Source: Salinicoccus halitifaciens
GTDB lineage: Bacteria > Bacillota > Bacilli > Staphylococcales > Salinicoccaceae
Assembly: GCF_021026095.1 (NCBI RefSeq)
Contig: NZ_JAJNCU010000001.1
Coordinates: forward strand, 806,001-870,000
Reading direction: 5' to 3'
DNA: 64,000 bases
Positions 1 through 64,000 of this stretch are shown here, piece by piece; the first letter of the stretch is position 1; every line of letters starts with the position of its first letter. A model generated the notes under the pieces. The model was not told the origin of the DNA. It was given only the letters and a program-made list of their open reading frames with translations, and ran no database searches. The translations under genes were made by a program, and so were the position numbers.

Positions 1-371
1 AGGTATTTATGTACTTCAGCTGATTCGTACACCCCGCCCCCGGGTGAATCCACATTCAAAAGGACAGCCTGGACTGTATCGTCTTCAATGATCTGCTTCA
101 ATGATTCGATCACAAGCTGGTGGTTATATTGGTCCGGTGAAAACATGCCGGGTTCGCTGCCCGTGTCGATGATCGTCCCTTCAATATTGATCATGGCGAT
201 CTTACTGCCCGGATCCCCCTGTTCAACGACCTGCGCCGGTGGGAAGTCTCCGCCCGCAAACTGATCGAAGGTCTCCTGGAAGTCACTGGCCCATAAATTC
301 GTGAAAATCGAAAAGAATATGCCGAAAACGAGCAGTGTCCCCGCAATGACTGCAGCTATTATACGTTTCAT
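1..371 (-). CDS. sppA: Signal peptide peptidase SppA (S49 family), N-terminal part, cut by window edge
   Basis: Membrane-anchored serine protease that degrades signal peptides left in the membrane after secretion. Translating the minus strand from the ATG at 369-371 gives an N-terminal membrane segment (residues about 3-22), a short extracytoplasmic linker, then the start of the S49 fold, including NIEGTI near residue 62 and NVDSPGGG near residue 106. The catalytic Ser and Lys of the family lie beyond the window edge, so activity cannot be judged. A ribosome-binding site (AGGGAGTGAG) precedes the ATG. It is divergent from the NAD kinase gene; sppA beside this kinase is the usual Bacilli arrangement. 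Only about 123 codons are present. Confidence 0.9.
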   Translation of the reverse strand, partial: MKRIIAAVIAGTLLVFGIFFSIFTNLWASDFQETFDQFAGGDFPPAQVVEQGDPGSKIAMINIEGTIIDTGSEPGMFSPDQYNHQLVIESLKQIIEDDTVQAVLLNVDSPGGGVYESAEVHKY

Positions 372-458
372 AATCTCACTCCCTATTATTTAATCCTATT
401 CCCTTTTTATGATAACATATAGATGATCGATTCAAATAATATTTGAGGGGTGGCACAC

Positions 459-1259
459 GTGGAGCAATTTAAGAATGTTTACTTCTTCGACCCTTTCGGT
501 AAGGATACGGAAAGGATCAGGAAAGACCTGGTCGAAGTCTTCAAAAATATGGGTATCAGCACTGTCGATTCAAGTGCGGAGGCGGACCTGATCGCTTCAA
601 TCGGAGGGGACGGCACGTTCCTGCAGGCCGTAAGGAAGACCGGGTTCCGGAATGACTGTGTCTATATCGGCATCGCAATCGAAGAAGATGACTATATGTA
701 TGTGGATTTCAGCTACAAAGAGAGCCGCATGATCGAAGAGGCGCTGACTTCCGAGGAGACCCATGTGCGCAATTACCCGACCATCGCAGTGAAAATCAAC
801 GACAACCAGGAAAGCTACTGCCTGAATGAATTCACGCTGAGGTCAAGCATCGTGAAGACGATCATGATGGATGTCTACATCGATGACTTTCTCTTCGAGC
901 AGTTCCACGGGGACGGCATTCTGGTGTGCACCCCGACTGGTTCGACCGGCTACAACAAATCCCTGGGCGGCGCCGTCGTCGACCCGCTGCTGAAAGCGAT
1001 TCAGGTCACGGAACTTGCGAGCGTCAACAACAACAAGTACAGGACGCTCGGCACGAGCTTCCTGCTCAATAAAGACCGCCCGCTCACGCTGATGATCGAT
1101 AAGAAGCGTGATTACTACCCCATCATGTCCCTCGACAATGAAGCGCTCAGCCTGCAGAATACCGAAGAGGTCCAAATACGCGTCTCCGACAGGGTCATCA
1201 AGACATTGAAGCTCCCGAACAACACTTTCTGGCACAAAACGCAAAGAAACTTCCTGTAA
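459..1259 (+). CDS. ppnK: NAD kinase
   Basis: Phosphorylates NAD to NADP in the cytoplasm. The GGDGT motif is at residues 49-53, followed by the conserved NE (LNEFTLRSS) and the GILVCTPTGSTGY segment that shapes the substrate site. Length is 266 aa, typical for the family. An in-frame GTG lies at 450, but it sits inside the GAGGGG ribosome-binding site; the GTG at 459 has correct spacing and is chosen. The gene is alone on the plus strand, divergent from sppA and convergent with thiI, and its stop codon lies inside the shared terminator hairpin. Confidence 0.95.
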   Translation: MEQFKNVYFFDPFGKDTERIRKDLVEVFKNMGISTVDSSAEADLIASIGGDGTFLQAVRKTGFRNDCVYIGIAIEEDDYMYVDFSYKESRMIEEALTSEETHVRNYPTIAVKINDNQESYCLNEFTLRSSIVKTIMMDVYIDDFLFEQFHGDGILVCTPTGSTGYNKSLGGAVVDPLLKAIQVTELASVNNNKYRTLGTSFLLNKDRPLTLMIDKKRDYYPIMSLDNEALSLQNTEEVQIRVSDRVIKTLKLPNNTFWHKTQRNFL

Positions 1260-1279
1260 ACCAGGAAGTTTCTTTTTTA
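1243..1279. terminator. Bidirectional terminator shared by ppnK and thiI
   Basis: AAGAAACTTCCTG / CAGGAAGTTTCTT form a perfect 13-bp stem with a 5-nt loop, T-rich on both sides. It contains the ppnK stop codon and touches the thiI stop, so the two convergent genes share one terminator. Confidence 0.9.
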
Positions 1280-2473
1280 TAACAGTTCCCCGAATTCCTC
1301 GGCTTCTTCACTGTTCTGAGTATATGTTTCTATTCCCGAGAGTGCCTTCTCGATCAATGGACCGAAATCCACTCTCTCTTCGAACTTCCTGACCTTCTCA
1401 AGCGACGGTTTCGTTTTCGGCGACTTCGGCTTGAAGATCGTGCAGCAGTCCTCATAAGGGAGGATGGAAGTTTCATAAGTCCCGAACTGCTTCGCCATAT
1501 TGACGATTTCATTCTTCTCCAAAGTAAGCAGCGGCCGGAGCACCGGCATGTTCGTCACTTCGTTGATCGCATGCATGCTCGTCAGCGTCTGGGAGGCGAC
1601 CTGTCCGAGGTTCTCCCCGTTGATCACCGCTTCCGCCCCGGTCGCCCCGGCAAGCTTTTCAGCGATCTTGAGCATGACGCGTCTCGTCGACGTCATTGAC
1701 AGATTGTCCGGGATGCGGTCGTACAAAGTCGTCTGCAGCTCGGTGAATGGCACGATATGCAGTTTGATGTCATATCCCGTCCGTTCACTCATGATATCGA
1801 CGAGCTTCTTCACTTTCTCAGTGGCTTCAGGGCTTGTATAAGGCGGTGAATGGAAGTGCACCGCTTCGATTTCAACGCCCTTTCTCATGACATCGAGTCC
1901 CGCGACCGGGGAATCTATCCCCCCGGAGAGCATCAAGAGCCCTTTGCCGCCGGTGCCGAGCGGCAGTCCGCCCAGGCACTGCACAGTGTCATGGTACATA
2001 TAGACTGCATCCTGCCGCACTTCCGCAGTGATCGTATGGTCGGGCTTCCTGACGTTCACAGACAGGTGGTCCGTATTTTTAAGCACATGGCCGCCGAGCA
2101 TGTCCTGGATATCGAACGTCTCAAGATGGAAAGTCTTATCGGAACGCTTCACTTCTATCTTGAAGGTGCGGCCCGTCCCGAAATCTTCTGCAAACTGCAG
2201 GGCAGTCTCCTTCATCGCCTCTTCGGACTTTTCAATCTTCACCACCGGCGAGACGCTGAGTATCCCGCTGATATGCTTCAATTTTTCAATGACCTGATAA
2301 GCATCTGCATCCAGCAGATCGATGTAGCCCCGGTCCCTCGTCGTCTTTATATGGACATCCATACCATCGAGCGCCCGGTTGAGACGCTTCCTCAAAGCGC
2401 TGACAAACATTTTCCTGTTCCGGCTCTTCAAAGTCATTTCACCGTAGCGGATTAATATATGATCGTATTTCAT
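1277..2473 (-). CDS. thiI: tRNA 4-thiouridine synthase ThiI
   Basis: Adenylates U8 of tRNA and transfers sulfur to make 4-thiouridine. The order is an N-terminal ferredoxin-like segment, a THUMP domain (about 60-165), then the ATP-pyrophosphatase domain with the PP-loop SGGIDSP at 183-189 and a conserved EDCCTIFKPK stretch near the C-terminus. Length 398 aa: as in other Firmicutes the rhodanese domain of the E. coli enzyme is absent. It overlaps the upstream cysteine desulfurase by ATGA, so the two are translationally coupled. In B. subtilis the paired desulfurase NifZ supplies sulfur directly to ThiI (established); the same partnership is inferred here. Confidence 0.96.
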   Translation of the reverse strand: MKYDHILIRYGEMTLKSRNRKMFVSALRKRLNRALDGMDVHIKTTRDRGYIDLLDADAYQVIEKLKHISGILSVSPVVKIEKSEEAMKETALQFAEDFGTGRTFKIEVKRSDKTFHLETFDIQDMLGGHVLKNTDHLSVNVRKPDHTITAEVRQDAVYMYHDTVQCLGGLPLGTGGKGLLMLSGGIDSPVAGLDVMRKGVEIEAVHFHSPPYTSPEATEKVKKLVDIMSERTGYDIKLHIVPFTELQTTLYDRIPDNLSMTSTRRVMLKIAEKLAGATGAEAVINGENLGQVASQTLTSMHAINEVTNMPVLRPLLTLEKNEIVNMAKQFGTYETSILPYEDCCTIFKPKSPKTKPSLEKVRKFEERVDFGPLIEKALSGIETYTQNSEEAEEFGELL

Positions 2474-3597
2474 TTTAAAACATCTCCTATTTCTTCGTAT
2501 ACCTCTTTCAGCGACCGGATCAGCATTTTGACGTCCCGGTGTGTGGTGTCTTTAGACATCGAGATCCGTATGCTGCCGTCGATCACCTCTTTATCCACGC
2601 CCATGGCAGTGAGTGTCTCGTTCGACGTGGCGCGCTTTGAAGCACAGGCGCTCGTCGTCGATACCATGACATTTTTCTCCGAGAGTGCATTGACGACGAC
2701 TTCACCTTTCGCCCCCGTGAATGAGAGATTGATGATATGCGGGACACCGGACGGCTGGATGGTGATGGATCTTAAAGCTTCCATCTCTTCCCTGATCATG
2801 CGGTTGAAATCCTTGAGCCTTTCCTTATCATTACTCATGCCTTCAACAGAGAGCCTCAAAGCTTTCGCCATTGCCGTGACCGCCGGCAGGTTCACCGTCC
2901 CGCTCCGTATATCGAATTCATGGCCGCCGCCGTAATGGATCGGTTCTGCAGCCTTGATCTCCTTCAGCATCAGTGCCCCTGCACCTTTGACACCGTGGAA
3001 TTTATGGGCGGATATGCTCACTGAATCCACACCATCATAATTGAAGCGGACCTTGCCCACCGCCTGGGTGGCATCAACATGGAAGTGGACCTTTGGATAA
3101 TCCGTAAGTGCTTCCCTGATCTCTTCCACCGGCTGTACGGAACCGATGATATTATTGACTGCCATGACGGTGACCAATATGACATCTTCATCGAGCAGTG
3201 ACTTCAGATGGTCGACATCCACCCGGCCTGCTTCAGTCGTCCGGATGAACTTCACTTTGAAGCCTTCTTTCTGATGATGGTCGAGGATGTTGATCACGCT
3301 CGGATGCTCGAGCTCGCTGACGAGGATGGTGCGGCCGAACCGCTTCTTCCTCCTCAACATGCCCTGCAGGGCGATGTTATTGCTTTCCGTCGCACCGGAT
3401 GTGAATACGCACTGGTAGTGCGGCAGCCCGAAAACCTGAAGAATCTGCTTCCTTGAAGCTTCCAGAAGTTTCGCACTGTCCCGCCCGGCTTTATGGATGC
3501 TTGCGGTGTTGAAGTAATATTCTTCGTTCACTTTATTGAAAGTATGCATCGCTTCTGCATACGGTTTTGTTGTGGCGGCATTATCAAAATAATGCAT
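2470..3597 (-). CDS. nifZ: Cysteine desulfurase, NifZ/IscS type, sulfur donor for ThiI
   Basis: PLP-dependent enzyme that takes sulfur from cysteine as a persulfide. The DNAATT N-terminus is typical; the PLP lysine is in SAHKFHG (about residue 199) and the persulfide cysteine in TSACASK (about 318). Length 375 aa. The longer frame starting at 3615 lacks a ribosome-binding site; the ATG at 3597 follows GGAAGGAGAG at good spacing and gives the usual MHYFDNAATT start. The ATGA overlap with thiI ties its job to tRNA thiolation rather than general Fe-S assembly (inference from context; B. subtilis NifZ is the precedent). Confidence 0.94.
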   Translation of the reverse strand: MHYFDNAATTKPYAEAMHTFNKVNEEYYFNTASIHKAGRDSAKLLEASRKQILQVFGLPHYQCVFTSGATESNNIALQGMLRRKKRFGRTILVSELEHPSVINILDHHQKEGFKVKFIRTTEAGRVDVDHLKSLLDEDVILVTVMAVNNIIGSVQPVEEIREALTDYPKVHFHVDATQAVGKVRFNYDGVDSVSISAHKFHGVKGAGALMLKEIKAAEPIHYGGGHEFDIRSGTVNLPAVTAMAKALRLSVEGMSNDKERLKDFNRMIREEMEALRSITIQPSGVPHIINLSFTGAKGEVVVNALSEKNVMVSTTSACASKRATSNETLTAMGVDKEVIDGSIRISMSKDTTHRDVKMLIRSLKEVYEEIGDVLK

Positions 3598-3618
3598 CCA
3601 ATTCTCTCCTTCCATGGA

Positions 3619-3652
3619 AAATGACTTAGAATATTAATATTCTAAGTCATTT
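3619..3652. terminator. 34-bp perfect palindrome between ezrA and nifZ, probable ezrA terminator
   Basis: The 34 bases from 3619 to 3652 equal their own reverse complement (arms AATGACTTAGAATATTA). On the minus strand it follows the ezrA stop by 17 nt, but the T-run after the stem is only TTTT. It also lies just upstream of the nifZ ribosome-binding site, so it could act on nifZ-thiI expression too. Confidence 0.6.
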
Positions 3653-3668
3653 CGGCCAACTTATAGAT

Positions 3669-5363
3669 TCACTTTTCGTCATAATCGTTTTCAATCTTCC
3701 GGGCGGCGCCGGGTTCCACTTTTTCAAGCGCACCTTTGATGATTTCAAGGGCACGTTTGTATCTGCTCTCCTTGAACATCCGCTCGGACTCGCGTATCTG
3801 CGCATCGAATGCATGATCGTCCCTGCGGTATCTGTTACCGTATTGTATCATGATTTCGGTGAGTTCCGCATCTCTGAGCAACTCATAGGCTTCCTGCTCG
3901 AACTCGTTCAAATCCATCACCGTCTGATTCACTTTATCCTTGATGTACTGGACATTCAACGGACGTTTGCTGAAATAGTCCTCGATCTTACGATGATTGA
4001 TATCCAGCTCGTTTTTGATGATGATGAACCGTTCCGGGACTTCAGGCAGGTTTGAAGTCACAAGTTTGCGGTAAACCTTCTCTTTTTTGTCATGGATATA
4101 AATTGTGTTCTCTTTTGCCTCTTCGGCATCTTCCCTTAAGTTAATGAGATGTTCCTGGATTTTCTCCTGCTCGTCATTGATCTGCAGAATCTGATCCTTG
4201 ATATGTGAAATTCTGTTTTCAACTTCGCTGAACCTTGCGTTCGTCTTCGATGTCTCCGTCACGATCTCATCATATACATCCACAAGGCTTTCAATCTCAT
4301 GTTCGAATTTCTGCACTGAATGGATGTCAGCATCATTGATATAAAACTGATCCTTCAAATACTCGATCTCTGTTCTGAGCGTGTAGTTCGAAGTCCTTGC
4401 ATGGAACAGCTCATCGGTGATGAGCGGCTGATCCTGATCGACTTTGATCTTCGCCTTCACTTCAACTTCGATCAGCTCGAGTATATCGTCGACCTGTGTG
4501 TTGATGTCATCCAGTATTTTACGCGCCTCATCCAGATCCAGCCTTGAAATCAAAGGCTCGACAAGATTCAGCTTGCCTTTCAGCGTGGATAGTTTGCCTT
4601 CGACCTTGATGTGGTCGAGGTCGTACCCTTCCGCCTTCAGATCACGGCAGCCGAACCGGATCTCCTGGAATTGTGCCGGCAGGTCTTTTTGGACTTCCCT
4701 GATCAAAACAGGGATATCATCCATATTCTCCTTCAGTGTCCGGAGATCGCTGCGCACATCTTCAATATGACGCCCCGCACTGACGTAGTTGCCGTCGTTG
4801 ATCATGACATCATATTCCTTGATTTCAGGTTCAAAGCTGTCGATCAGCTCTTCAAGCGGCCCGCTGGCGTCGCCGAACTGATACGCACTGGCAAGAACAT
4901 CACGCTTTGCCTCCCTGTGCAGTTTTTCAGCTTCCGCCCTTGCGATCGCTGATTTTTCACTCATCTGAACCAGTTCATCGATTTCCGATGTCAACTGGTC
5001 ATATTTGGACTCGACCCGGGCAATCCCGGTTTCGCCCTGTTTCACTTTCTCATCACTGGCACCGAATTTGAATTTTTCAAGATCTTTCTTTGCTTCCGAA
5101 AGCCTGCCTTCAGAGGTATCAAGTGAATCTTTGAGTGAAGCCTGCCATTCTTTCTGCCACCCGGTGTACAGCTTTTTAGCCTCACCGTGAAGGTTCAAAT
5201 CTTTAACTTTGAATAATTCATCCTGGAAAGGAAGTGCTTTGACATCTTCCAATTTATTGAACTTATTATTGATATCTTCCAGTTTAGTGTTTCTTATGTA
5301 AAAAACGACAGCAACTGAAATTGCTATTAGTACAATGATCCCGATAAGTAGATAGACCCACAT
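3669..5363 (-). CDS. ezrA: Septation ring formation regulator EzrA
   Basis: Membrane-anchored cytoplasmic protein that controls FtsZ ring assembly and links division to cell-wall synthesis in Firmicutes. One N-terminal transmembrane helix (residues about 3-22) is followed by some 540 residues of charged alpha-helix with repeated coiled-coil segments, the spectrin-like EzrA architecture. Length 564 aa, equal to staphylococcal EzrA. The frame extends to 5390, but the ATG at 5363 is directly behind GTAGGAGGT and gives the expected MWVYLLIGI start. It stands alone between the divergent ytsP-like gene and nifZ-thiI. Confidence 0.95.
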   Translation of the reverse strand: MWVYLLIGIIVLIAISVAVVFYIRNTKLEDINNKFNKLEDVKALPFQDELFKVKDLNLHGEAKKLYTGWQKEWQASLKDSLDTSEGRLSEAKKDLEKFKFGASDEKVKQGETGIARVESKYDQLTSEIDELVQMSEKSAIARAEAEKLHREAKRDVLASAYQFGDASGPLEELIDSFEPEIKEYDVMINDGNYVSAGRHIEDVRSDLRTLKENMDDIPVLIREVQKDLPAQFQEIRFGCRDLKAEGYDLDHIKVEGKLSTLKGKLNLVEPLISRLDLDEARKILDDINTQVDDILELIEVEVKAKIKVDQDQPLITDELFHARTSNYTLRTEIEYLKDQFYINDADIHSVQKFEHEIESLVDVYDEIVTETSKTNARFSEVENRISHIKDQILQINDEQEKIQEHLINLREDAEEAKENTIYIHDKKEKVYRKLVTSNLPEVPERFIIIKNELDINHRKIEDYFSKRPLNVQYIKDKVNQTVMDLNEFEQEAYELLRDAELTEIMIQYGNRYRRDDHAFDAQIRESERMFKESRYKRALEIIKGALEKVEPGAARKIENDYDEK

Positions 5364-5468
5364 ACGCTTACCTCCTACATATATTATCAATTATAGCCTA
5401 AAAGCTTGAAACAAAAAACATATAATAATATAATTTATAATTAATTTGATGAATGAAGGGTGATTGAC

Positions 5469-5939
5469 ATGATTACAGAAACAAATATTACAGATTACAG
5501 AATGCTGAACAAGACTCTTGAGAGCCTCCTCGAAGATGAAACGAACAGGATCGCGAACCTCTCCAACGCTTCAAGCCTCCTCAACCAGACTTTGAAAGAT
5601 ATCAACTGGGCGGGTTTCTACCTTTATGAGGAAGAATCCGATCAGCTTGTCCTCGGACCTTTCCAGGGGCTGCCTGCATGTGTCAGGATCGATAACGGAA
5701 AAGGCGTCTGCGGCACGGCATTCAGGGGCAATGATGTGTTCGTCGTCGACAACGTCCATGAATTCCCGGGGCATATCGCATGTGATGCCAACAGTAATTC
5801 AGAAATCGTCGTCCCGATCTATAAAGATGGCGAGCCCATTGGTGTGCTTGACATCGACTCCCCTGTCTTTGACCGCTTCAGTGAGGAAGACCGCCTTGGA
5901 CTGATCGAATTCGTAGAGGTATTGAAAAAATACATCTGA
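5469..5939 (+). CDS. msrC: Free methionine-(R)-sulfoxide reductase, GAF domain (YtsP type)
   Basis: Small one-domain GAF protein of 156 aa that reduces free methionine-R-sulfoxide, a repair step after oxidative stress. Three cysteines (residues 71, 81 and 105) have spacings of 10 and 24, identical to the catalytic and resolving cysteines of the E. coli enzyme (84, 94, 118). The sequence NWAGFYLY followed by LVLGPFQG is characteristic of the family. The frame can start at GTG 5460, but the ATG at 5469 follows the AAGGGTGA ribosome-binding site. It precedes rpsD, as ytsP does in Bacillus; rpsD has its own promoter. Confidence 0.9.
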   Translation: MITETNITDYRMLNKTLESLLEDETNRIANLSNASSLLNQTLKDINWAGFYLYEEESDQLVLGPFQGLPACVRIDNGKGVCGTAFRGNDVFVVDNVHEFPGHIACDANSNSEIVVPIYKDGEPIGVLDIDSPVFDRFSEEDRLGLIEFVEVLKKYI

Positions 5940-5944
5940 CACCC

Positions 5945-5973
5945 TTGACTTATACATAGATAATATGTAGAAT
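5945..5973 (+). promoter_or_regulatory. rpsD promoter
   Basis: TTGACT (5945-5950), 17-bp spacer, TAGAAT (5968-5973), a good sigma-A promoter starting six bases after the upstream stop codon. Confidence 0.75.
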
Positions 5974-5979
5974 ATACTA

Positions 5980-6150
5980 TTGTGTAAATGAACGGATTAA
6001 GTAGCTTACAATCATCATGTGTCCGTATGTGGTTCCCATCAGTTGGTGTGTTGTGTAACCAATGCTATGAGGCGAAGGCACTTAAAATCATATACCCATA
6101 TGGGCGGTTGTTACCTTATGATGTTTATTGCATAAATAAAACACAATAAG
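5980..6150 (+). promoter_or_regulatory. rpsD 5' leader, candidate S4 autoregulatory RNA
   Basis: About 170 transcribed bases lie between the promoter and the rpsD ribosome-binding site (AAGGAGGAG). They contain short self-complementary stretches such as CATATACCCATATGGGCGG and an ATAAGGTAACA/TTGTTACCTTAT-like segment near 6110. In B. subtilis the long rpsD leader is bound by S4 for autogenous repression (Grundy and Henkin). The role here is inferred from position and length; no structure was computed. Confidence 0.55.
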
Positions 6151-6161
6151 GAGGAGTCAAA

Positions 6162-6764
6162 ATGGCTCGTTTTACAGGTTCAATTTGGAAAAAGTCCCGT
6201 CGTTTGGGTATCTCCCTGACAGGCACAGGCAAAGAGTTGGAACGTCGTCCGTACGCACCAGGTGACCACGGTCCGACGCAAAGGAAGAAAATTTCGGAAT
6301 ACGGTCTTCAGCTTCAGGAGAAGCAGAAGCTTCGTTATATGTACGGAATCAACGAACGTCAGTTCCGCACGATTTTCGAACGTGCAGGCAAACTGAGAGG
6401 TGTTCATGGTGAGAACTTCATGATCCTCCTCGCATCACGTCTTGATGCAGTCGTTTATCAGATGGGTCTTGCGCGTACACGCCGTCAGGCACGCCAGCTC
6501 GTCAACCACGGTCACGTCACTGTTGACGGCGGCCGCGTCGATATCCCTTCCTACCACCTGAAACCAGGTCAGACAATCGGACTTCGTGAGAAATCACGTA
6601 ACCTCGACATCGTCAAAGAAGCAGTTGAAGTGAACAACTTCGTACCTGACTACCTGACTTTCGACGAGGAAAAAATGGAAGGTACATTCGTACGTTTCCC
6701 TGAGCGTTCTGAACTGCCTGCTGAGATCAACGAACAGCTTATCGTTGAGTACTACTCAAGATAA
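6162..6764 (+). CDS. rpsD: 30S ribosomal protein S4
   Basis: Primary 16S rRNA-binding protein that nucleates assembly of the small-subunit body and lies at the mRNA entry channel. Length 200 aa, usual for Firmicutes. The N-terminal [18 protein letters not shown] is typical, no Cys4 zinc motif is present, and the S4 RNA-binding fold occupies about residues 90-155 ([22 protein letters not shown]). The codons lean to the A/T-ending set seen in highly expressed genes. Monocistronic, with its own promoter, long leader and strong terminator. Confidence 0.98.
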
Positions 6765-6780
6765 TAGGTAAGATTCTTTT

Positions 6781-6828
6781 AAAAGGCTTATGCCCATCGG
6801 ATTTTCGATGGTGCATAGGCCTTTTTTT
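6781..6828 (+). terminator. rpsD terminator
   Basis: AAAAGGCTTATGCCCATCG / CGATGGTGCATAGGCCTTTTTTT forms a long hairpin with two small mismatches and a seven-T run. Confidence 0.92.
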
Positions 6829-6940
6829 GATGGACCGGTGCCGTTCCGGGAACCCCTGCCATGATAAGTATTCTTTTTAAATATATATGTTTGTGATATA
6901 TTTAATCTGTATTAATATTTCAATTTTGAGGGGTGAAGTC

Positions 6941-7309
6941 ATGGATTTTAAGAAGTATTTGATGGCGGGCGGCCTTTCGCTTGTACTCGTACTCGGCGCT
7001 TGCGGCGGCGGTGAAGAGGGTGCTGAGGAGTCCGAGGAACCTGCAGCTGAAGAGGAGACGACTGAAGAAGACAGCGGCGCTTCAAGCGGGGATGTGGATG
7101 CAGAAGGCATCGCCCAGGCCACGTGTGCTTCATGCCACGGTGAAGACTTTTCAGGCGCTGTCGGTCCGGCCCTTGCAGGCACCGACCTCAGTGAAGAAGA
7201 GTTTACCGAGATTGTAAGGAACGGCGAGGGCTCCATGCCTGCTTACAGTGAAGACCACATCAACGATGAGGAATTGTCTGCACTATACACTTACTTCAGT
7301 GAATACTGA
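6941..7309 (+). CDS. cccB: Lipoprotein cytochrome c551 (CccB type)
   Basis: Small membrane-tethered electron carrier on the outer face of the membrane. A lipoprotein signal ends in the lipobox LGAC (Cys21), followed by about 30 acidic and small residues as a flexible tether, then a class I c-type heme domain with CASCH (Cys62, Cys65, His66) and the axial Met99 in GSMPAY. Length 122 aa. The frame opens at 6887, but the ATG at 6941 follows GAGGGGTGA and gives the proper signal peptide. First gene of the accessory block between rpsD and tyrS. Its first 22 residues are nearly the same as those of the small lipoprotein at 58777 (19 of 22). Confidence 0.92.
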   Translation: MDFKKYLMAGGLSLVLVLGACGGGEEGAEESEEPAAEEETTEEDSGASSGDVDAEGIAQATCASCHGEDFSGAVGPALAGTDLSEEEFTEIVRNGEGSMPAYSEDHINDEELSALYTYFSEY

Positions 7310-7311
7310 TG

Positions 7312-7341
7312 AAAAAAACCGTCCTTCCGGACGGTTTTTTG
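7312..7341. terminator. Bidirectional terminator after cccB
   Basis: ACCGTCC TTCC GGACGGT flanked by A-run and T-run; it also serves the convergent small gene at 7342-7524. Confidence 0.92.
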
Positions 7342-7524
7342 TTATTTCACTTCACGCACTTCTTTTATCAGATTAGGGAAAATCGAAAAGCCGTCGACTT
7401 CCATATAAGACTTCTTATGGGCAGCCGCCACTTCAAGTTCCCGCTTCAAAGTTTCCGCCGTATGGCTTTCAGTTTCCAAAGTCTCTTTTTTCCCCGACTT
7501 ATAAACGATTTCAATTTTAGACAT
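7342..7524 (-). CDS. Small conserved-looking protein of unknown function (60 aa)
   Basis: I do not recognise a family. The 60-aa product begins MSKIEIVYKSGKKETLE and is predicted as a compact beta-alpha-beta type protein without signal peptide or membrane segment. It is supported as a real gene by a good ribosome-binding site (AAGAGGT, 7 nt from the ATG), its own terminator and coding-like sequence. It is convergent with cccB and lies downstream of the M20 peptidase gene on the same strand, about 70 nt away, so it may be the last gene of that transcript. Function unknown. Confidence 0.65.
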   Translation of the reverse strand: MSKIEIVYKSGKKETLETESHTAETLKRELEVAAAHKKSYMEVDGFSIFPNLIKEVREVK

Positions 7525-7592
7525 GTTCTGACCTCTTATCTTTAAAATGTAATATCAATTTTACCACAAATATTACAGGACAGTGAGGATTA

Positions 7593-8768
7593 TCACTGCC
7601 CGGCTTTCAGTTTAACGAGCGTATCGACCGCACCCTGGCTCATCGCTTCGATGCCGTACTTGAAGGCGTCCTCATTCAATCTGAAAGAAGGGTTGTGGAG
7701 CGGCTTCTGCCCTTCCCCGACTGATGTCCCGAGCCAGTAGTAGACTCCCGGATATTTCAGGAGGAACCTGCCGAAATCTTCACCGGCAAGACTCGGCCTG
7801 ACTTTTGGCAGTGCAGCCTCCCCGTATAATTTCGAAATGGTCTCATGCATCTGATCCGCCCACTCTTCTGAATTGATGGTGGCGGGATAGCCGTCCAGGT
7901 ATTCGATGTCGACGGATGCGCCCATCGCCTCGGTCACATTATTGACGATTTTATGGAACCTTTCCTTCACCATCTCTTTAGTTTCATTGGACTGTGTCCG
8001 GATCGTACCGACGATTTCCGCCGTCTCCGCGATGACATTGTGCTGCGAACCCGCCTGGAATTTTCCGACGGTCACAACCGACGGTTCGAAAGGATCGGCA
8101 TTACGGCTCACGATCGTCTGCAGCGCATTGACGACCTGGGTGCCGACTACGATCGCATCCACCGTATCATTCGGCATGGAGGCATGGCCCCCCGACCCTC
8201 TGATCACCAATTTAAAACGGTCCGAATTCCCCATGACCGGCCCGGCCATCACACCGAACTGGCCGACCGGGAGACCCGGCCAGACATGCTGTGCAATCAG
8301 CACATCCGGCTCCCGTCCGTCGAATATGCCCTCATCCATCATACGCTGTGAACCGCCGGTCGGCGATTTCTCCTCGGCAGGCTGGAATATCAGAAGGACG
8401 GTGCCGTGGATCTCATCGCGCCTTTCCATCAGCACCTTGCCGACGGCCACAAGCATCGATGTATGCGCATCATGGCCGCATGCATGCATCACGCCTTCAT
8501 TTTTTGAGCTGAACGGCTCCCCTGAAATTTCATTGATGGGAAGCGCATCGATATCCGCCCTGAGGCCGACCGTCTTCCCTTCATGTGCCCCTTCGATGAT
8601 GCCGAGCACGCCTGTACCGGCAAAGCCGGTTTCAAAAGGGATGCCGAGCGCCGTCAGCTGCCTTTGGATCCTTTTGGAAGTTTCAAACTCCTCATCACTC
8701 AGTTCGGGAAATTGATGCAGTTCACGTCTGAATTCAATGGCTTCTTCTGTAATCTGATCGATATTCAT
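7593..8768 (-). CDS. M20D-family amidohydrolase (N-acyl-amino-acid/aminoacylase type)
   Basis: Cytoplasmic metal-dependent hydrolase cleaving N-acyl or N-carbamoyl amino acids or peptide conjugates. Family marks in order are RELHQFPELS, GLRADIDALPI, the metal-binding MHACGHDAHTSML, PAEEKSPTGG, AQHVWPGLPVG, GSGGHASMP in the dimerisation domain, and SLAGEDFGRFL near the C-terminus. Length 391 aa, usual for M20D. The start is fixed by AAGGAGG six bases before the ATG. The acetyltransferase gene lies 19 nt upstream on the same strand, so they are probably cotranscribed. The substrate cannot be told from sequence. Confidence 0.88.
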   Translation of the reverse strand: MNIDQITEEAIEFRRELHQFPELSDEEFETSKRIQRQLTALGIPFETGFAGTGVLGIIEGAHEGKTVGLRADIDALPINEISGEPFSSKNEGVMHACGHDAHTSMLVAVGKVLMERRDEIHGTVLLIFQPAEEKSPTGGSQRMMDEGIFDGREPDVLIAQHVWPGLPVGQFGVMAGPVMGNSDRFKLVIRGSGGHASMPNDTVDAIVVGTQVVNALQTIVSRNADPFEPSVVTVGKFQAGSQHNVIAETAEIVGTIRTQSNETKEMVKERFHKIVNNVTEAMGASVDIEYLDGYPATINSEEWADQMHETISKLYGEAALPKVRPSLAGEDFGRFLLKYPGVYYWLGTSVGEGQKPLHNPSFRLNEDAFKYGIEAMSQGAVDTLVKLKAGQ

Positions 8769-8787
8769 AATATCCTCCTTAAATTAA

Positions 8788-9426
8788 TCACTCATCATGC
8801 TTCAAATAGTACTCAATGTCCGTACCGTTGAAATTCGTGCCGATGTGCCTGTGCCCGTTCTCAAGCATCCAGTCCGTATCCCGATAGTCGATTATTTCCG
8901 CAGCTCCCGAGACCTCGAGGGGTTCTTCCAGGTTCAGCTGCAGCACGTGCCGGAGTTTACCGCCGTACATATACTTCGTATTGATGATTTTGAAGCCGAG
9001 CCGCAATTTATCTTTCAAGCTCGGCAGATTCGTTGGCATCACTGTCGTGAAGATGTATTTGAAACGGCCGTCGGCCCTGACCTTCTCAATCAGTTCCCGG
9101 CCGAGCTTCGTCTGAAAGCCCTGTCCGCGCCACTCGGGGTGGATGAATGTGATTTCAGAGTAGATGACCTCTTCCCTGTTTTCCACACCGCCGTCTTCGG
9201 CCAGATGCTCGGGGTCATTGAGCGGCGGTATGTACATTGCCCGGACAGCTTTGAGCTCTTCCCCTTCAAAGAGGCCGATGATGAAGCCCTGCTCTATCAT
9301 CTCGCTGAACTCACCGCGTCCGATGGTCTCGAGCACCTCCTTATCTTCCAGGTTTTCGTAAACGAAACCCTGTAACTCCATTACGTCCTCCAGTTCATCC
9401 GGAGTGATATGTCTATATTCCAACAC
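8788..9426 (-). CDS. GNAT-family N-acetyltransferase
   Basis: About 212 aa with one GNAT fold. Acetyl-CoA binding motif A is seen in ITFIHPEWRGQGFQTKLG, followed by a TTVMPTNLPSLKDKLRLGF segment like motif B. The start is uncertain: the frame opens at a TTG (9441) with no ribosome-binding site; GTG 9426 or TTG 9423, which lead into LEYRHITPDELEDV, are more plausible but also poorly preceded. It is probably cotranscribed with the M20 amidohydrolase 19 nt downstream, which could suggest paired acylation and deacylation of small molecules (speculative). Substrate unknown. Confidence 0.78.
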   Translation of the reverse strand: MLEYRHITPDELEDVMELQGFVYENLEDKEVLETIGRGEFSEMIEQGFIIGLFEGEELKAVRAMYIPPLNDPEHLAEDGGVENREEVIYSEITFIHPEWRGQGFQTKLGRELIEKVRADGRFKYIFTTVMPTNLPSLKDKLRLGFKIINTKYMYGGKLRHVLQLNLEEPLEVSGAAEIIDYRDTDWMLENGHRHIGTNFNGTDIEYYLKHDE

Positions 9427-9542
9427 TGCACCAGCTTTCAATTTATATTCTGTAATTACTTTACTCTGTAAAATGTTTTGAGTGAAAAATGTTTACTGCA
9501 CGCCCGCTCCGGCTATATAAATGGCGAGGGAGTTGGTGTATC

Positions 9543-9755
9543 ATGACAATTTTAGTCAAGTATAGTGACACCAAGAATAACGAAACGAAGTATCACCTGG
9601 TGAACAACCCGAGTGATACAGAGCACATAAAAAAACACTATATGAAAAAAGTCAGTCGCTGTGATGATCCGGCATATAATATGATAGAAATCATATATCC
9701 GTATCATACCGAACGCGTGAAAATTTACGAATTGAATTACAGGAGACCTTCCTAG
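9543..9755 (+). CDS. Small protein of unknown function (70 aa)
   Basis: Begins MTILVKYSDTKNNETKY; small, basic to neutral, no signal peptide, and rich in Tyr and His near the end. I do not recognise it. Support comes from a GAGGGAG sequence about 10 nt before the ATG and from a strong terminator that overlaps its stop codon. It stands alone between minus-strand neighbours. The frame is open upstream to 9489, but those codons cover the ribosome-binding site. Confidence 0.55.
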   Translation: MTILVKYSDTKNNETKYHLVNNPSDTEHIKKHYMKKVSRCDDPAYNMIEIIYPYHTERVKIYELNYRRPS

Positions 9756-9775
9756 CGTCTCCTGTAATTTTTTTG
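9736..9775 (+). terminator. Terminator after the 70-aa gene
   Basis: ATTACAGGAGAC / GTCTCCTGTAAT, a 12-bp perfect stem with nine-base loop and a T7 run; the stop codon of the gene lies in the loop. The neighbouring esterase gene on the other strand ends at its edge. Confidence 0.92.
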
Positions 9776-9776
9776 T

Positions 9777-10685
9777 CTAAAGGTTGACTTTCAGCCATGT
9801 GAACATCAGATCCAGCCAACGGCTCGCCCGCTCATCCACTCTGCCCGTCAGTTCCGTCGCAAGGCTGAGGCCATGCTCACCCTGCTGGAAAGTATGCAGT
9901 TCCCACGGTACCTGATGCTCATCGAGCGCTTTTGCAAAATCCAGTGAATTCTGGACGAACACAAGCTTATCCTCCATCGTATGCCAGATGAATGTCGGCG
10001 GTGTGTCGGACGATACGTAATCTTTCAGCCGGCTCAGGTTCACGGTCTCTTCATCGGGCACCGCACCGTAGATCATCCTCGAAGCGATTTCCATGAATTT
10101 CGGGTCGCCCATCCCCCGCTCCTCTGCAATTTCCTTATTGAGAAGATAGTCGAGTATCGGATAACTCAGGACCTGAAAGTTCGGCCTGAACCATCTGTTG
10201 TCCGCACCTGCAGCCTCACTCAGCCAGTCGCTCGACCAGTGCACACCGAGGCTCGCTGCAAGGTGTCCGCCCGCCGAAAATCCGGCGACACCGATCCGGT
10301 CCGGGTCGATATTGAATTCATGGCAGTTCTCACGTATGAAGGTCATCGTCATGGCAAGCTCCGTCAAGGGCGTCGGAAATTCCGATCCGAGCTCTTTATC
10401 GTCTTCCACCATCGCCGCCAGCTGATAAAGTTCATCCCGTGTCGGTGTCCTGCCTTCCTTCTCGATGGCGCTGCCGATCGTTGAATAATTCAGTATGAAG
10501 ACATGATACCCCTGTGCCAAAAACTGGTATGCGACAGGTTCGGCTTCCCTTTTGGAGACGTACATATAACTTCCGCCCGGGCAGATCACCACAGCCGGAT
10601 GCCCCTTTGCCGTCTTTTCCTGTGCACCGAGCATCATCGTCACTTCGGCATGGTGATCCCCGATATAGAAACTTTGCAAGTTCAT
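9777..10685 (-). CDS. Alpha/beta hydrolase, acyl esterase type
   Basis: Cytoplasmic serine esterase of 302 aa. The oxyanion region PGGSYMYVSKREAE follows strand 3; the nucleophile elbow is AGFSAGGHLAAS (GxSxG); the acid is probably Asp in HTMEDKLVF; and the histidine is in QQGEHGLSLA. This is the arrangement of the acetylesterase/xylan-esterase-like branch (BD-FAE related). All three catalytic residues are present, so activity is expected. AGAGGGG precedes the ATG. Divergent from the phosphatase at 10780; monocistronic. Natural substrate unknown. Confidence 0.85.
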   Translation of the reverse strand: MNLQSFYIGDHHAEVTMMLGAQEKTAKGHPAVVICPGGSYMYVSKREAEPVAYQFLAQGYHVFILNYSTIGSAIEKEGRTPTRDELYQLAAMVEDDKELGSEFPTPLTELAMTMTFIRENCHEFNIDPDRIGVAGFSAGGHLAASLGVHWSSDWLSEAAGADNRWFRPNFQVLSYPILDYLLNKEIAEERGMGDPKFMEIASRMIYGAVPDEETVNLSRLKDYVSSDTPPTFIWHTMEDKLVFVQNSLDFAKALDEHQVPWELHTFQQGEHGLSLATELTGRVDERASRWLDLMFTWLKVNL

Positions 10686-10779
10686 GATTTAACCCCTCTC
10701 AATAATTTGAAACAAAGACGAATTACAGTCATATTAATGGTATCATATAATTTAATAATTTTATCCTGAGGTGTTATAA

Positions 10780-11343
10780 ATGGCGAAGATTTTTTTAGTG
10801 AGACATGGACTGACGGAATACAACCAATCACTCCGGCTGCAGGGATCGAGCGACATACCGCTGAATGAGGCGGGGATCAGACAGGCTGAAAAAGCACGGG
10901 AATTCTTCAAGGAGGAAAAGCTCGACGTCCTCCTATCCAGCCCGCTGTCGCGTGCCTATAAGACTGCAGAAATCATCAATGCGCATCATAACCTGGAGAT
11001 TAAAGTGTTCGATGAGCTGGAGGAGCAGTCCTTCGGGCCGCTGGAAGGCGAGCACATCGAACATATCCGACTGAAATATCCACAGGGCGACCTGCCGGGC
11101 GTCGAATCCTTCGAGTCCCTTGCAAACCGCACTTCCAAAATGATGGATTACATCGAAGAGAACCATATGGGTAAGAATGTGATGATCACAGCCCACTCCC
11201 GGACGATCAAATCCTTCCTGTCACACTATACCGAGGAGATACACATGGTTCTCACCAAACTCCACAACTGTTCACTCAGCATGATCGAGCATCGTGACGG
11301 CGGATGGATCGTCACAGACTACAACATCGATACTCAGGCCTGA
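10780..11343 (+). CDS. Histidine phosphatase family protein (phosphoglycerate mutase-like)
   Basis: 187-aa member of the 2H-phosphatase superfamily. The catalytic RHG is in FLVRHGLTEYN (residues about 5-15), a second conserved Arg/Glu region follows (LSSPLSRAYKTAE), and the second histidine is in ITAHSRTIKSF. Size and the LRLQGSSDIPLN insertion fit the broad-specificity or cobalamin-phosphatase-like branch rather than glycolytic mutase. The ribosome-binding site is TGAGGTG. A single-gene unit between divergent and convergent neighbours. Confidence 0.87.
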   Translation: MAKIFLVRHGLTEYNQSLRLQGSSDIPLNEAGIRQAEKAREFFKEEKLDVLLSSPLSRAYKTAEIINAHHNLEIKVFDELEEQSFGPLEGEHIEHIRLKYPQGDLPGVESFESLANRTSKMMDYIEENHMGKNVMITAHSRTIKSFLSHYTEEIHMVLTKLHNCSLSMIEHRDGGWIVTDYNIDTQA

Positions 11344-11353
11344 TTCAACATGA

Positions 11354-11392
11354 AAAACTGGACGGAAGCGGTTTTGAACCGCTTCCGTCCAG
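11354..11392. terminator. Strong hairpin between phosphatase and DUF418 genes
   Basis: CTGGACGGAAGCGGTT TTG AACCGCTTCCGTCCAG, a 16-bp perfect stem. The T-run (TTTTT) is on the minus-strand side, so it primarily ends the DUF418 gene, and probably the phosphatase too. Confidence 0.88.
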
Positions 11393-11403
11393 CATATTAA
11401 AAA

Positions 11404-12591
11404 TCAGCGTTTTATCGGGATGGCTTTCAGGTACGTCACCGTCCGCCACAGCCATTCCAGCGGTCCGAACCGGAACGCTTTCATCCACAAATGGCTGTAG
11501 ATCACCTGAATGATGAACACGGCAAGCACGATCGGGATGAACCAGACGGCATCCACACGGTTGAAGAGGTTGAAGCCGTAAAAGATCACCATCATAATCA
11601 CCGTCTGCATGATATAGTTCGTAAGCGCCATCTGTCCGACCGGCTGAAGGATTTTGACGAGTCCCGGCAGCCGGCGGACGATGATCAGAAACACCGCGAT
11701 ATAGCCGAGCGACATCAACGGGCCGCCGAGCGTATTTGCGATCAGCGACAGCATGTTCCATCCGCCATGCAGTGTTTCATAAGTCATGGCATAGCCGGTG
11801 ACGATCTTGACGGGCAGCCCGAGGCCGATGCCGACCACGGCCATCCTGTTGATCAGGCGCCTGTGCCCTTCCAGATCATTGAATATGCCTTTCTGTCCTG
11901 CATATAATCCAAGCAGGAATATCGCCAGGATGACAGGGACAAGGAACACGACATTCATGACACTGAGCCCGAGGAACGCGGCATTGATGCCGAGCAGCCC
12001 CAGATAGTCATTGTTATGGATCGTCTCCGTCATGTCGAACCACAGCGGGAAAGCCCCTTCCATCGGGATGTCCACCGCAAACATTGAGACCGCCATCATC
12101 AGCAGAAATACCGTGAAGACGGACAGGATGATGATGCTGATGATGAGGTTCACCTTGGGGTGCAGCCTGTAGAAGAACAGCAGGAGCACCCCGGTCACCG
12201 CATATGTCCATAAAATATCCCCATACCACAGGAACACACCGTGCAGTATGCCGAATATGAGCAGCATGCCCATACGGCGCAGAAACAATACATTGACCGA
12301 CTGCACCTTCTCCTGTGCCCTGGAGAGGAATATGTAGAACCCGAGCCCGAATAAGAATGAAAACATCGTATAGAAATTCGCGGTCACGAAAGTGTTGATG
12401 AAGAAAATCGTCCATTCATTGTACTGCCCGGCAAACCGCTCCGTCTGCCGCATTTCCATGGCATCCTGCATCATGGGTGTGGCAAAGGACATGATGTTCA
12501 TCATCAAGATGCCGAGTAAAGCAAAACCTCTGATGCCGTCGATCTCATGAATCCTTTCGGTAAAGACCGTCGGCTGATGACTGTTGTTCAC
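11404..12591 (-). CDS. DUF418 (YeiB-like) polytopic membrane protein
   Basis: 395-aa integral membrane protein. The N-terminal IDGIRGFALLGILMMNI is the signature of the YeiB/DUF418 family, related to the acyltransferase-3/OafA membrane fold. About ten hydrophobic helices follow, and the C-terminal DUF418 region has GPLEWLWRTVTYLK. Start is GTG at 12591 behind GAGGTGAGCAT; an overlapping ATG is out of frame. Function unknown; some relatives are thought to modify or transport cell-surface molecules. Its terminator faces the phosphatase gene. Confidence 0.85.
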   Translation of the reverse strand: MNNSHQPTVFTERIHEIDGIRGFALLGILMMNIMSFATPMMQDAMEMRQTERFAGQYNEWTIFFINTFVTANFYTMFSFLFGLGFYIFLSRAQEKVQSVNVLFLRRMGMLLIFGILHGVFLWYGDILWTYAVTGVLLLFFYRLHPKVNLIISIIILSVFTVFLLMMAVSMFAVDIPMEGAFPLWFDMTETIHNNDYLGLLGINAAFLGLSVMNVVFLVPVILAIFLLGLYAGQKGIFNDLEGHRRLINRMAVVGIGLGLPVKIVTGYAMTYETLHGGWNMLSLIANTLGGPLMSLGYIAVFLIIVRRLPGLVKILQPVGQMALTNYIMQTVIMMVIFYGFNLFNRVDAVWFIPIVLAVFIIQVIYSHLWMKAFRFGPLEWLWRTVTYLKAIPIKR

Positions 12592-12650
12592 ATGCTCACC
12601 TCGAATTTTATTTTAACTGCCTTCCCATTATAAACTTTCCTTGAAAAATA

Positions 12651-12684
12651 AAAAACCGGACGGCTGATTTGCCGTCCAGTTTTC
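12651..12684 (-). terminator. Terminator of the 89-aa membrane protein gene
   Basis: On the minus strand GGACGGC AAATCA GCCGTCC then GGTTTTTTATTTTT; directly after the stop codon of the gene at 12684. Confidence 0.88.
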
Positions 12685-12953
12685 TACCATAATACAAGGT
12701 CTATGGACTGTCCCGTAAAATATGAATACAAATAATACACGAACAGGCCAATCAGCGGCAGGAATACGAACGCGAATACGAACACCCTGAGCAGTCTCGT
12801 GAACAGTGAATATAAAATCCTGAGCAGTACAACCGCCCCGGCCGCAAGCAGTATGTTCACGAAAGTGTATTCGATCGCCGCCACTTCAAAATAATTCAGC
12901 AGATATATGGATAACAACCCGACTGCAGCATACAAGACAATTCTCATCACCAT
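12684..12953 (-). CDS. Small membrane protein of unknown function (89 aa)
   Basis: Two or three hydrophobic segments (residues about 4-20, 28-46, 55-80) separated by the short basic stretch FTRLLR; no recognised family. The ATG at 12953 follows GTGAGGGA with six-base spacing. It sits 34 nt downstream of the MFS transporter gene on the same strand and before its own terminator, so it is likely the second gene of that unit. Confidence 0.6.
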   Translation of the reverse strand: MVMRIVLYAAVGLLSIYLLNYFEVAAIEYTFVNILLAAGAVVLLRILYSLFTRLLRVFVFAFVFLPLIGLFVYYLYSYFTGQSIDLVLW

Positions 12954-12987
12954 AAAAATCCCTCACAATACGTTCATCTTATCTTAT

Positions 12988-14133
12988 TTAAGTATACAAT
13001 CTTTTTTCATCTTTTACTAACAGAGCGAATATGATGCCGATCAAAATGATGAAGAAGCTGAGCCACGGTGCGTAGCTGATGTCGAAACGGCTGATGAAGA
13101 CCCCGCCTATGACGGCGCCGATGCCGATGCCGAGGTTCAGGCCCGACATGTTCCAGCTGAAGACATTTGCAGCGGAGCCTTCCACCGAATCCACAAGGCC
13201 CGACTGGACCGCCGGACTTGTACTCCACTGGAAGAGGCTCCATATGAACAGGTTCATATAGAATAACACCGGCGTGCCGTAAAGCAGCGGCATGATGAGC
13301 ATCGTAACTGCAAACAATGAGAGCATCGCGAGGATCGTCCGCTTCGGTCCGAAGCGGTCGACCAGGTTCCCGCCGAGCATCGTACCGGCCATCCCGCCGG
13401 CACCCGCAATGAATAAGGCGGCGGAGACATTGGCAAGCGTGTAGCCGTTTGAAGTCATCAGCGGTGATATGTAGCCGAGGACGATATAGTTGCCGATCAG
13501 CACGGACATGGTCACGCCGATGTAGAAAATGACATTCTTCATATTTTTGATATGCGTTTTCGACGTGCTTTCCTTATCAGGGGCATCCTTATCCGGTGCG
13601 AGCAGAACCAGGGCGAGGCCGACGACCAGCGCAAGTACGATCACAAGAAGGAAGATGATCCTCCATCCGAACATCGTACCGACGAGCGTTCCGAGCGGTA
13701 TGCCGAACACATTGGCAGCGGAGAACCCCATATATACAAGTGCAATCATCTTACCCCTGGTACTCGGCTCCGAGAGCAGCACGGTCATATCCAGTATCTT
13801 GACTATGAAGACCGCAGCCGCCATCGCCGTGATCACCCGGCCCAGGGCAAGCATCAAAAACGTGCTGGACAGTCCGAAGATGACATTCCCGATGATGAAG
13901 ACGACCAGGGACAGCAGGATGACCGGTTTCGGTTTATATTTCTCCGACAGCTTCACCAGCAGCGGGCCGAAAAATGCAAAACTCACTGCATACACCGTGA
14001 TCAGCTGTCCCGTCACGGCAACACTCATTCCAAGGTCGTCACTCATCAGCTCGATGATACCGGAGATGATCAATTCCATCATACCCAGCAGGAATACGCC
14101 GACAGTGAATGTGACCAATAACTTTTTATTCAT
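12988..14133 (-). CDS. MFS transporter, DHA1 (AraJ/YdhP-like) family
   Basis: 381 aa with twelve predicted membrane helices. The loop 2-3 signature appears as FGPLLVKLSEKYKPKP, and a second-half copy as GGNLVDRFGPKRTI, typical of proton-coupled DHA1 efflux pumps of the sugar/drug efflux branch. The upstream in-frame ATG at 14148 lacks a ribosome-binding site; the ATG at 14133 has GGGTGA before it. Divergent from the lipoprotein gene at 14259. Substrate unknown. Confidence 0.85.
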   Translation of the reverse strand: MNKKLLVTFTVGVFLLGMMELIISGIIELMSDDLGMSVAVTGQLITVYAVSFAFFGPLLVKLSEKYKPKPVILLSLVVFIIGNVIFGLSSTFLMLALGRVITAMAAAVFIVKILDMTVLLSEPSTRGKMIALVYMGFSAANVFGIPLGTLVGTMFGWRIIFLLVIVLALVVGLALVLLAPDKDAPDKESTSKTHIKNMKNVIFYIGVTMSVLIGNYIVLGYISPLMTSNGYTLANVSAALFIAGAGGMAGTMLGGNLVDRFGPKRTILAMLSLFAVTMLIMPLLYGTPVLFYMNLFIWSLFQWSTSPAVQSGLVDSVEGSAANVFSWNMSGLNLGIGIGAVIGGVFISRFDISYAPWLSFFIILIGIIFALLVKDEKRLYT

Positions 14134-14258
14134 AATTTCACCCATCAATCCTAAAAATAATCAACTCGAGTATTATACAATACTAATGAGGGATTTGAAA
14201 CTAATTGTTTTACACCACTCCCTGGTGAAAGTAAAATAAAAAGAAAGCAGGTGACGAA

Positions 14259-14750
14259 GTGAAAAAATTAATTTTAATGATTTCGGCCGTCAGTTTCATA
14301 CTGATGGCGTGCAATAATGGTGAAACATCTGAGATGGAAGAAATGTACGAAGCTTTCAACAGGAACCATGAAGAATTGAGGAACGATGTGGAAAGGGAGC
14401 TGGATGCCGTCCGGAATGCGGATAACCGCGAAGAACAGCTCGATATCTACTATAACAACCTTCTCCCGAAGTTCGATGACTTCAAGGCGGTCATCAATAA
14501 TTTTGAGTTCGGCAGTACAGAAAACCTTGAATTGCAGGAGACCATGCTGGCCTATATCGACAGCCTGGAAGAACTCACGCGTATGTACGGACAGTTCAAT
14601 CTGAACTTCCATGTGGCCAATCCGATGGATGATGAGGACTTCTCCACATCATTCGAAGAAGAACTTGATGCAATCAGGACGCTTGAAGCCGAAACCGAGG
14701 AGAAATATGAAGCGGTGGAGGCCCAGTACGATGCATTGACGGAAGAATAA
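14259..14750 (+). CDS. Lipoprotein of unknown function, helical and acidic
   Basis: 163 aa starting at GTG with CAGGTGA upstream. The signal peptide ends in the lipobox LMAC (Cys18), so it is anchored on the outer membrane face. The remainder is strongly acidic alpha-helix with likely coiled coil (EMEEMYEAFNRNHEELRND and a C-terminal Glu-rich helix). I do not recognise a family. It is a single gene ended by its own terminator, and divergent from the MFS pump with a 125-bp gap. Confidence 0.75.
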   Translation: MKKLILMISAVSFILMACNNGETSEMEEMYEAFNRNHEELRNDVERELDAVRNADNREEQLDIYYNNLLPKFDDFKAVINNFEFGSTENLELQETMLAYIDSLEELTRMYGQFNLNFHVANPMDDEDFSTSFEEELDAIRTLEAETEEKYEAVEAQYDALTEE

Positions 14751-14772
14751 AAGGCTGTTTCCAGCCTTTTAT
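14748..14772. terminator. Bidirectional terminator between lipoprotein and dipeptidase genes
   Basis: AAAAGGCTG TTTC CAGCCTTTT hairpin overlapping the lipoprotein stop and meeting the stop of the convergent gene. Confidence 0.85.
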
Positions 14773-15722
14773 CACCGTCCGAAGATATTGATGAAATTTT
14801 TGTGTGTAATCTTCTCTGTGAATGCTTTGCCGTACTCCGCATCGAGCGCATCCACCAGGTTCTTATATTCCCCTGAATGACGCAGGCCTTCGACATATGT
14901 TGCGATGCCGTCGAAATCCGATCCGATGCCAATGTTATCCGCACCTCCCAGACTGATGATCCGGTCGATATGCGGGAACAGGTCCCTGATGACGATATTC
15001 CCTTCCCCGATGAATGGCGGGCAGAACACGATGTTGATCATCCCGTTCCCCGCAATGATCCGTTCGATCTGCTCATCCGTGAGGTTGCGGGGATGATCGT
15101 GCACTTCCCTCACATTCGAGTGGCTGGCTAACACCCGGTCGGCCATGCCGATGATGTCGTCAAAGCCGGGTACATTCAAATGGCTGACGTCGATGAGTAT
15201 GCCATGCGCATTACATAGCTCGATCACTTCCCGGCCGAAATTCGTGAGTCCCGCTCCCCTTTTCTCTCCGACGCCGTCCGCCACCAGGTTCGCATTGTTC
15301 CAGACGAGTCCGAGCGACAGGACGCCGAGCCTGATCAAAGTGCGCAGCTTCATCAGATCGTTTCCGAACGCATCAGAACCTTCCAGTGTCAGTACAGCAC
15401 CGATTTCATGTTCTCCCAGTCTGCTGATGCCTTTTAAATCTTTGATATGTACGACATTTTCGCAGGTCAGCACCTCATTGTAGAATATATCCACCTGTTC
15501 GAGTGCGTGCTGCCATTTTTCGTTATCCGGAATCCTTGGAGAAATGAAGATCGCAAAAAACTGCACTTTGACCCCGCCCTCCTTCAGCCGTTCATAATTC
15601 GTATCAATTTCATCCGCATCCAGGTACCGCATCGGCTTCTGCTCATCCATGAAGCCGAGCGCATTCCTTTCATGCTTCTGCAGCTTCAGCAGTGCATCAC
15701 AGTGTGTATCGATTATTTTCAA
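14772..15722 (-). CDS. M19-family (renal-type) membrane dipeptidase, cytoplasmic form
   Basis: Zinc dipeptidase of 316 aa. DTHCDALLKL carries the first metal ligands (HxD); later come LTLEGSDAF (bridging Glu), DVSHLNVPG and ASHSNVREVHDHPRNL (His ligands), and GIGSDFDG near the C-terminus. The frame is open to 15773, but neither the GTG there nor the ATG at 15749 has a ribosome-binding site; TTG 15722 follows GGGAGGCGG at ideal spacing and begins MKIIDTHCDA, so a TTG start is chosen. No signal peptide. Divergent from the YjiH gene. Confidence 0.86.
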   Translation of the reverse strand: MKIIDTHCDALLKLQKHERNALGFMDEQKPMRYLDADEIDTNYERLKEGGVKVQFFAIFISPRIPDNEKWQHALEQVDIFYNEVLTCENVVHIKDLKGISRLGEHEIGAVLTLEGSDAFGNDLMKLRTLIRLGVLSLGLVWNNANLVADGVGEKRGAGLTNFGREVIELCNAHGILIDVSHLNVPGFDDIIGMADRVLASHSNVREVHDHPRNLTDEQIERIIAGNGMINIVFCPPFIGEGNIVIRDLFPHIDRIISLGGADNIGIGSDFDGIATYVEGLRHSGEYKNLVDALDAEYGKAFTEKITHKNFINIFGR

Positions 15723-15849
15723 CTTTTCCGCCTCCCTTTTAATTCTCATTATACAGACTATTTGATCTCCCACAAAAATTAAAAATCTTTATACGCCGTT
15801 AAATAAGTATTGAATTAATATGAAGCAGCGTATAAACTTAAAACGAGAA

Positions 15850-15864
15850 ATGAAAACGCTTCCT
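15850..15864 (+). promoter_or_regulatory. Candidate CcpA operator (cre) before the YjiH gene
   Basis: ATGAAAACGCTTCCT agrees with WTGNAANCGNWNNCW at every specified base. It lies upstream of a likely promoter (TTTACT 15878, 16 bp, TATAAT 15900), at about -50 to -60, a position where CcpA can activate as well as repress. Confidence 0.55.
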
Positions 15865-15927
15865 TAAATATTTTCTATTTACTTTACAATTAAAAATTGT
15901 ATAATCATATTGAAAGAAGGGATATTT

Positions 15928-17259
15928 ATGAATAAAACTGCAACTTTATTAAAATTTCTGATACCTTCGCTGATTGGTGTCTTCATGTTTTTATTCCCGA
16001 TGACGGATGCAGATGGCAATACCACTATACCGATTGCATATCTCGCAGGGCTGCTGCTCGATATAATCGGGCATGAAACAGCTTTGATCATCATCATGGT
16101 CATAATCGTCCTGTCCGCACTGCTGACGGTTGTCTTCAGCTGGATCACCCGTCCGGAATCCAAAATGCTGGCAGACTTGTTCACAGTGACGCCGGTATGG
16201 GTCGTCACCAGATTGCTCGGAGCGATCTTCGTCCTGATGACATATTTCAGCATCGGTCCTGAAGCCATCATCTCGGAAGTCACAGGCGGCATGATCTTCA
16301 ATGACCTGATGCCTACACTGCTGTCGGTGTTTTTATTTGCCGGCCTGCTGCTCCCGCTCCTTTTGAATTACGGGCTGCTGGAATTCATCGGTGCATTGTT
16401 CGCCAAAATCATGCGTCCGCTGTTCACGCTGCCCGGCCGCTCAACCGTCGACAACCTCGCCTCATGGGTGGGTGATGGTACGATCGGTGTCCTGTTGAGC
16501 AGTAAGCAGTACGAAGACGGTTATTACACGAAAAGGGAAGCAACCGTCATTGCGACGACCTTCTCTGTCGTATCCATCACATTTACAGTGGTCATACTTG
16601 ATCTTATCGGCCTGATGAGCTACTTCGGCGCGTTCTACCTGACCATATTGGTTGCAGGTCTTGCAGCGGCATTCATCATGCCGAGGATACCGCCCCTGTC
16701 CAGAATCGAAGATACATACTACCGTGAGGACAGGGATGTTGACGAAACAGTGCCTGAAGGCTACAACCCGGGGACATGGGGATATAAGCAGGCGATGGGA
16801 CAGGCTGAAAGAGCGGCCGGTTTTGGAGAGTACATCAAGGACGCTTTGAAGACCGTCGGCGATATGTGGTTTGCGGTACTCCCGATCGTCATGGCCATCG
16901 GTACACTAGGTACGATCGTCGCTGAATATACACCGGTGTTCACATGGATCGGGGCGCCTTTCGTACCCCTCCTTGAACTGATGGGACTGGAAGAGGCACA
17001 GGCCGCATCCGAGACACTGTTCATCGGATTCACCGACATGTTCCTCCCCGCCATCCTCATTGAAAGTGTCGCATCGGATATGACGCGTTTCGTCATCGGT
17101 GCATTGAGCATCACCCAGCTGATTTATCTATCTGAAGTCGGCGGTGTGATACTCGGTTCCAAAATACCGGTCGGCCTCGGGAAGCTCTTCATCATCTTCC
17201 TGCTGAGGACGGCAATCACCCTGCCGATCATTGTTGTGATGGCACATATCATCTTTTAA
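15928..17259 (+). CDS. YjiH family membrane protein, nucleoside-recognition (Gate) domains
   Basis: 443 aa, around ten to eleven membrane helices with two Gate-type segments (TVDNLASWVGDGTIGVLLSS and ETLFIGFTDMFLPAIL), as in concentrative nucleoside transporters and spore-maturation SpmA/B. YjiH proteins are thought to be transporters; the substrate is unsettled. The ATG at 15928 follows GAAGGGAT; the frame start at 15910 lies inside the leader. Next gene on the strand is the SLC13 transporter, separated by a terminator. A cre-like site suggests carbon control. Confidence 0.82.
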   Translation: MNKTATLLKFLIPSLIGVFMFLFPMTDADGNTTIPIAYLAGLLLDIIGHETALIIIMVIIVLSALLTVVFSWITRPESKMLADLFTVTPVWVVTRLLGAIFVLMTYFSIGPEAIISEVTGGMIFNDLMPTLLSVFLFAGLLLPLLLNYGLLEFIGALFAKIMRPLFTLPGRSTVDNLASWVGDGTIGVLLSSKQYEDGYYTKREATVIATTFSVVSITFTVVILDLIGLMSYFGAFYLTILVAGLAAAFIMPRIPPLSRIEDTYYREDRDVDETVPEGYNPGTWGYKQAMGQAERAAGFGEYIKDALKTVGDMWFAVLPIVMAIGTLGTIVAEYTPVFTWIGAPFVPLLELMGLEEAQAASETLFIGFTDMFLPAILIESVASDMTRFVIGALSITQLIYLSEVGGVILGSKIPVGLGKLFIIFLLRTAITLPIIVVMAHIIF

Positions 17260-17267
17260 TATTCCAC

Positions 17268-17298
17268 AAAGAGCCGGATTAATATCCGGCTCTTTCTT
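17268..17298 (+). terminator. Terminator after the YjiH gene
   Basis: AAAGAGCCGGAT / ATCCGGCTCTTT stem with short loop then TCTTTTG. Confidence 0.9.
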
Positions 17299-17382
17299 TT
17301 GTTGGAAAAATCTGATAACTTTGGAGCATATCAGTTATTTGATTGGTGTCGCCTGAAACAATTTCATAAGAGGAGTGGTCAA

Positions 17383-18873
17383 ATGGATTCCCAATCCGAG
17401 AAGCAATATACTGTCCGGAACTGGATCGGCCTGATTCTCGGCCCCCTGCTGTTTGCCCTGACATTCTTTTTCATCCCCCAGGATCTTTTGGCTTACGAGC
17501 CGCGAATCGTGCTGGGTGTCACACTGCTTGTTGCAACTTACTGGGTGACTGAACCGGTGCCTTTGCCGGTGACCTCGTTAATCCCGCTTATCCTCATACC
17601 TGCTTTTTACGGTGTGGATATTGAAACGATTGCGCCGGCCTACACCAATCCCGTCATCTTCATGTACGGCGGCGGGTTCGTCATTGCACTCGCCATTGAG
17701 AAATGGGATCTGCACAGGAGGATCGCATTGAACATCATCAAAATGATCGGCTCTGAAAGCAACAGGATGATACTTGGCATATTGATCGCAACCGCCGGCA
17801 TTTCAATGTTCGTCTCAAACGCTGCAACAGCATTGATGATGCTCCCGGTCGCGGTGGCGCTGATCAATGAAGTCCGTGATAAAAGCATCCTGGAGGGGGA
17901 AAACCTTAAAAAGTTCTCAAAAGGAATCCTTTTGACCGTCGCCTACTCAGCGACAATCGGCGGCCTGGCCACTCTCGTCGCCGCCGTCCCGAACGCGCTG
18001 CTCGCCGGCATCGCGAGCTCACAGCTGGACCGTGAAATCACGTTTGCCCAGTGGCTGTTCTTCGCAGGACCCCTGGCCTTGGTGATGCTCATCATTCTGT
18101 ATTTTTATTTGACGAAGGTGCAGTTCAAAGTCGATAAGTCCGATGAGAAATCAGGTACGATGGACTTCATCGACGATGAACTGGATGACCTCGGCAAATT
18201 CAACTCCGATGAGATGAAAGTTGCTGCCGTGTTCCTCATCACAGTGAGCTTATGGATCCTTTCGCCGTTCATCATCAGCATACCGTTCATACCTGAACCG
18301 GTCGGTATATTCTTTGAGGGACTCCATGACGGCACCATCGCAATTTTCGGGGCTGTGATGCTCTTCTTCCTTCCGAGCTCAAAAAAAGGGGAACGCATAC
18401 TTGCATGGAAGGATATGAAAGAACTGCCATGGGGTGTATTGCTGCTGTTCGGCGGCGGCATGTCACTTGCTGAAGCATTCGGCGCCTCGGGCCTGAATGA
18501 ATCGATTGCAGATGTGCTCGGACTGCTTGAAGGCCTTGAATACATCTTCATCCTACTGCTGCTTGTGGTCTTTGTACTCAGCATAACGGAAATACTGTCC
18601 AATACGGCCGTATCCAACCTTGTGCTGCCGCTCACCGTAGGCCTTGGCATTGCAGTCGGCGTCGACCCGCTGCCGCTTATGGCGGGCGCTGCCCTCGCAG
18701 CGGGTTCATGTTATATGCTGCCGGTCGCCACCCCGCCGAACACCGCAGTGTTCAGTGCAGGTTATTTGACGGTCGGTGACATGGCAAAGGCCGGTGTATG
18801 GCTGAATATCATCTCCGTCATCGTCATCACCCTGGCCGTCTACTTCTGGATGCCTGTCATATTCGATTTTTAA
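17383..18873 (+). CDS. SLC13/DASS family sodium:dicarboxylate symporter
   Basis: Sodium-driven uptake of dicarboxylates (or sulfate), 496 aa, about eleven to twelve membrane helices. The two pseudo-symmetric substrate loops are visible as SNAATALMMLPVA in the first half and SNTAVSNLVLPL in the second, with the family C-terminal motif MLPVATPPNTAVF. S. aureus SdcS is a family precedent. The frame is open to 17299, but the ATG at 17383 follows AAGAGGAGTGG and begins the hydrophilic N-terminus. Convergent with tyrS through a shared terminator. Confidence 0.88.
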   Translation: MDSQSEKQYTVRNWIGLILGPLLFALTFFFIPQDLLAYEPRIVLGVTLLVATYWVTEPVPLPVTSLIPLILIPAFYGVDIETIAPAYTNPVIFMYGGGFVIALAIEKWDLHRRIALNIIKMIGSESNRMILGILIATAGISMFVSNAATALMMLPVAVALINEVRDKSILEGENLKKFSKGILLTVAYSATIGGLATLVAAVPNALLAGIASSQLDREITFAQWLFFAGPLALVMLIILYFYLTKVQFKVDKSDEKSGTMDFIDDELDDLGKFNSDEMKVAAVFLITVSLWILSPFIISIPFIPEPVGIFFEGLHDGTIAIFGAVMLFFLPSSKKGERILAWKDMKELPWGVLLLFGGGMSLAEAFGASGLNESIADVLGLLEGLEYIFILLLLVVFVLSITEILSNTAVSNLVLPLTVGLGIAVGVDPLPLMAGAALAAGSCYMLPVATPPNTAVFSAGYLTVGDMAKAGVWLNIISVIVITLAVYFWMPVIFDF

Positions 18874-18889
18874 CTTTAAATGATATGAA

Positions 18890-18918
18890 AAAAGACCCGG
18901 GATCCCGGGTCTTTTATT

Positions 18919-18920
<2 letters not shown>
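18890..18920. terminator. Bidirectional terminator between SLC13 gene and tyrS
   Basis: A 26-bp perfect palindrome (half-site AAAAGACCCGGGA, 18890-18915) followed by ATTTT; the tyrS stop lies at its edge. Confidence 0.93.
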
Positions 18921-20193
<1,273 letters not shown>

Positions 20194-20199
20194 CTAAAA

Positions 20200-20400
20200 T
20201 TCAAATAAAAAACACCCTACTGTCAAAGTATGGGTGCAGAGCACGGTACCACCAAACGGTTTCGCTGAAGGGCATACGCTGCCCGGGCGTCCGGATACTT
20301 CATTGGGTGTATTCATGACATATTCCTCACCGGTTTTCAGCAGCCACCGGCTCTCTGTATCAGAATGACATCACTACTTCTCCCAATTATCCAGATGATA
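20200..20400 (-). promoter_or_regulatory. Tyr T-box leader of tyrS
   Basis: Reading the minus strand: stem I with AGAGAGCCGGTGG; the specifier TAC at 20309-20311 in ATGAATACACC; the T-box sequence TTTGGTGGTACCGTGC (about 20240-20258); and a terminator made of CACCCATAC / GTAGGGTG plus T6 at 20206-20238. The TAC codon matches tyrosine. Confidence 0.93.
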
Positions 20401-20413
20401 TTAATTTAATGTT

Positions 20414-20451
20414 ATAATAACACTTCCTTTGAAATTGTCAACTTTCAAAGG
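20414..20451 (-). promoter_or_regulatory. tyrS promoter with inverted repeat over the -35 box
   Basis: On the minus strand TTGACA (20436-20441), 16 bp, TATTAT (20414-20419). The -35 box lies in the 8-bp centre of a perfect inverted repeat, CCTTTGAAA / TTTCAAAGG (20426-20434 and 20443-20451). Confidence 0.75.
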
Positions 20452-20567
20452 TCTTTTATGGAATGAAAAGTTTGTTCGGCGTGCGGGTTTTTAAATCTTG
20501 AAACGTTTGATATCACTATCTATAATTATTTTATCTATGGTATAATGTCCGTTGATAGGAGGTACAA

Positions 20568-23087
20568 ATGAAGAAATATATCAATGATTTTACAAATAAT
20601 ATAAAGAAAATGTTCACAAGAAGTGAACCTGGCAGCGAGAAAGATAAAGTGACCGGCGGCACCTTCAAGGAGAAGTTTTCCAACATAGGTGCCAGGATGA
20701 GAAAAACCGGTTCTCCGCTCAGGACGGGATTCTTTGCTACATATGAGACAGTCTGGAATGTCATCCTGTTTTTCATCCTGACCATCTCATTATTGGGACT
20801 GCTCGCCTTCAGTGTCGGCCTCGGCTATTTTGCAGCCCTGGTGAATGATGAAGAGATCCAGTCCAATGAGGAACTTGAAGTTGCTCTGACAGAGATGACC
20901 GAGAGCACCACCGTCGCCTTCGGCTCCGGAGAATCCCTCGGCACGCTCCGTGCAGACCTGATCAGGGAACGCGTGGACTCTGATGATATCAACCCCTATG
21001 TGAAGGATGCGGTCATTGCAACGGAGGATGAACATTTCTACGAGCACAACGGTGTCGTGCCGAAAGCATTCATGCGTGCAGCGCTGCAGGTATTCGCCGG
21101 CGGTGACGACAGCACGGGCGGCAGTACGCTGACCCAGCAGCTCGTCAAGAACCAGCTCCTCACCAATGAGACCACATTCGACAGAAAGGCGATCGAACTC
21201 CTGCTTGCCTTCCGCGTCGAAAAGCTTCTCGACAAAGATGAAATTTTGGAAGCATACCTGAACGCCGTCTCATTCGGGCGTAACTCCAACGGCCAGAACA
21301 TCGCAGGCATACAGGCCGCTGCAGAAGGTGTATTCGGCAAAGACGCCGCAGACCTGAACCTTGCAGAGAGCGCCTTCCTTGCGGGAATGCCCCAAAACCC
21401 TTATGCATATACGCCGTTCATGCAGGGCGGTGCGGTCAAGGATGAGGAATACCTCCAGCCAGGCAAAAACAGGCAGGAATTTGTACTCGATCGTATGCTG
21501 CTCGAAGGTAAAATCGACGAGGAAGAGCATGCAGAAGCACTTGAGTATGATATATACGCCAACCTGACCGACAGTGTCGTCGTGCCGAACCAGAACTATC
21601 CGTTCCTGACGGATGAAGTCGAGCGACGCGGTGTACAGATATTAAAGTATATACTGGCTGAAGAAGACGGGTTGACCCGTGAGGAAGTCGACGCGACTCC
21701 ACTCATCAACCAGGACTATACGGAACAGGCCAATCAGGCACTGAGATATCAGGGGTATCATATCACCACGACCATCGACAAGGACATCTACGATCTGATG
21801 CAGGACGTCAAAGACAGCAATTTCTATTATTACGGCGACAGGAGCTCCGAAGATGCAATCGATGCGGATGACTCCGATGCAGAAGACGAAGTGATGCAGC
21901 ATGAAGTCGGGGCCGTATTGAAGGAAAATGATACAGGCAAGATCCTCGGATTCATCGGCGGACGGGATCATGATGAATCATCGATCAACCATGCCACGCA
22001 GACGTCCCGGAACGTCGGTTCGACGATGAAACCGCTGATCACATTCGGTCCGGCCCTCGACAAGGGCATTATCGCACCGGATACAGTCCTGCTGGATGAG
22101 AAATTCGAAATCCCTGAATTGAACTGGGCGCCGGCAAACTACGACTATGAAGAGGAGTTCGGCCTCATTTCCGCAAAGCACGCACTCAGCAACTCATACA
22201 ACTTGAGTACGTTGAGATTGTGGGCGGACGTCAGGGAAGAAAATCCGCGTGAATACTTCGAACGTATGAACCTGCCGCTGCAGGAAGACATGAACCCGGC
22301 CCTGCCGCTCGGCCCGAATGACTTGAGCGTCGAGCAGAACGTCGATGCCTTCTCAAGCTTTGCACAGGACGGCACGATGACGGAAGGCTACATGATTGAA
22401 AGTATCACGAGCCCGGACGGTGCAGTGGTCTACGAACATGAGCCGGTCGTGAATGAAGTCTGGAAAGATTCCACTGCATTCCTCATGTCAGATATGCTGA
22501 CGGAATCATTCCAGACAGGTTCCGCATATCACATCAGTGATTTTTATGACAGCATCAGCAATGATTATGACTTTGCAGCGAAGACCGGTACATCCAACAG
22601 CTTCGTCGACTCATGGTTCATGGGTTACAACCCTGAAGTCACCCTTGGCCTGTGGATGGGCTATGATGCGAACATCCCTCAGGTTTCAGGTTATGAAGGT
22701 GAAGAGTATCTTCATATTTATAACTGGCGCAACCTGACCCAGGAACTTCTGGCACTCGTACCCGATCAGATGGGACGCGGCGCTTCATTCCAGCAGCCGG
22801 ATTCGGTGAGAGAAATCGAATACTGTGCGTTGACGATGGAAACTGAAAGCGACTGTGAGGAGAACCTCGATCAGCCGATTGAAGGTCTTGTGGCAGAAGA
22901 TACACGACTGAACGATAAAAGCAGTCTGAATGACCCTGAAATCCAATTGAGGATGGGTGCGGCATTTGATTCGAGCCTGTCCAACTCGTCACTCAGAGGT
23001 GTCGTCACAAACACCTACGACGACCGTTACAGAGTCGGCGGCGGCTCATCATCCAGCTCTTCATCAAGCGATGATGACGACGACTGA
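20568..23087 (+). CDS. Class A penicillin-binding protein (GT51 transglycosylase plus transpeptidase)
   Basis: Bifunctional cell-wall synthase of 839 aa. A basic cytoplasmic tail is followed by one membrane helix (about 63-90), a GT51 domain with EDEHFYEHNG (153-162), GGSTLTQQ and the NAVSFGRNSNGQNIAGIQAAA segment, then a transpeptidase domain with SxxK (Ser485-Lys488), SYN (543-545) and KTGT (672-675). All catalytic marks are intact. The C-terminus is a low-complexity run of serines then aspartates. An extended -10 (TGGTATAAT near 20537) and TAGGAGGT precede the ATG. Relation to a particular Bacillus PBP is not resolved. Confidence 0.92.
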   Translation: MKKYINDFTNNIKKMFTRSEPGSEKDKVTGGTFKEKFSNIGARMRKTGSPLRTGFFATYETVWNVILFFILTISLLGLLAFSVGLGYFAALVNDEEIQSNEELEVALTEMTESTTVAFGSGESLGTLRADLIRERVDSDDINPYVKDAVIATEDEHFYEHNGVVPKAFMRAALQVFAGGDDSTGGSTLTQQLVKNQLLTNETTFDRKAIELLLAFRVEKLLDKDEILEAYLNAVSFGRNSNGQNIAGIQAAAEGVFGKDAADLNLAESAFLAGMPQNPYAYTPFMQGGAVKDEEYLQPGKNRQEFVLDRMLLEGKIDEEEHAEALEYDIYANLTDSVVVPNQNYPFLTDEVERRGVQILKYILAEEDGLTREEVDATPLINQDYTEQANQALRYQGYHITTTIDKDIYDLMQDVKDSNFYYYGDRSSEDAIDADDSDAEDEVMQHEVGAVLKENDTGKILGFIGGRDHDESSINHATQTSRNVGSTMKPLITFGPALDKGIIAPDTVLLDEKFEIPELNWAPANYDYEEEFGLISAKHALSNSYNLSTLRLWADVREENPREYFERMNLPLQEDMNPALPLGPNDLSVEQNVDAFSSFAQDGTMTEGYMIESITSPDGAVVYEHEPVVNEVWKDSTAFLMSDMLTESFQTGSAYHISDFYDSISNDYDFAAKTGTSNSFVDSWFMGYNPEVTLGLWMGYDANIPQVSGYEGEEYLHIYNWRNLTQELLALVPDQMGRGASFQQPDSVREIEYCALTMETESDCEENLDQPIEGLVAEDTRLNDKSSLNDPEIQLRMGAAFDSSLSNSSLRGVVTNTYDDRYRVGGGSSSSSSSSDDDDD

Positions 23088-23104
23088 AACAATTAAATTA
23101 AAGC

Positions 23105-23138
23105 ATAAAAAAATACCGGCCGATGGCCGGTATTTTTG
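23105..23138. terminator. Bidirectional terminator between PBP gene and fhs
   Basis: ATACCGGCC GAT GGCCGGTAT with A-run and T-run on the two sides. Confidence 0.92.
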
Positions 23139-23146
23139 TTTCTCTA

Positions 23147-24814
23147 TTAGAATAAACCTCTTGAAGTACCGTCAGCGTCAACATCCATGTTAACAGCAGA
23201 TGGTTTCTTCGGCAGGCCAGGCATAGTCATGATGTCACCTGTGAGGGCAACAACGAAACCAGCACCAGCTTTGACGTTAAGTTCTCTTACAGTCACAGTG
23301 AAGCCTTCAGGACGGCCGAGTTTAGTCGGATCGTCACTCAGTGAGTACTGTGATTTCGCCATACAAACAGGCAGGTCGCCGAAGCCGTTCGCTTCGATTT
23401 CTGCAAGCTGCTTCTTAGCTTTGTCTGCAAGGATTACGCCGTCGCCGCCGTAAACTTCCTTAACGATCGTTTCGATCTTTTGATCGATTGGAAGATCAAG
23501 GTCGTAAAGGTGTTTGAAGTCCTGTGGCTCTTCAAGAACTTCAAGAACCTGGTTGGCAAGCTCTACGCCGCCTTCTCCGCCTTTTTCCCAAACCTGTGTA
23601 AGTGCAACGCGTACGTTCTGCTCTTTACACCAGTCGAGGACGAAGTTTCTTTCTTCATCAGTGTCTGTAACGAAGTCGTTCAGGGCAACAACCGGCTCGA
23701 CACCGAATTTACGGGCGTTTTCAATGTGTTTGCCTAAGTTGACAATACCTTCTTTAAGAGCATCCACGTTCGCTTCACCAAGGTCAGCTTTAGCAACGCC
23801 GCCGTTCATCTTGAGCGCACGGATTGTTGCAACAAGCACGATTGCATCCGGCTGGAAGCCGCCTTTACGTGATTTGATGTTCATGAACTTCTCTCCGCCG
23901 AGGTCGGAACCGAAACCACACTCTGTCACTACGATGTCAGCAAGTTTACGTGCTGTGTTTGTAGCAATCAGTGAGTTACATCCATGTGCAATGTTTGCGA
24001 ATGGTCCACCGTGGATCAGTGCAGGTGTACCTTCCATAGTCTGTACAAGGTTTGGTTTGATCGCTTCTTTAAGAAGAAGTGCAAGTGCACCTTCAACTTC
24101 AAGTTCTTTTGCAGTTACAGGTTTTCTGTCGTACGTGTAACCGATGACCATCTCACCGAGTTTTTCTTTCAGATCTATGATGTCTGTAGCCAGACAAAGT
24201 ACAGCCATGATTTCACTTGCAACAGTGATATCGAAACCATCTTCACGCGGTACTCCGCGGCTTGGTCCGCCAAGACCTACAACTACTTGACGCAGTGCAC
24301 GGTCGTTCATGTCGAGGACTCTCTTCCATGAAACGCGGCGCGGGTCGATGTTCAGTTTGTTGCCGTGGTGAATGTGGTTGTCAATGAACGCGGACAGAGC
24401 GTTGTTCGCAGTAGTGATCGCATGCAGGTCACCGTTGAAATGAAGGTTGATTTCCTCCATCGGCAATACCTGTGCCTGACCACCGCCGGTCGCTCCACCT
24501 TTAACACCCATAACAGGACCTAATGATGGCTCACGCAATGCTACCATTACGTTCTTCTCAAGTTTGTTGAAAGCATCTGATAAACCGACAGTTACAGTGG
24601 ATTTACCTTCTCCGGCAGGAGTTGGGTTCATCGCGGAAACCAAAACAATCTTAGAGTTGCTTTCGTCCCCCTCAAGCTGATGGATGTCCACTTTCGCTTT
24701 ATGTTTACCATGAAGTTCCAAGGCCTCATTAGGAATGCCCGCTTTAGCTGCGATATCTTCTATCGGCTGGATATCCGCTTTAGCAGCAATTTCCTGATCT
24801 GTTAAATGTGCCAT
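23147..24814 (-). CDS. fhs: Formate-tetrahydrofolate ligase
   Basis: ATP-dependent formation of 10-formyl-THF from formate, feeding purine and formyl-Met-tRNA synthesis. Length 555 aa, full size. The P-loop-like [16 protein letters not shown] lies near residues 66-81, [12 protein letters not shown] near 105-116, and the C-terminal [15 protein letters not shown] is typical. Codon use is visibly richer in A/T-ending codons than its neighbours, resembling rpsD and consistent with high expression rather than transfer. TTAGGAGATG precedes the ATG. Monocistronic. Confidence 0.97.
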
Positions 24815-24843
24815 TATCTCATCTCCTAAATGAAAAATATTGA

Positions 24844-24861
24844 GTTATGCTGAGGCATAAC
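24844..24861. repeat. Short inverted repeat upstream of fhs
   Basis: GTTATGC TGAG GCATAAC, 7-bp arms, about 30 bp before the fhs start. Operator or leader hairpin; role unknown. Confidence 0.4.
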
Positions 24862-24947
24862 ACTTACAGACCTTATTATGACATATTCAAGTGAAGTATT
24901 CCACAAACAAGGAATTTAAAAATAATTCTGACAATATAACGGCTTGA

Positions 24948-24969
24948 AGAGGCGTTTTCACACGCCTCT
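24948..24969 (-). terminator. Hairpin downstream of acsA
   Basis: AGAGGCGT / ACGCCTCT with a 6-nt loop, about 50 nt after the acsA stop; no good T-run, so a weak or factor-assisted terminator. Confidence 0.5.
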
Positions 24970-25017
24970 CCTGCCTTTTAGTTATACATCTCCCCCCTGA
25001 TTTAGGGTTGGAACACT

Positions 25018-26730
25018 TTAGTCATCGTCCATGCTCGATAAATCGCCGGCATCAATGTTCAGTTCCCATGCCTTAAGTACACGGCGCATGATCTTACCGC
25101 TTCTCGTCTTCGGCAGCTTGTCCTTGAATTCGATTTCCCTCGGTGCAGCATGTGCAGCCAGACCCTCTTTGACAAACTTCCTGATTTCTTCCTTCAATTC
25201 ATCGGAAGCCTCATGCCCTTTCTTTAAAGCGATGAAGGCTTTGACGATTTCACCTCTGACAGGATCGGGCTTGCCGATCACGCCCGCTTCCTGGACTGCC
25301 GGGTGCTCCACCAGCTTCGATTCGATCTCGAACGGCCCGACCCTTTCACCCGCTGTCATGATGACGTCATCCACACGTCCCTGGAACCAGTAGTAGCCGT
25401 CTTCGTCCTTGTATGCGGAGTCTCCGGATACATACCATTCCCCGATGAAGTATGAGTCATATTTCGGCTTGTTCTTCCAGATTTCCCTCATCATTGCAGG
25501 CCACCCTGTCTTAAGCGCCAGGTTACCCATCCTGTTCGGCGGCAGCTCGTTGCCCTCATCATCGATGATGGCCGCCTCCACACCCGGGATCGGTTTGCCC
25601 ATGGAACCGCCCTTGATATCCATGGCAGGGAAGTTGGTGATCATATGTGCACCGGTTTCAGTCATCCACCATGTGTCATGTATCCTCAGGTTGAAGACTT
25701 CCATGCCCCACTTCACTACTTCAGGATTCAGCGGTTCACCCACTGACAGCAGATGGCGCAGTGAGCTCAAATCATAATCTTTGACGATTTCATCGCCTGC
25801 ACCCATCAGCATGCGGAATGCCGTCGGGGCACTGTACCAGACTGTGACCTTAAGGTCTTCAATCGCACCATACCATGCTTCAGGGGAGAACCTCCCGCCG
25901 ACGACGACGTTCGTCACCCTGTTGAGCCATGGAGCGAAGATGCCGTAGGACGTCCCCGTCACCCAGCCCGGATCTGCTGTGCACCAGTAGACATCGTCCT
26001 CTTTAAGGTCGAGTACATATTTGCCTGAAATATACTGCTGGATCATGGCATAATGCACATGCAAAACACCTTTTGGCTGTCCGGTGGATCCGCTTGTGTA
26101 ATGCAGGATCATGCCGTCTTCCTTATCCAGCCATTCGATATCGAATTCTTCTGAAGCGTTTTCAAAAGCAGCGTTGAAATCCAGATGATTTTCATCTTCA
26201 ACCTTCCCGACCACGATCACTTTTTCAAGGTTCGGCAGGTCTTTCTCCGGTATGCGGTCCACCAGTTCAGGTGTCGTCACGATCACTTTCGCATCGCTGT
26301 TTTCAAGCCTGTCCTTGACCGCCTTCTCCATGAATGCCTCGAATAGCGGACCGACGATCGCCCCGACTTTCAGAGCACCGAGCAGGGTGAAATAAAGTTC
26401 AGGTGAGCGTGCCATGAAAATGAACACCCTGTCACCCTTCTCAACGCCGGCTTCATCTTTCAGTATATTCGCCGCCTTGTTGGAAGCTTCCTTCATATCT
26501 TTGAATGTATAGGATGATTTTTCATCCCCGTTTTTATAATACAGTGCATCCTTGTCTCCGTAGCCTTCATCCACATGTTTATCGATGCACTCGTATGCCA
26601 TGTTGAATTTATTGGTTTTTGACCAGGAAAAATTCTCTTTGATCTCATCCCAGTCGAAATTTTCATAAACCTCATCATAATTTTTCATATTCGGATTTTC
26701 ATCCGTGGCTTGATATAACTCTACTTTCAT
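25018..26730 (-). CDS. acsA: Acetyl-CoA synthetase (AMP-forming)
   Basis: Activates acetate to acetyl-CoA through acetyl-AMP. 570 aa. The P-loop-type motif YTSGSTGQPKG lies near residue 212, GRVDDVI near 459, and the PKTRSGKIMRR motif near 548 holds the lysine that is acetylated for inactivation. In B. subtilis AcuA acetylates that lysine and AcuC removes the group (established); both genes lie immediately divergent here. AGGGGGATG precedes the ATG. A weak cre-like site lies in the shared intergenic region. Confidence 0.95.
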   Translation of the reverse strand: MKVELYQATDENPNMKNYDEVYENFDWDEIKENFSWSKTNKFNMAYECIDKHVDEGYGDKDALYYKNGDEKSSYTFKDMKEASNKAANILKDEAGVEKGDRVFIFMARSPELYFTLLGALKVGAIVGPLFEAFMEKAVKDRLENSDAKVIVTTPELVDRIPEKDLPNLEKVIVVGKVEDENHLDFNAAFENASEEFDIEWLDKEDGMILHYTSGSTGQPKGVLHVHYAMIQQYISGKYVLDLKEDDVYWCTADPGWVTGTSYGIFAPWLNRVTNVVVGGRFSPEAWYGAIEDLKVTVWYSAPTAFRMLMGAGDEIVKDYDLSSLRHLLSVGEPLNPEVVKWGMEVFNLRIHDTWWMTETGAHMITNFPAMDIKGGSMGKPIPGVEAAIIDDEGNELPPNRMGNLALKTGWPAMMREIWKNKPKYDSYFIGEWYVSGDSAYKDEDGYYWFQGRVDDVIMTAGERVGPFEIESKLVEHPAVQEAGVIGKPDPVRGEIVKAFIALKKGHEASDELKEEIRKFVKEGLAAHAAPREIEFKDKLPKTRSGKIMRRVLKAWELNIDAGDLSSMDDD

Positions 26731-26779
26731 ACTACATCCCCCTATAAGTTTTATGTTTTCTATTCATAGTATATAATAA

Positions 26780-26793
26780 TGTTAACGTACTTT
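26780..26793. promoter_or_regulatory. Weak cre-like site in the acsA-acuA gap
   Basis: TGTTAACGTACTTT fits the cre consensus except two positions. It overlaps the downstream edge of a TATAAT (26774-26779) that could be the acuABC -10 box. acsA and acuABC are CcpA-repressed in B. subtilis. Confidence 0.35.
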
Positions 26794-26831
26794 TCAAAAT
26801 TTTTAAAACTAAAGTTCCGGGAGGTGTGAAT

Positions 26832-27464
26832 GTGCAGCACCAAAAAACGTATCATCAGGAGAAGATGAGCATCGACGGCAGGGAAATCACCGTAGAGGGG
26901 CCGGCGTCCCATGAGATGCTCTCCTCCTGTACATTTGATGAAGGTTTGGATGCTTTCAGGGTGCCGGAAGAGCAGTACGAGGCGCTTCTGGAGATATCCG
27001 AACTTGAAGAAGGCCGGGTCATCATCGCCCGTGAAGGCACCCATATCGTCGGTTATGTCACTTACCATTACCCCGACCCGATGGAAAGATGGTCGGACGG
27101 CAACCTGCCCTACCTTCTTGAGCTCGGTGCGGTCGAAATAACACTCGACCACCGCAGCGGCGGCATCGGAAAGAAAATGATCCAGCTGTCCATGGAAGAC
27201 CCCTTCGTTGAGAACTATATCATCATAACGACTGAATATTACTGGCACTGGGACCTGAAAAACACAGGCCTCGATGTGTATGAATATAAAGATATCATGA
27301 TCAGACTGATGGCCAGTGCAGGCTTTGAAGTGTACCAGACGAACGATCCGGAAATTTCGGCGCATCCGGCGAACACCCTGATGGCCCGCGTGGGGAAAAA
27401 CATCACAAGGGACCAGATGATGGAATTCGATAAGATCCGATTCAAAAACCGTTTCTTTTTTTAA
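26832..27464 (+). CDS. acuA: Protein acetyltransferase AcuA (GNAT), inactivates AcsA
   Basis: Acetylates the active-site lysine of acetyl-CoA synthetase. 210 aa, the same length as B. subtilis AcuA. The GNAT core lies around ELGAVEITLDHRSGGIGKKM (about 97-118) with the acetyl-CoA loop RSGGIG. Two in-frame GTGs exist; GTG 26832 is chosen because GGGAGG lies 7 nt before it, while GTG 26826 is too close. First gene of acuA-acuB-acuC, divergent from acsA. Confidence 0.92.
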   Translation: MQHQKTYHQEKMSIDGREITVEGPASHEMLSSCTFDEGLDAFRVPEEQYEALLEISELEEGRVIIAREGTHIVGYVTYHYPDPMERWSDGNLPYLLELGAVEITLDHRSGGIGKKMIQLSMEDPFVENYIIITTEYYWHWDLKNTGLDVYEYKDIMIRLMASAGFEVYQTNDPEISAHPANTLMARVGKNITRDQMMEFDKIRFKNRFFF

Positions 27465-27484
27465 TGTCAAGGAGGATTCAAAAT

Positions 27485-28129
27485 ATGTTGGTAGAAAGAA
27501 TTATGACATCTCCGGTGCGCACCCTGTCACCCGGAAATACTATAGAAGACGCTTTGGATATGATGGCCCGGCATTCATTCAGGCATGTGCCGATCGTCAA
27601 TGAAGAGGAAAAACTCGTAGGCATCGTATCCGACAGGGACATCAAGATGACCCTGCCCTCCGTATTATCGGATGAGGATCCAGGTATGAATCTCGGCCAG
27701 CCGTTGTCGAGGATCATGAGGACCAATGTGACATATTGTCACCCACTCGATTTCGTCGAGGAGATCGCCCTGGATTTTTATCATTTTTCAATCGGTGCAA
27801 TCCCCGTCGTCCGTGACGGCAGCATAGTGGGCATCGTCACCCAGAAGGATATGCTGAACACATTCCTCGAGCTGACCGGCATCAAAGAGCCCGGTTCCAT
27901 CATCGAGATTGATATCGAGGACAGGACCGGCGTCATTTATGACATCGGGAAGATTTTCAAGGATTTGAACATCAGGATCATCAGTGTGTCGGTCTACCGC
28001 AACAAAGAGACTAAAGGGAATAAAATCATCGTACTGCGCATCCGGGCCATGAACCCGAGATTCGCCATACAGAAATTACAGGATGAAGGCTTCAATGTCC
28101 TGACACCTGATAAGATGGGTACACGATGA
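27485..28129 (+). CDS. acuB: AcuB, two CBS domains plus ACT-like C-terminus
   Basis: 214 aa, the same length as B. subtilis AcuB. CBS 1 (about 4-60, with HSFRHVPIVNEEEKLVGIVS), CBS 2 (about 75-130, with SIGAIPVVRDGSIVGIV) and an ACT-like segment from about 140 (RTGVIYDIGKIFKDLNI). CBS pairs bind adenine nucleotides, so it probably senses energy state for the acetate switch; its molecular role is not settled. The frame starts at 27464, but that ATG is part of the AAGGAGG site; ATG 27485 is used. It ends by overlapping acuC. Confidence 0.92.
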   Translation: MLVERIMTSPVRTLSPGNTIEDALDMMARHSFRHVPIVNEEEKLVGIVSDRDIKMTLPSVLSDEDPGMNLGQPLSRIMRTNVTYCHPLDFVEEIALDFYHFSIGAIPVVRDGSIVGIVTQKDMLNTFLELTGIKEPGSIIEIDIEDRTGVIYDIGKIFKDLNIRIISVSVYRNKETKGNKIIVLRIRAMNPRFAIQKLQDEGFNVLTPDKMGTR

Positions 28130-29274
28130 AACCATTATACGTGTACGACAAATCATTATTGAAATACCGGTTCAATGATCAACACCCCTTTAATCAAATG
28201 CGTGTGAAGATGACAACTGATTTACTGATGGATGCCGGTTTTTTAAAAGATGAGGACATCATCAAACCTAGACCGGCCACTGATGAAGAACTTCTGCTCG
28301 TGCACAAGCCGGATTATATCGAAGCGGTGAAGCAGGCCGGTAATGGCGGGCTTTCCGACTCCCAGCTTGAAAGCTACGGTCTGAACACCGACGACACCCC
28401 GACTTTTGACGATATGCATGAAAAGAGCAGTATGCTCGTCGGCGCCACCCTCGCTGCCGTCGATGAAGTGATGAAAGGCAATGCCAAAAAGGTGCTGAGC
28501 CTCGCCGGCGGCCTGCACCACGGGTTTACAGGCAGGGCCAGCGGATTCTGCATATACAATGATTCCGCCGTCGCAATAGAATATATGAGGAAACATTACG
28601 GCATGAAAGTCCTCTACATCGATACCGATGCCCACCACGGGGACGGCGTCCAGTGGGCGTTCTATAATACGAATGAAGTGATGACCTACTCCATCCATGA
28701 GACGGGAAGATATCTCTTTCCGGGGACCGGTTCCACGACTGAGCGGGGCAGTGATGACGGCTTCGGCTTCTCCGTCAACCTGCCTGTCGATGCATTCACC
28801 GAAGACGATTCATTTTTAAGCATATTCGAGCAGAGTATAGAAAAAGCGATCATCCGGTTCAAACCGGACATCATCCTGAGCCAGAACGGGGTCGATGCAC
28901 ATTACCGCGACCCGATGACCCACCTTTCACTGACCTCGAAATCATATGAAGAGATCCCCCGCATCGTGAACAGGCTGAGTGATAAGTATACGGAAGGCAA
29001 ATGGATCGCCGTGGGCGGCGGCGGGTACAACATATGGCAGGTCGTGCCGCGCATGTGGGCGCAGATATGGCTCGCCATGCTCGGTGAAGAGCCGCCTTCA
29101 GGGCGCCTCCCCGAGCCATTCATCGACAAGTACCGCCCCAGATGCAAAGTCGAGTTTCCGGTTGAATGGCAGGATGATTTAAGCGATTTTGAAGATATCC
29201 CCCGCCGCAGCGACATCACCGAGAAGAATGATAATATGCTCCAGAGGATTTTGATGTATCTGGATCAAATATAA
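28126..29274 (+). CDS. acuC: Protein deacetylase AcuC (class I histone-deacetylase-like)
   Basis: Zinc-dependent deacetylase that reactivates AcsA. 382 aa. Catalytic marks: AGGLHHGFTGRASGFCIYND (His-His pair), YIDTDAHHGDGVQW (zinc Asp and His), LSQNGVDAH and the glycine-rich GGGGYN. It overlaps acuB by four bases (ATGA), so it is translationally coupled. The acuABC operon ends at the terminator facing ccpA. Confidence 0.94.
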   Translation: MKPLYVYDKSLLKYRFNDQHPFNQMRVKMTTDLLMDAGFLKDEDIIKPRPATDEELLLVHKPDYIEAVKQAGNGGLSDSQLESYGLNTDDTPTFDDMHEKSSMLVGATLAAVDEVMKGNAKKVLSLAGGLHHGFTGRASGFCIYNDSAVAIEYMRKHYGMKVLYIDTDAHHGDGVQWAFYNTNEVMTYSIHETGRYLFPGTGSTTERGSDDGFGFSVNLPVDAFTEDDSFLSIFEQSIEKAIIRFKPDIILSQNGVDAHYRDPMTHLSLTSKSYEEIPRIVNRLSDKYTEGKWIAVGGGGYNIWQVVPRMWAQIWLAMLGEEPPSGRLPEPFIDKYRPRCKVEFPVEWQDDLSDFEDIPRRSDITEKNDNMLQRILMYLDQI

Positions 29275-29320
29275 AAAACCTCTGTCCGGAGCAATTTCAC
29301 TCCGTTCAGAGGTTTTATTC
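29273..29320. terminator. Bidirectional terminator between acuC and ccpA
   Basis: AAAACCTCTG / CAGAGGTTTT outer stem and CGGAG / CTCCG inner stem, with A- and T-runs. Confidence 0.9.
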
Positions 29321-29322
29321 AT

Positions 29323-30318
29323 TCATTTTGTGGAAGCCCTGTACTCGATGGCATACGGCAGGATCACATTCGGTTCATCCACCGGCTCATCTTTCATGTA
29401 CTTGGTCAAAAGTCTCATGCCGACAGCGCCGATATCGTACAGCGGTATCGCTATGCTCGTCACAGGCGGCCGCATCATATGCACAAGCCGTGTGTTGCTG
29501 CAGCTGACCAGCTGCAGCCTGTTCGGGAAGCTGATGCCGCGGTCGAGCGCCCCGTGGAGCATGCCGACAGCCGCTTCATCGCTCATCGTGAGGAGGACAT
29601 CCACGTTATCATCCTCGTCGATCAGCCTGTCAAAGACTTCCCTGCCCGCATGGTAATGCGTCGCAACTTCCCGGGTATACTCTTCCTTGAAAGGCAGATC
29701 GTACTCTTTATAAGCTTCTTTCAAGCCGTCTTCGATATGGCGCTCAAGCTGCTCTGAGTACAGTGCCTTGATGAAATAGATGTCCTTGGCACCTTTATCG
29801 AGCAGATGGGTCGCCACTTCTTTGATCGCCTTGAAATAATCGATGTTCACGGATGGCAGATTCGCATCTTTTTCACTGGTCCCGCAAATGACGACCGGCA
29901 CATTCGAGTTTTTGATGTCCTCGATGGTTTCGTCATTTATCGTGCCTCCAAGGAAGACGATGCCGTCCACCTGTTTACTGACAAGGTTCAAAAACGAATC
30001 CCTTTCCTTTTCAGGATTGTTGTCCGTATTTGTGATGATGGTCTGATAATTGTACATTTCCGCGATATCATCAAGACCCCTGGCCAGTGAAGAATAATAG
30101 AGATTCGAGATATCCGGTATGATCACCCCTACAGTTGTCGTTTTCTTGCTTGCAAGTCCACGGGCAATTGCGTTGGGCCTGTAATTTAACCTTTTTATGA
30201 CTTCCTTAACTTTTTTTCTGGTCTCTGGTTTGACGTTTGGATTGCCATTAAGTACTCGAGACACTGTGGCCATGGAAACTTTCGCTTCACGCGCCACATC
30301 ATAGATAGTTACCGTCAT
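29323..30318 (-). CDS. ccpA: Catabolite control protein A, LacI family
   Basis: Global carbon regulator that binds cre sites together with HPr-Ser-P. 331 aa. The N-terminal helix-turn-helix and hinge TIYDVAREAKVSMATVSRVL (residues 3-22) include the LacI hinge NPNVKPETRKKV, followed by a periplasmic-binding-like effector domain. It keeps its classical location next to acuC. A strong cre-like site lies 25 bp before the start, suggesting autoregulation. Confidence 0.96.
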   Translation of the reverse strand: MTVTIYDVAREAKVSMATVSRVLNGNPNVKPETRKKVKEVIKRLNYRPNAIARGLASKKTTTVGVIIPDISNLYYSSLARGLDDIAEMYNYQTIITNTDNNPEKERDSFLNLVSKQVDGIVFLGGTINDETIEDIKNSNVPVVICGTSEKDANLPSVNIDYFKAIKEVATHLLDKGAKDIYFIKALYSEQLERHIEDGLKEAYKEYDLPFKEEYTREVATHYHAGREVFDRLIDEDDNVDVLLTMSDEAAVGMLHGALDRGISFPNRLQLVSCSNTRLVHMMRPPVTSIAIPLYDIGAVGMRLLTKYMKDEPVDEPNVILPYAIEYRASTK

Positions 30319-30342
30319 ATATATACACCCCCGAGTTAATAA

Positions 30343-30356
30343 TGTAAGCGTTTGTT
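30343..30356. promoter_or_regulatory. cre site in the ccpA promoter/leader
   Basis: TGTAAGCGTTTGTT (minus strand AACAAACGCTTACA) differs from the cre consensus at one position. It lies just downstream of a TGGTATTAT extended -10, so CcpA bound there would block its own transcription. Confidence 0.65.
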
Positions 30357-30429
30357 TTTAATAATACCACGAAAAGACCGAAGGATACACCATAATTTGA
30401 TTGTTTGTTCTAAAAATCACAAAAGCGGC

Positions 30430-30461
30430 AAAAAATAAACCACATGCATCAGCATGTGGTT
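30430..30461 (-). terminator. Terminator of the ytxG-ytxH transcript
   Basis: Minus strand ACCACATGC TGAT GCATGTGGT then TTATTTTTT. Confidence 0.9.
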
Positions 30462-30470
30462 GTCATGATA

Positions 30471-30953
30471 CTATTTTTCTTCATCCGGCTTTTCTGCATA
30501 CTTGGACATATCCACTCTGCGCGGATCCTGTGTCCCTTCATCTGCAACATCGTCCTGGATGGCCCTTCTCTGCGCCTGTATCTCTTTTTCATCCAGCTCT
30601 TTTATGCGCTTCTTTTCTTCGCTTTCGCTTTTCTTGACGACCATATCATCTTTTTTCCCCTCGAGCTTTTCACGCAGCTCTTCGGTTTTCTGTTCTGCTT
30701 TCGCTTTCAGTGAATCGTCGCCGGAACTGTCGTCCTGTTTGGAGTTGAATGTCCCGGTGAATTTGTTGGTTGTGTCAGAAATATCATCCCGGAGGGCATC
30801 GCCGGATTTCGGAGCCAGGAACAAGCCTCCCACTGTACCGACAATCAGGCCGATCACCAGACCGATCGAGAAATCGCGTCCGGTTGTAGTGTTGATCTGC
30901 TCTTCATATTCTTCCACACCGTGCAGGTGGCGATCTCTATTATAAGTTTCCAT
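30471..30953 (-). CDS. ytxH: YtxH-domain general-stress-type membrane protein
   Basis: 160 aa. One membrane helix rich in glycine (GLVIGLIVGTVGGLFLAPKSG, about 31-50) is the YtxH signature; the rest is a charged, helical, disordered tail with Lys/Glu alternation. YtxH is a sigma-B stress protein in B. subtilis; the function is unknown. It follows ytxG by 39 nt and closes the run that begins with ytpQ. GGGAGG lies about 12 nt before the ATG, longer than usual. Confidence 0.85.
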   Translation of the reverse strand: METYNRDRHLHGVEEYEEQINTTTGRDFSIGLVIGLIVGTVGGLFLAPKSGDALRDDISDTTNKFTGTFNSKQDDSSGDDSLKAKAEQKTEELREKLEGKKDDMVVKKSESEEKKRIKELDEKEIQAQRRAIQDDVADEGTQDPRRVDMSKYAEKPDEEK

Positions 30954-30992
30954 AAACTTTGAAGACCTCCCTTTTCGATTTTAAAACGAGTA

Positions 30993-31514
30993 TCATCTGT
31001 TCTGATTCTGATTGTCTGTGCTCGGTGAGTTTACAGCGACCGGCAGATTTTCATCATCACCGGCAGGGCGTGTGTTCGTATTGTAGGCTTTGTTCCTTCT
31101 CTGCCTCATCTGCCACTTGTCTGCAACTTCCATTGCGACGTTCGACCACTGGACAACCTGGGAGATTTTCTCCTCATTTTGCGAGATGTTGTGAGTGATG
31201 GAATTCGTCACCCTGTCCACTGAACTGTTCAGGTTGTTCACTGAATCACCCATACCCTGAACTGCTTCGACGACTGAGTTCAGTTTCTGGGATTTACCCT
31301 GGATATCTTCAGTCAGACGGTTAGCTTTATGAAGTAAGTCGGTGGATTCTCTTGTGATCCCCTGAATCTGACCTTCGACACCATCAAGTGTTTTTGCAAT
31401 ATGATCAAGATTCTTTTTAACAGGTATTAAAACATAAGCAATAGCAATTGCGACTACAAGCAGTGCGATTGCTGCTATGCCTGCGGCTATAGCGAGTATA
31501 AGCTGCCAATCCAT
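30993..31514 (-). CDS. ytxG: DUF948 membrane protein (YtxG)
   Basis: 173 aa. One N-terminal membrane helix (about 5-30) is followed by a long helical region with heptad-like hydrophobics, QIQGITRESTDLLHKANRLTED being typical for DUF948, and a disordered Asn/Gln/Pro tail. In Bacillus it pairs with YtxH as general-stress proteins. The start has TGGAGGCG. It lies 89 nt after murC on the same strand; no sigma-B promoter was recognised. Confidence 0.87.
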   Translation of the reverse strand: MDWQLILAIAAGIAAIALLVVAIAIAYVLIPVKKNLDHIAKTLDGVEGQIQGITRESTDLLHKANRLTEDIQGKSQKLNSVVEAVQGMGDSVNNLNSSVDRVTNSITHNISQNEEKISQVVQWSNVAMEVADKWQMRQRRNKAYNTNTRPAGDDENLPVAVNSPSTDNQNQNR

Positions 31515-31603
31515 AATTAAACGCCTCCATATTCTTCTGTCAATTTTTTATTCATTATTTAAAATAGCCTAAATCCTTACGCTGTAAACATTAATTTCAA
31601 TAA

Positions 31604-32902
31604 TTATGATAATAATTCAGTGAATCTCTTCTCATACTTTTGGATATCTCCGGCACCCATGAAGATGATGACTGCTTCCGGATGATTATTCAAAAGACTG
31701 ATATCGTCATCATTCAATACCGTCGCATCCGGGATGAGCTCCACCAGGTCTGCACTGGACAGGTTGCCTGCAGATTCCCTTGCAGAGCCGAATATGTCCA
31801 CGATATATGTCTTATCGGAACCATTCAGCGCTTCTGCAAACTCGTTCAGGAACTTCTCGGTCCTTGAAAAAGTATGCGGCTGGAAAACCGAGACGATTTC
31901 CCGCTCCGGATATTTCTTCCGCGCCGTTTCGAGCGTCGCCCTGATCTCTTTCGGATGGTGGGCGTAATCGTCCACGATGACCATCTCATTGATATATGTT
32001 TCACTGAAACGCCGTTTAACGCCGCCGAAAGTCAGGAACGCAGACTTGATGTTTTCCATGTTCAGCGACTCGAGGTAGCATACCGCGATGACGGACAGTG
32101 AGTTCAGCACATGGTGATCCCCGAACATCGGAATCTTGAACGTATCCCGGTACTCATCGCCAATGGTCACATCAAACTGTGTGCCGCCTTCTGCAAATCT
32201 GATGTTCGATGCGACGATGTCATAGTCGCCTTCTATGCCGTAAGTATAAAGCGGCACATCGACATCGATCCTTGAAATATTGCCGTCACCACCGTAAGCG
32301 ATGACCGCTTTTCCCGCCTGGGAGGCCATTTCGTCGAACGCATCGACGACATCATCCAGATCCTTGAAATAATCCGGATGATCGAAATCGATGTTGGTGA
32401 TGATTGCGTAATCCGGGTGGTAGCTGAGGAAGTGCCTCTTATATTCACATGATTCAAATGTGAAATAGCTGCTCTCCTTTATGCCGAACCCTGTACCGTC
32501 ACCGATCAGGAAGGTCGTCTCGACATCGCCGTTCATGACATGGCTGAGCAGACCCGTGGTCGATGTCTTGCCATGCGCTCCGGTGACGGCGATGGATGTG
32601 AAGCCCTTCATGAAGTCGGCCAGATATTTATGATAGCGCACGACTTTATATCCCATGTCCAGCGCTTTTTTTATTTCTATATGATCGTCCTTGAAGGCAT
32701 TGCCTGCAATATAAGTATACCCCTCCACAATATTGTCCGCATCGAAAGGAAGGATTTCAATCCCTTTATCCCTCAACTGAAATTCTGTAAATACTTCCTT
32801 ATCAATATCGGAACCGCGGACCTCATGGCCCAGATCGTGGAGCACCTGCGCCAAAGCACTCATGCCTGCACCTTTAATACCAATAAAATGAAATTTTTCC
32901 AC
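31604..32902 (-). CDS. murC: UDP-N-acetylmuramate-L-alanine ligase
   Basis: Adds L-Ala to UDP-MurNAc, the first amino acid of the peptidoglycan stem. 433 aa. Rossmann motif GIKGAGMSALA (8-18), ATP loop GAHGKTST (108-115), conserved DYAHHPKEI in the C-terminal domain. The frame extends to 32944, but GTG 32902 follows GTGGTGA and gives the typical MEKFHFIGIKG start. It lies 25 nt after the SftA-like gene, as in Bacillus where ytpT precedes murC. Confidence 0.95.
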   Translation of the reverse strand: MEKFHFIGIKGAGMSALAQVLHDLGHEVRGSDIDKEVFTEFQLRDKGIEILPFDADNIVEGYTYIAGNAFKDDHIEIKKALDMGYKVVRYHKYLADFMKGFTSIAVTGAHGKTSTTGLLSHVMNGDVETTFLIGDGTGFGIKESSYFTFESCEYKRHFLSYHPDYAIITNIDFDHPDYFKDLDDVVDAFDEMASQAGKAVIAYGGDGNISRIDVDVPLYTYGIEGDYDIVASNIRFAEGGTQFDVTIGDEYRDTFKIPMFGDHHVLNSLSVIAVCYLESLNMENIKSAFLTFGGVKRRFSETYINEMVIVDDYAHHPKEIRATLETARKKYPEREIVSVFQPHTFSRTEKFLNEFAEALNGSDKTYIVDIFGSARESAGNLSSADLVELIPDATVLNDDDISLLNNHPEAVIIFMGAGDIQKYEKRFTELLS

Positions 32903-32927
32903 GGGGTCACCACACTTTCTCAATATA

Positions 32928-34625
32928 TTAAGACTGCTGCTCACGAATGAACTTCAGAATCTCATCTTTAGTCTGCTGCTCGATTTCTCCCCTGTTCACT
33001 CTGAGAGGTTTGTTTGAAGTCGGGATCTGGACCAGCATATCGTTGCCGGTCATCAGATTTTCAGCCCCGCTGACCACCTGGTTCCTGTCATCTTTGTAGG
33101 AAATCCTCGTCTGCATCATCTGGAGCAGTTCATAACGGATTTTCGCCGACAGGCTGCCGTGGCGTATGACCAGATGGATTCCGAGCGGTTTACCCACTTT
33201 CAATATCTGGATGATGATGTTCATCGTGGCGGTATTGGTGCTCTGGACCAGATCGCTGAAATCATCGATCACCACCATGATCACACTTTTCTTGTTGGCG
33301 TGGCTGACACGCTGGTTGAAGCTTGAAATATTGCGTACATGCGCCCGTCTGAACTGATTCTGCCTTGAGTTCAGCTCCTGCATGACATCGTTCAGGCAAT
33401 CCTCCGACTTAAGGCTCTGAAAATCAGAAAACAGGTGCGGCAGGCCTTTATAATCCTCATACCCTTCACCGCTGAGGGCGAAAACAAATTTCAGATCATG
33501 CGGGGTATGGTTCATCAAAAGCGACATGATTATATTATCGATCAAATGCTCGGCTTCAGAGTCTGCCCCGCCGTGCACGAGCAGGTGGCCGGCTTTTAAA
33601 AGTTCAAAACTGAAAATCTGGTCATCGGCAATCTTTCCGAGAGCGAATTTATAATCATTTTTCCTGAGCTTCAGGCTGCTCTTCTGGAACAAAGTGCTGA
33701 AATAAGCAGGCTTCGGTTCCCTGACGGGCGTTTCGATGCCGATATGGCTCGTTCCGATTATCGGGGCGACGATCCGCATGTGGTCGACAGGCAGATGAGG
33801 CAGGATATGTGCCTTCAGCTTCGGGATGTTATTGACCCGGAAACTCCTGCTCAACTGGATTTCATGGGTGCCGATCACACCATTGGAAATATACCGGTTA
33901 ATATCCGCAGGGATGCCGGCAGTTTTAAAAGCCTGAACGAGCGCTTCGCTCAGCTCTTTGTCCTCTTCGGCATAATCCGCTGCCTGGGCCTTCCCGAGCA
34001 TATTCATGGATGGGAGGCTCTGCGTCGGACCGAAGCGTTTCTCTGTGGAACGTTCCTTGATTTTGACCTCGGTGCCCATGGTCCGTATCGGTATTTTTTC
34101 ATCCAGCAGAGTATCTTTCTTTTTCCCGAGCGGCTTTTTAGCCGGTTTCAGATTGTACGTCTCTTCCGCCTTTTTAGCGTGCTTTTCGGCACTTTCCCTT
34201 TTCCGTCTTTCATCCCGGGCCTTTTTACGGTTCCTCTCCCTGACGATCTCCCTCACGATATTGGATTGGATGGCATCATAGTTGATATCGTCTTCATACG
34301 TCTCCTCAGCAGCCTTTTCACCGCGTGGCGAGGCAGGCACTTCAGTGTCCCTTTTCTTCAGTCCGTGTATCGCTGAAGGGATTTCCCGCGCTTTTTTCAA
34401 TATGAAGCCGGAATTGTCTCTTCCGGGCAGACGTGTGGATGGACGGGGATCACGTCTTTCAGGCCGCTTCATGAACTCATCGCTCCCGTGGGCGTCGTCC
34501 CGGGCAGGCTTTGGCGGTTCATTGATGAAGTCGCTCCCCAAATCCATCGGAAACCTGAAACGGTCGTCCGATAAATTTCTGTCATCCGCCGGCTTGAATT
34601 CTCTTCTTTTCCTTGATCTGGACAT
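32928..34625 (-). CDS. SftA/FtsK-type DNA translocase homologue with destroyed ATP site (pseudo-translocase)
   Basis: Occupies the ytpT/sftA position before murC. 565 aa, against about 950 for SftA. Residues 1-210 are basic and disordered with no membrane segment, as in soluble SftA. From about 225 it aligns with the FtsK alpha/beta motor: LSEALVQAFKTAGIPADI, then LLVHGGADSEAEHLIDNIIMSLL where the family has a Walker A. The GxGKS lysine is Ala358 and the following Ser is Glu. The later landmarks YKGLPHLFSDF, RNISSFNQRV, VVIDDFSDLV (Walker B aspartates kept) and VVSGAENLMTGNDML are recognisable. The family RPS motif is RHGS, and the gamma DNA-reading domain is missing. The frame is intact, so it looks selected rather than decaying: probably a structural or regulatory relic that cannot hydrolyse ATP (inference). 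Confidence 0.85.
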   Translation of the reverse strand: MSRSRKRREFKPADDRNLSDDRFRFPMDLGSDFINEPPKPARDDAHGSDEFMKRPERRDPRPSTRLPGRDNSGFILKKAREIPSAIHGLKKRDTEVPASPRGEKAAEETYEDDINYDAIQSNIVREIVRERNRKKARDERRKRESAEKHAKKAEETYNLKPAKKPLGKKKDTLLDEKIPIRTMGTEVKIKERSTEKRFGPTQSLPSMNMLGKAQAADYAEEDKELSEALVQAFKTAGIPADINRYISNGVIGTHEIQLSRSFRVNNIPKLKAHILPHLPVDHMRIVAPIIGTSHIGIETPVREPKPAYFSTLFQKSSLKLRKNDYKFALGKIADDQIFSFELLKAGHLLVHGGADSEAEHLIDNIIMSLLMNHTPHDLKFVFALSGEGYEDYKGLPHLFSDFQSLKSEDCLNDVMQELNSRQNQFRRAHVRNISSFNQRVSHANKKSVIMVVIDDFSDLVQSTNTATMNIIIQILKVGKPLGIHLVIRHGSLSAKIRYELLQMMQTRISYKDDRNQVVSGAENLMTGNDMLVQIPTSNKPLRVNRGEIEQQTKDEILKFIREQQS

Positions 34626-34634
34626 AGTCTCACC

Positions 34635-35228
34635 CTATTTCACTTCGAATGGCTGGCCGGTTTCATAGTCATCGCCCAGGACATAAATGCCGTCAACGCC
34701 GTCGTCCTCAAGATTGAGCTCTTTTTTTGAACAGATCATCCCGCTTGATTCGACACCTCTTAATTTTGAAGGCCTGATATGGAGTCCGTCCGGCATCCAC
34801 GCCCCGACTCTGGCAACGACGACTTTCTGGCCCGCTTCAACGTTCGGTGCACCGCATACTATATTGAGTGTTTCATCGCCGACATCGACTTTGCAGACGC
34901 TGAGCTTATCCGCATCGGGATGCTGGGATTTCTCTTCGACATGCCCGACGATGAACTTCGGACTCAAGTCCGCATCAATTTCCGGTTCGCCGACAGATTT
35001 CAGGATCTCATTGATTTTATCGAGGTGTGCTTCCGTCGGTGTGACATTGACGGCACCTCCTTCAAGGTCGAACTTTTCGGCTGCTTTGAATATGTTCAGT
35101 CCGGTGATCTTATCACCTTCTTTTATCACCGTCACATCACCGTGATGGGTGTATGACGGTGATTCGGCACTTTCCAATGATACGAATAAAACATCGCCTA
35201 CATGCGCTTCATTATATGTCAGTTTCAT
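34635..35228 (-). CDS. ytpR: YtpR family tRNA-binding-domain protein
   Basis: 197 aa. An N-terminal DUF4479-like part is followed by an EMAP-II/PheT-N type OB fold (about 90-195): [20 protein letters not shown], then [15 protein letters not shown] and [17 protein letters not shown]. Binds tRNA-like structures non-specifically in related proteins; cellular role unknown. One base separates it from ytpQ upstream and ten bases from the SftA-like gene downstream, so it is inside one operon. Confidence 0.92.
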
Positions 35229-36035
35229 TTATTTCCCTCTTTTTGAATTCTTTTGTTTGCCGAGTATGAACACCGGCTGTAATTTTTTGTCCATATATGA
35301 GAATGATAAGGATGTGATCGGTGTCAGGCCTTCTGCGAAATACTGCATCATCATCTGTGCCATGATGTCATAGCCGACCTGGTTCTTCACATCCGCAATG
35401 ATCAGCACATCCTGGTGCGGCAGGCCGACCATCATCTCACCTTCACATATATCATACATCTCGTTTAAGAATTTTTCATTCAAAATCCTGGATGCATCGT
35501 ACCCGTCGTTATGGTTCACGAAATAAAAATCATTTTCCTGGACGGTCTGCTTCTTATAGTCGATCTTCAGGTTTTCAAGGTTGTTGAATGCAAGCACCCT
35601 GATGTCCTCATGACTCATATCGAAAGATGCTGCAAGTGCCTCGTCGATCAGCCGGTAGCTGTTCTTGAGGTCGATCGCATAATAGATTCTCGTCTCATTC
35701 GTATGATCATCCGTTATGAAGACATTGCCCTCCTTCGTCTCCTTGTGGAAACTTGTGGCCCTGACGACCGGATAGATCATCGCCTGATCCAGGTTTACGG
35801 GATCATCGGCCATGCGGCTCAGTGTTTCATCGATATAGTAAATGATTTCATCGATGAAATTTTCGTTGTTCTTTGCTTTCTGGACCGCTTTGGCGAGTTC
35901 AATATCCACGCCTTTTTTATTGTCTTTCCTTTCAACCCTCAAAGCTTCATCTTTCCGGTTGAATTTGAAATCGAAGTCGTTCCTTTTCGAATCCAGTTTT
36001 TCAATGATTATGTCTTTCAGTTTAAAAACATTCAT
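35229..36035 (-). CDS. ytpQ: DUF1444 family protein YtpQ
   Basis: 268 aa cytoplasmic protein of the DUF1444 family; function unknown. Characteristic stretches are NRKDEALRVERKDNKKGVDI in the first third, the central YPVVRATSF and the C-terminal GLTPITSLSFSYMDKKLQPV. First gene of ytpQ-ytpR-SftA-like-murC, with AATGGAGGC before the ATG. The thioredoxin-like ytpP gene that often precedes it in Bacillus is not here; a PTS-type membrane protein gene takes the place, 20 nt upstream. Confidence 0.9.
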   Translation of the reverse strand: MNVFKLKDIIIEKLDSKRNDFDFKFNRKDEALRVERKDNKKGVDIELAKAVQKAKNNENFIDEIIYYIDETLSRMADDPVNLDQAMIYPVVRATSFHKETKEGNVFITDDHTNETRIYYAIDLKNSYRLIDEALAASFDMSHEDIRVLAFNNLENLKIDYKKQTVQENDFYFVNHNDGYDASRILNEKFLNEMYDICEGEMMVGLPHQDVLIIADVKNQVGYDIMAQMMMQYFAEGLTPITSLSFSYMDKKLQPVFILGKQKNSKRGK

Positions 36036-36055
36036 GCGAATGCCTCCATTAATTT

Positions 36056-37045
36056 CTACTTATTTAATCCGATGACCTGGTCACCGTCTTTGATCATGTT
36101 CATTTGACGCATCAGAGCATAGATGACATACGTGACGAGCGCCGGTAATATGATGTGGAATACTGCGATGAGCACCACCACATCCACAGAAGGCCCCATC
36201 GTTTCGATTGCCATGATCTGTCCGACAAAGCCGCTTGTGCCCATTCCGGCACCGGCTGCATTATTCTCCATCGGGAAGAACACTGTCATGACCGGGGCGA
36301 TGATCGCACTTGCAAGCGTCGGCGGCACCATGATGAACGGGTTCAGGAAGATGTTCGGCACCTGCAGCATCGATGTGCCGATGCCCAATGATATGAGTCC
36401 CGACACGCCGTTATCCCTGTAGCCCTGGACCGCGAAGCCGACCATATGGCAGCAGCACCCGATTACGGCAGCACCTGCTGCAAGGCCGCTGATTTCAAGC
36501 ATGAGGGCAAGGGCCGCGCTCGACAACGGGGCGGTCAGCATCAGGCCGAAGACCACCGCAACGAGCATACCCATCACGAATGGGCGCTGTTCGGTGGCGA
36601 ATACAATGAATTCCCCGACATTCGTCATGAAATCCCCGATCCACGGGCCGACGGACTGCGCCACAAGGTAACCTGCAACGATGGTCAACAGCGGTGTGAT
36701 GATGATATCGATTTTCGTCCTGCCGCTGTAGAGGCGGCTGATTTCAACCGCAGCGACACTCGCGATGAAACTGCCGGCGGCGCCCCCAAATTCATAGGCG
36801 GCGTAGCTCACGACGACTGTGGAAAAAATGACGAGCGGCGGTGCCTTCAAACCGTAACTGATTGCAGCCCCGATTGCAGCTCCCGTCAATGTCATGGCGA
36901 CAGCGCCGATTTCTGTCATGAATGATAAAAAAGGTATATAAGTTCCGATCGTATCCATGATCAATCCAATGATCAGTGATGAAAAGAGCCCGAGCGCCAT
37001 GAAGCCCATACCGTCTATAAACCATCTTCTCAAGAGTTTTCTCAT
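36056..37045 (-). CDS. PTS EIIC-like membrane protein (PF13303 type)
   Basis: 329 aa, about eight to ten hydrophobic helices rich in glycine and alanine. Segments such as TLTGAAIGAAISYGLKAPPLV and ENNAAGAGMGTSGFVGQI are typical of the stand-alone PTS_EIIC_2 family found in Firmicutes. No EIIA or EIIB domain or gene is adjacent, so the phosphotransfer role is doubtful and the substrate unknown. GGCGGGGAC precedes the ATG. It lies 16 nt after the M42 peptidase gene and 20 nt before ytpQ, so it may join a long transcript. Confidence 0.82.
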   Translation of the reverse strand: MRKLLRRWFIDGMGFMALGLFSSLIIGLIMDTIGTYIPFLSFMTEIGAVAMTLTGAAIGAAISYGLKAPPLVIFSTVVVSYAAYEFGGAAGSFIASVAAVEISRLYSGRTKIDIIITPLLTIVAGYLVAQSVGPWIGDFMTNVGEFIVFATEQRPFVMGMLVAVVFGLMLTAPLSSAALALMLEISGLAAGAAVIGCCCHMVGFAVQGYRDNGVSGLISLGIGTSMLQVPNIFLNPFIMVPPTLASAIIAPVMTVFFPMENNAAGAGMGTSGFVGQIMAIETMGPSVDVVVLIAVFHIILPALVTYVIYALMRQMNMIKDGDQVIGLNK

Positions 37046-37061
37046 AATCGTCCCCGCCTGA

Positions 37062-38141
37062 TCAGTCGCCTTTCAGCGTATTGACCACTCCGGAATCAAT
37101 GCCCCGGATCAACTCTTTCAAAAATTTACGCGCCTCTAAATAATCGTTGTAATTGATGATCGAGTGCGAAGTGTGGATGTAGCGTGCGCAGATTCCGACG
37201 ACACCCGAGATCACACCTTCACCTGATATATGGATGCTTCCTGCATCCGTTCCTCCGGGCGATGTGTAATATTGATATTTTATCCCATTATCTTCGGCGA
37301 TTTCAATCATATAATCTCTCATGGGTTTCGACAGTATCATTGAACGGTCCATGAGGCGAAGCAATGTACCTTCACCGAGCCTGCCCACATCGTCGCTTTT
37401 ACCCATCATATCATTGGCAGGTGAGCAATCCACAACGAAAGCTATGTCCGGCTTGACCATGTTGCTGCTCACTTTGGCGCCACGGAGGCCCACCTCTTCC
37501 TGGACAGTGGCACCCACATATAAGTCACAGTCGAGCTCTGCGTCTTTCAATGATTCCAATACTTCGACCGCGATCAGGCAGCCGTACCTGTTATCCCAAG
37601 CTTTGGCCAGCAGTTTTTCCTCTTTTTCCATCACTTCGAATTCCACATCCGGGACGATGGAATCGCCGACTGCAATGCCCATCTTTTCGATTTCCTCCGG
37701 GCTGTCGCCGCCGACATCGAGGAGCATGTCCTTGATCTCAGTCTTTTTATCTTTGCCGCCTTTTCGGAAATGCACCGGTACACTGCCGACGATGCCGGTG
37801 ATTTCCTTGTTGTCCCTTGTGCGGACCTTCAGTTTCTGGCTGAGCAGGACATCACTCGACCAGCCGCCGAGCGGGACGAATTTCAGCATGCCGTTCTTCT
37901 TGATTTCCGTCACCATGAAGCCCACTTCATCCATATGGGCAGCGATCATGACTTTCGGTGCATCTGCCTTCCCGCTCTTTTTGACGGCAAAAATACCGCC
38001 CAGTCCATCAGTGATGATTTCATCGGACAGCGGTTCAAGCTCTTTCCTCAAATAATTCCTGACGAGATCTTCAAAACCCGGTGCACCGTGCAGCTCGGTC
38101 AATGTTTTCATTCTATCCAATGTTTTTTGTGATAAATTCAT
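37062..38141 (-). CDS. ytoP: M42-family glutamyl aminopeptidase (YtoP)
   Basis: Cytoplasmic TET-type metallo-aminopeptidase. 359 aa. Metal and catalytic motifs in order: IAAHMDEVGFMV, AKAWDNRYGC, VQEEVGLRGA (catalytic Glu pair), VDCSPAND, and the C-terminal ARYIHTSHSIINYND. A PDZ-like insertion falls between about 75 and 175. AAGGGGA precedes the ATG. Divergent from ytzB. Its Bacillus counterpart is ytoP in the same neighbourhood. Confidence 0.93.
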   Translation of the reverse strand: MNLSQKTLDRMKTLTELHGAPGFEDLVRNYLRKELEPLSDEIITDGLGGIFAVKKSGKADAPKVMIAAHMDEVGFMVTEIKKNGMLKFVPLGGWSSDVLLSQKLKVRTRDNKEITGIVGSVPVHFRKGGKDKKTEIKDMLLDVGGDSPEEIEKMGIAVGDSIVPDVEFEVMEKEEKLLAKAWDNRYGCLIAVEVLESLKDAELDCDLYVGATVQEEVGLRGAKVSSNMVKPDIAFVVDCSPANDMMGKSDDVGRLGEGTLLRLMDRSMILSKPMRDYMIEIAEDNGIKYQYYTSPGGTDAGSIHISGEGVISGVVGICARYIHTSHSIINYNDYLEARKFLKELIRGIDSGVVNTLKGD

Positions 38142-38209
38142 GATAAATCCCCTTTAATTATGATTTTCATATAATCCATATGGTAAACTACATTCAAGGA
38201 GGTAGTTTT

Positions 38210-38506
38210 ATGTCAAAAAGATCAATGTTTCTATTGTTATCAGTCATCACCACAGTTCCATTCCTGATATGGTTCTTCCTTTACAGAACGGTGGATGCAC
38301 AAAAAGTGATTGACGGACTGCATTTACAGTTTGACGATGTATCGTTCATTTCTCTGGATTACCATACGGATGAAAGGAACCTGCTCGGCATGAAATCGAA
38401 AGTCATCAACGGCATCGTGCACGTCGGTGAAGGCGAAGAGACTTCCAAATACGAATTCACCGCTGATGCCTACACAGGTGAAATCATGGAGATTACTAAC
38501 CAGTAA
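38210..38506 (+). CDS. ytzB: Membrane-anchored PepSY-like protein (YtzB)
   Basis: 98 aa. N-terminal membrane helix (about 5-22) and an external PepSY-like domain ending in SKYEFTADAYTGEIMEI, which is the typical PepSY C-terminal strand. PepSY proteins may restrain secreted peptidases. The frame opens at 38180, but the ATG at 38210 follows AAGGAGGT. Single gene, divergent from ytoP and closed by a strong terminator. Confidence 0.85.
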   Translation: MSKRSMFLLLSVITTVPFLIWFFLYRTVDAQKVIDGLHLQFDDVSFISLDYHTDERNLLGMKSKVINGIVHVGEGEETSKYEFTADAYTGEIMEITNQ

Positions 38507-38518
38507 TCTCCTTTTTTT
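38488..38518. terminator. Terminator between ytzB and the C-S lyase gene
   Basis: GGAGATTACT / AGTAATCTCC with T7 on the plus strand; it covers the ytzB stop codon. Confidence 0.92.
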
Positions 38519-39716
38519 ATACCTTGCTTTCTTCTTTCAGACGTTCAATCGTCCTGTGGATCCGCTCCATGCCTTCCTCGATCCTTTTTCTGCTGGAGGC
38601 GACATTCATCCTGAAACGGCCGTTTTCGGACAAATCGTACATATGGCCAGGCGATACCGCAATCTCCCCGATATCCACGAGCGCCTTATGCATGACCGCA
38701 TCCGGGATGCCGGACTTCTCGAAACTGATCCAGGCAAGATATGTCGAGTCCGGCTTTTTGAATGAAAGATGTTCAGAGAGGTGTTCATCGATGTAGTCGG
38801 ATATATAATCGAAATTCCCTTCCAGGTGGTCGTTCAATTCATCCACCCAGTCGCCGCACTCCATGTAGGCCGCTTCGATTGCAGCGAGTACAAGGCTGTT
38901 TGCCGTACCGACATTATAGCGGTGGTCGAATTCACGCACGATTTTCTCCTTCAACGGCTCATTTTTTGTAATGAAATATGAGTGAGGAAGGCTTGCCAGG
39001 TTGAACGTCTTCCCAAGGCCGGTCGTGACGAGGATCGGATCATCCTCCTCCATCAGCTCCACCATGGAGACGAAATCCTCCTTCGGCCTCACAAAATCCA
39101 TATGGATTTCATCACTGACGAAAAAGACGTCATTTTGAATGCAGATGTCCTTCATCTTCTGAAGCTCTTCCTTTGTCCACACCCTGCCCGTCGGATTATG
39201 CGGGTTGCAGTGTACATAGACTTTATTCTCCGGCTCGCGGCACAGTGCCTCGAACTGTTCAAAGTCAAATGCATAGTCATCTTCTTCAATCAGCGGACAG
39301 GAGACCACTTTACGGTCGTTCCCTTTCAATACTTTTAAAAATGCATTATACGTCGGCATGGTCAGGATCACTCCGTCGCCCTTTTCGGAATTCAGGCGGA
39401 TGGCTTCACTCACCGTATACAGCACGGAAGGCGCATAAGTGATCATGTCATCTGTCAGATCCACATCAAAGCGCGATTTCCACCACTGCTTGACAGGGCC
39501 GTAAAATTTCGGGTTCTTCCATATCGTGTAGCCGAAGATTCCGTTGTCCAGCCTTTTCTTCATTGCTTCAGTGATTGCCTCAGGGGTTTTGATGTCCATA
39601 TCGGCAATCCAGAAAGGTGCAAGGCCAGTCCTTCCGAAAACCGGTTCCGTACCTTCATATTGAATGCTGAAAGTGCCTTCCCTTGTTGTTTCCTCTTCGA
39701 AATTAAACTTAGTCAA
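38517..39716 (-). CDS. PLP-dependent C-S lyase, MalY/PatB family
   Basis: Cystathionine beta-lyase-like aminotransferase-fold enzyme, 399 aa. APFWIADMD and IFGYT near the N-terminus, HCNPHNPTGRVW, and the PLP lysine in TTGLGKTFNLASLPHSY are family hallmarks; the phosphate-binding arginine is near RFRMNVAS. Start choice: the ATG before it touches GGAGGG, whereas TTG 39716 stands seven bases behind that site and begins MTKFNFEEE, so TTG is preferred. Likely cleaves cystathionine or cysteine conjugates. Confidence 0.86.
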   Translation of the reverse strand: MTKFNFEEETTREGTFSIQYEGTEPVFGRTGLAPFWIADMDIKTPEAITEAMKKRLDNGIFGYTIWKNPKFYGPVKQWWKSRFDVDLTDDMITYAPSVLYTVSEAIRLNSEKGDGVILTMPTYNAFLKVLKGNDRKVVSCPLIEEDDYAFDFEQFEALCREPENKVYVHCNPHNPTGRVWTKEELQKMKDICIQNDVFFVSDEIHMDFVRPKEDFVSMVELMEEDDPILVTTGLGKTFNLASLPHSYFITKNEPLKEKIVREFDHRYNVGTANSLVLAAIEAAYMECGDWVDELNDHLEGNFDYISDYIDEHLSEHLSFKKPDSTYLAWISFEKSGIPDAVMHKALVDIGEIAVSPGHMYDLSENGRFRMNVASSRKRIEEGMERIHRTIERLKEESKV

Positions 39717-39783
39717 CTGCATTCCCTCCACAATAAATTTGCTCATAATGTATTTTAGCATTCTTTAATGAGAATTACATTGC

Positions 39784-39812
39784 AAAGAAAAAAAGCACCT
39801 TAAAAAGATGCT
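39784..39812 (-). terminator. trmB terminator
   Basis: Minus strand AAAGCATC TTTTTAA GGTGCTTT followed by TTTTTC, overlapping the trmB stop codon. Confidence 0.75.
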
Positions 39813-40432
39813 TTCAGGAAAAATATTCTGCTGCCGTTCCCGGAGAATTTCTCCTCATATTCCGTCCGGATATTGTCCTCCGGCTCTTCTTCATGGAGAT
39901 CCAGGATGATTTCTTCAAATTTCATGCCGTATGCATTGAGGCTTTGCAGACTGTATTCGAAAAGTCCGCGGTTATCCGTTTTGAACTGGATTGCACAGCC
40001 CGGCTTTAAAATGCTTTCATAACGGCTGAGGAAAGTCTGATGCGTCAGTCTCCTTTTCGCATGGCGGGTCTTCGGCCATGGATCCGAAAAATTAAGGTAA
40101 ATCTTTGAAGCCGTATCCGGCAAGATGTAGTCACTGATGAAATTGGCATCCAAAAGTGCCAGCCTGACGTTCTTCAAATCCATCTCGACGATCTTCTCGA
40201 CGACCCGGATGATGATGTTCTTATCAAGCTCGATGCCGAGGTAGTTGATGTCGGGGTTCCTTTTTGCAAGTTCGGTGATGAACGTGCCCATCCCCGTCCC
40301 GATCTCAATATGAAGGGGCTGTTCCTCTTCAAAGAAATCATGGATGTTTTTTTCATAGGCATTTGTTATGTCGACGATGTGACTATGTTCTTCCAGGTAG
40401 TCCATCGCCCATGGTTTGTTGCGGATTCTCAT
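39800..40432 (-). CDS. trmB: tRNA (guanine-46-N7)-methyltransferase
   Basis: Makes m7G46 in the tRNA variable loop. 210 aa. SAM motif LHIEIGTGMGTFI (about 39-51), YLGIELD, and the family signature NFSDPWPKTRHAKRRLT. The frame opens at 40450, but ATG 40432 follows ATGGAGTAA and starts MRIRNKPWA as in the family. It lies 26 nt after ytmP, the same pair as in Bacillus, and is the second gene of the ytmP-trmB unit. Confidence 0.95.
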   Translation of the reverse strand: MRIRNKPWAMDYLEEHSHIVDITNAYEKNIHDFFEEEQPLHIEIGTGMGTFITELAKRNPDINYLGIELDKNIIIRVVEKIVEMDLKNVRLALLDANFISDYILPDTASKIYLNFSDPWPKTRHAKRRLTHQTFLSRYESILKPGCAIQFKTDNRGLFEYSLQSLNAYGMKFEEIILDLHEEEPEDNIRTEYEEKFSGNGSRIFFLKASF

Positions 40433-40458
40433 TTCGTTACTCCATTTCAATTTTACGG

Positions 40459-41250
40459 CTAGATGAAACGGTCTCTCCTGATCACATGGTTCAGGAATAA
40501 GATCCAGTCATTCATATCTTTGAAACGCTTATGGTCCTCATACCACTGGACCATCGTGATCGCCTGCACCAGGGTATACCACTTCATGCGTTTCCGCAGG
40601 TCCCGTGTATATTCGATGCCGTATGATTCGAGCCACGCGTCCCAGTCTTCGGGCTTGACATAAGTATATAAAATCATACCGATATCAATGGCCGGGTCGG
40701 CGATCATGGCGCCTTCCCAGTCCACCAGGTAAAGCTCGTCCTGATCGGAGAGCAGCCAATTATTGTGGTTGACGTCCCCATGGCAGACCGTGCACAATGA
40801 CTGGTCAAGCTTTGGGATTTCATTTTCCAGGTATTGGATGGCGCTCCTCACAGTGTGATGGGCATTCACTTTCGGGGATAATGAAGACTGGATTTTATTC
40901 AACAGCAGATCAGGGAGCATGGGTTTCATGCCTATCTTTTTAAGCATGGTCAACAAAGGGCGTGATGAGTGGATTTTCTTCATCAGTGCTGCCACCCTTT
41001 TTGAAGTCATTTCCTCATGGGTCAGCTCGCGGCCATTCTTCCAATGTTGTGCTGTTACGACTTCTCCCGTTTCAATGCGTTTAGTCCAAACCAACTTCGG
41101 CACTATGCCTTCTGCAGACAGTGCAGCAAGAAAAGGGCTGGCGTTGCGTTTAAGAAAGAGTTTGCGACCATCCTGTTCCGCCTTGTAGGCTTCACCTGAG
41201 GCGCCTCCCACCGGGTCCAGTGTCCAGCCGAGCTGATAGAAATGCTCCAA
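40459..41250 (-). CDS. ytmP: Aminoglycoside-phosphotransferase-like kinase YtmP
   Basis: 263 aa, eukaryotic-kinase-like APH/choline-kinase fold. GGASGEAYKAEQ serves as glycine-rich loop and LFLKRN as the ATP lysine; the catalytic loop CHGDVNHNNWLL and the metal site LVDWEGAM are intact, so it is probably an active small-molecule kinase with unknown substrate. The GTG at 41259 is inside the AAGAGGTG site; TTG 41250 has the right spacing and begins MEHFYQLGW. Its leader contains a promoter and a terminator-like hairpin (see 41275-41359). Confidence 0.87.
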   Translation of the reverse strand: MEHFYQLGWTLDPVGGASGEAYKAEQDGRKLFLKRNASPFLAALSAEGIVPKLVWTKRIETGEVVTAQHWKNGRELTHEEMTSKRVAALMKKIHSSRPLLTMLKKIGMKPMLPDLLLNKIQSSLSPKVNAHHTVRSAIQYLENEIPKLDQSLCTVCHGDVNHNNWLLSDQDELYLVDWEGAMIADPAIDIGMILYTYVKPEDWDAWLESYGIEYTRDLRKRMKWYTLVQAITMVQWYEDHKRFKDMNDWILFLNHVIRRDRFI

Positions 41251-41274
41251 ATTCCACACCTCTTTTCGTCCTTA

Positions 41275-41316
41275 AAAAAAGCGCTAAAATAATTGAGGAC
41301 AGATTAGCGCTTTTTT
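41275..41316 (-). terminator. Terminator hairpin in the ytmP leader / dat 3' region
   Basis: Perfect 13-bp stem AAAAAAGCGCTAA / TTAGCGCTTTTTT with a 16-nt loop and T7 on the minus strand, only 24 nt before the ytmP start. It can end the pepV-dat transcript and also attenuate ytmP-trmB. Confidence 0.85.
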
Positions 41317-41330
41317 GTTTCGTGATTAAA

Positions 41331-41359
41331 ATAATATAGTGTTTATGGACGAATTTCAA
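41331..41359 (-). promoter_or_regulatory. Candidate ytmP promoter, upstream of the hairpin
   Basis: Minus strand TTGAAA (41354-41359), 17 bp, TATTAT (41331-41336). Transcription would start near 41324, about 8 nt before the hairpin. The remaining 41360-41464 holds no gene I can support. Confidence 0.6.
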
Positions 41360-41464
41360 GACTCATATCCATTTCTTCAAATGACAACTCGAAAAAAACA
41401 GCTCTCAAAGTCACATTGTATAAGGCTTCAACCTCTTTTAAAAATATATGTGTAATATCTCCCG

Positions 41465-42319
41465 TTAACTTTGTTTAACTGATTTTAATTGTGTGATTTT
41501 TTTATTAAAGAGTGACTGCAGTTTACGCGTCGTACCGCCGACCGAGCCGTCCCCGACCTGTCTCCCGTCGATATTGACGACCGGTGTGATTTCCTGCGTC
41601 GTGCTCGTGTAGAACACTTCATCCGCTTCGCTCATGTCGGGAACCGTGAAGCCTTCTTCACGGAAAGGTATTTCATTTTCTTCAGCCAGTTTAAGCACTT
41701 CCTGGCGGGTGATCCCATTCAGGATGAGGTTGTCCGCCGGGTGGGTGAAAAGCGTCCCGTTCCGCACCATGAACACATTGGTCGAGGAACCTTCCGTCAC
41801 CACACCGTCACGGTGCATGATCGTCTCCTTGGCACCATTTTCCACCGCATACTGCTTCTCCATGACATTCGCCAGCAGGTTCAGGCTTTTAACGTGACAT
41901 TTCAGCCAGCGGTAGTCCTCCGTGGTCACTGCCCTGACGCCTTCCTCCATCTGGGCGTGCGGCCGCTTCGCTCCCCTGATGCTCGCATAGATTACAGGGT
42001 TGCTGCCATCAGGAAAACTGTGGTCGCGCGGGGCGATGCCCCTTGAGACCTGAATGTACAGGGCGCCGTCTGTGATGGCGTTCCTCTCCCTGACTTCATG
42101 GAGTATTTCAACAATCTTCTCCCGTTCCAGGCCTCTGATCATCACTTCTTCTGCACTGGCCATCAGCCGGTCGGTATGTTCATCCAGTGTGAAAAAACGG
42201 CCGTCGTATATACGGACCACTTCATAGACGCCGTCACCAAAGTAGAATGCACGGTCCCCGCTTTTGATCCTCATCTCGTCATGATTGACATATTCCCCAT
42301 TATAATAACTTATCCTCAC
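41465..42319 (-). CDS. dat: D-amino-acid aminotransferase
   Basis: Fold-type IV PLP enzyme interconverting D-alanine and D-glutamate, feeding peptidoglycan. 284 aa. SGDRAFYFGDGVYEVVRIYDG, PLP lysine in the WLKCHVKSLNLLANVMEKQ stretch, VTEGSSTNVFMV and LNGITRQEVLKLA are family marks. The start is GTG 42319, aligned with staphylococcal Dat (MRISYYNGEYV); the GTG at 42328 overlaps the GAGGGTGAG site. The start lies 20 nt inside the end of pepV, so the two are translationally coupled, as in S. aureus where they neighbour each other. Confidence 0.94.
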   Translation of the reverse strand: MRISYYNGEYVNHDEMRIKSGDRAFYFGDGVYEVVRIYDGRFFTLDEHTDRLMASAEEVMIRGLEREKIVEILHEVRERNAITDGALYIQVSRGIAPRDHSFPDGSNPVIYASIRGAKRPHAQMEEGVRAVTTEDYRWLKCHVKSLNLLANVMEKQYAVENGAKETIMHRDGVVTEGSSTNVFMVRNGTLFTHPADNLILNGITRQEVLKLAEENEIPFREEGFTVPDMSEADEVFYTSTTQEITPVVNIDGRQVGDGSVGGTTRKLQSLFNKKITQLKSVKQS

Positions 42320-43730
42320 TGATCTCACCCTCTACACATATTCTGTAAACCGCTTCTAAATAAATGGCTGTCGCCTTCAGCAGTTCCTCGATCTTCATCG
42401 TTTCATTCTTCTGGTGCATCGTGTCTTTGGTATCCTTGAACATCGCCCCGAAGGCAACACCCCGTTCAAGCGTCCTCGCGTAGGTGCCCCCGCCTACGGT
42501 GAAAGGTTCCGACGGGTCATCCACATGGTTGCGGTAACTGTCGAGCAGCACCCTGACCAGCGGGTCCGCCGGATCCACGAAATGCGGCGGCTCGTCCGTC
42601 ACGTCTTCGATCATGAATCCTTCATCCGAGATCTTTTCTTTGAATGCCTCGATCTTCCCCTGGAAATCCAGACCTTCCGGATACCGCAGGTTCACACCGA
42701 AGCTCGCCCCGTCCACCTCCGTATAATTGATCATGCCCGTGTTGACACTGACTTCACCCATCTCTTCATGCTTATGTGCCATATCGAACCGGCTGCCGTC
42801 ATAGTGGTCGATAATATAGTTTTGGGCAAATTGCACAAAATTCCTCGCGTTGTCGTCGAGTTCCAGCGTGCTCAGGAACTCAATCAGTATGAAACCGGCA
42901 TTGACGCCCGCTTCAGGCGTCGAACCGTGTGCACTCTGCCCTTCGGTGCGGATGATCAGGAAGCCGTTGTCGACTTCATAATCCCCCTTCACCTTATTGC
43001 TCCTCAGGAAATCCTCAAATGACTGGATGACTTCCGTCATATTCTGTATCACTTTCAGCTTCGCCTCGGCCTCTTCGGGGACCATGTTGTACCTCTCCCC
43101 TGAAATCAGCACTTTCAATTCGATGTTCGGCTCCACCTCATCAAGATGCGTATGTTTCTGGACGATGTTGAAGGAGGTGATCCCCTTCTCCCCGTAGATC
43201 AGCGGGAAAGACGCATCGGGCGCAAAACCCGCATCCGGCATCTCCTCACTGTCGAAATAAGCTTTCGTGCATTCCCAGTCGGACTCTTCATCGGTGCCGA
43301 TGATCAGGCGTGTCTTCACTTTGAAGTCAAAACCCTGCTCTTTTAAGATCTTCAATGCATAATAAGCCGCCATCGTCGGTCCCTTGTCGTCCTGCACACC
43401 GCGTGCCGTGATCGTCTCATCCGTGATGAGGGGATCGAACGGCGGGTGGTTCCAGCCGCTTCCGGGCGGTACGACGTCCACATGCCCGAGTATGCCGAAC
43501 AGTTCCTCACCCGAGCCTATTTCAATATGCCCTGCCAGTCCATCCACTTCCTTCGTCGCAAAACCATCCCTTTCACCAAGTTCCATCATATAGTCCAGCG
43601 CCGCTTTCGGCCCTTCACCAACCGGCGCATTTTCCGACGGGTCGCCTTTGACGCTTTCCACTTTAAGCAATCCGGTCAAATCTTCAATCAGTGAATCTTT
43701 ATGCTGCATGACAAGTGCCTGAAAATCCAT
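42300..43730 (-). CDS. pepV: Dipeptidase PepV, M20A family
   Basis: Zinc dipeptidase of 476 aa with broad specificity. LFGILGHVDVVPPG (first zinc His and Asp), ARGVQDDKGPTMAAYYAL (bridging Asp), IGTDEESDW (catalytic Glu), and the late GGGTYARTLERGVAFGAMF and NETMKIEELL. The frame opens at 43739 with an ATG too close to GTAGGG; ATG 43730 is the likelier start. First gene of pepV-dat. Dipeptide cleavage, including D-Ala-containing ones, would feed Dat (inference). Confidence 0.94.
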   Translation of the reverse strand: MDFQALVMQHKDSLIEDLTGLLKVESVKGDPSENAPVGEGPKAALDYMMELGERDGFATKEVDGLAGHIEIGSGEELFGILGHVDVVPPGSGWNHPPFDPLITDETITARGVQDDKGPTMAAYYALKILKEQGFDFKVKTRLIIGTDEESDWECTKAYFDSEEMPDAGFAPDASFPLIYGEKGITSFNIVQKHTHLDEVEPNIELKVLISGERYNMVPEEAEAKLKVIQNMTEVIQSFEDFLRSNKVKGDYEVDNGFLIIRTEGQSAHGSTPEAGVNAGFILIEFLSTLELDDNARNFVQFAQNYIIDHYDGSRFDMAHKHEEMGEVSVNTGMINYTEVDGASFGVNLRYPEGLDFQGKIEAFKEKISDEGFMIEDVTDEPPHFVDPADPLVRVLLDSYRNHVDDPSEPFTVGGGTYARTLERGVAFGAMFKDTKDTMHQKNETMKIEELLKATAIYLEAVYRICVEGEISEDKLL

Positions 43731-43829
43731 GACGTTCATCCCTACCCATTCGTTATTTGTACTTCATGATAAATACATTTGCCTCTGAACACAAGTGTTC
43801 ATCAGCTGTTTTGGGAATTTTTTTGAAAA

Positions 43830-43857
43830 TAAAAAAACCGGTTCCCAAGAACCGGTC
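43830..43857 (-). terminator. Terminator of the YtxH-like gene
   Basis: Minus strand ACCGGTTC TTG GGAACCGGT then T7. Confidence 0.92.
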
Positions 43858-43875
43858 GAGTCATTGCAGAATGAC

Positions 43876-44526
43876 TTACTTATTGTCTTTATTTTTGTCT
43901 GAGTTTTCATCGGAATCTTCGTCGTAGACGACATGGATATTGTGGTTGTCGTTTATTTCGCCTTTATCGCTGACCACTTCTGCACCCGGTGTCTCCTCCG
44001 GATGGAGTATTCCGCCTTCGGAATCGAAGTTGCCTTCCTCCTGGTCGGTCGTAAGGTGGCCGTCGCCGTCTTCTGCATCCGGCTTCACATCATAATCGGA
44101 ATCATTATTTTTATCTTCCTCATTTTCAGTGTTTCCACCGGAGCTGTCGGATTCGGATTCCTCTGATTCATCCTTCATCTTTTCAATCTCTTCTTTGGCT
44201 TGTTCCTGGTACTGCTGAGCCTGCTCGCTCATCTTACTCTGATAATCCTTGGCCTGCTCGGTCACTTTGGACTGTACATCCTGTGCGTAGCTCTTAGGGT
44301 CGTCCTTGGCTTTGGAATACTCTTCCTTCGCCTTGCCCTGGACTTCCTGGGCTTTCTCAGTCACTTTGCTCTGGACGTTCTGAGCATATTCCTTAGGATT
44401 TTCCTTCGCTTTCTGATACTCGTTCATGACGGCATCCCTGTTTTCCTTTTCGGATAACTTCTTGACTGCTGCTGCGATACCGACCAATGCTGCAATTCTG
44501 AGTAAACCACTAATTAATCTTCCCAT
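43876..44526 (-). CDS. YtxH/LEA-like repeat protein, stress type
   Basis: 216 aa. A hydrophobic N-terminal segment (about 4-22, ISGLLRIAALVGIAAAV) suggests membrane attachment. Residues about 37-110 hold two copies of an amphipathic repeat (AKENPKEYAQNVQSKVTEKA and AKDDPKSYAQDVQSKVTEQA, 34-36 residues apart), similar to LEA or apolipoprotein repeats. The C-terminal 100 residues are strongly acidic and disordered (Asp, Glu, Asn, Ser). Function is not established; LEA-like proteins protect against drying and salt. TAGAGGTG precedes the ATG; single gene with its own terminator. Confidence 0.78.
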   Translation of the reverse strand: MGRLISGLLRIAALVGIAAAVKKLSEKENRDAVMNEYQKAKENPKEYAQNVQSKVTEKAQEVQGKAKEEYSKAKDDPKSYAQDVQSKVTEQAKDYQSKMSEQAQQYQEQAKEEIEKMKDESEESESDSSGGNTENEEDKNNDSDYDVKPDAEDGDGHLTTDQEEGNFDSEGGILHPEETPGAEVVSDKGEINDNHNIHVVYDEDSDENSDKNKDNK

Positions 44527-44594
44527 TGATATACACCTCTATTGAATTTAGTTTCTTTTGAATACTAATCAATATTTACCCACTCTAAAATGAT

Positions 44595-45290
44595 TTAAAC
44601 AAGTTGCATTAATTTTTTCACTTCAGCAGTGGTGAGGTATCTGCTTTCACCGGGTTCCAGCGATTCATCGAGCGGGAGGTTTCCGAACCGGGTCCGCTTC
44701 AGGGCAGTCACTTCATTGCCGAGGTATGAGAACATCCTTTTGACTTGATGGAACTTCCCTTCATATATGGTGAGGCTTACTTTCCTGCTGCCGGTACGCT
44801 TCGCGACCGCCGGGGAGCTGGTGAAGTCCTTAAGCGGGATACCTGCCTCGAGTGCCGCAATATCCGCGTCGGTGACGTCGTCCCTCAGCGTCACTTTGTA
44901 AGTCTTGCCGACCCTGCTCCTCGGGCTGAGGAGCGCATGGGAAAACTTGCCGTCATTTGTGATGAGCAGCAGGCCCGTCGTATCTTTATCGAGCCTGCCG
45001 ACCGGGAACAGTTCATCGATCTGCGGATGGTCGATCAGTTCCATCACCGTCTGGGTCGGCCCCTCCTCGGTGGAGGAGATGACGCCTTCAGGTTTGTTGA
45101 GCATGAGGTAGATGTATTCTTCGAGGATCACCCGCTCGTCATCCAAATCAACATGGGAGTCGTACGAAACATGATGGTTGGGTTTATTCACGACCGCCCC
45201 CTCCACTTTGACACGGCCGTTCCTGATCATTTTGGAAACTTCCTTACGGCTGCCGATGCCGGCATTAGAGAGAAACTTATCCAAACGCAT
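44595..45290 (-). CDS. ytzG: Pseudouridine synthase, RsuA/RluB family (YtzG)
   Basis: 231 aa. N-terminal S4 domain (MRLDKFLSNAGIGSRKEV...), then the catalytic domain with GRLDKDTTGLLLITNDG holding the catalytic Asp, and KTYKVTL and EGKFHQVKRM. Length and layout match small-subunit (RsuA, 16S U516) type enzymes; exact target is inferred. It overlaps the murJ stop by one base, so the two genes form an operon, as ytgP-ytzG do in Bacillus. Confidence 0.9.
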   Translation of the reverse strand: MRLDKFLSNAGIGSRKEVSKMIRNGRVKVEGAVVNKPNHHVSYDSHVDLDDERVILEEYIYLMLNKPEGVISSTEEGPTQTVMELIDHPQIDELFPVGRLDKDTTGLLLITNDGKFSHALLSPRSRVGKTYKVTLRDDVTDADIAALEAGIPLKDFTSSPAVAKRTGSRKVSLTIYEGKFHQVKRMFSYLGNEVTALKRTRFGNLPLDESLEPGESRYLTTAEVKKLMQLV

Positions 45291-46924
45291 TATAAAAACC
45301 TCAATTTCCGTCTGATTTTATCCGCTCTTGAACCGAGGATTTCATCTGCAAGACCGCTTCTGAATGACAGCAGTATATAGACCGACGCACCGATCGGTAC
45401 GGTGATGGCCAGGATGATCACGGAATCAAGCTTCTGCTCGACATCGAGATAGAACATGAGAACCAGATAGACGATTTCCACTGCAAGCAGCATGACGATC
45501 GTATAGAACCCGATCTGTAAGAGCGGCTTCATCAATGGACGGATATGGAATTTTCCGTATTTCTTGATGATCCACAAGTTGAGCACGACGCCGAGGCCGA
45601 GCGCAAGTGCCGTCCCCATGACGGCGCCGACCGTATGGAACTGCATGATCAGCGGGATATTGACCGCAAGTTTCACGACAATCACCGCGAGCACCACGTA
45701 GAGCGTCAGGTTCTGCTTGTCGATGCCCTGGACGATTGAGCAGGTGATCGAGAATAATGAAATGATGATGCTCACCGGTGCATAGAACAGGAGAATCTGT
45801 ATAGCCACTTCATTATATTCGAAAAATGATGTGTAAAGCGGCGCGGACAGTATCATCATGCCTGCAGCGGCCGGAACCGCGAAGAACAGGAGCATCATGA
45901 TCATCAGTTTGATTTGATGGTGCACATCATCCATCTGCTTGCGCTGGAAGTTCTTCGTGATGAAAGGCAGGATCGTTATTGCGAATGCCGCTGCCAGTGA
46001 TGTCGGTATCATGACGAGCTTATGCGTCGTCAGATTCAGCATGCCGAACCATGTATCATGGTACCTCGCCGGCACGCCCGCCAGTGCAAGGCCGTTGTTG
46101 TGGGTCAGCTGGTCGATGAATATGATGACCGGGATGCTGATTCCCACAATGATGAACGGGATGCCGTAGCGGATGATCTCACCATACATCTCCTTGTAGC
46201 TGAAATCGTATCCTGTTTCATCCGAATCCACCAGTTTTTGAATGTGCGGGCGCCTCTTCCTCCAGAAGTACAGCAGTGTGGCGATTGCACCGAGACCGCC
46301 GATGAATGCGGCGAACACCGCAACTTCGTTGGCCGTCTGGACCGTGCCACCGAGCACGTACAGGACAATATATGCACCGCCGAGCAGCACTGCGATTCTC
46401 ACGACCTGTTCAACGACGGATGAAGCACTGGTCGGGCCGAATGATTCGAAGCCCTGGAAGATGCCCCGGAAAGTCGCCATGAACGGGATGATGATCACGG
46501 CAATCCCGATGATGCGGATGATGCGTGTGATATCCTCGGCCGACCAGCTGCCTTCCCCGCTCCCTGCCGCCAGCGTCTGGAGATTGGCTATGTAAGGGGC
46601 TGCGATATATAATGCGATGAATGCCAGCAATCCCGAACCGATCATGACCCATAGACTCGACCGGTACAATTTCTGGCTGGTCTGATAGGCGCCGAGTGCG
46701 TTATACTTGGCCACGTATTTCGATACGGCGCCGGGCACTCCTGCTGCTGCGATGGACAGCATGATCGTGTACGGCGTATAGGCGTACCCGTAGAGGGCCA
46801 GGTTTTCCTCCCCGTCCATTATTGCGTAGAATGGAATCAGGTAAAGCATACCCAAAATCTTTGTGATGAGTGTCGCCAAAGTTAAAAAGAATGTCCCTCT
46901 GACTAATTTATTGGAATCTGACAT
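45290..46924 (-). CDS. murJ: Lipid II flippase MurJ (YtgP type), MOP superfamily
   Basis: 544 aa, about fourteen membrane helices. GTFFLTLATLITKILGMLYLIPF at the N-terminus, AAAGVPGAVSKYVAKY and FRGIFQGFESFGPTSASSVV are typical of YtgP. B. subtilis YtgP and the S. aureus homologue act as lipid II flippase. It is cotranscribed with the pseudouridine synthase and divergent from ytfP. GAAGG precedes the ATG by about eight bases. Confidence 0.92.
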   Translation of the reverse strand: MSDSNKLVRGTFFLTLATLITKILGMLYLIPFYAIMDGEENLALYGYAYTPYTIMLSIAAAGVPGAVSKYVAKYNALGAYQTSQKLYRSSLWVMIGSGLLAFIALYIAAPYIANLQTLAAGSGEGSWSAEDITRIIRIIGIAVIIIPFMATFRGIFQGFESFGPTSASSVVEQVVRIAVLLGGAYIVLYVLGGTVQTANEVAVFAAFIGGLGAIATLLYFWRKRRPHIQKLVDSDETGYDFSYKEMYGEIIRYGIPFIIVGISIPVIIFIDQLTHNNGLALAGVPARYHDTWFGMLNLTTHKLVMIPTSLAAAFAITILPFITKNFQRKQMDDVHHQIKLMIMMLLFFAVPAAAGMMILSAPLYTSFFEYNEVAIQILLFYAPVSIIISLFSITCSIVQGIDKQNLTLYVVLAVIVVKLAVNIPLIMQFHTVGAVMGTALALGLGVVLNLWIIKKYGKFHIRPLMKPLLQIGFYTIVMLLAVEIVYLVLMFYLDVEQKLDSVIILAITVPIGASVYILLSFRSGLADEILGSRADKIRRKLRFL

Positions 46925-47002
46925 GTTTTAAAACCTTCTTATTTTATACTAAACTACATTATAATCAATATAATATCACTTTCAAACCAAAAGGAGAAAA
47001 TC

Positions 47003-48256
47003 ATGTATGACGTAATTGTGGTTGGCGGCGGTGTGAGCGGCCTGATGGCAGCCTATTCCGCCTCCAAAAATGGCAAAAAAGTAATCCTCATCGAAAAAAA
47101 TAAAAAACTCGGGCAGAAGCTGCTCATCTCGGGCGGCGGCCGCTGCAATGTCACAAACCGCCTGCCCTACGCCGAGATCATCAGTCATATCCCCGGCAAC
47201 GGCAAATTCCTGTACGGTCCCTTCAGCATCTTCGATAATGAAAACATCATCGACTTTGTCGAGTCCCGCGGTGTGGCACTGAAAGAGGAAGACCACGGCC
47301 GCATGTTCCCCGTCAGCAACAAGGCCGTCGATGTACTGAATGTCTTCCTCCGGGAACTGGAGGAAAATAATGTGACCATACGCTACAATACAATCGTTGA
47401 GGAAGTGACTTCCAAAGACGGCAGAATCACCGGCGTCACCTTGACGGACGGCGAAGTCATCAAAGCCCAGAACGTCATCATCACCACCGGCGGACGGAGT
47501 GTGCCGAACACCGGATCCACCGGCGACGGCCATAAATTCGCACGAACGGCCGGGCACACCATCACTGAACTCTTCCCGACGGAAGTGCCCATCACCTCTT
47601 CCGAGGACTTCATCAGGGCGGGCACCTTAAAAGGCCTGAGCCTCTCCAACATCGCTTTGTCCGTGCTCCGGAAGAACGGCAAACCGCGCATCACCCATCA
47701 GATGGATATGATATTCACGCACTTCGGCATCTCCGGTCCCGCCGCCCTCAGATGCAGCCAGTTCGTGTATAAGGAGCAGAAGAGCCAGAAGCGCACCGAC
47801 ATCAGCATGATGATCGACTTTTATCCCGATACGGGGAAAGGCGCACTCCAGGAGGAACTCGACGCCCTGATCAAGGAAAGCCCCAATAAATCCATCAGGA
47901 ATATACTGAAGACCATGATGCAGGACCGGCTCGCCGAATTTCTGATCGACTATAACGGCATCGACCGTGAAGCGAACAGCCACCATCTGAAAAATGAAGA
48001 TAAGCAGAAGATTGTGGACTTCCTGAAAGGCTTCACCTTCAAAGTCGACGGCACCCAGTCCATAGAAAAGGCATTCGTCACCGGAGGCGGCGTCAATTTA
48101 AAAGAAATCACGCCCCAGACGATGGAAAGCCGCCTCGTCGAAGGACTTTATTTTGCCGGCGAAGTCCTCGACATCCACGGCTACACCGGCGGCTATAATA
48201 TAACGAGCGCGCTCGTCACGGGTTATGTCGCGGGCCACAGCGCCGGGATGAAGTAA
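47003..48256 (+). CDS. ytfP: HI0933/YtfP family flavoprotein, NAD(P)/FAD-dependent oxidoreductase
   Basis: 417 aa, soluble. FAD Rossmann motif VVGGGVSGLMAAYSA (residues 6-20), second signature GQKLLISGGGRCNVTN, GRMFPVSNKAVDV, and the C-terminal FAVTGGGV-like FVTGGGVNLKEI and FAGEVLDIHGYTGGYN. The family is widespread; the physiological substrate is unknown. AAAGGAG precedes the ATG. Followed by the 52-bp repeat region. Confidence 0.92.
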   Translation: MYDVIVVGGGVSGLMAAYSASKNGKKVILIEKNKKLGQKLLISGGGRCNVTNRLPYAEIISHIPGNGKFLYGPFSIFDNENIIDFVESRGVALKEEDHGRMFPVSNKAVDVLNVFLRELEENNVTIRYNTIVEEVTSKDGRITGVTLTDGEVIKAQNVIITTGGRSVPNTGSTGDGHKFARTAGHTITELFPTEVPITSSEDFIRAGTLKGLSLSNIALSVLRKNGKPRITHQMDMIFTHFGISGPAALRCSQFVYKEQKSQKRTDISMMIDFYPDTGKGALQEELDALIKESPNKSIRNILKTMMQDRLAEFLIDYNGIDREANSHHLKNEDKQKIVDFLKGFTFKVDGTQSIEKAFVTGGGVNLKEITPQTMESRLVEGLYFAGEVLDIHGYTGGYNITSALVTGYVAGHSAGMK

Positions 48257-48282
48257 GGGTGCAGCTGATTGTTGATGACGTC

Positions 48283-48550
48283 CGTAACCTTCAGTCGAAA
48301 ATTGCGGTAATGTTGCGAAATCGGGCACTGAATTCGTAACCTTCACGGGAAAGCAAGGTCCACCTTACGAAACCAGACATGGAATCCGCAACCTTTGAAT
48401 GAAAACCCAGTCAACGTTGCGAAATCAGGCACAGAAAACGTAACCTTCGCCTTCAAACCCGGCTAACGTTGCGAAACCGGACCCAAAATCCGCAACCTGC
48501 TCATAAGAAGGCCATCAGTGGTGCGAATTCCAAACTCAAAACGCACCTTC
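48283..48550. repeat. Degenerate tandem repeat, exact 52-bp period, five and a fraction units
   Basis: Units start at 48283, 48335, 48387, 48439 and 48491, with a partial sixth at 48542. All five align without gaps. Column 1-9 is CGYAACCTT, column 27-38 is AACGTTGCGAAA (copies of GTTGCGAAA at 48312, 48364, 48416, 48468, 48520), and other columns are moderately conserved. The two blocks are near reverse complements (CGCAACCTT against AACGTTGCG). 52 is not a multiple of three and no start or ribosome-binding site fits, so it is read as non-coding. This fills most of the 345-bp gap 48257-48601. Confidence 0.88.
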
Positions 48551-48564
48551 TTCACCACAACGCC

Positions 48565-48598
48565 AAAACCCCGCAGTTCACTAGAACTGCGGGGTCTC
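48565..48598. terminator. Terminator between repeat array and isdG
   Basis: CCCCGCAGTT CACTAG AACTGCGGGG; T-run on the minus strand (GGGGTTTT) ends isdG. Confidence 0.88.
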
Positions 48599-48601
48599 TT
48601 C

Positions 48602-48925
48602 TTATTCCGGCAGGTGCCGGTAGGCGATGTCATAAATTCGTATTTCATTATCTATGATCGGGTTGTCTGCAGGTTTATCCCCGGACGGTCTTGAACCGTG
48701 GGCTTTTTGGTTCTTCCTGCTGTCCCTCCATGCCTCAAAGGATGCATGGTCTTTCCAAGTCGTCGCGACCAGCAGCTCATCATGATCTTCAAGCTTTTCA
48801 TTCTTCAGCACTTCCATCAGCTCAAAACCTTCAAAAGTATGGACGGCCTTCGGTTCCTGGAATCTTACCGCAACCTCATCGATCCGGCCCTTTTTAATGC
48901 TCAGCGCATTCACCACTTTAATCAT
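48602..48925 (-). CDS. isdG: Heme-degrading monooxygenase, IsdG family
   Basis: 107 aa, exactly the size of S. aureus IsdG. ABM ferredoxin-like fold; the catalytic triad of the family is visible as Asn6 (VVNALS), the Trp in TTWKDHASF and the His in NQKAHG; the C-terminal PIIDNEIRIYDIAY resembles IsdG closely. It frees iron from heme. No heme-uptake genes are adjacent. A weak Fur-like sequence lies at 48953-48967. GGATGAG precedes the ATG. Confidence 0.88.
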   Translation of the reverse strand: MIKVVNALSIKKGRIDEVAVRFQEPKAVHTFEGFELMEVLKNEKLEDHDELLVATTWKDHASFEAWRDSRKNQKAHGSRPSGDKPADNPIIDNEIRIYDIAYRHLPE

Positions 48926-48952
48926 TCATTCTCATCCTTTCATGATATACCT

Positions 48953-48967
48953 ACATAAACAATATCA
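48953..48967. promoter_or_regulatory. Weak Fur-box-like sequence before isdG
   Basis: Minus strand TGATATTGTTTATGT matches the 7-1-7 Fur core at about 10-11 of 14 specified bases and overlaps the likely promoter region. Confidence 0.25.
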
Positions 48968-49093
48968 TATTTCCACCGGCACTCCGTATAGGAAAGGTTA
49001 CAAAAAAGCGACGGCGAAAAGTTTGAACATGGCAATATAAAGGAATTGGCTTTAAAGTACAGTTTCCACAATAAAAACCAAAGGAGCGTACAT

Positions 49094-49627
49094 ATGTCAT
49101 TGGAAGATATGTTTTTAGGTGATTTTGAAACCATTATACGCACGCTGGTCGTCGGTCTGCTCGCCTATATCGCCCTGGTCGTCATCGTGAGAGTCAGCGG
49201 CAAGCGTACATTATCCCAGCTGAACGCCTTCGACTTCATCGTGACGGTGGCCCTCGGCTCGATACTCGCGACCATCATCCTCGACAGCAGCGTGTCGCTG
49301 CTTCAGGGCGTCACCGCCTACCTTGTGCTCGTCCTGATGCAGTATTTGATCACGAGGTTCACACTGGCGAGTAATACATTCGATGACCTGGTGAAATCCG
49401 AACCGAGGCTGCTCTTTTATAAGGATCAGTACCTTGAGGGAAATCTGAAGAAAGAACGGCTGAACAAATCCGAAATCCATCAGGCGGTGCGGTCAAGCGG
49501 CACCGCCAACCTTGAAAAGGTTGAAGCGGTCATCCTGGAGAGTGACGGGAGCATCTCCGTCATCCCAAAAAGTGACGGGCCTTCAAAAAATGATGAAAAT
49601 GACATCATGCAACATGTAAAAAAGTGA
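49094..49627 (+). CDS. DUF421 membrane protein (YetF family)
   Basis: 177 aa. Three N-terminal membrane helices (about 10-32, 38-58, 62-85) and a cytoplasmic domain with the family signature SGKRTLSQLNAFDFIVTVALGS and SEPRLLFYKDQYLEG. Function unknown; DUF421 proteins occur in spore-former and coccal membranes. The frame opens at 49046 but ATG 49094 follows AAAGGAG. Single gene, convergent with leuS over a shared terminator. Confidence 0.88.
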   Translation: MSLEDMFLGDFETIIRTLVVGLLAYIALVVIVRVSGKRTLSQLNAFDFIVTVALGSILATIILDSSVSLLQGVTAYLVLVLMQYLITRFTLASNTFDDLVKSEPRLLFYKDQYLEGNLKKERLNKSEIHQAVRSSGTANLEKVEAVILESDGSISVIPKSDGPSKNDENDIMQHVKK

Positions 49628-49662
49628 AGCAGGGGTCCAGAGACCCCGCTTCACTTTTTTTA
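49622..49662. terminator. Terminator between DUF421 gene and leuS
   Basis: AAGTGAAGC / GCTTCACTT with inner GGGGTC / GACCCC, then T7; covers the stop codon of the DUF421 gene. Confidence 0.93.
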
Positions 49663-52074
49663 GTTTGCGACGATATTCACCAGTTTGCCCGGTACGACGA
49701 TTACTTTACGAATCGTCTTGTCCCGGAGGTCATCCTGGATCCTGTTGGATTCGATTGCGATCCTTTCAAGGTCTTCCTTCGATGCATCAGCAGGGACATT
49801 TCGCTTCTCCTTCACTTTGCCGTTGACCTGGATGACGATTTCCACTTCATCTTCAACGAGTTTGGATTCATCGTATTCCGGCCATTCCGCATAAGCAACC
49901 GTATCAGTGTTCCCGAGCCTGTCCCATAATTCCTCACCGATGTGCGGTGAGATGGCGGAAAGCATCTTCACGAAATCTTCGATATAAGTCTTTGAGACTT
50001 CTTCTTTCTTATAACACTCGTTCACAAATACCATCATCTGTGAAATCGCCGTGTTGAAGTCAAGGTTGGCATAGTCTTCAGTCACTTTCTTGACCGTCTC
50101 ATTGTAGACTTTGTCGAGCTCCGGTGTTTCCTTATCCACGATCTTCGCATTGACCTCACCCGTATCCTCATTGATGACGAGGCGCCATACACGGTCAAGG
50201 AAGCGTCTTGACCCGTCAAGACCGGTTGTGCTCCATGCGATTGACGCATCAAGCGGCCCCATGAACATTTCATACATTCTGAGTGTGTCCGCACCGTGTG
50301 AATAGACGATGTCATCCGGGTTGATGACATTCCCTTTGGATTTACTCATCTTCTCGTTGCCCTCACCGAGGATCATGCCCTGGTTGAACAATTTCTGGAA
50401 CGGCTCCTTCGTATGGACGACGCCGAGATCGTAGAGCACTTTGTGCCAGAAACGTGCATACAGCAGGTGCAGCACCGCATGCTCCGCCCCGCCGATGTAG
50501 AGGTCGACCGGGAGCCAGTGCTTCAGTTTCTCAGGGTCTGCAAGCGCGTCCTCATTATGAGGGTCGATGAAACGCAGGTAGTACCAGCAGCTGCCGGCCC
50601 ACTGAGGCATCGTGTTCGTCTCGCGGCGCCCTTTGACACCGTCCTCCCTCACGACTTCCACCCATTCCGGATTGTTCGCAAGCGGTGATTCGCCCGTGCC
50701 CGACGGCTTGATGGCATCCATCACCGGCAGCTCAAGCGGCAGTTCATCTTCAGGCACCGTGGACATCGTGCCGTCCTCCCAGTGGATCACCGGAATCGGT
50801 TCGCCCCAGTAACGCTGACGTGAGAACAGCCAGTCGCGGAGCTTGTAGGTGGTCTTCTTCTCACCGTAATTTTTCTCTTCCAGTATTTGAAGTGACTTTT
50901 CAATGGCCTCTTCTGTATCAAGTCCGTTGAGCTCGCCTGAATTGATATGCGGGCCGTTGCCTGTGTAGGCTTCCTCGTCGATATTGCCGCCCTCGACCAC
51001 TTCGACGATCGGCAGGTCGAACTTGGTTGCGAATTCATAGTCACGCTGGTCATGCGCCGGAACCGCCATGATTGCACCTGTACCGTATGATGCGAGCACA
51101 TAATCCGAAATCCAGATCGGCAGCCTTTCACCGTTGAACGGGTTGATTGCATAAGCGCCTGTGAAGACACCGGACTTATCCTTGGCAAGGTCCGTCCGTT
51201 CAAGCTCACTCTTCATCGCCGCCTTATCCTGATAGGCTTTCACCGCATCTTTCTGTTCATCCGTCGTGATCTTCTCCACAAGCTTATGCTCAGGTGCAAA
51301 AACGGCGTAAGTCGCCCCGTAGATCGTATCCGGACGTGTCGTGAACGCCGTGAACTGTTCATCGGTGCCCTCTATCTTGAAGTCGATGTTCGCACCTTCG
51401 GATTTGCCGATCCAGTTGCGCTGCATATCTTTAAGCGACTCCGGCCAGTCGAGGTCGTCAAGGTCTTCGAGCAGACGGTCGGCATATTCGGTGATCTTGA
51501 GCATCCACTGCCTCATCGGCTTCCTGACGACCGGATGGCCGCCGCGTTCAGACAGCCCGTCGATGACTTCCTCGTTCGCAAGCACCGTGCCCAGCGCCTC
51601 ACACCAGTTCACAGGCACTTCATCGATATATGCGAGACCTTTATTGTAGAGCTGGATGAAGATCCACTGTGTCCATTTGTAGTAATGGGCATCCGTCGTA
51701 TCGATTTCACGGTCCCAGTCATAGCTGAAGCCGAGCTCTTTGATCTGACGGCGGAAGTTGTCGATATTCTTCTTGTTGAATTCACGTATATCATTGCCGG
51801 TATCGATGGCATACTGCTCTGCAGGGAGGCCGAATGCATCCCAGCCCATCGGATGGAGGACGTTATAACCCTGCATCCGCTTCATCCTTGAAACGATGTC
51901 GGTCGCCGTATAACCTTCCGGGTGACCCACATGAAGCCCTGAACCGGACGGGTACGGGAACATATCCAGTGCGTAGAACTTCTTCTTATCATATTCTTCC
52001 TCGGTCTTGAAAGTTTTGTTGGTTTCCCAGTATTCCTGCCATTTTTTCTCGATTTCTCTGTGGTTATAAGTCAT
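49660..52074 (-). CDS. leuS: Leucyl-tRNA synthetase
   Basis: Class I synthetase, 804 aa, equal to S. aureus LeuS. HVGH at 48-51 (in [15 protein letters not shown]), CP1 editing domain with the [12 protein letters not shown] and [15 protein letters not shown] motifs, KMSKSKGNV, and anticodon-binding plus C-terminal domains. The frame runs upstream to 52167, but those residues translate the T-box (the VVPRSDRS stretch comes from GGTGGTACCGCGGTCAG); ATG 52074 follows TAGGAGGAG. Controlled by a leucine T-box. Confidence 0.97.
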
Positions 52075-52097
52075 TTGGCTCCTCCTATTATATGTAA

Positions 52098-52295
52098 AAA
52101 AGTATATAAAAATCCCATGTTCATAAAAAACATGGGACGATCTATCTGACCGCGGTACCACCCGCATTCACTTTGAAAGTGCATCTCTTGAATATTCGTT
52201 TGAATGATATACAGACGAGTTCATACTGCACTGCTGCCGGTTTGCACCACCACCGGTTCTCTTGGAACAGTGTCATACTACTACTTCTGTACAAG
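52098..52295 (-). promoter_or_regulatory. Leu T-box leader of leuS
   Basis: Minus strand: AGAGAACCGGTGG in stem I; specifier CTC at 52217-52219 (ATGAACTCGTC, aligned with ATGAATACACC of tyrS); T-box GGGTGGTACCGCGG near 52150; terminator TCCCATGTT / GAACATGGGA with T5 at 52100-52137. CTC codes leucine. Confidence 0.93.
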
Positions 52296-52299
52296 TACT

Positions 52300-52328
52300 A
52301 ATATATGTCATTTGAAAAATATTAGCAA
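52300..52328 (-). promoter_or_regulatory. leuS promoter
   Basis: Minus strand TTGCTA (52323-52328), 17 bp, TATATT (52300-52305). Confidence 0.65.
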
Positions 52329-52341
52329 GCATAATCGGGAA

Positions 52342-52809
52342 TTATATGAGCTGCAGCCCTTCAATCGTGAGCAGCGTCGATTTCTTATCCAGCCCGCCCG
52401 TATAGCCGCCGAGGGTGCCGTCGCTTGAGATCACCCTGTGGCATGGGACGATGATTGAGACCGGGTTCTTCCCGTTGGCATTCGCCACCGCCCTTGAATA
52501 GTTGACGCCGCCGCACCTGAGCGCGAGCGCCTTATAGCTGATGGTCTGCCCGTAAGGGATTTTGCTCAGTTCATTCCATACTTTCTGCTGGAATTTCGTC
52601 CCTTTGAAAGAAAGGTTCACCGGCACGGTGAACTCCGTCCGCTCTCCTTCGAAGTACTCTCTGAGCTCTTCCCTGCACCGGTTGAGGACATCGTTACCGC
52701 TGCCCTGTTCCCCCGGTGCATCCGTATAATCCAGCCCAGTGATCTCCCCGTCTGCACTCCGTATCTCAAGCCATCCGACCGGACTGTCGTAATAGATCGT
52801 CTCTTCCAT
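52342..52809 (-). CDS. ogt: Methylated-DNA-protein cysteine methyltransferase
   Basis: Repairs O6-alkylguanine by suicidal transfer to its own cysteine. 155 aa. Active site IVPCHRVIS, the recognition helix ...YSRAVANANGKNP and the turn SDGTLGGYTGGLDKK are intact. The frame runs to 53094, but the upstream part is an antisense shadow of mnmM; ATG 52809 follows GGGGGGACAG. No Ada-type regulatory domain. Divergent from mnmM. Confidence 0.94.
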   Translation of the reverse strand: MEETIYYDSPVGWLEIRSADGEITGLDYTDAPGEQGSGNDVLNRCREELREYFEGERTEFTVPVNLSFKGTKFQQKVWNELSKIPYGQTISYKALALRCGGVNYSRAVANANGKNPVSIIVPCHRVISSDGTLGGYTGGLDKKSTLLTIEGLQLI

Positions 52810-52913
52810 CCACTGTCCCCCCTTTAAACTGAACCTCTTCTTCATGATAAAAACTTTATATTTTTTACGAATGTGCCGCAACTGATATGGTATCATCTTT
52901 AGGAGGTGATCAT

Positions 52914-53471
52914 ATGCTGATGAAAATACTGCCGGCCGCCAAAAAAATGATGGAGGAAGCCGTCTCCCCAGGTGACACGGTCGTCGATGCCACATGCGGC
53001 AACGGCCATGATACAAAATTCCTCTCGGAATTGACGGGCCCTGCCGGAAAAGTGTACAGCTTCGACATACAGAAGGCTGCAATCGACAATGCACGGGAGC
53101 TGACCAAAGGATCCTGCAACATTGAATTCATACATGATTCGCACGCCCGTGCCGAAGAATATATTGAAGCGCCCATCCAGGCCGCCATGTTCAATCTGGG
53201 CTACCTGCCGCGGGGCGACAAGTCCATCACGACGGAAGGTGAATCGACCATCGAAGCCCTCAGGCAGCTCTTTGAACTGTTGAAGCCGGGCGGCCGCATC
53301 GTCATCGTCGTCTACCACGGGCATGAAAAAGGGAAAGAGGAAAGGGATGCGCTGTATGAATACCTGTCCGGCTTCCCCCAGGAAGAGGCGGACATACTCG
53401 AGTACCGCTTCATCAACCAGAGGAACAACGCACCGTTCATACTGTGCCTGGAGAAGGCTCGGAAAGCCTGA
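52914..53471 (+). CDS. mnmM: tRNA 5-aminomethyl-2-thiouridine methyltransferase MnmM (YtqB)
   Basis: 185 aa Rossmann methyltransferase. SAM motif VVDATCGNGHDTKFL (about 23-37), acidic SFDIQ in strand 2, and the family marks NLGYLPRGDKSITT and YHGHEKGKEE. YtqB of B. subtilis was identified as MnmM, which converts nm5s2U34 to mnm5s2U34 in tRNA (established in recent literature, as I recall it). ATG 52914 follows TAGGAGGTGAT; the frame start at 52887 has no site. Confidence 0.88.
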   Translation: MLMKILPAAKKMMEEAVSPGDTVVDATCGNGHDTKFLSELTGPAGKVYSFDIQKAAIDNARELTKGSCNIEFIHDSHARAEEYIEAPIQAAMFNLGYLPRGDKSITTEGESTIEALRQLFELLKPGGRIVIVVYHGHEKGKEERDALYEYLSGFPQEEADILEYRFINQRNNAPFILCLEKARKA

Positions 53472-53483
53472 CGGCTCCCCTTT

Positions 53484-54284
53484 TTAAAGCAGGCCGATCC
53501 TGAACAGCTGGGCATCGAAGAACTTCTCAAGGTGATAAAATGGGACCTCTATATCCTCCCGCTGGAAGATGCTGTGATCTTCACTGTCCAGCATGATGAT
53601 GTGGAGATCTTTATTCTCGATCTTCTTTACATAAGCAGCCGATATGAATGGTTCGATGATTTCATTGCCTTCCGTGAATATGGCGAGGACCGGCACATCG
53701 GGGAATTCATCCATGTTTTCAGTCGTATTCTTCATCTGGTTGATCACGGTCTTATACCAGTGGTAGCTGACTTTGCCCACAATCAGTTCGTCGTTCTCGT
53801 AGCGGTCCAGATAATTTTTATCGGTCGTGAAGTCCTTCATGCTGATGCCGGGATTGAACCTGGTTTCATCACTCGAAGTCCTGACACTCGTGATCAGTGT
53901 GTTCTTGCGGTTGATGAACGACTGTTTGAATGACAACAACGGATTCAACAGTGCAATGCCGTCAATATGAATATTATGCTGTTTGATCAATTCTATCGCA
54001 ATCAGTCCACCGAGGCCCTGCCCGATGACGAACGTCGGCAGCCGGTAGCCCCTGGTCATTTCAAACCATTCCATGACCCGGTCGATATATTGATAGAAAT
54101 CGGTGATGTGTCCTTTATGAACCCTTGTAGTCTGTCCGTGTCCCGGCAGATCCCCGGTGACGACATGATAATTTGCATTTCTCAGCTGGCTGATCAGGCC
54201 GGTGTAATATTCATGATGTTCGAGCATATCATGTATGACGACGACGACACCTTTCGGTTCATATTCCGTTTCCCATTTCCACAT
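53484..54284 (-). CDS. Alpha/beta-hydrolase-fold protein (YtpA/lysophospholipase-like) lacking the catalytic serine
   Basis: 266 aa. The fold is clear (VVVVIHDMLEHHEYY, GDLPGHGQT as in monoacylglycerol-lipase-type hydrolases), but the nucleophile elbow reads VIGQGLGGLIA, so the GxSxG serine is Gln89. The acid position reads TEGNEII with Asn207 where Asp is expected; only His237 (SEDHSIF) is kept. Hydrolysis by the usual mechanism is therefore unlikely; a binding or regulatory role is inferred. The frame is intact and located where ytpA-like genes occur in Bacilli. The start is ATG 54284 with a weak upstream AAGGAGA. Confidence 0.82.
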   Translation of the reverse strand: MWKWETEYEPKGVVVVIHDMLEHHEYYTGLISQLRNANYHVVTGDLPGHGQTTRVHKGHITDFYQYIDRVMEWFEMTRGYRLPTFVIGQGLGGLIAIELIKQHNIHIDGIALLNPLLSFKQSFINRKNTLITSVRTSSDETRFNPGISMKDFTTDKNYLDRYENDELIVGKVSYHWYKTVINQMKNTTENMDEFPDVPVLAIFTEGNEIIEPFISAAYVKKIENKDLHIIMLDSEDHSIFQREDIEVPFYHLEKFFDAQLFRIGLL

Positions 54285-54366
54285 TTAACGCAAGTCTCCT
54301 TAAGTCCTTTTATAATTCACTATGATACAATTATTATAACAACAATTGAATGAAAGGATAGTGCAA

Positions 54367-54870
54367 ATGATACTCGATTACAAAGGAATTGAACCACAGA
54401 TTGATGAAAGCGCTTTTGTAGCCCCGAACGCAACGGTCATCGGGGATGTCGTCATCGAAGAATATGCTTCGGTCTGGTTCGGCAGCGTGCTGAGGGGGGA
54501 CATCGCACCCATCACGATCGGCCGGCACAGCAATATCCAGGACCTCTCCGTCCTGCATGAATCACCGGATATGCCGCTCATCATCGGAGACCATGTCACC
54601 GTCGGCCATAAAGTGACGCTGCACAGCTGCACGATCGGGGACAACGCATTGATCGGGATGGATTCGACGATACTTGACGGAGCCGAAATCGGCGAAGGGG
54701 CATTCATCGGTGCCGGAAGCCTGGTCACGCCGGGCACCAAGATCCCGCCCAGGAAGCTTGCGTTCGGAAGACCGGCAAGAGTGGTGAGGGATCTGACCGA
54801 AGCGGATATAAAAGAAATGCAGCGGATCAATGAAACTTACACCGGCCACATCCCCCACTATAAGAAATAG
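54367..54870 (+). CDS. ytoA: Gamma carbonic anhydrase family protein (YtoA)
   Basis: 167 aa left-handed parallel beta-helix with hexapeptide repeats (VIGDVVIEEYASVWFGSVLRGD onward). Metal-binding histidines are in LHESPDM and VGHKVTLHSC, as in YrdA/YtoA types; real carbonic anhydrase activity of this branch is not assured. The frame opens at 54346, but ATG 54367 has AAAGGAT upstream. Divergent from the hydrolase-fold gene, 82 nt apart. Confidence 0.9.
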   Translation: MILDYKGIEPQIDESAFVAPNATVIGDVVIEEYASVWFGSVLRGDIAPITIGRHSNIQDLSVLHESPDMPLIIGDHVTVGHKVTLHSCTIGDNALIGMDSTILDGAEIGEGAFIGAGSLVTPGTKIPPRKLAFGRPARVVRDLTEADIKEMQRINETYTGHIPHYKK

Positions 54871-54917
54871 TACGCTTTAAAAATTCTAAATTTATACAAA
54901 ATTTTTCATGATTTTAT

Positions 54918-54931
54918 TGTTAACGCTTTAT
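54918..54931 (+). promoter_or_regulatory. cre-like site before proline dehydrogenase
   Basis: TGTTAACGCTTTAT matches TGWNANCGNTNNCA-type operators except at the last two positions, 62 bp before the ATG. CcpA represses proline catabolism in S. aureus. Confidence 0.5.
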
Positions 54932-54993
54932 CTTTACGGGTAGACTGTATATTGATATGGGATACTGAATACATTTAAAGTAGGAGAGGTTTT

Positions 54994-55983
54994 ATGCCAG
55001 TATTACGGGATTTTTTCATACATCTTTCAGAAAATAAAGTACTTAATGAGGCAACAAAGAAAATCGGCCTGAAATTCGGTGCCGACAAAGTGGTCGGCGG
55101 CATTACAGTCGAGGACACGATTGAGCGCATCAAAGATTTGAACGGTCAGGGCATGGGGGTCACATTCGACAACCTCGGCGAGTTCATCACTGAAAAGTCG
55201 GAAGCGCTCCAGGAAAAAAGCAATATCATAGAAATGATCAAAGCGATTGATGAGCATGGACTGGATGCCCACGGCTCGGTCAAATTATCACAGATCGGCC
55301 TGCACATCGATTATGACTTCTGCCTTCAGAACGTAAGGGAAATCCTCACTGTGGCGAAGCAGGCGGATATGTTCATCAACCTGGATATGGAGAATTACGC
55401 ATCATATGGCGATACCATCCGTCTGCTTGATACCGTGAGGGAGGAATTCGATAATGTCGGCACGGTGATCCAGTCATACTTATTCAATTCAAGGGAAGAC
55501 ATCATCAAATATAAGGATATGCGCCTGCGTCTCGTCAAAGGGGCTTACAAAGAAGCACCGGAAGTCGCTTTCCAGGCGAAGAAGGATATTGATGCGGCGT
55601 ATATGAGGCTGATCAAGACCCACCTGCTGGAAGGCAGCGGCTATACTTCAATCGCGACGCATGACCACAATATAATAGAAGAGACGATCGACTTCATCAA
55701 GGAAAATGATATCCCCGATGACTCTTTTGAATTCCAGATGCTGTATGGATTCAGGAAGGACTATCAGAGGAATCTAGTGTCCCGCGGCTACAGGACGGTG
55801 GTCTACCTGCCGTTCGGCAAGGACTGGTATGCCTACTTCATGCGACGTCTTGCGGAAAGGCCGCAGAACATCAACCTTGTCGTAAAAGGTGTGACGAGAG
55901 ACAAGCGGATCCAGACCGGTGCTGCAGTGCTTGCCGCTTCCGGCGCACTCCTTGCCGCCTACAGGCTCGTCAAAAATCAATAG
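54994..55983 (+). CDS. putA: Proline dehydrogenase
   Basis: Flavoenzyme oxidising proline to pyrroline-5-carboxylate, giving electrons to quinone. 329 aa, monofunctional Gram-positive form (no P5C dehydrogenase domain). Marks: GMGVTFDNLGEFIT, RLRLVKGAYKE (FAD and substrate site), THDHNIIE, EFQMLYGFR and the C-terminal YLPFGKDWYAYFMRRLAERPQN. TAGGAGAGG precedes the ATG. Single gene with a terminator and a cre-like operator; in a salt-tolerant host, proline turnover also touches osmoprotection (inference). Confidence 0.94.
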   Translation: MPVLRDFFIHLSENKVLNEATKKIGLKFGADKVVGGITVEDTIERIKDLNGQGMGVTFDNLGEFITEKSEALQEKSNIIEMIKAIDEHGLDAHGSVKLSQIGLHIDYDFCLQNVREILTVAKQADMFINLDMENYASYGDTIRLLDTVREEFDNVGTVIQSYLFNSREDIIKYKDMRLRLVKGAYKEAPEVAFQAKKDIDAAYMRLIKTHLLEGSGYTSIATHDHNIIEETIDFIKENDIPDDSFEFQMLYGFRKDYQRNLVSRGYRTVVYLPFGKDWYAYFMRRLAERPQNINLVVKGVTRDKRIQTGAAVLAASGALLAAYRLVKNQ

Positions 55984-55986
55984 AAG

Positions 55987-56014
55987 AAACCCCCGCATCT
56001 GCGGGGGTTTTATT
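55987..56014. terminator. Terminator between proline dehydrogenase and FAD/NAD(P) protein genes
   Basis: AAACCCCCGCA TC TGCGGGGGTTT then TATT; bidirectional. Confidence 0.92.
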
Positions 56015-57422
56015 CGTTCAGATCTTTCATCGCCCCGTCCACCATCCTGTTGATGTTTTCAACGAGGATGCGGACCGTATTTGACAGATAGTCCGAATCG
56101 AATGTCAGGTGGCCGATGGCATACATGCCCTTCAAAGTGCCGTATCTCGGGCTGATCACCCGGTGTGCCCTGTCGACCAGTATGCCGCCGAGGCTGCCGG
56201 GGGCGATCAGCATACGGTCCAGCATATTGACGATGATGGGCGAATCTTCTTTGGTGATGTCTTTTTCGGGCCCTGTTGCGTTGATCAGCCAGTCGATTTC
56301 GTATGATGCATCATCTGTCCTGACAGTGAAGCCGCTGCCCGGCTGCACTTCCTCAATATCGTCTATGATTATAATCCGCCCTGCATCGGCCCACTCCACA
56401 AGCTGCTCCGCAACTTCTGCGGGCATGGGTGAATGATTTTTATCGATGTAAGGATGGATCTCCTCCATGAAAAGCTCTTTATCTTTTTTGGAAAAGTAAG
56501 GAAAAACCCTGCTGAATAAAGGATTCAGCGCAATGATGAGATACTGCAGCTTCCCTACTTGGCCGCTGTTGGCAATGTCATACTTCAAATCTTCAAGCGT
56601 ATTGCCGGACTGCCTGTAGAAAAGGGATTCTCCGATGTTTTGTGCAGCCATTTCCCTTCTGAATAATGTGACGACCTCCTCTAATGGAATCAGATCATCT
56701 TTTATCAAGGCATCCAGCGCTTCTTCCGTGAAATGCCGGATTTTAAATTGATGACTCTTTCCTCGTACGGAAGGCATTTCCCCGCTTCTTGAAAAGAGAT
56801 GGACCTGATCCTTCCCCCTTTCCAGCAGCAGGTATCTGACGCAGTCGATCGCCGACAACCCGGTGCCGAGGATGCCGATTTTTCCATCGGCATCTTTCAG
56901 GTGCTCCCTGACGGGATAAGGATTATGGACGAATTTTTCCATGCCTTCCAGGCTGTAAGGGTCTGCGTAGTCCATCTGTCCCATTGCCAGAAATACGAGT
57001 TCATATTTTTCAGAAGAGGTGTCTGTATCGACCCTGTAGGAAGCCTCTTCGGCATCATATACGATATCTGTGACTTCCCTATAGACCGGTCGGACGCCTT
57101 CGTTTGAAGCCATGAGCCCCCGCAATATGTCCAAAGAGTATGCCCCGAAATGCTTCCTCGGATTGTAGTCATGGACAGGAATCGACCGGGCTTTCAGCCA
57201 GTCAGTGAAATCACCGTCACCGGTGATTCTCATCTCATCAGTCGGTATATTGAGTAGAAGATGTTCATTGTCATCCATATACGGCTTGCCCCGCCCCATC
57301 TTCTCCTCCGTATCATAAATGTCGATCTTCCAGCCATCATGGCAGCCATGATGTGAAATGAGGCGCCGGGTGATATTGACACCGGCGACACCCCCGCCTA
57401 TGATCGCTATTCTCAGATTCAT
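56010..57422 (-). CDS. FAD/NAD(P)-binding protein (NAD_binding_9 family)
   Basis: 470 aa. N-terminal dinucleotide motif IAIIGGGVAGVNITRRL (about 4-20) followed by PYMDDNEHLLLNIPTDEM, and an internal GILGTGLSAIDCVRYLL second Rossmann; C-terminal GTLKGMYAIGHLTFDSDY. These are marks of the HcaR/YdhS-type family with unknown substrate. The frame opens at 57509, within the next gene's terminator; ATG 57422 follows GGGAGGC. Single gene after the NERD gene on the same strand. Confidence 0.83.
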   Translation of the reverse strand: MNLRIAIIGGGVAGVNITRRLISHHGCHDGWKIDIYDTEEKMGRGKPYMDDNEHLLLNIPTDEMRITGDGDFTDWLKARSIPVHDYNPRKHFGAYSLDILRGLMASNEGVRPVYREVTDIVYDAEEASYRVDTDTSSEKYELVFLAMGQMDYADPYSLEGMEKFVHNPYPVREHLKDADGKIGILGTGLSAIDCVRYLLLERGKDQVHLFSRSGEMPSVRGKSHQFKIRHFTEEALDALIKDDLIPLEEVVTLFRREMAAQNIGESLFYRQSGNTLEDLKYDIANSGQVGKLQYLIIALNPLFSRVFPYFSKKDKELFMEEIHPYIDKNHSPMPAEVAEQLVEWADAGRIIIIDDIEEVQPGSGFTVRTDDASYEIDWLINATGPEKDITKEDSPIIVNMLDRMLIAPGSLGGILVDRAHRVISPRYGTLKGMYAIGHLTFDSDYLSNTVRILVENINRMVDGAMKDLNE

Positions 57423-57492
57423 CTTTTTGCCTCCCTGCGAAAACCGCCGGGTGAATAGCGTTGGAGCATCACCCTGAAAGCTTTCATATATT

Positions 57493-57526
57493 GACAAAAC
57501 CCTGTACATGAAGTACAGGGTTTTAG
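57493..57526 (-). terminator. Terminator of the NERD gene
   Basis: AAAACCCTGTAC TTCAT GTACAGGGTTTT; separates it from the FAD protein gene downstream. Confidence 0.9.
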
Positions 57527-57540
57527 TCCATCTGCGAAGA

Positions 57541-58449
57541 TCAAGGGTTCAGTGACAGGATTGCATCTTCAATTTCTGCCAGTTCCTTCACAGTATACTG
57601 GAATCTGCCATGGAAAATATATTTGAGGAAGAATTCCTCCAATTCCTCTTTTCCGACCAGAACTTTCACACTGTCATCCTCCGAATAATTCGCGATGGAA
57701 TATCCGCCGCCATCCTTTGGATTGAAGTATATCATCGGCACCACATCATACTGGAGCTTCAGGATGTTCCGAAGTTTCTCGGCAGAGACCTTCGTTTCAT
57801 CAATCACCTGATTATAGTGATTCACCGAAATGTTCTTATCATCCGACTTATCGAAGATGAGGGTCTGTTCCTGCTTCTTATCAAGGTCGAGGAGCTCGAA
57901 GAAAGATTCAATATATGGTAATTCTTCGAAGTTATTCTCGTTCACACCGTGAAGGATATGCCCGCTCCAGTACCTGGAGTCGATCAGGTACAGCCCGGTA
58001 CGGGTCAGCACGAGATGATCGATCTTGCGGGTGTTGGTGTAGTTACGGCTCGGGAGGAAGACATTCGATAAAATCAGCATATCCGAGCTGCGGATCTTTT
58101 CTTCCCTGACCAGTTTCTCCTTCAGCTGGAACAAAGCCAGATCCGTCAGATATTCTCCTTTATCCACCGTGAACTGGTGGAGGCTCGTAAGTTTATTGTT
58201 CAAGAGACTCGTATCATTATGATATTTCTCATTGAGCGTCGAAACTTCTTTTTTACGAGTCAGATGCTCTTCTTCAAGTTCACTTTCATATTTATCGACC
58301 AGTGATTTTTTCTGATCTTCATATGAATTCTGGACTTTGCTGATATCATTACGGTGCTTTAAATAATAGACCAGAAACACGATTGCCAGAATCACCAGCA
58401 ATGCAGCAACCGCTATAAAGACCGGGTCTGTAAAAATTTCTGTGTTCAT
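57541..58449 (-). CDS. Membrane-anchored NERD-domain protein
   Basis: 302 aa. Transmembrane helix (about 9-30), coiled coil (about 33-90), then a NERD (nuclease-related) domain from about 95: GEYLTDLALFQLKEKLVR, LILSNVFLPSRNYTNTRKIDHLVLT and TGLYLIDSRYWSGHI, where the nuclease-like Asp (IDH) and Asp/Lys positions read IDSRYW; the canonical E-x-K is thus altered to DSR. Whether it cleaves nucleic acid is unclear. Start is ATG 58449 eight bases after AGGAG; an ATG six bases upstream is too close. Confidence 0.75.
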   Translation of the reverse strand: MNTEIFTDPVFIAVAALLVILAIVFLVYYLKHRNDISKVQNSYEDQKKSLVDKYESELEEEHLTRKKEVSTLNEKYHNDTSLLNNKLTSLHQFTVDKGEYLTDLALFQLKEKLVREEKIRSSDMLILSNVFLPSRNYTNTRKIDHLVLTRTGLYLIDSRYWSGHILHGVNENNFEELPYIESFFELLDLDKKQEQTLIFDKSDDKNISVNHYNQVIDETKVSAEKLRNILKLQYDVVPMIYFNPKDGGGYSIANYSEDDSVKVLVGKEELEEFFLKYIFHGRFQYTVKELAEIEDAILSLNP

Positions 58450-58679
58450 TCGCATATCTCCTATCCGATTATAGTTCCACAAATCTTTCCATTGATATTA
58501 TAACAATACTGTAAATGGTTTTCGACAGAAAAGATAAAAATCCTCACTGGGGATCTCCCTCAATGTTCCTCTATGTTGACAGAATACACTTAATAAATTG
58601 AAAGTTTTCACTTTAAAAATCTGATTTTTCCACCTTTTCGTTTAACATTTATATGGATATATGTTTTAATGAATGCAAC

Positions 58680-58739
58680 ATGGGTAATAGAGAGTATGAC
58701 TTGCTGCATAGACAAAGAGAGTTAGCAGGTATTACCCAT
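58680..58739 (+). promoter_or_regulatory. Structured leader of the small acidic lipoprotein gene
   Basis: ATGGGTAATA (58680-58689) pairs perfectly with TATTACCCAT (58730-58739); inside, CTTGCT (58700-58705) pairs with AGCAGG (58724-58729) directly against the outer stem, leaving a 10-nt bulge and an 18-nt loop. The rest of the 58450-58776 gap is AT-rich and holds a likely promoter (TATATGGATATATG near 58650). Confidence 0.6.
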
Positions 58740-58776
58740 AAAATATATTAGGAAATTAAATTAGGAGGCTTTTACT

Positions 58777-58986
58777 ATGGACTTGAAGAAGTATCTAATG
58801 GCAGGCGGACTGGCGTCAGTACTCGTACTTGGAGCATGTGGCGAAGGTGAAACTGAAGAAGATCCAGCAGCCGAAGATCCGGCAATGGAAGAAGGCACTG
58901 AAGAAGAAGGTGCAGAGGATCCAGCAGCTGAAGATCCACTTGAAGAAGATGAAGAAGAAGAGGAAGAGGAAGACGACGAAGTTTAA
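58777..58986 (+). CDS. Small acidic lipoprotein (69 aa) with cytochrome c551-like signal peptide
   Basis: Residues 1-22 form a lipoprotein signal with lipobox LGAC (Cys21) that matches the cytochrome c551 lipoprotein at 6941 at 19 of 22 positions. The other 47 residues are almost only Glu, Asp, Ala and Pro, ending in nine Glu or Asp in a row; no heme motif or fold. Mature form would be a lipid-anchored acidic tail about 48 residues long. Supported by a perfect ATTAGGAGG site and a strong terminator. It looks like a duplicate of the cccB signal-plus-tether that lost its heme domain (inference). Function unknown; could bind cations or act as surface charge. Confidence 0.8.
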   Translation: MDLKKYLMAGGLASVLVLGACGEGETEEDPAAEDPAMEEGTEEEGAEDPAAEDPLEEDEEEEEEEDDEV

Positions 58987-59003
58987 TCTCTTTCATGAAA
59001 TTA

Positions 59004-59036
59004 AAACCCGGGGGAATTCCCCCGGGTTTATTTTTG
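59004..59036. terminator. Terminator between acidic lipoprotein gene and metK
   Basis: 26-bp perfect palindrome with half-site AAACCCGGGGGAA, then TATTTTTG; the metK stop lies in it. Confidence 0.93.
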
Positions 59037-60221
59037 TATTGGATGGTTTAAATATTCTTTTATATACGCGACCTTATCCACTGCTTCCCACGGTGCGTCC
59101 AGATCTTCACGACCAAAGTGGCCGTAGCTTGCCGTGTCCTTATAGATCGGCCGCTTCAAGTCCAGCATCCTGATGATGCCGTCGGGTGATAAGTCGAACA
59201 ATGCCCGGATCGCCTCGACGATTTCCGTTTCACTGACCTCCGAAGTGCCGAAGGTGTCGACTGCAATGGATACAGGCTGGCTGACGCCGATCGCGTATGC
59301 GAGCTGTATCTCACATTTATCGCATATGCCGCTTGCCACGATGTTTTTCGCGATGTACCTTGCAGCATAGGCAGCCGAGCGGTCGACTTTCGTCGGGTCT
59401 TTTCCGCTGAAGGCACCGCCGCCATGGCGTGCATACCCGCCGTAAGTGTCCACGATGATCTTCCGGCCGGTCAGGCCTGCGTCACCCTGCGGTCCGCCGA
59501 TGACGAACCTGCCGGTCGGGTTGATGAAGTAACGTGTTTCCGAGTCGAGAAGATGCTGCGGCACCACCGCTTCGATCACGTGCTCAAGCAGGTCATCGTA
59601 GATCTGCTGGGTCGAGACGCCTTCACTGTGCTGCGTGGAAATGACGATGGTGTCCACCCGCTTCACATTATCCTCCTCGTCATACTCGACCGTCACCTGC
59701 GTTTTGCCGTCCGGCCTCAAGTAATCCAGTGCGCCGTTCTTCCTCACTTCAGCCAGCTGTTTCGACAGCTTATGTGCAAGGGAGATCGGCAGCGGCATCA
59801 GTTCAGCCGTTTCATTTGAAGCATACCCGAACATGAGGCCCTGATCCCCCGCCCCTGTCGTCACTTCATCGGTCTTCCGCGTCTCTATCGCGTTGTCCAC
59901 GCCGACTGCGATATCTTCAGACTGCTCATCAATGCCTGTCAGGACCGACATCGTCTTGTAGTCATAACCGTATTTTGCATCGATGTAGCCGATGCCCTTC
60001 ACCGTCTCCCTCACAATTTTGGGGATATCCACGTAAGTCTCTGTGCTGATTTCACCGACGATCAATGCAAGACCTGTGTTGACCACTGTCTCACATGCCA
60101 CACGTGCATCCTTATCCCGTGTGAGGATTTCATCCAGAATCGCATCCGAAATCTGGTCCGCTATCTTATCAGGATGACCTTCGGTCACCGATTCCGATGT
60201 AAATAAAATTCTTTCGCCCAT
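59028..60221 (-). CDS. metK: S-adenosylmethionine synthetase
   Basis: Makes SAM from methionine and ATP. 397 aa. [18 protein letters not shown] near the N-terminus, the signature [12 protein letters not shown] and the P-loop-like [16 protein letters not shown] are intact. The ribosome-binding site AAAGGAG lies about 12 nt before the ATG. Preceded by a complete SAM-I riboswitch with terminator, so it shuts off when SAM is abundant. Confidence 0.98.
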
Positions 60222-60263
60222 TTTTGTATATTGCTCCTTTAAGTTATTGGCTATCTCTTAAAA

Positions 60264-60412
60264 CAAAATAAAGTCTTTTCTCAAACATAGAGAAAAGACT
60301 CCGCTCTTCCCCTTATCGCTCAGAATACTCTGCGTTCTTTAGCACCTTTCTTTAATAAAAAGAGGTTGCTGGGCTTCAACGGGTCTGTTCCCTCCACCTG
60401 CTCTGGATAAGA
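60264..60412 (-). promoter_or_regulatory. SAM-I riboswitch (S-box) with terminator before metK
   Basis: Minus strand CTTATCCAGAGCAGGTGGAGG, GACCCGTTGAAGCCCAGCAACC, AAGGTGCTAA and GCGATAAG are the S-box core (about 60305-60412). The terminator stem AGTCTTTTCTC / GAGAAAAGACT with TTTATTTT is at 60264-60302. Confidence 0.96.
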
Positions 60413-60427
60413 GATAACTCAGGTTAT

Positions 60428-60456
60428 AATATACTAGAATGGCTGCGACAATACAA
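60428..60456 (-). promoter_or_regulatory. metK promoter
   Basis: Minus strand TTGTAT (60451-60456), 17 bp, TATATT (60428-60433), right before the S-box. Confidence 0.6.
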
Positions 60457-60471
60457 GAGGTTCCGTTTTTA

Positions 60472-61251
60472 TCAGTCCAGGTTATCCACTGCGTACTGCG
60501 CCTCTTCCGCCGTGAACTGCTCCCCGTACTCTGATATCAGCTGGTCATATATTGCGGCATTCGACATGCTCATGACTTCACGGTAAGTCTTCGCAGACTC
60601 CAGCGCATTCGCATTCCAGTCCCACTCCATGGTATCCACAGCATACTGTGCTGCGTCAGCCGGGAAATTCTCTCCGTATTCAGAGACAAGCTGATCGTAG
60701 ATGCCAGCCTTTGACATATGCAGGACTTCGGCATAAGTGTAGGCACTGTCCAGCGCCGCCCGCCATTCCGCCGGTACATCGTCCCCGGATGCCGCATCCT
60801 CACTGTCACCGATATCACCGGTGCCGAGGTCCGCCTCAGTCTCGGCTTCATCATCTTCTGCACGCAGGGAAGATATGTCATCTTCAAGTGACGCGATTTC
60901 ACCATTCAATTCATCATTTTTCGCTTCCAGTGCTTCAACTTCAGATGCCAGGCCCTCATTTTCTTCCTGCAGTTCGGCATTCATGCCTTGAAGTTCTTCA
61001 TTCTCATTCTTCAGTTCATCAATTTCCTCATCATCCCCTTCACCGCCGGCAGCTTCTTCAGCCTGTTCCCTCAATTCCTGATTTTCCTCTTCCAGGCTTC
61101 CAATCGCCTCATTCAACTGCTCGTTTTCAGCTTCGGTCTCGGCGAGTGCCTCAGATAGTTCGTCAGCTGCGGTATCCGATTCTGCTTCGGGGCTGCAGCC
61201 GCTTAAAATCATCATTATTCCAAGGCCGGACCCTATAAAGAATTTTTTCAT
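60472..61251 (-). CDS. Ltp-family lipoprotein with coiled-coil stalk
   Basis: 259 aa. Lipobox LSGC (Cys19), then a long acidic coiled coil (about 30-135, repeated ENEQL, EENQEL, NENEELQ heptads), an acidic linker, and two tandem Ltp domains (about 161-210 and 211-259): each has a Tyr-rich helix ending in M(S)xxxIYDQLxSEYGExF and AAQYAVD. Ltp domains occur in phage TP-J34 superinfection-exclusion lipoprotein, which blocks phage DNA injection (established); role here is inferred. GGGGAGTAAA precedes the ATG. Single gene, divergent from pckA. Confidence 0.85.
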   Translation of the reverse strand: MKKFFIGSGLGIMMILSGCSPEAESDTAADELSEALAETEAENEQLNEAIGSLEEENQELREQAEEAAGGEGDDEEIDELKNENEELQGMNAELQEENEGLASEVEALEAKNDELNGEIASLEDDISSLRAEDDEAETEADLGTGDIGDSEDAASGDDVPAEWRAALDSAYTYAEVLHMSKAGIYDQLVSEYGENFPADAAQYAVDTMEWDWNANALESAKTYREVMSMSNAAIYDQLISEYGEQFTAEEAQYAVDNLD

Positions 61252-61341
61252 GACTTTTACTCCCCTTCTAAATATTTACATATAAGTATATAACATTTCT
61301 TTCGTAAAGTAAGGGTAAAAAACGTTTTATTTCAAATATTA

Positions 61342-61508
61342 CGAATAGTCTATAAATAATATTATATAATAAGTGTAAAATGTACCTTTTATGAAAGGTT
61401 GTCTTAACATTTTATTTCACAGATAGTATGATGAAAGGTAAACGCGAATAGTCCCATTTTTAATGTGTTACATCATTTGATAATGTGTTATACTACTTGC
61501 GAATAGTC
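61342..61508 (+). repeat. Three identical CGAATAGTC elements upstream of pckA
   Basis: Copies at 61342-61350, 61445-61453 and 61500-61508; the last two share a tenth base (GCGAATAGTC). The third lies at the expected transcription start, the second about 50 bp upstream. Confidence 0.7.
61461..61494 (+). promoter_or_regulatory. pckA promoter with two TAATGTGTTA repeats (CcpN-box-like)
   Basis: TAATGTGTTA at 61461-61470 and 61481-61490, 20 bp apart. TGTGTTATACT (61484-61494) fits the CcpN consensus TRTGHYATAYW as I recall it, and contains the -10 TATACT. Confidence 0.5.
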
Positions 61509-61536
61509 ATCAAATTCTACTCCTGGAGGCATACAT

Positions 61537-63114
61537 ATGGTCAACCATTCTGAATTAATTTCCAAGCTGGTATCCAAAGATACCACAAAAGTTCAACTTT
61601 CCACTCCCCATCTCGTCACCGCTTCACTCAGAAGAGGCGAAGGCGCACTGACGGACACAGGCGCACTCAGGGCAGAAACTGGAAAGTACACCGGGCGCAG
61701 TCCCAAAGACCGCTTCATCGTTGAAGATAACGTTTCGGACCATAAGGTCGACTGGGGTGAAGTGAACCAGCCGATCTCCGAAGAAGTATTCGACAACCTC
61801 TTCGAAAAAGTGATCGACCACCTGAACAGTCAAGATGAGACGTTCGTATTCAAAGGTTATGCGGGTGCCGATGAAAGCACACGCCTGAACCTGCAGGTCA
61901 TCAATGAGTTCAGCTGGCACAACCTTTTCGTGCAGAACCTCTTCATCCGACCAGAGACCAAAGAGGAAGCTTTGAACATCGATCCTGAATTCACCATCGT
62001 CTCCGCCCCGAATTTCAAGGCCGATCCTGAAACGGACGGTACAAACTCAGAGGCATTCGTCATCGTTTCCCTTAAGAAAGGTATCATCCTGATCGGCGGT
62101 ACCGAATATGCAGGAGAAATGAAGAAATCCATCTTCTCGATCATGAACTACCTGCTTCCGGAACAGGGTGTCATGAGCATGCACTGCTCTGCAAACGTCG
62201 GTGAGAACAAGGATGTCGCCCTCTTCTTCGGCTTGTCCGGAACAGGCAAGACGACATTGTCAGCCGATCCCCACCGTGACCTCATCGGTGATGATGAGCA
62301 CGGCTGGAACGACGAAGGCGTCTTCAACATCGAAGGCGGCTGTTATGCGAAGACCATCGACCTCTCAGCGGAAAAAGAACCTGAGATTCACGGTGCAATC
62401 CGTTTCGGTGCCGTTCTTGAAAACGTCGTGCTCGATGAAGACGGTACACCGGACTATGAAGATAATTCACTGACTGAAAACACACGTGCAGCCTACCCGC
62501 TCCACCATATCGACAATGCACGCATCCCTTCAGTGGCCGGCCACCCGCAGACGATCATCTTCCTGACGGCAGATGCGTTCGGCGTACTTCCCCCGATCAG
62601 CAAACTCGACCGGGATCAGTCGATGTACCATTTCTTAAGCGGCTTCACTTCCAAGCTCGCAGGTACTGAAAGAGGCGTCACAGAGCCGCAGCCGGTATTC
62701 TCTTCCTGCTTCGGTTCCCCGTTCCTTCCATTGGAAGCGACCGTCTATGCGAAGATGCTCGGCCGTCTGATTGAAAAACATGACGTGAACGTCTACCTGG
62801 TGAACACCGGATGGACCGGCGGCGGTTACGGTGTCGGACGCCGCATGGACCTCAAACATACACGCACGATGATCCGCCGCGCAATCAGCGGAGAGCTCGA
62901 ACTCGGCGAATTTGAAAAGGATGAAGTATTCGGCCTGAATGTACCTGTCACGATCACAGGTGTACCCGACGAACTCCTCATGCCTAAAAATACATGGCTG
63001 GATGAAGACGGCTACGACGAGCGTGCGAATAAACTGAAAGAACTGTTTAAAGAAAACTTCTCCAAATTCGGTGAAGAATCAAAAGAAATCGCTGAAAAAG
63101 GCGGATTCCAATAA
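61537..63114 (+). CDS. pckA: Phosphoenolpyruvate carboxykinase (ATP)
   Basis: Gluconeogenic step from oxaloacetate to PEP. 525 aa. RSPKDRF, the kinase-1a P-loop [16 protein letters not shown] (about 229-244), [23 protein letters not shown] with metal ligands, and the C-terminal [19 protein letters not shown] are intact. CTGGAGGC precedes the ATG. In B. subtilis pckA is repressed by CcpN on glucose; the promoter here carries a CcpN-box-like sequence and three other repeats. Confidence 0.97.
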
Positions 63115-63130
63115 TACTTTTCAAGAATAT

Positions 63131-63164
63131 GAAACCCATCTGAGTTTTCTCAGATGGGTTTTTA
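63131..63164 (+). terminator. pckA terminator
   Basis: AAACCCATCTGAG TTTT CTCAGATGGGTTT then TTA. Confidence 0.92.
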
Positions 63165-63333
63165 CATTACATGTGGAAATCCATCATCTTTGGTTACTTT
63201 TACTAAGTCTATTACATATAAATATTATAGAACCATATATTAGGTGGTTTGCTTAATATATTCCGTTATGTTAACGTTGATAATGTCGTATTAAAAATAA
63301 AGCACATAAAAGCTTAATTAAGGAATGGGTATT

Positions 63334-64000
63334 TTGAGTGTGATAGAAATTAAAGATGTCACCAAAGTGTTTGGGACATACACCAAAGAAGTGGAACAAT
63401 TATTACATAATAATGCATCCAAAGATGAAATACTGGATGCGACCGGCGCCACCGTCGCCGTAAAATCCGCAAACCTGAAGATTGAACAAGGTGAGGTTTT
63501 CGTCGTCATGGGCCTTTCAGGCAGCGGCAAGTCTACTTTGATCCGGCTGATCAACCGGCTGATCGAACCGACCGTCGGTGATCTGATGATCAAAGGGAAA
63601 AATGTTGCGAAACTGAGCGCCGGGGAACTGAGGAACTTCAGACGGGAAAACCTGAGCATGGTCTTCCAGAACTTCGCCCTCTTCCCTTTCAAGACTATAT
63701 TGGAGAATGCCGCATTCGGCCTTGAAGTGCGCAGCATCCCTAAAAAAGACCGTCTTGAAAAAGCGCGGCATGCGCTTGAACTGGTCGGCCTCGGCGGTTA
63801 TGAGAATCAAAAGCCGAATCAGCTGTCGGGCGGCATGCAGCAACGTGTGGGGCTCGCCCGTGCGCTCGCAAGCGACACCGACATTCTGCTGATGGACGAA
63901 GCATTCTCAGCCCTCGATCCCCTGATTCGGAAAGAAATGCAGCAGGAATTGCTCCAGCTCCAGCAGAAGATGCAGAAGACCATCGTCTTCATCACCCATG
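63334..64000 (+). CDS. opuAA: Glycine betaine ABC transporter ATPase OpuAA, N-terminal part, cut by window edge
   Basis: ATP-binding subunit of the OpuA/ProU osmoprotectant importer. 222 codons seen. The OpuAA-specific N-terminal insertion (VEQLLHNNASKDEILDATG) is followed by Walker A GLSGSGKST, NRLIEPT, Q-loop MVFQNFALFPF, signature LSGGMQQRVGLARAL, and Walker B ILLMDEAFSALDPLIR; the H-loop is at the very end. CBS domains lie beyond the window. TTG 63334, nine bases after AAGGA, begins MSVIEIKDVTKVFG and is preferred over GTG 63340. Fits a halotolerant host. In the 63166-63333 gap I see no other gene. Confidence 0.93.
   Translation, partial: MSVIEIKDVTKVFGTYTKEVEQLLHNNASKDEILDATGATVAVKSANLKIEQGEVFVVMGLSGSGKSTLIRLINRLIEPTVGDLMIKGKNVAKLSAGELRNFRRENLSMVFQNFALFPFKTILENAAFGLEVRSIPKKDRLEKARHALELVGLGGYENQKPNQLSGGMQQRVGLARALASDTDILLMDEAFSALDPLIRKEMQQELLQLQQKMQKTIVFITH

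Follow-up and report, generated by a model that had tools for sequence, protein, structure and literature searches.

What is a regular array of degenerate 52-bp repeats between two unrelated genes, and what holds its period while its sequence drifts? The array in question lies in Salinicoccus halitifaciens, a close relative of Salinicoccus kekensis, within a stretch of 64,000 nucleotides that was analyzed as a whole and is called the window below. Two genes point their 3′ ends at it, and a predicted terminator stands between the array and one of them. The features of the locus are as follows, in window positions.

47003-48256, plus strand: HI0933-like FAD-binding protein gene, 3′ end toward the array (PF03486, E 1.2e-93)
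48268-48550, minus strand: 52-bp array, five units in register and a partial half-site at 48540-48550
48268-48319, 48320-48371, 48372-48423, 48424-48475 and 48476-48527, minus strand: array units 1-5
48280-48291, minus strand: right half-site of unit 1, AAGGTTRCGAAA-type; the plus strand reads CGTAACCTT
48308-48319, minus strand: left half-site of unit 1, TTCGCAACRTTG-type
48332-48343, minus strand: right half-site of unit 2
48360-48371, minus strand: left half-site of unit 2, TTCGTAAGGTGG variant
48384-48395, minus strand: right half-site of unit 3
48412-48423, minus strand: left half-site of unit 3
48436-48447, minus strand: right half-site of unit 4
48464-48475, minus strand: left half-site of unit 4
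48488-48499, minus strand: right half-site of unit 5, degenerate end unit
48516-48527, minus strand: left half-site of unit 5, degenerate end unit
48568-48595, no strand assigned: predicted intrinsic terminator on the ABM-gene side of the array, 12-bp inverted repeat, loop of 4, T-rich tail
48602-48925, minus strand: ABM-domain (IsdG-like) monooxygenase gene, 3′ end toward the array (PF03992, E 5.4e-13)

A 52-bp tandem repeat had been predicted at these coordinates, and it is there: TRF gives a period of 52, a repeat finder returns four 35-nt copies at spacings of 52/52/52, and the lag-match peak of 0.683 in 48200-48600 is reached by none of 500 dinucleotide shuffles (mean 0.413, maximum 0.481). 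Two recurring blocks had been proposed within it, each with variants allowed for. Four of the six CGYAACCTT copies are exact (48283, 48335, 48387, 48439) and the other two are such variants, CGCAACCTG at 48491 and CGCACCTT at 48542; the latter begins 51 and not 52 bp after its predecessor, one base short as the original prediction had it. The second block, GTTGCGAAA, is exact in three of five copies (48312, 48416, 48468) and varies in the remaining two (48364, CTTACGAAA; 48520, GGTGCGAAT). At the orthologous place S. kekensis also carries five units (L025, L135), Lacicoccus alkaliphilus carries one and three further relatives carry none.

The two blocks were thought to be near reverse complements, and they prove to be inverted versions of one half-site. 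Read on the minus strand of the window, a unit consists of the left half-site TTCGCAA[C/G]RTTG, a 16-bp linker, the right half-site AAGGTTRCGAAA and a 12-bp linker. Single half-sites are mostly not palindromic: the perfect 8-bp palindrome CAACGTTG occurs in 46 of 165 left cores, and a palindrome of 8 bp, counting perfect ones only, in 1 of 165 right cores.

The array in the window is one member of a dispersed, lineage-specific intergenic family. An initial DNA search of its own genome with the window array as query returned 16 loci that we read, ten of them with a 52-bp period and six being short chance matches without it. In the 2.68-Mb genome of S. halitifaciens the family comprises at least 15 arrays with 96 units of 52 bp among the matches listed, and in S. 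kekensis DSM 23173 at least 14 arrays with 75 units, again among the matches listed; unit 1 of L138 is a false unit retained in these counts. A profile search of the kind called for at the outset was carried out with a sequence model, R1, built from 25 chosen units, with at most 150 candidates scored per genome, so that arrays may be missing. At E <= 1 it gives at least 110 matches in S. halitifaciens and at least 99 in S. kekensis, six weak matches in L. alkaliphilus DSM 16010, one match (E 0.4) in genome G005, and none in genomes G003 (80% complete) and G004. Three of the six genomes of the genus (G003, G004, G005) thus have no clear array, and the family is dispensable across the genus. Among 33 genomes of the taxonomic family, matches at E <= 0.01 occur in S. 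halitifaciens, S. kekensis and L. alkaliphilus only, leaving 30 without one.

Fourteen of the 15 S. halitifaciens arrays pair with the 14 S. kekensis arrays compared, at orthologous places and in segments that are 88-94% identical; the exception, L154, has no partner among those 14. Unit numbers differ between partners (12 in S. halitifaciens against 4 in S. kekensis, 11 against 4, or 7 against 1, for example). All six L. alkaliphilus matches, at five loci, fall at places orthologous to S. halitifaciens arrays and are remnants of half to one and a half units each. Four loci retain the left and the right half-site, at a distance of 28 bp in three cases and 27 bp in the other, with a third half-site 24 bp further on at one of the four; at the fifth locus a single half-site is left.

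The spacing within the arrays is close to exact. Steps from unit to unit measure precisely 52 bp in 78 of 81 cases in S. halitifaciens and in 61 of 61 in S. kekensis. A pattern that allowed 12-18 bases between cores gave the maximum, 18, in all 23 matches in S. halitifaciens and in 11 of 12 in S. kekensis, the remaining one having 17. In a joint scan for single half-sites, using matrices derived from the same units that were later measured and dropping distances of 5, 11, 13 and 23 (mostly overlap artefacts), start-to-start distances alternate between 28 and 24 bp and are exact in 314 of 325 intervals (164 left-to-right of 28, 150 right-to-left of 24). The 11 off-pattern intervals are three skips of 52 bp in which one half-site has been lost and eight one-base changes. 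All eight lie among the outer three intervals of an array, a class that makes up 166 of the 325 intervals (chance of all eight falling there ~0.005).

Linkers, by comparison, have a fixed length and a free sequence. Between the consensus units of the 15 S. halitifaciens loci, cores are 83% identical and linkers 43%. In 29 reciprocal-best units of S. halitifaciens and S. kekensis, cores differ by 8.9% and linkers by 23.3%; the flanking non-coding spacers, at 7.1%, differ no more than the cores do, and the linker value probably includes comparisons of non-orthologous units. Minimum spanning trees require 283 substitutions in cores and 851 in linkers, which gives a per-site core/linker rate of 0.39, or 0.37 when interior units only are taken. 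The flanking spacers, with 20 indels per 328 substitutions, provide a yardstick for the prediction that the period is held while the sequence drifts, and the prediction stands up against it. Their ratio would yield ~52 indels for all units. For interior units, 492 linker substitutions predict 30 indels and one is seen (L162; P(<=1) 3e-12); with substitutions halved and the lower bound of the ratio, 9.2 interior indels are still predicted (P(<=1) ~0.001). Within L152 and L136 the linkers are 42-43% identical and every step is still 52 bp. Since indels are so much rarer than the flanks predict and such diverged linkers keep their step, the spacing is likely to be under constraint. The family offers unusually clean evidence, with half-site sequence and spacing kept and linker sequence not.

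Could turnover achieve the same? Arrays might purge indels without selection as interior units are replaced, and we take this as the main alternative to spacing constraint because end units are also more degenerate (mean score 39.2 for 52 terminal units vs 48.7 for 114 interior ones). In its full form, this explanation makes the family a neutral or selfish minisatellite of single origin, spread by some route and homogenized by slippage or unequal exchange, with exact spacing a by-product of young interior units. It would account for the degenerate ends, for the one-base changes that cluster near them, for the wide variation in unit number between orthologous arrays and for the absence of the family from most genomes searched. 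We nevertheless consider it improbable, if worth serious attention, on four counts: the interior units have accumulated some 492 linker substitutions with a single indel where 30 were expected; in L152 and L136 the linkers have diverged widely inside the array and each step still measures 52 bp; the substitution rate of cores is 0.37-0.39 that of linkers; and tandem exchange can hardly homogenize the L. alkaliphilus remnants, in which both half-sites persist at four of five loci, with the 28-bp distance in three of those four.

Genomic position bears on what a constrained array might do. Copies had been expected to sit between genes, and at the arrays examined they do. A terminator is predicted 7-31 bp before the start of the array at 7 of 15 loci (a raw count from a home-made predictor). 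Among the 13 loci with an assignable gene orientation, which leaves out L149 and L157, the flanking genes are convergent at seven, co-directional at five and divergent at one; for comparison, 5 of 29 spacers of at least 60 bp in the window are convergent by a rough gene call. Given the five co-directional loci and the divergent one, no single role in transcription fits all. Nor do the neighbors share a pathway, the flanking genes coming from unrelated families (purD, ddl, tatC, serS and others). As to possible clustering near the terminus or the origin, the 918-kb contig with what we take to be a dif-like site (G000:C1:637162-637189, one mismatch to a Firmicutes pattern) carries 2 of 15 arrays (P 0.07), and one array lies ~14 kb from dnaA.

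Since the arrays lie between unrelated genes, in many cases just beyond a terminator and in many cases flanked by converging 3′ ends, action at the level of DNA is most likely. We favor, with moderate confidence, a phase-locked array of putative protein-binding half-sites, similar in design to the bacterial interspersed mosaic elements (BIMEs) discussed below. A putative DNA-binding protein that recognizes the half-sites by their sequence would occupy them and form a regular lattice along the array. Equivalent sites would recur every ~5 helical turns (52/10.4 = 5.0) and so lie on the same face of the DNA; an indel of one base would break the lattice and be purged, except near the ends of an array, and unequal exchange or slippage would make arrays grow and shrink by whole units. 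Both the binding and its biological effect we infer: the bound array may serve as a topological or chromosome-organizing anchor, or as an insulator between transcription units, by analogy with what has been suggested for BIMEs. Two 52-bp units would make a defined bait for seeking the protein, in a genus that is not known to be pathogenic, and if a protein lattice were found, the family would represent a new kind of bacterial chromosome-organizing element.

A parallel comes from Jeotgalicoccus. The intergenic spacer after the FAD gene is also occupied in Jeotgalicoccus coquinae and J. marinus, there by 41-bp arrays whose sequence is different. Those of J. coquinae form a separate dispersed family with seven loci (L166-L173, L194, L195), in which the half-sites TTGASTGACA and TGTCASTCAA alternate at 25/16 bp in 60 of 63 neighbor steps, the other three being exact 41-bp skips with one half-site lost. 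A second genome of the same genus group, G014, has two arrays of the J. coquinae type at orthologous places. J. marinus also holds a further 41-bp family of other sequence (L178-L180), with CCCTATCC and GAATRGTGATG blocks whose inverted nature was judged by eye. These families suggest that the design of a phased array arose or diverged more than once. The Jeotgalicoccus pitch corresponds to 41/10.4 = 3.9 helical turns, and the closeness of both periods to whole turns is suggestive only. More tentatively, and with distinctly less confidence than we place in the protein-bound array itself, we propose that the Salinicoccus/Lacicoccus and Jeotgalicoccus arrays might belong to one general class of phase-locked DNA scaffolds, with lineage-specific half-sites and a pitch near whole helical turns (five for 52 bp, four for 41 bp), each read by a fast-evolving polymerizing protein that would anchor or insulate chromosome segments.

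In three units of one of the G014 arrays (L192:1587-1950), both half-sites have changed in a coordinated way (TGTCCGACAA / TCGGACA) and their complementarity is kept. Such a change may mean that this family depends on pairing or on a shared reader. For the lattice reading it counts as adverse evidence, since a hairpin model would predict it too.

Does the 52-bp family belong to a class already named? The original prediction knew of none that fits, and for the sequence this holds. As regards sequence, a search of 47900-49200 against Rfam gave nothing near threshold (top match 22.7 bits against a gathering score of 55), the exact family pattern matched no viral contig, and the L157 array, used as query instead of the window array, matched no plasmid or phage record. 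As regards architecture, the family resembles BIMEs, and its dynamics resemble those of STAR. BIMEs and the REPs that compose them are described from enterobacteria, Xanthomonas and others as units outside genes, evenly spaced and alternating in orientation; binding by gyrase, IHF and Pol I is reported, and a role in chromosome organization and transcription termination is suggested (PMC2817692). The same account gives REPs as imperfect palindromes with usually more than 100 copies in a genome and a kinship to RAYT transposases (PMC2817692). The 52-bp family is likewise extragenic and its half-sites alternate as regularly; it departs from REPs in that its half-sites are inverted only as pairs, and from BIMEs in that its spacing is exact nearly to the base. 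A further difference is that PF01797, the Y1 transposase domain, was not found in S. halitifaciens, in a search whose control was positive in 5 of 14 genomes.

That last result weighs on a second rival, in which the arrays are tandem derivatives of a non-autonomous mobile palindromic element of the REP/BIME type and the half-sites are recognition sites of a transposase or nuclease. Alternating, regular inverted sites at extragenic positions match BIMEs as described (PMC2817692), the family is dispersed over 15 loci, and the presence of lineage-specific half-sites in different lineages recalls species-specific REPs. We judge such a mobile origin quite unlikely all the same: PF01797, for which the S. 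halitifaciens genome gave no match, is the RAYT domain, the 14 of 15 positions common to both species speak of little recent movement, and neither viral contigs (one pattern as query) nor plasmids and phages (one array as query) hold a copy.

STAR elements of Staphylococcus aureus, a related Gram-positive coccus, are portrayed as intergenic direct repeats at dozens of loci, with variable unit number and locus-specific linkers (PMC3532100), features that the 52-bp family shares in being intergenic, variable in unit number and specific to the locus in its linkers. At the gapR locus the STAR unit is given as a GC-rich 14-bp motif, T(G/A/T)TGTTG(G/T)GGCCC(C/A), plus a spacer of 40-44 bp; the same source reports zero loci common to two species and gives the function as unknown (PMC3532100). 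By inspection, this core motif does not appear in the consensus or column frequencies of the 52-bp family, which, unlike STAR, has two inverted half-sites and 14 of 15 loci common to two species. The STAR pitch (14 plus 40-44 bp) would not fit the whole-turn pattern either. False-CRISPR or STAR-like tandem elements, classified as such in PMC5294841, consist of repeats and linkers without companion cas genes; the 52-bp family has the same repeat-and-linker build with linkers that are not diverse, whereas phased inverted half-sites do not feature in that description of them (PMC5294841). The family is thus distinct both from S. aureus STAR and from a REP/BIME accompanied by RAYT, and we file it under neither; by analogy, it would work most like BIMEs. 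For repeats of this intergenic kind in Gram-positive cocci, STAR among them, work of 2012 and 2017 gave no known function (PMC3532100; PMC5294841).

A transcribed RNA element, either a hairpin array in 3′ untranslated regions or a fail-safe terminator, would draw on the capacity of adjacent inverted half-sites to pair, on the position of the window array between the stop codon of the FAD gene and the terminator at 48568, where it may be transcribed, and on the coordinated change in L192 that preserves complementarity. Alternative RNA hairpins had indeed been anticipated, and the folding results do not bear them out. The 260-nt window array folds no better than its shuffles (z -0.28 on the plus strand, -1.29 on the minus strand), and in 29 units, one per array, pairing within units does not exceed that of re-dealt halves on either strand, leaving left and right halves without covariation. 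Position pair 8:32 is a G-G mismatch in 59 of 165 distinct units. Moreover, the array starts after a predicted terminator at 7 of 15 loci, and a hairpin should accommodate a loop one base longer or shorter. We regard this explanation as very improbable.

Three further candidates can be set aside briefly: a decayed gene is very unlikely, as the family is dispersed and its period is not a multiple of 3, which puts neighboring units in different frames; conversion between inverted halves (quasi-palindrome correction) is unlikely because left position 8 is G in 36% of units and its partner, position 32, in 98%; and a CRISPR array is rejected, as linkers recur between units in most arrays and the repeats vary.

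Other repeats were seen along the way. In S. halitifaciens outside the window (G000:C1, L021:1940-2059), two tandem 53-bp copies of an unrelated unit lie by a terminator-like hairpin, and in Salinicoccus sp. YB14-2 (L028, ~4786-4860) a stretch with a 16/17-bp period lies near a run of N beyond the same FAD gene.

Finally, the single copy in inverse sense that had been noted near 48992 is present: it reads AAAGGTTAC (48990-49005) and lies upstream of a membrane-protein-like gene. The aligned sequence is AAAGGTTACG in S. kekensis and AAAGGTTG in L. alkaliphilus, and the three relatives that lack an array here have a similar AAAAGTTAC. Because a similar site occurs in these array-free relatives, the single site is probably separate from the array and older than it.
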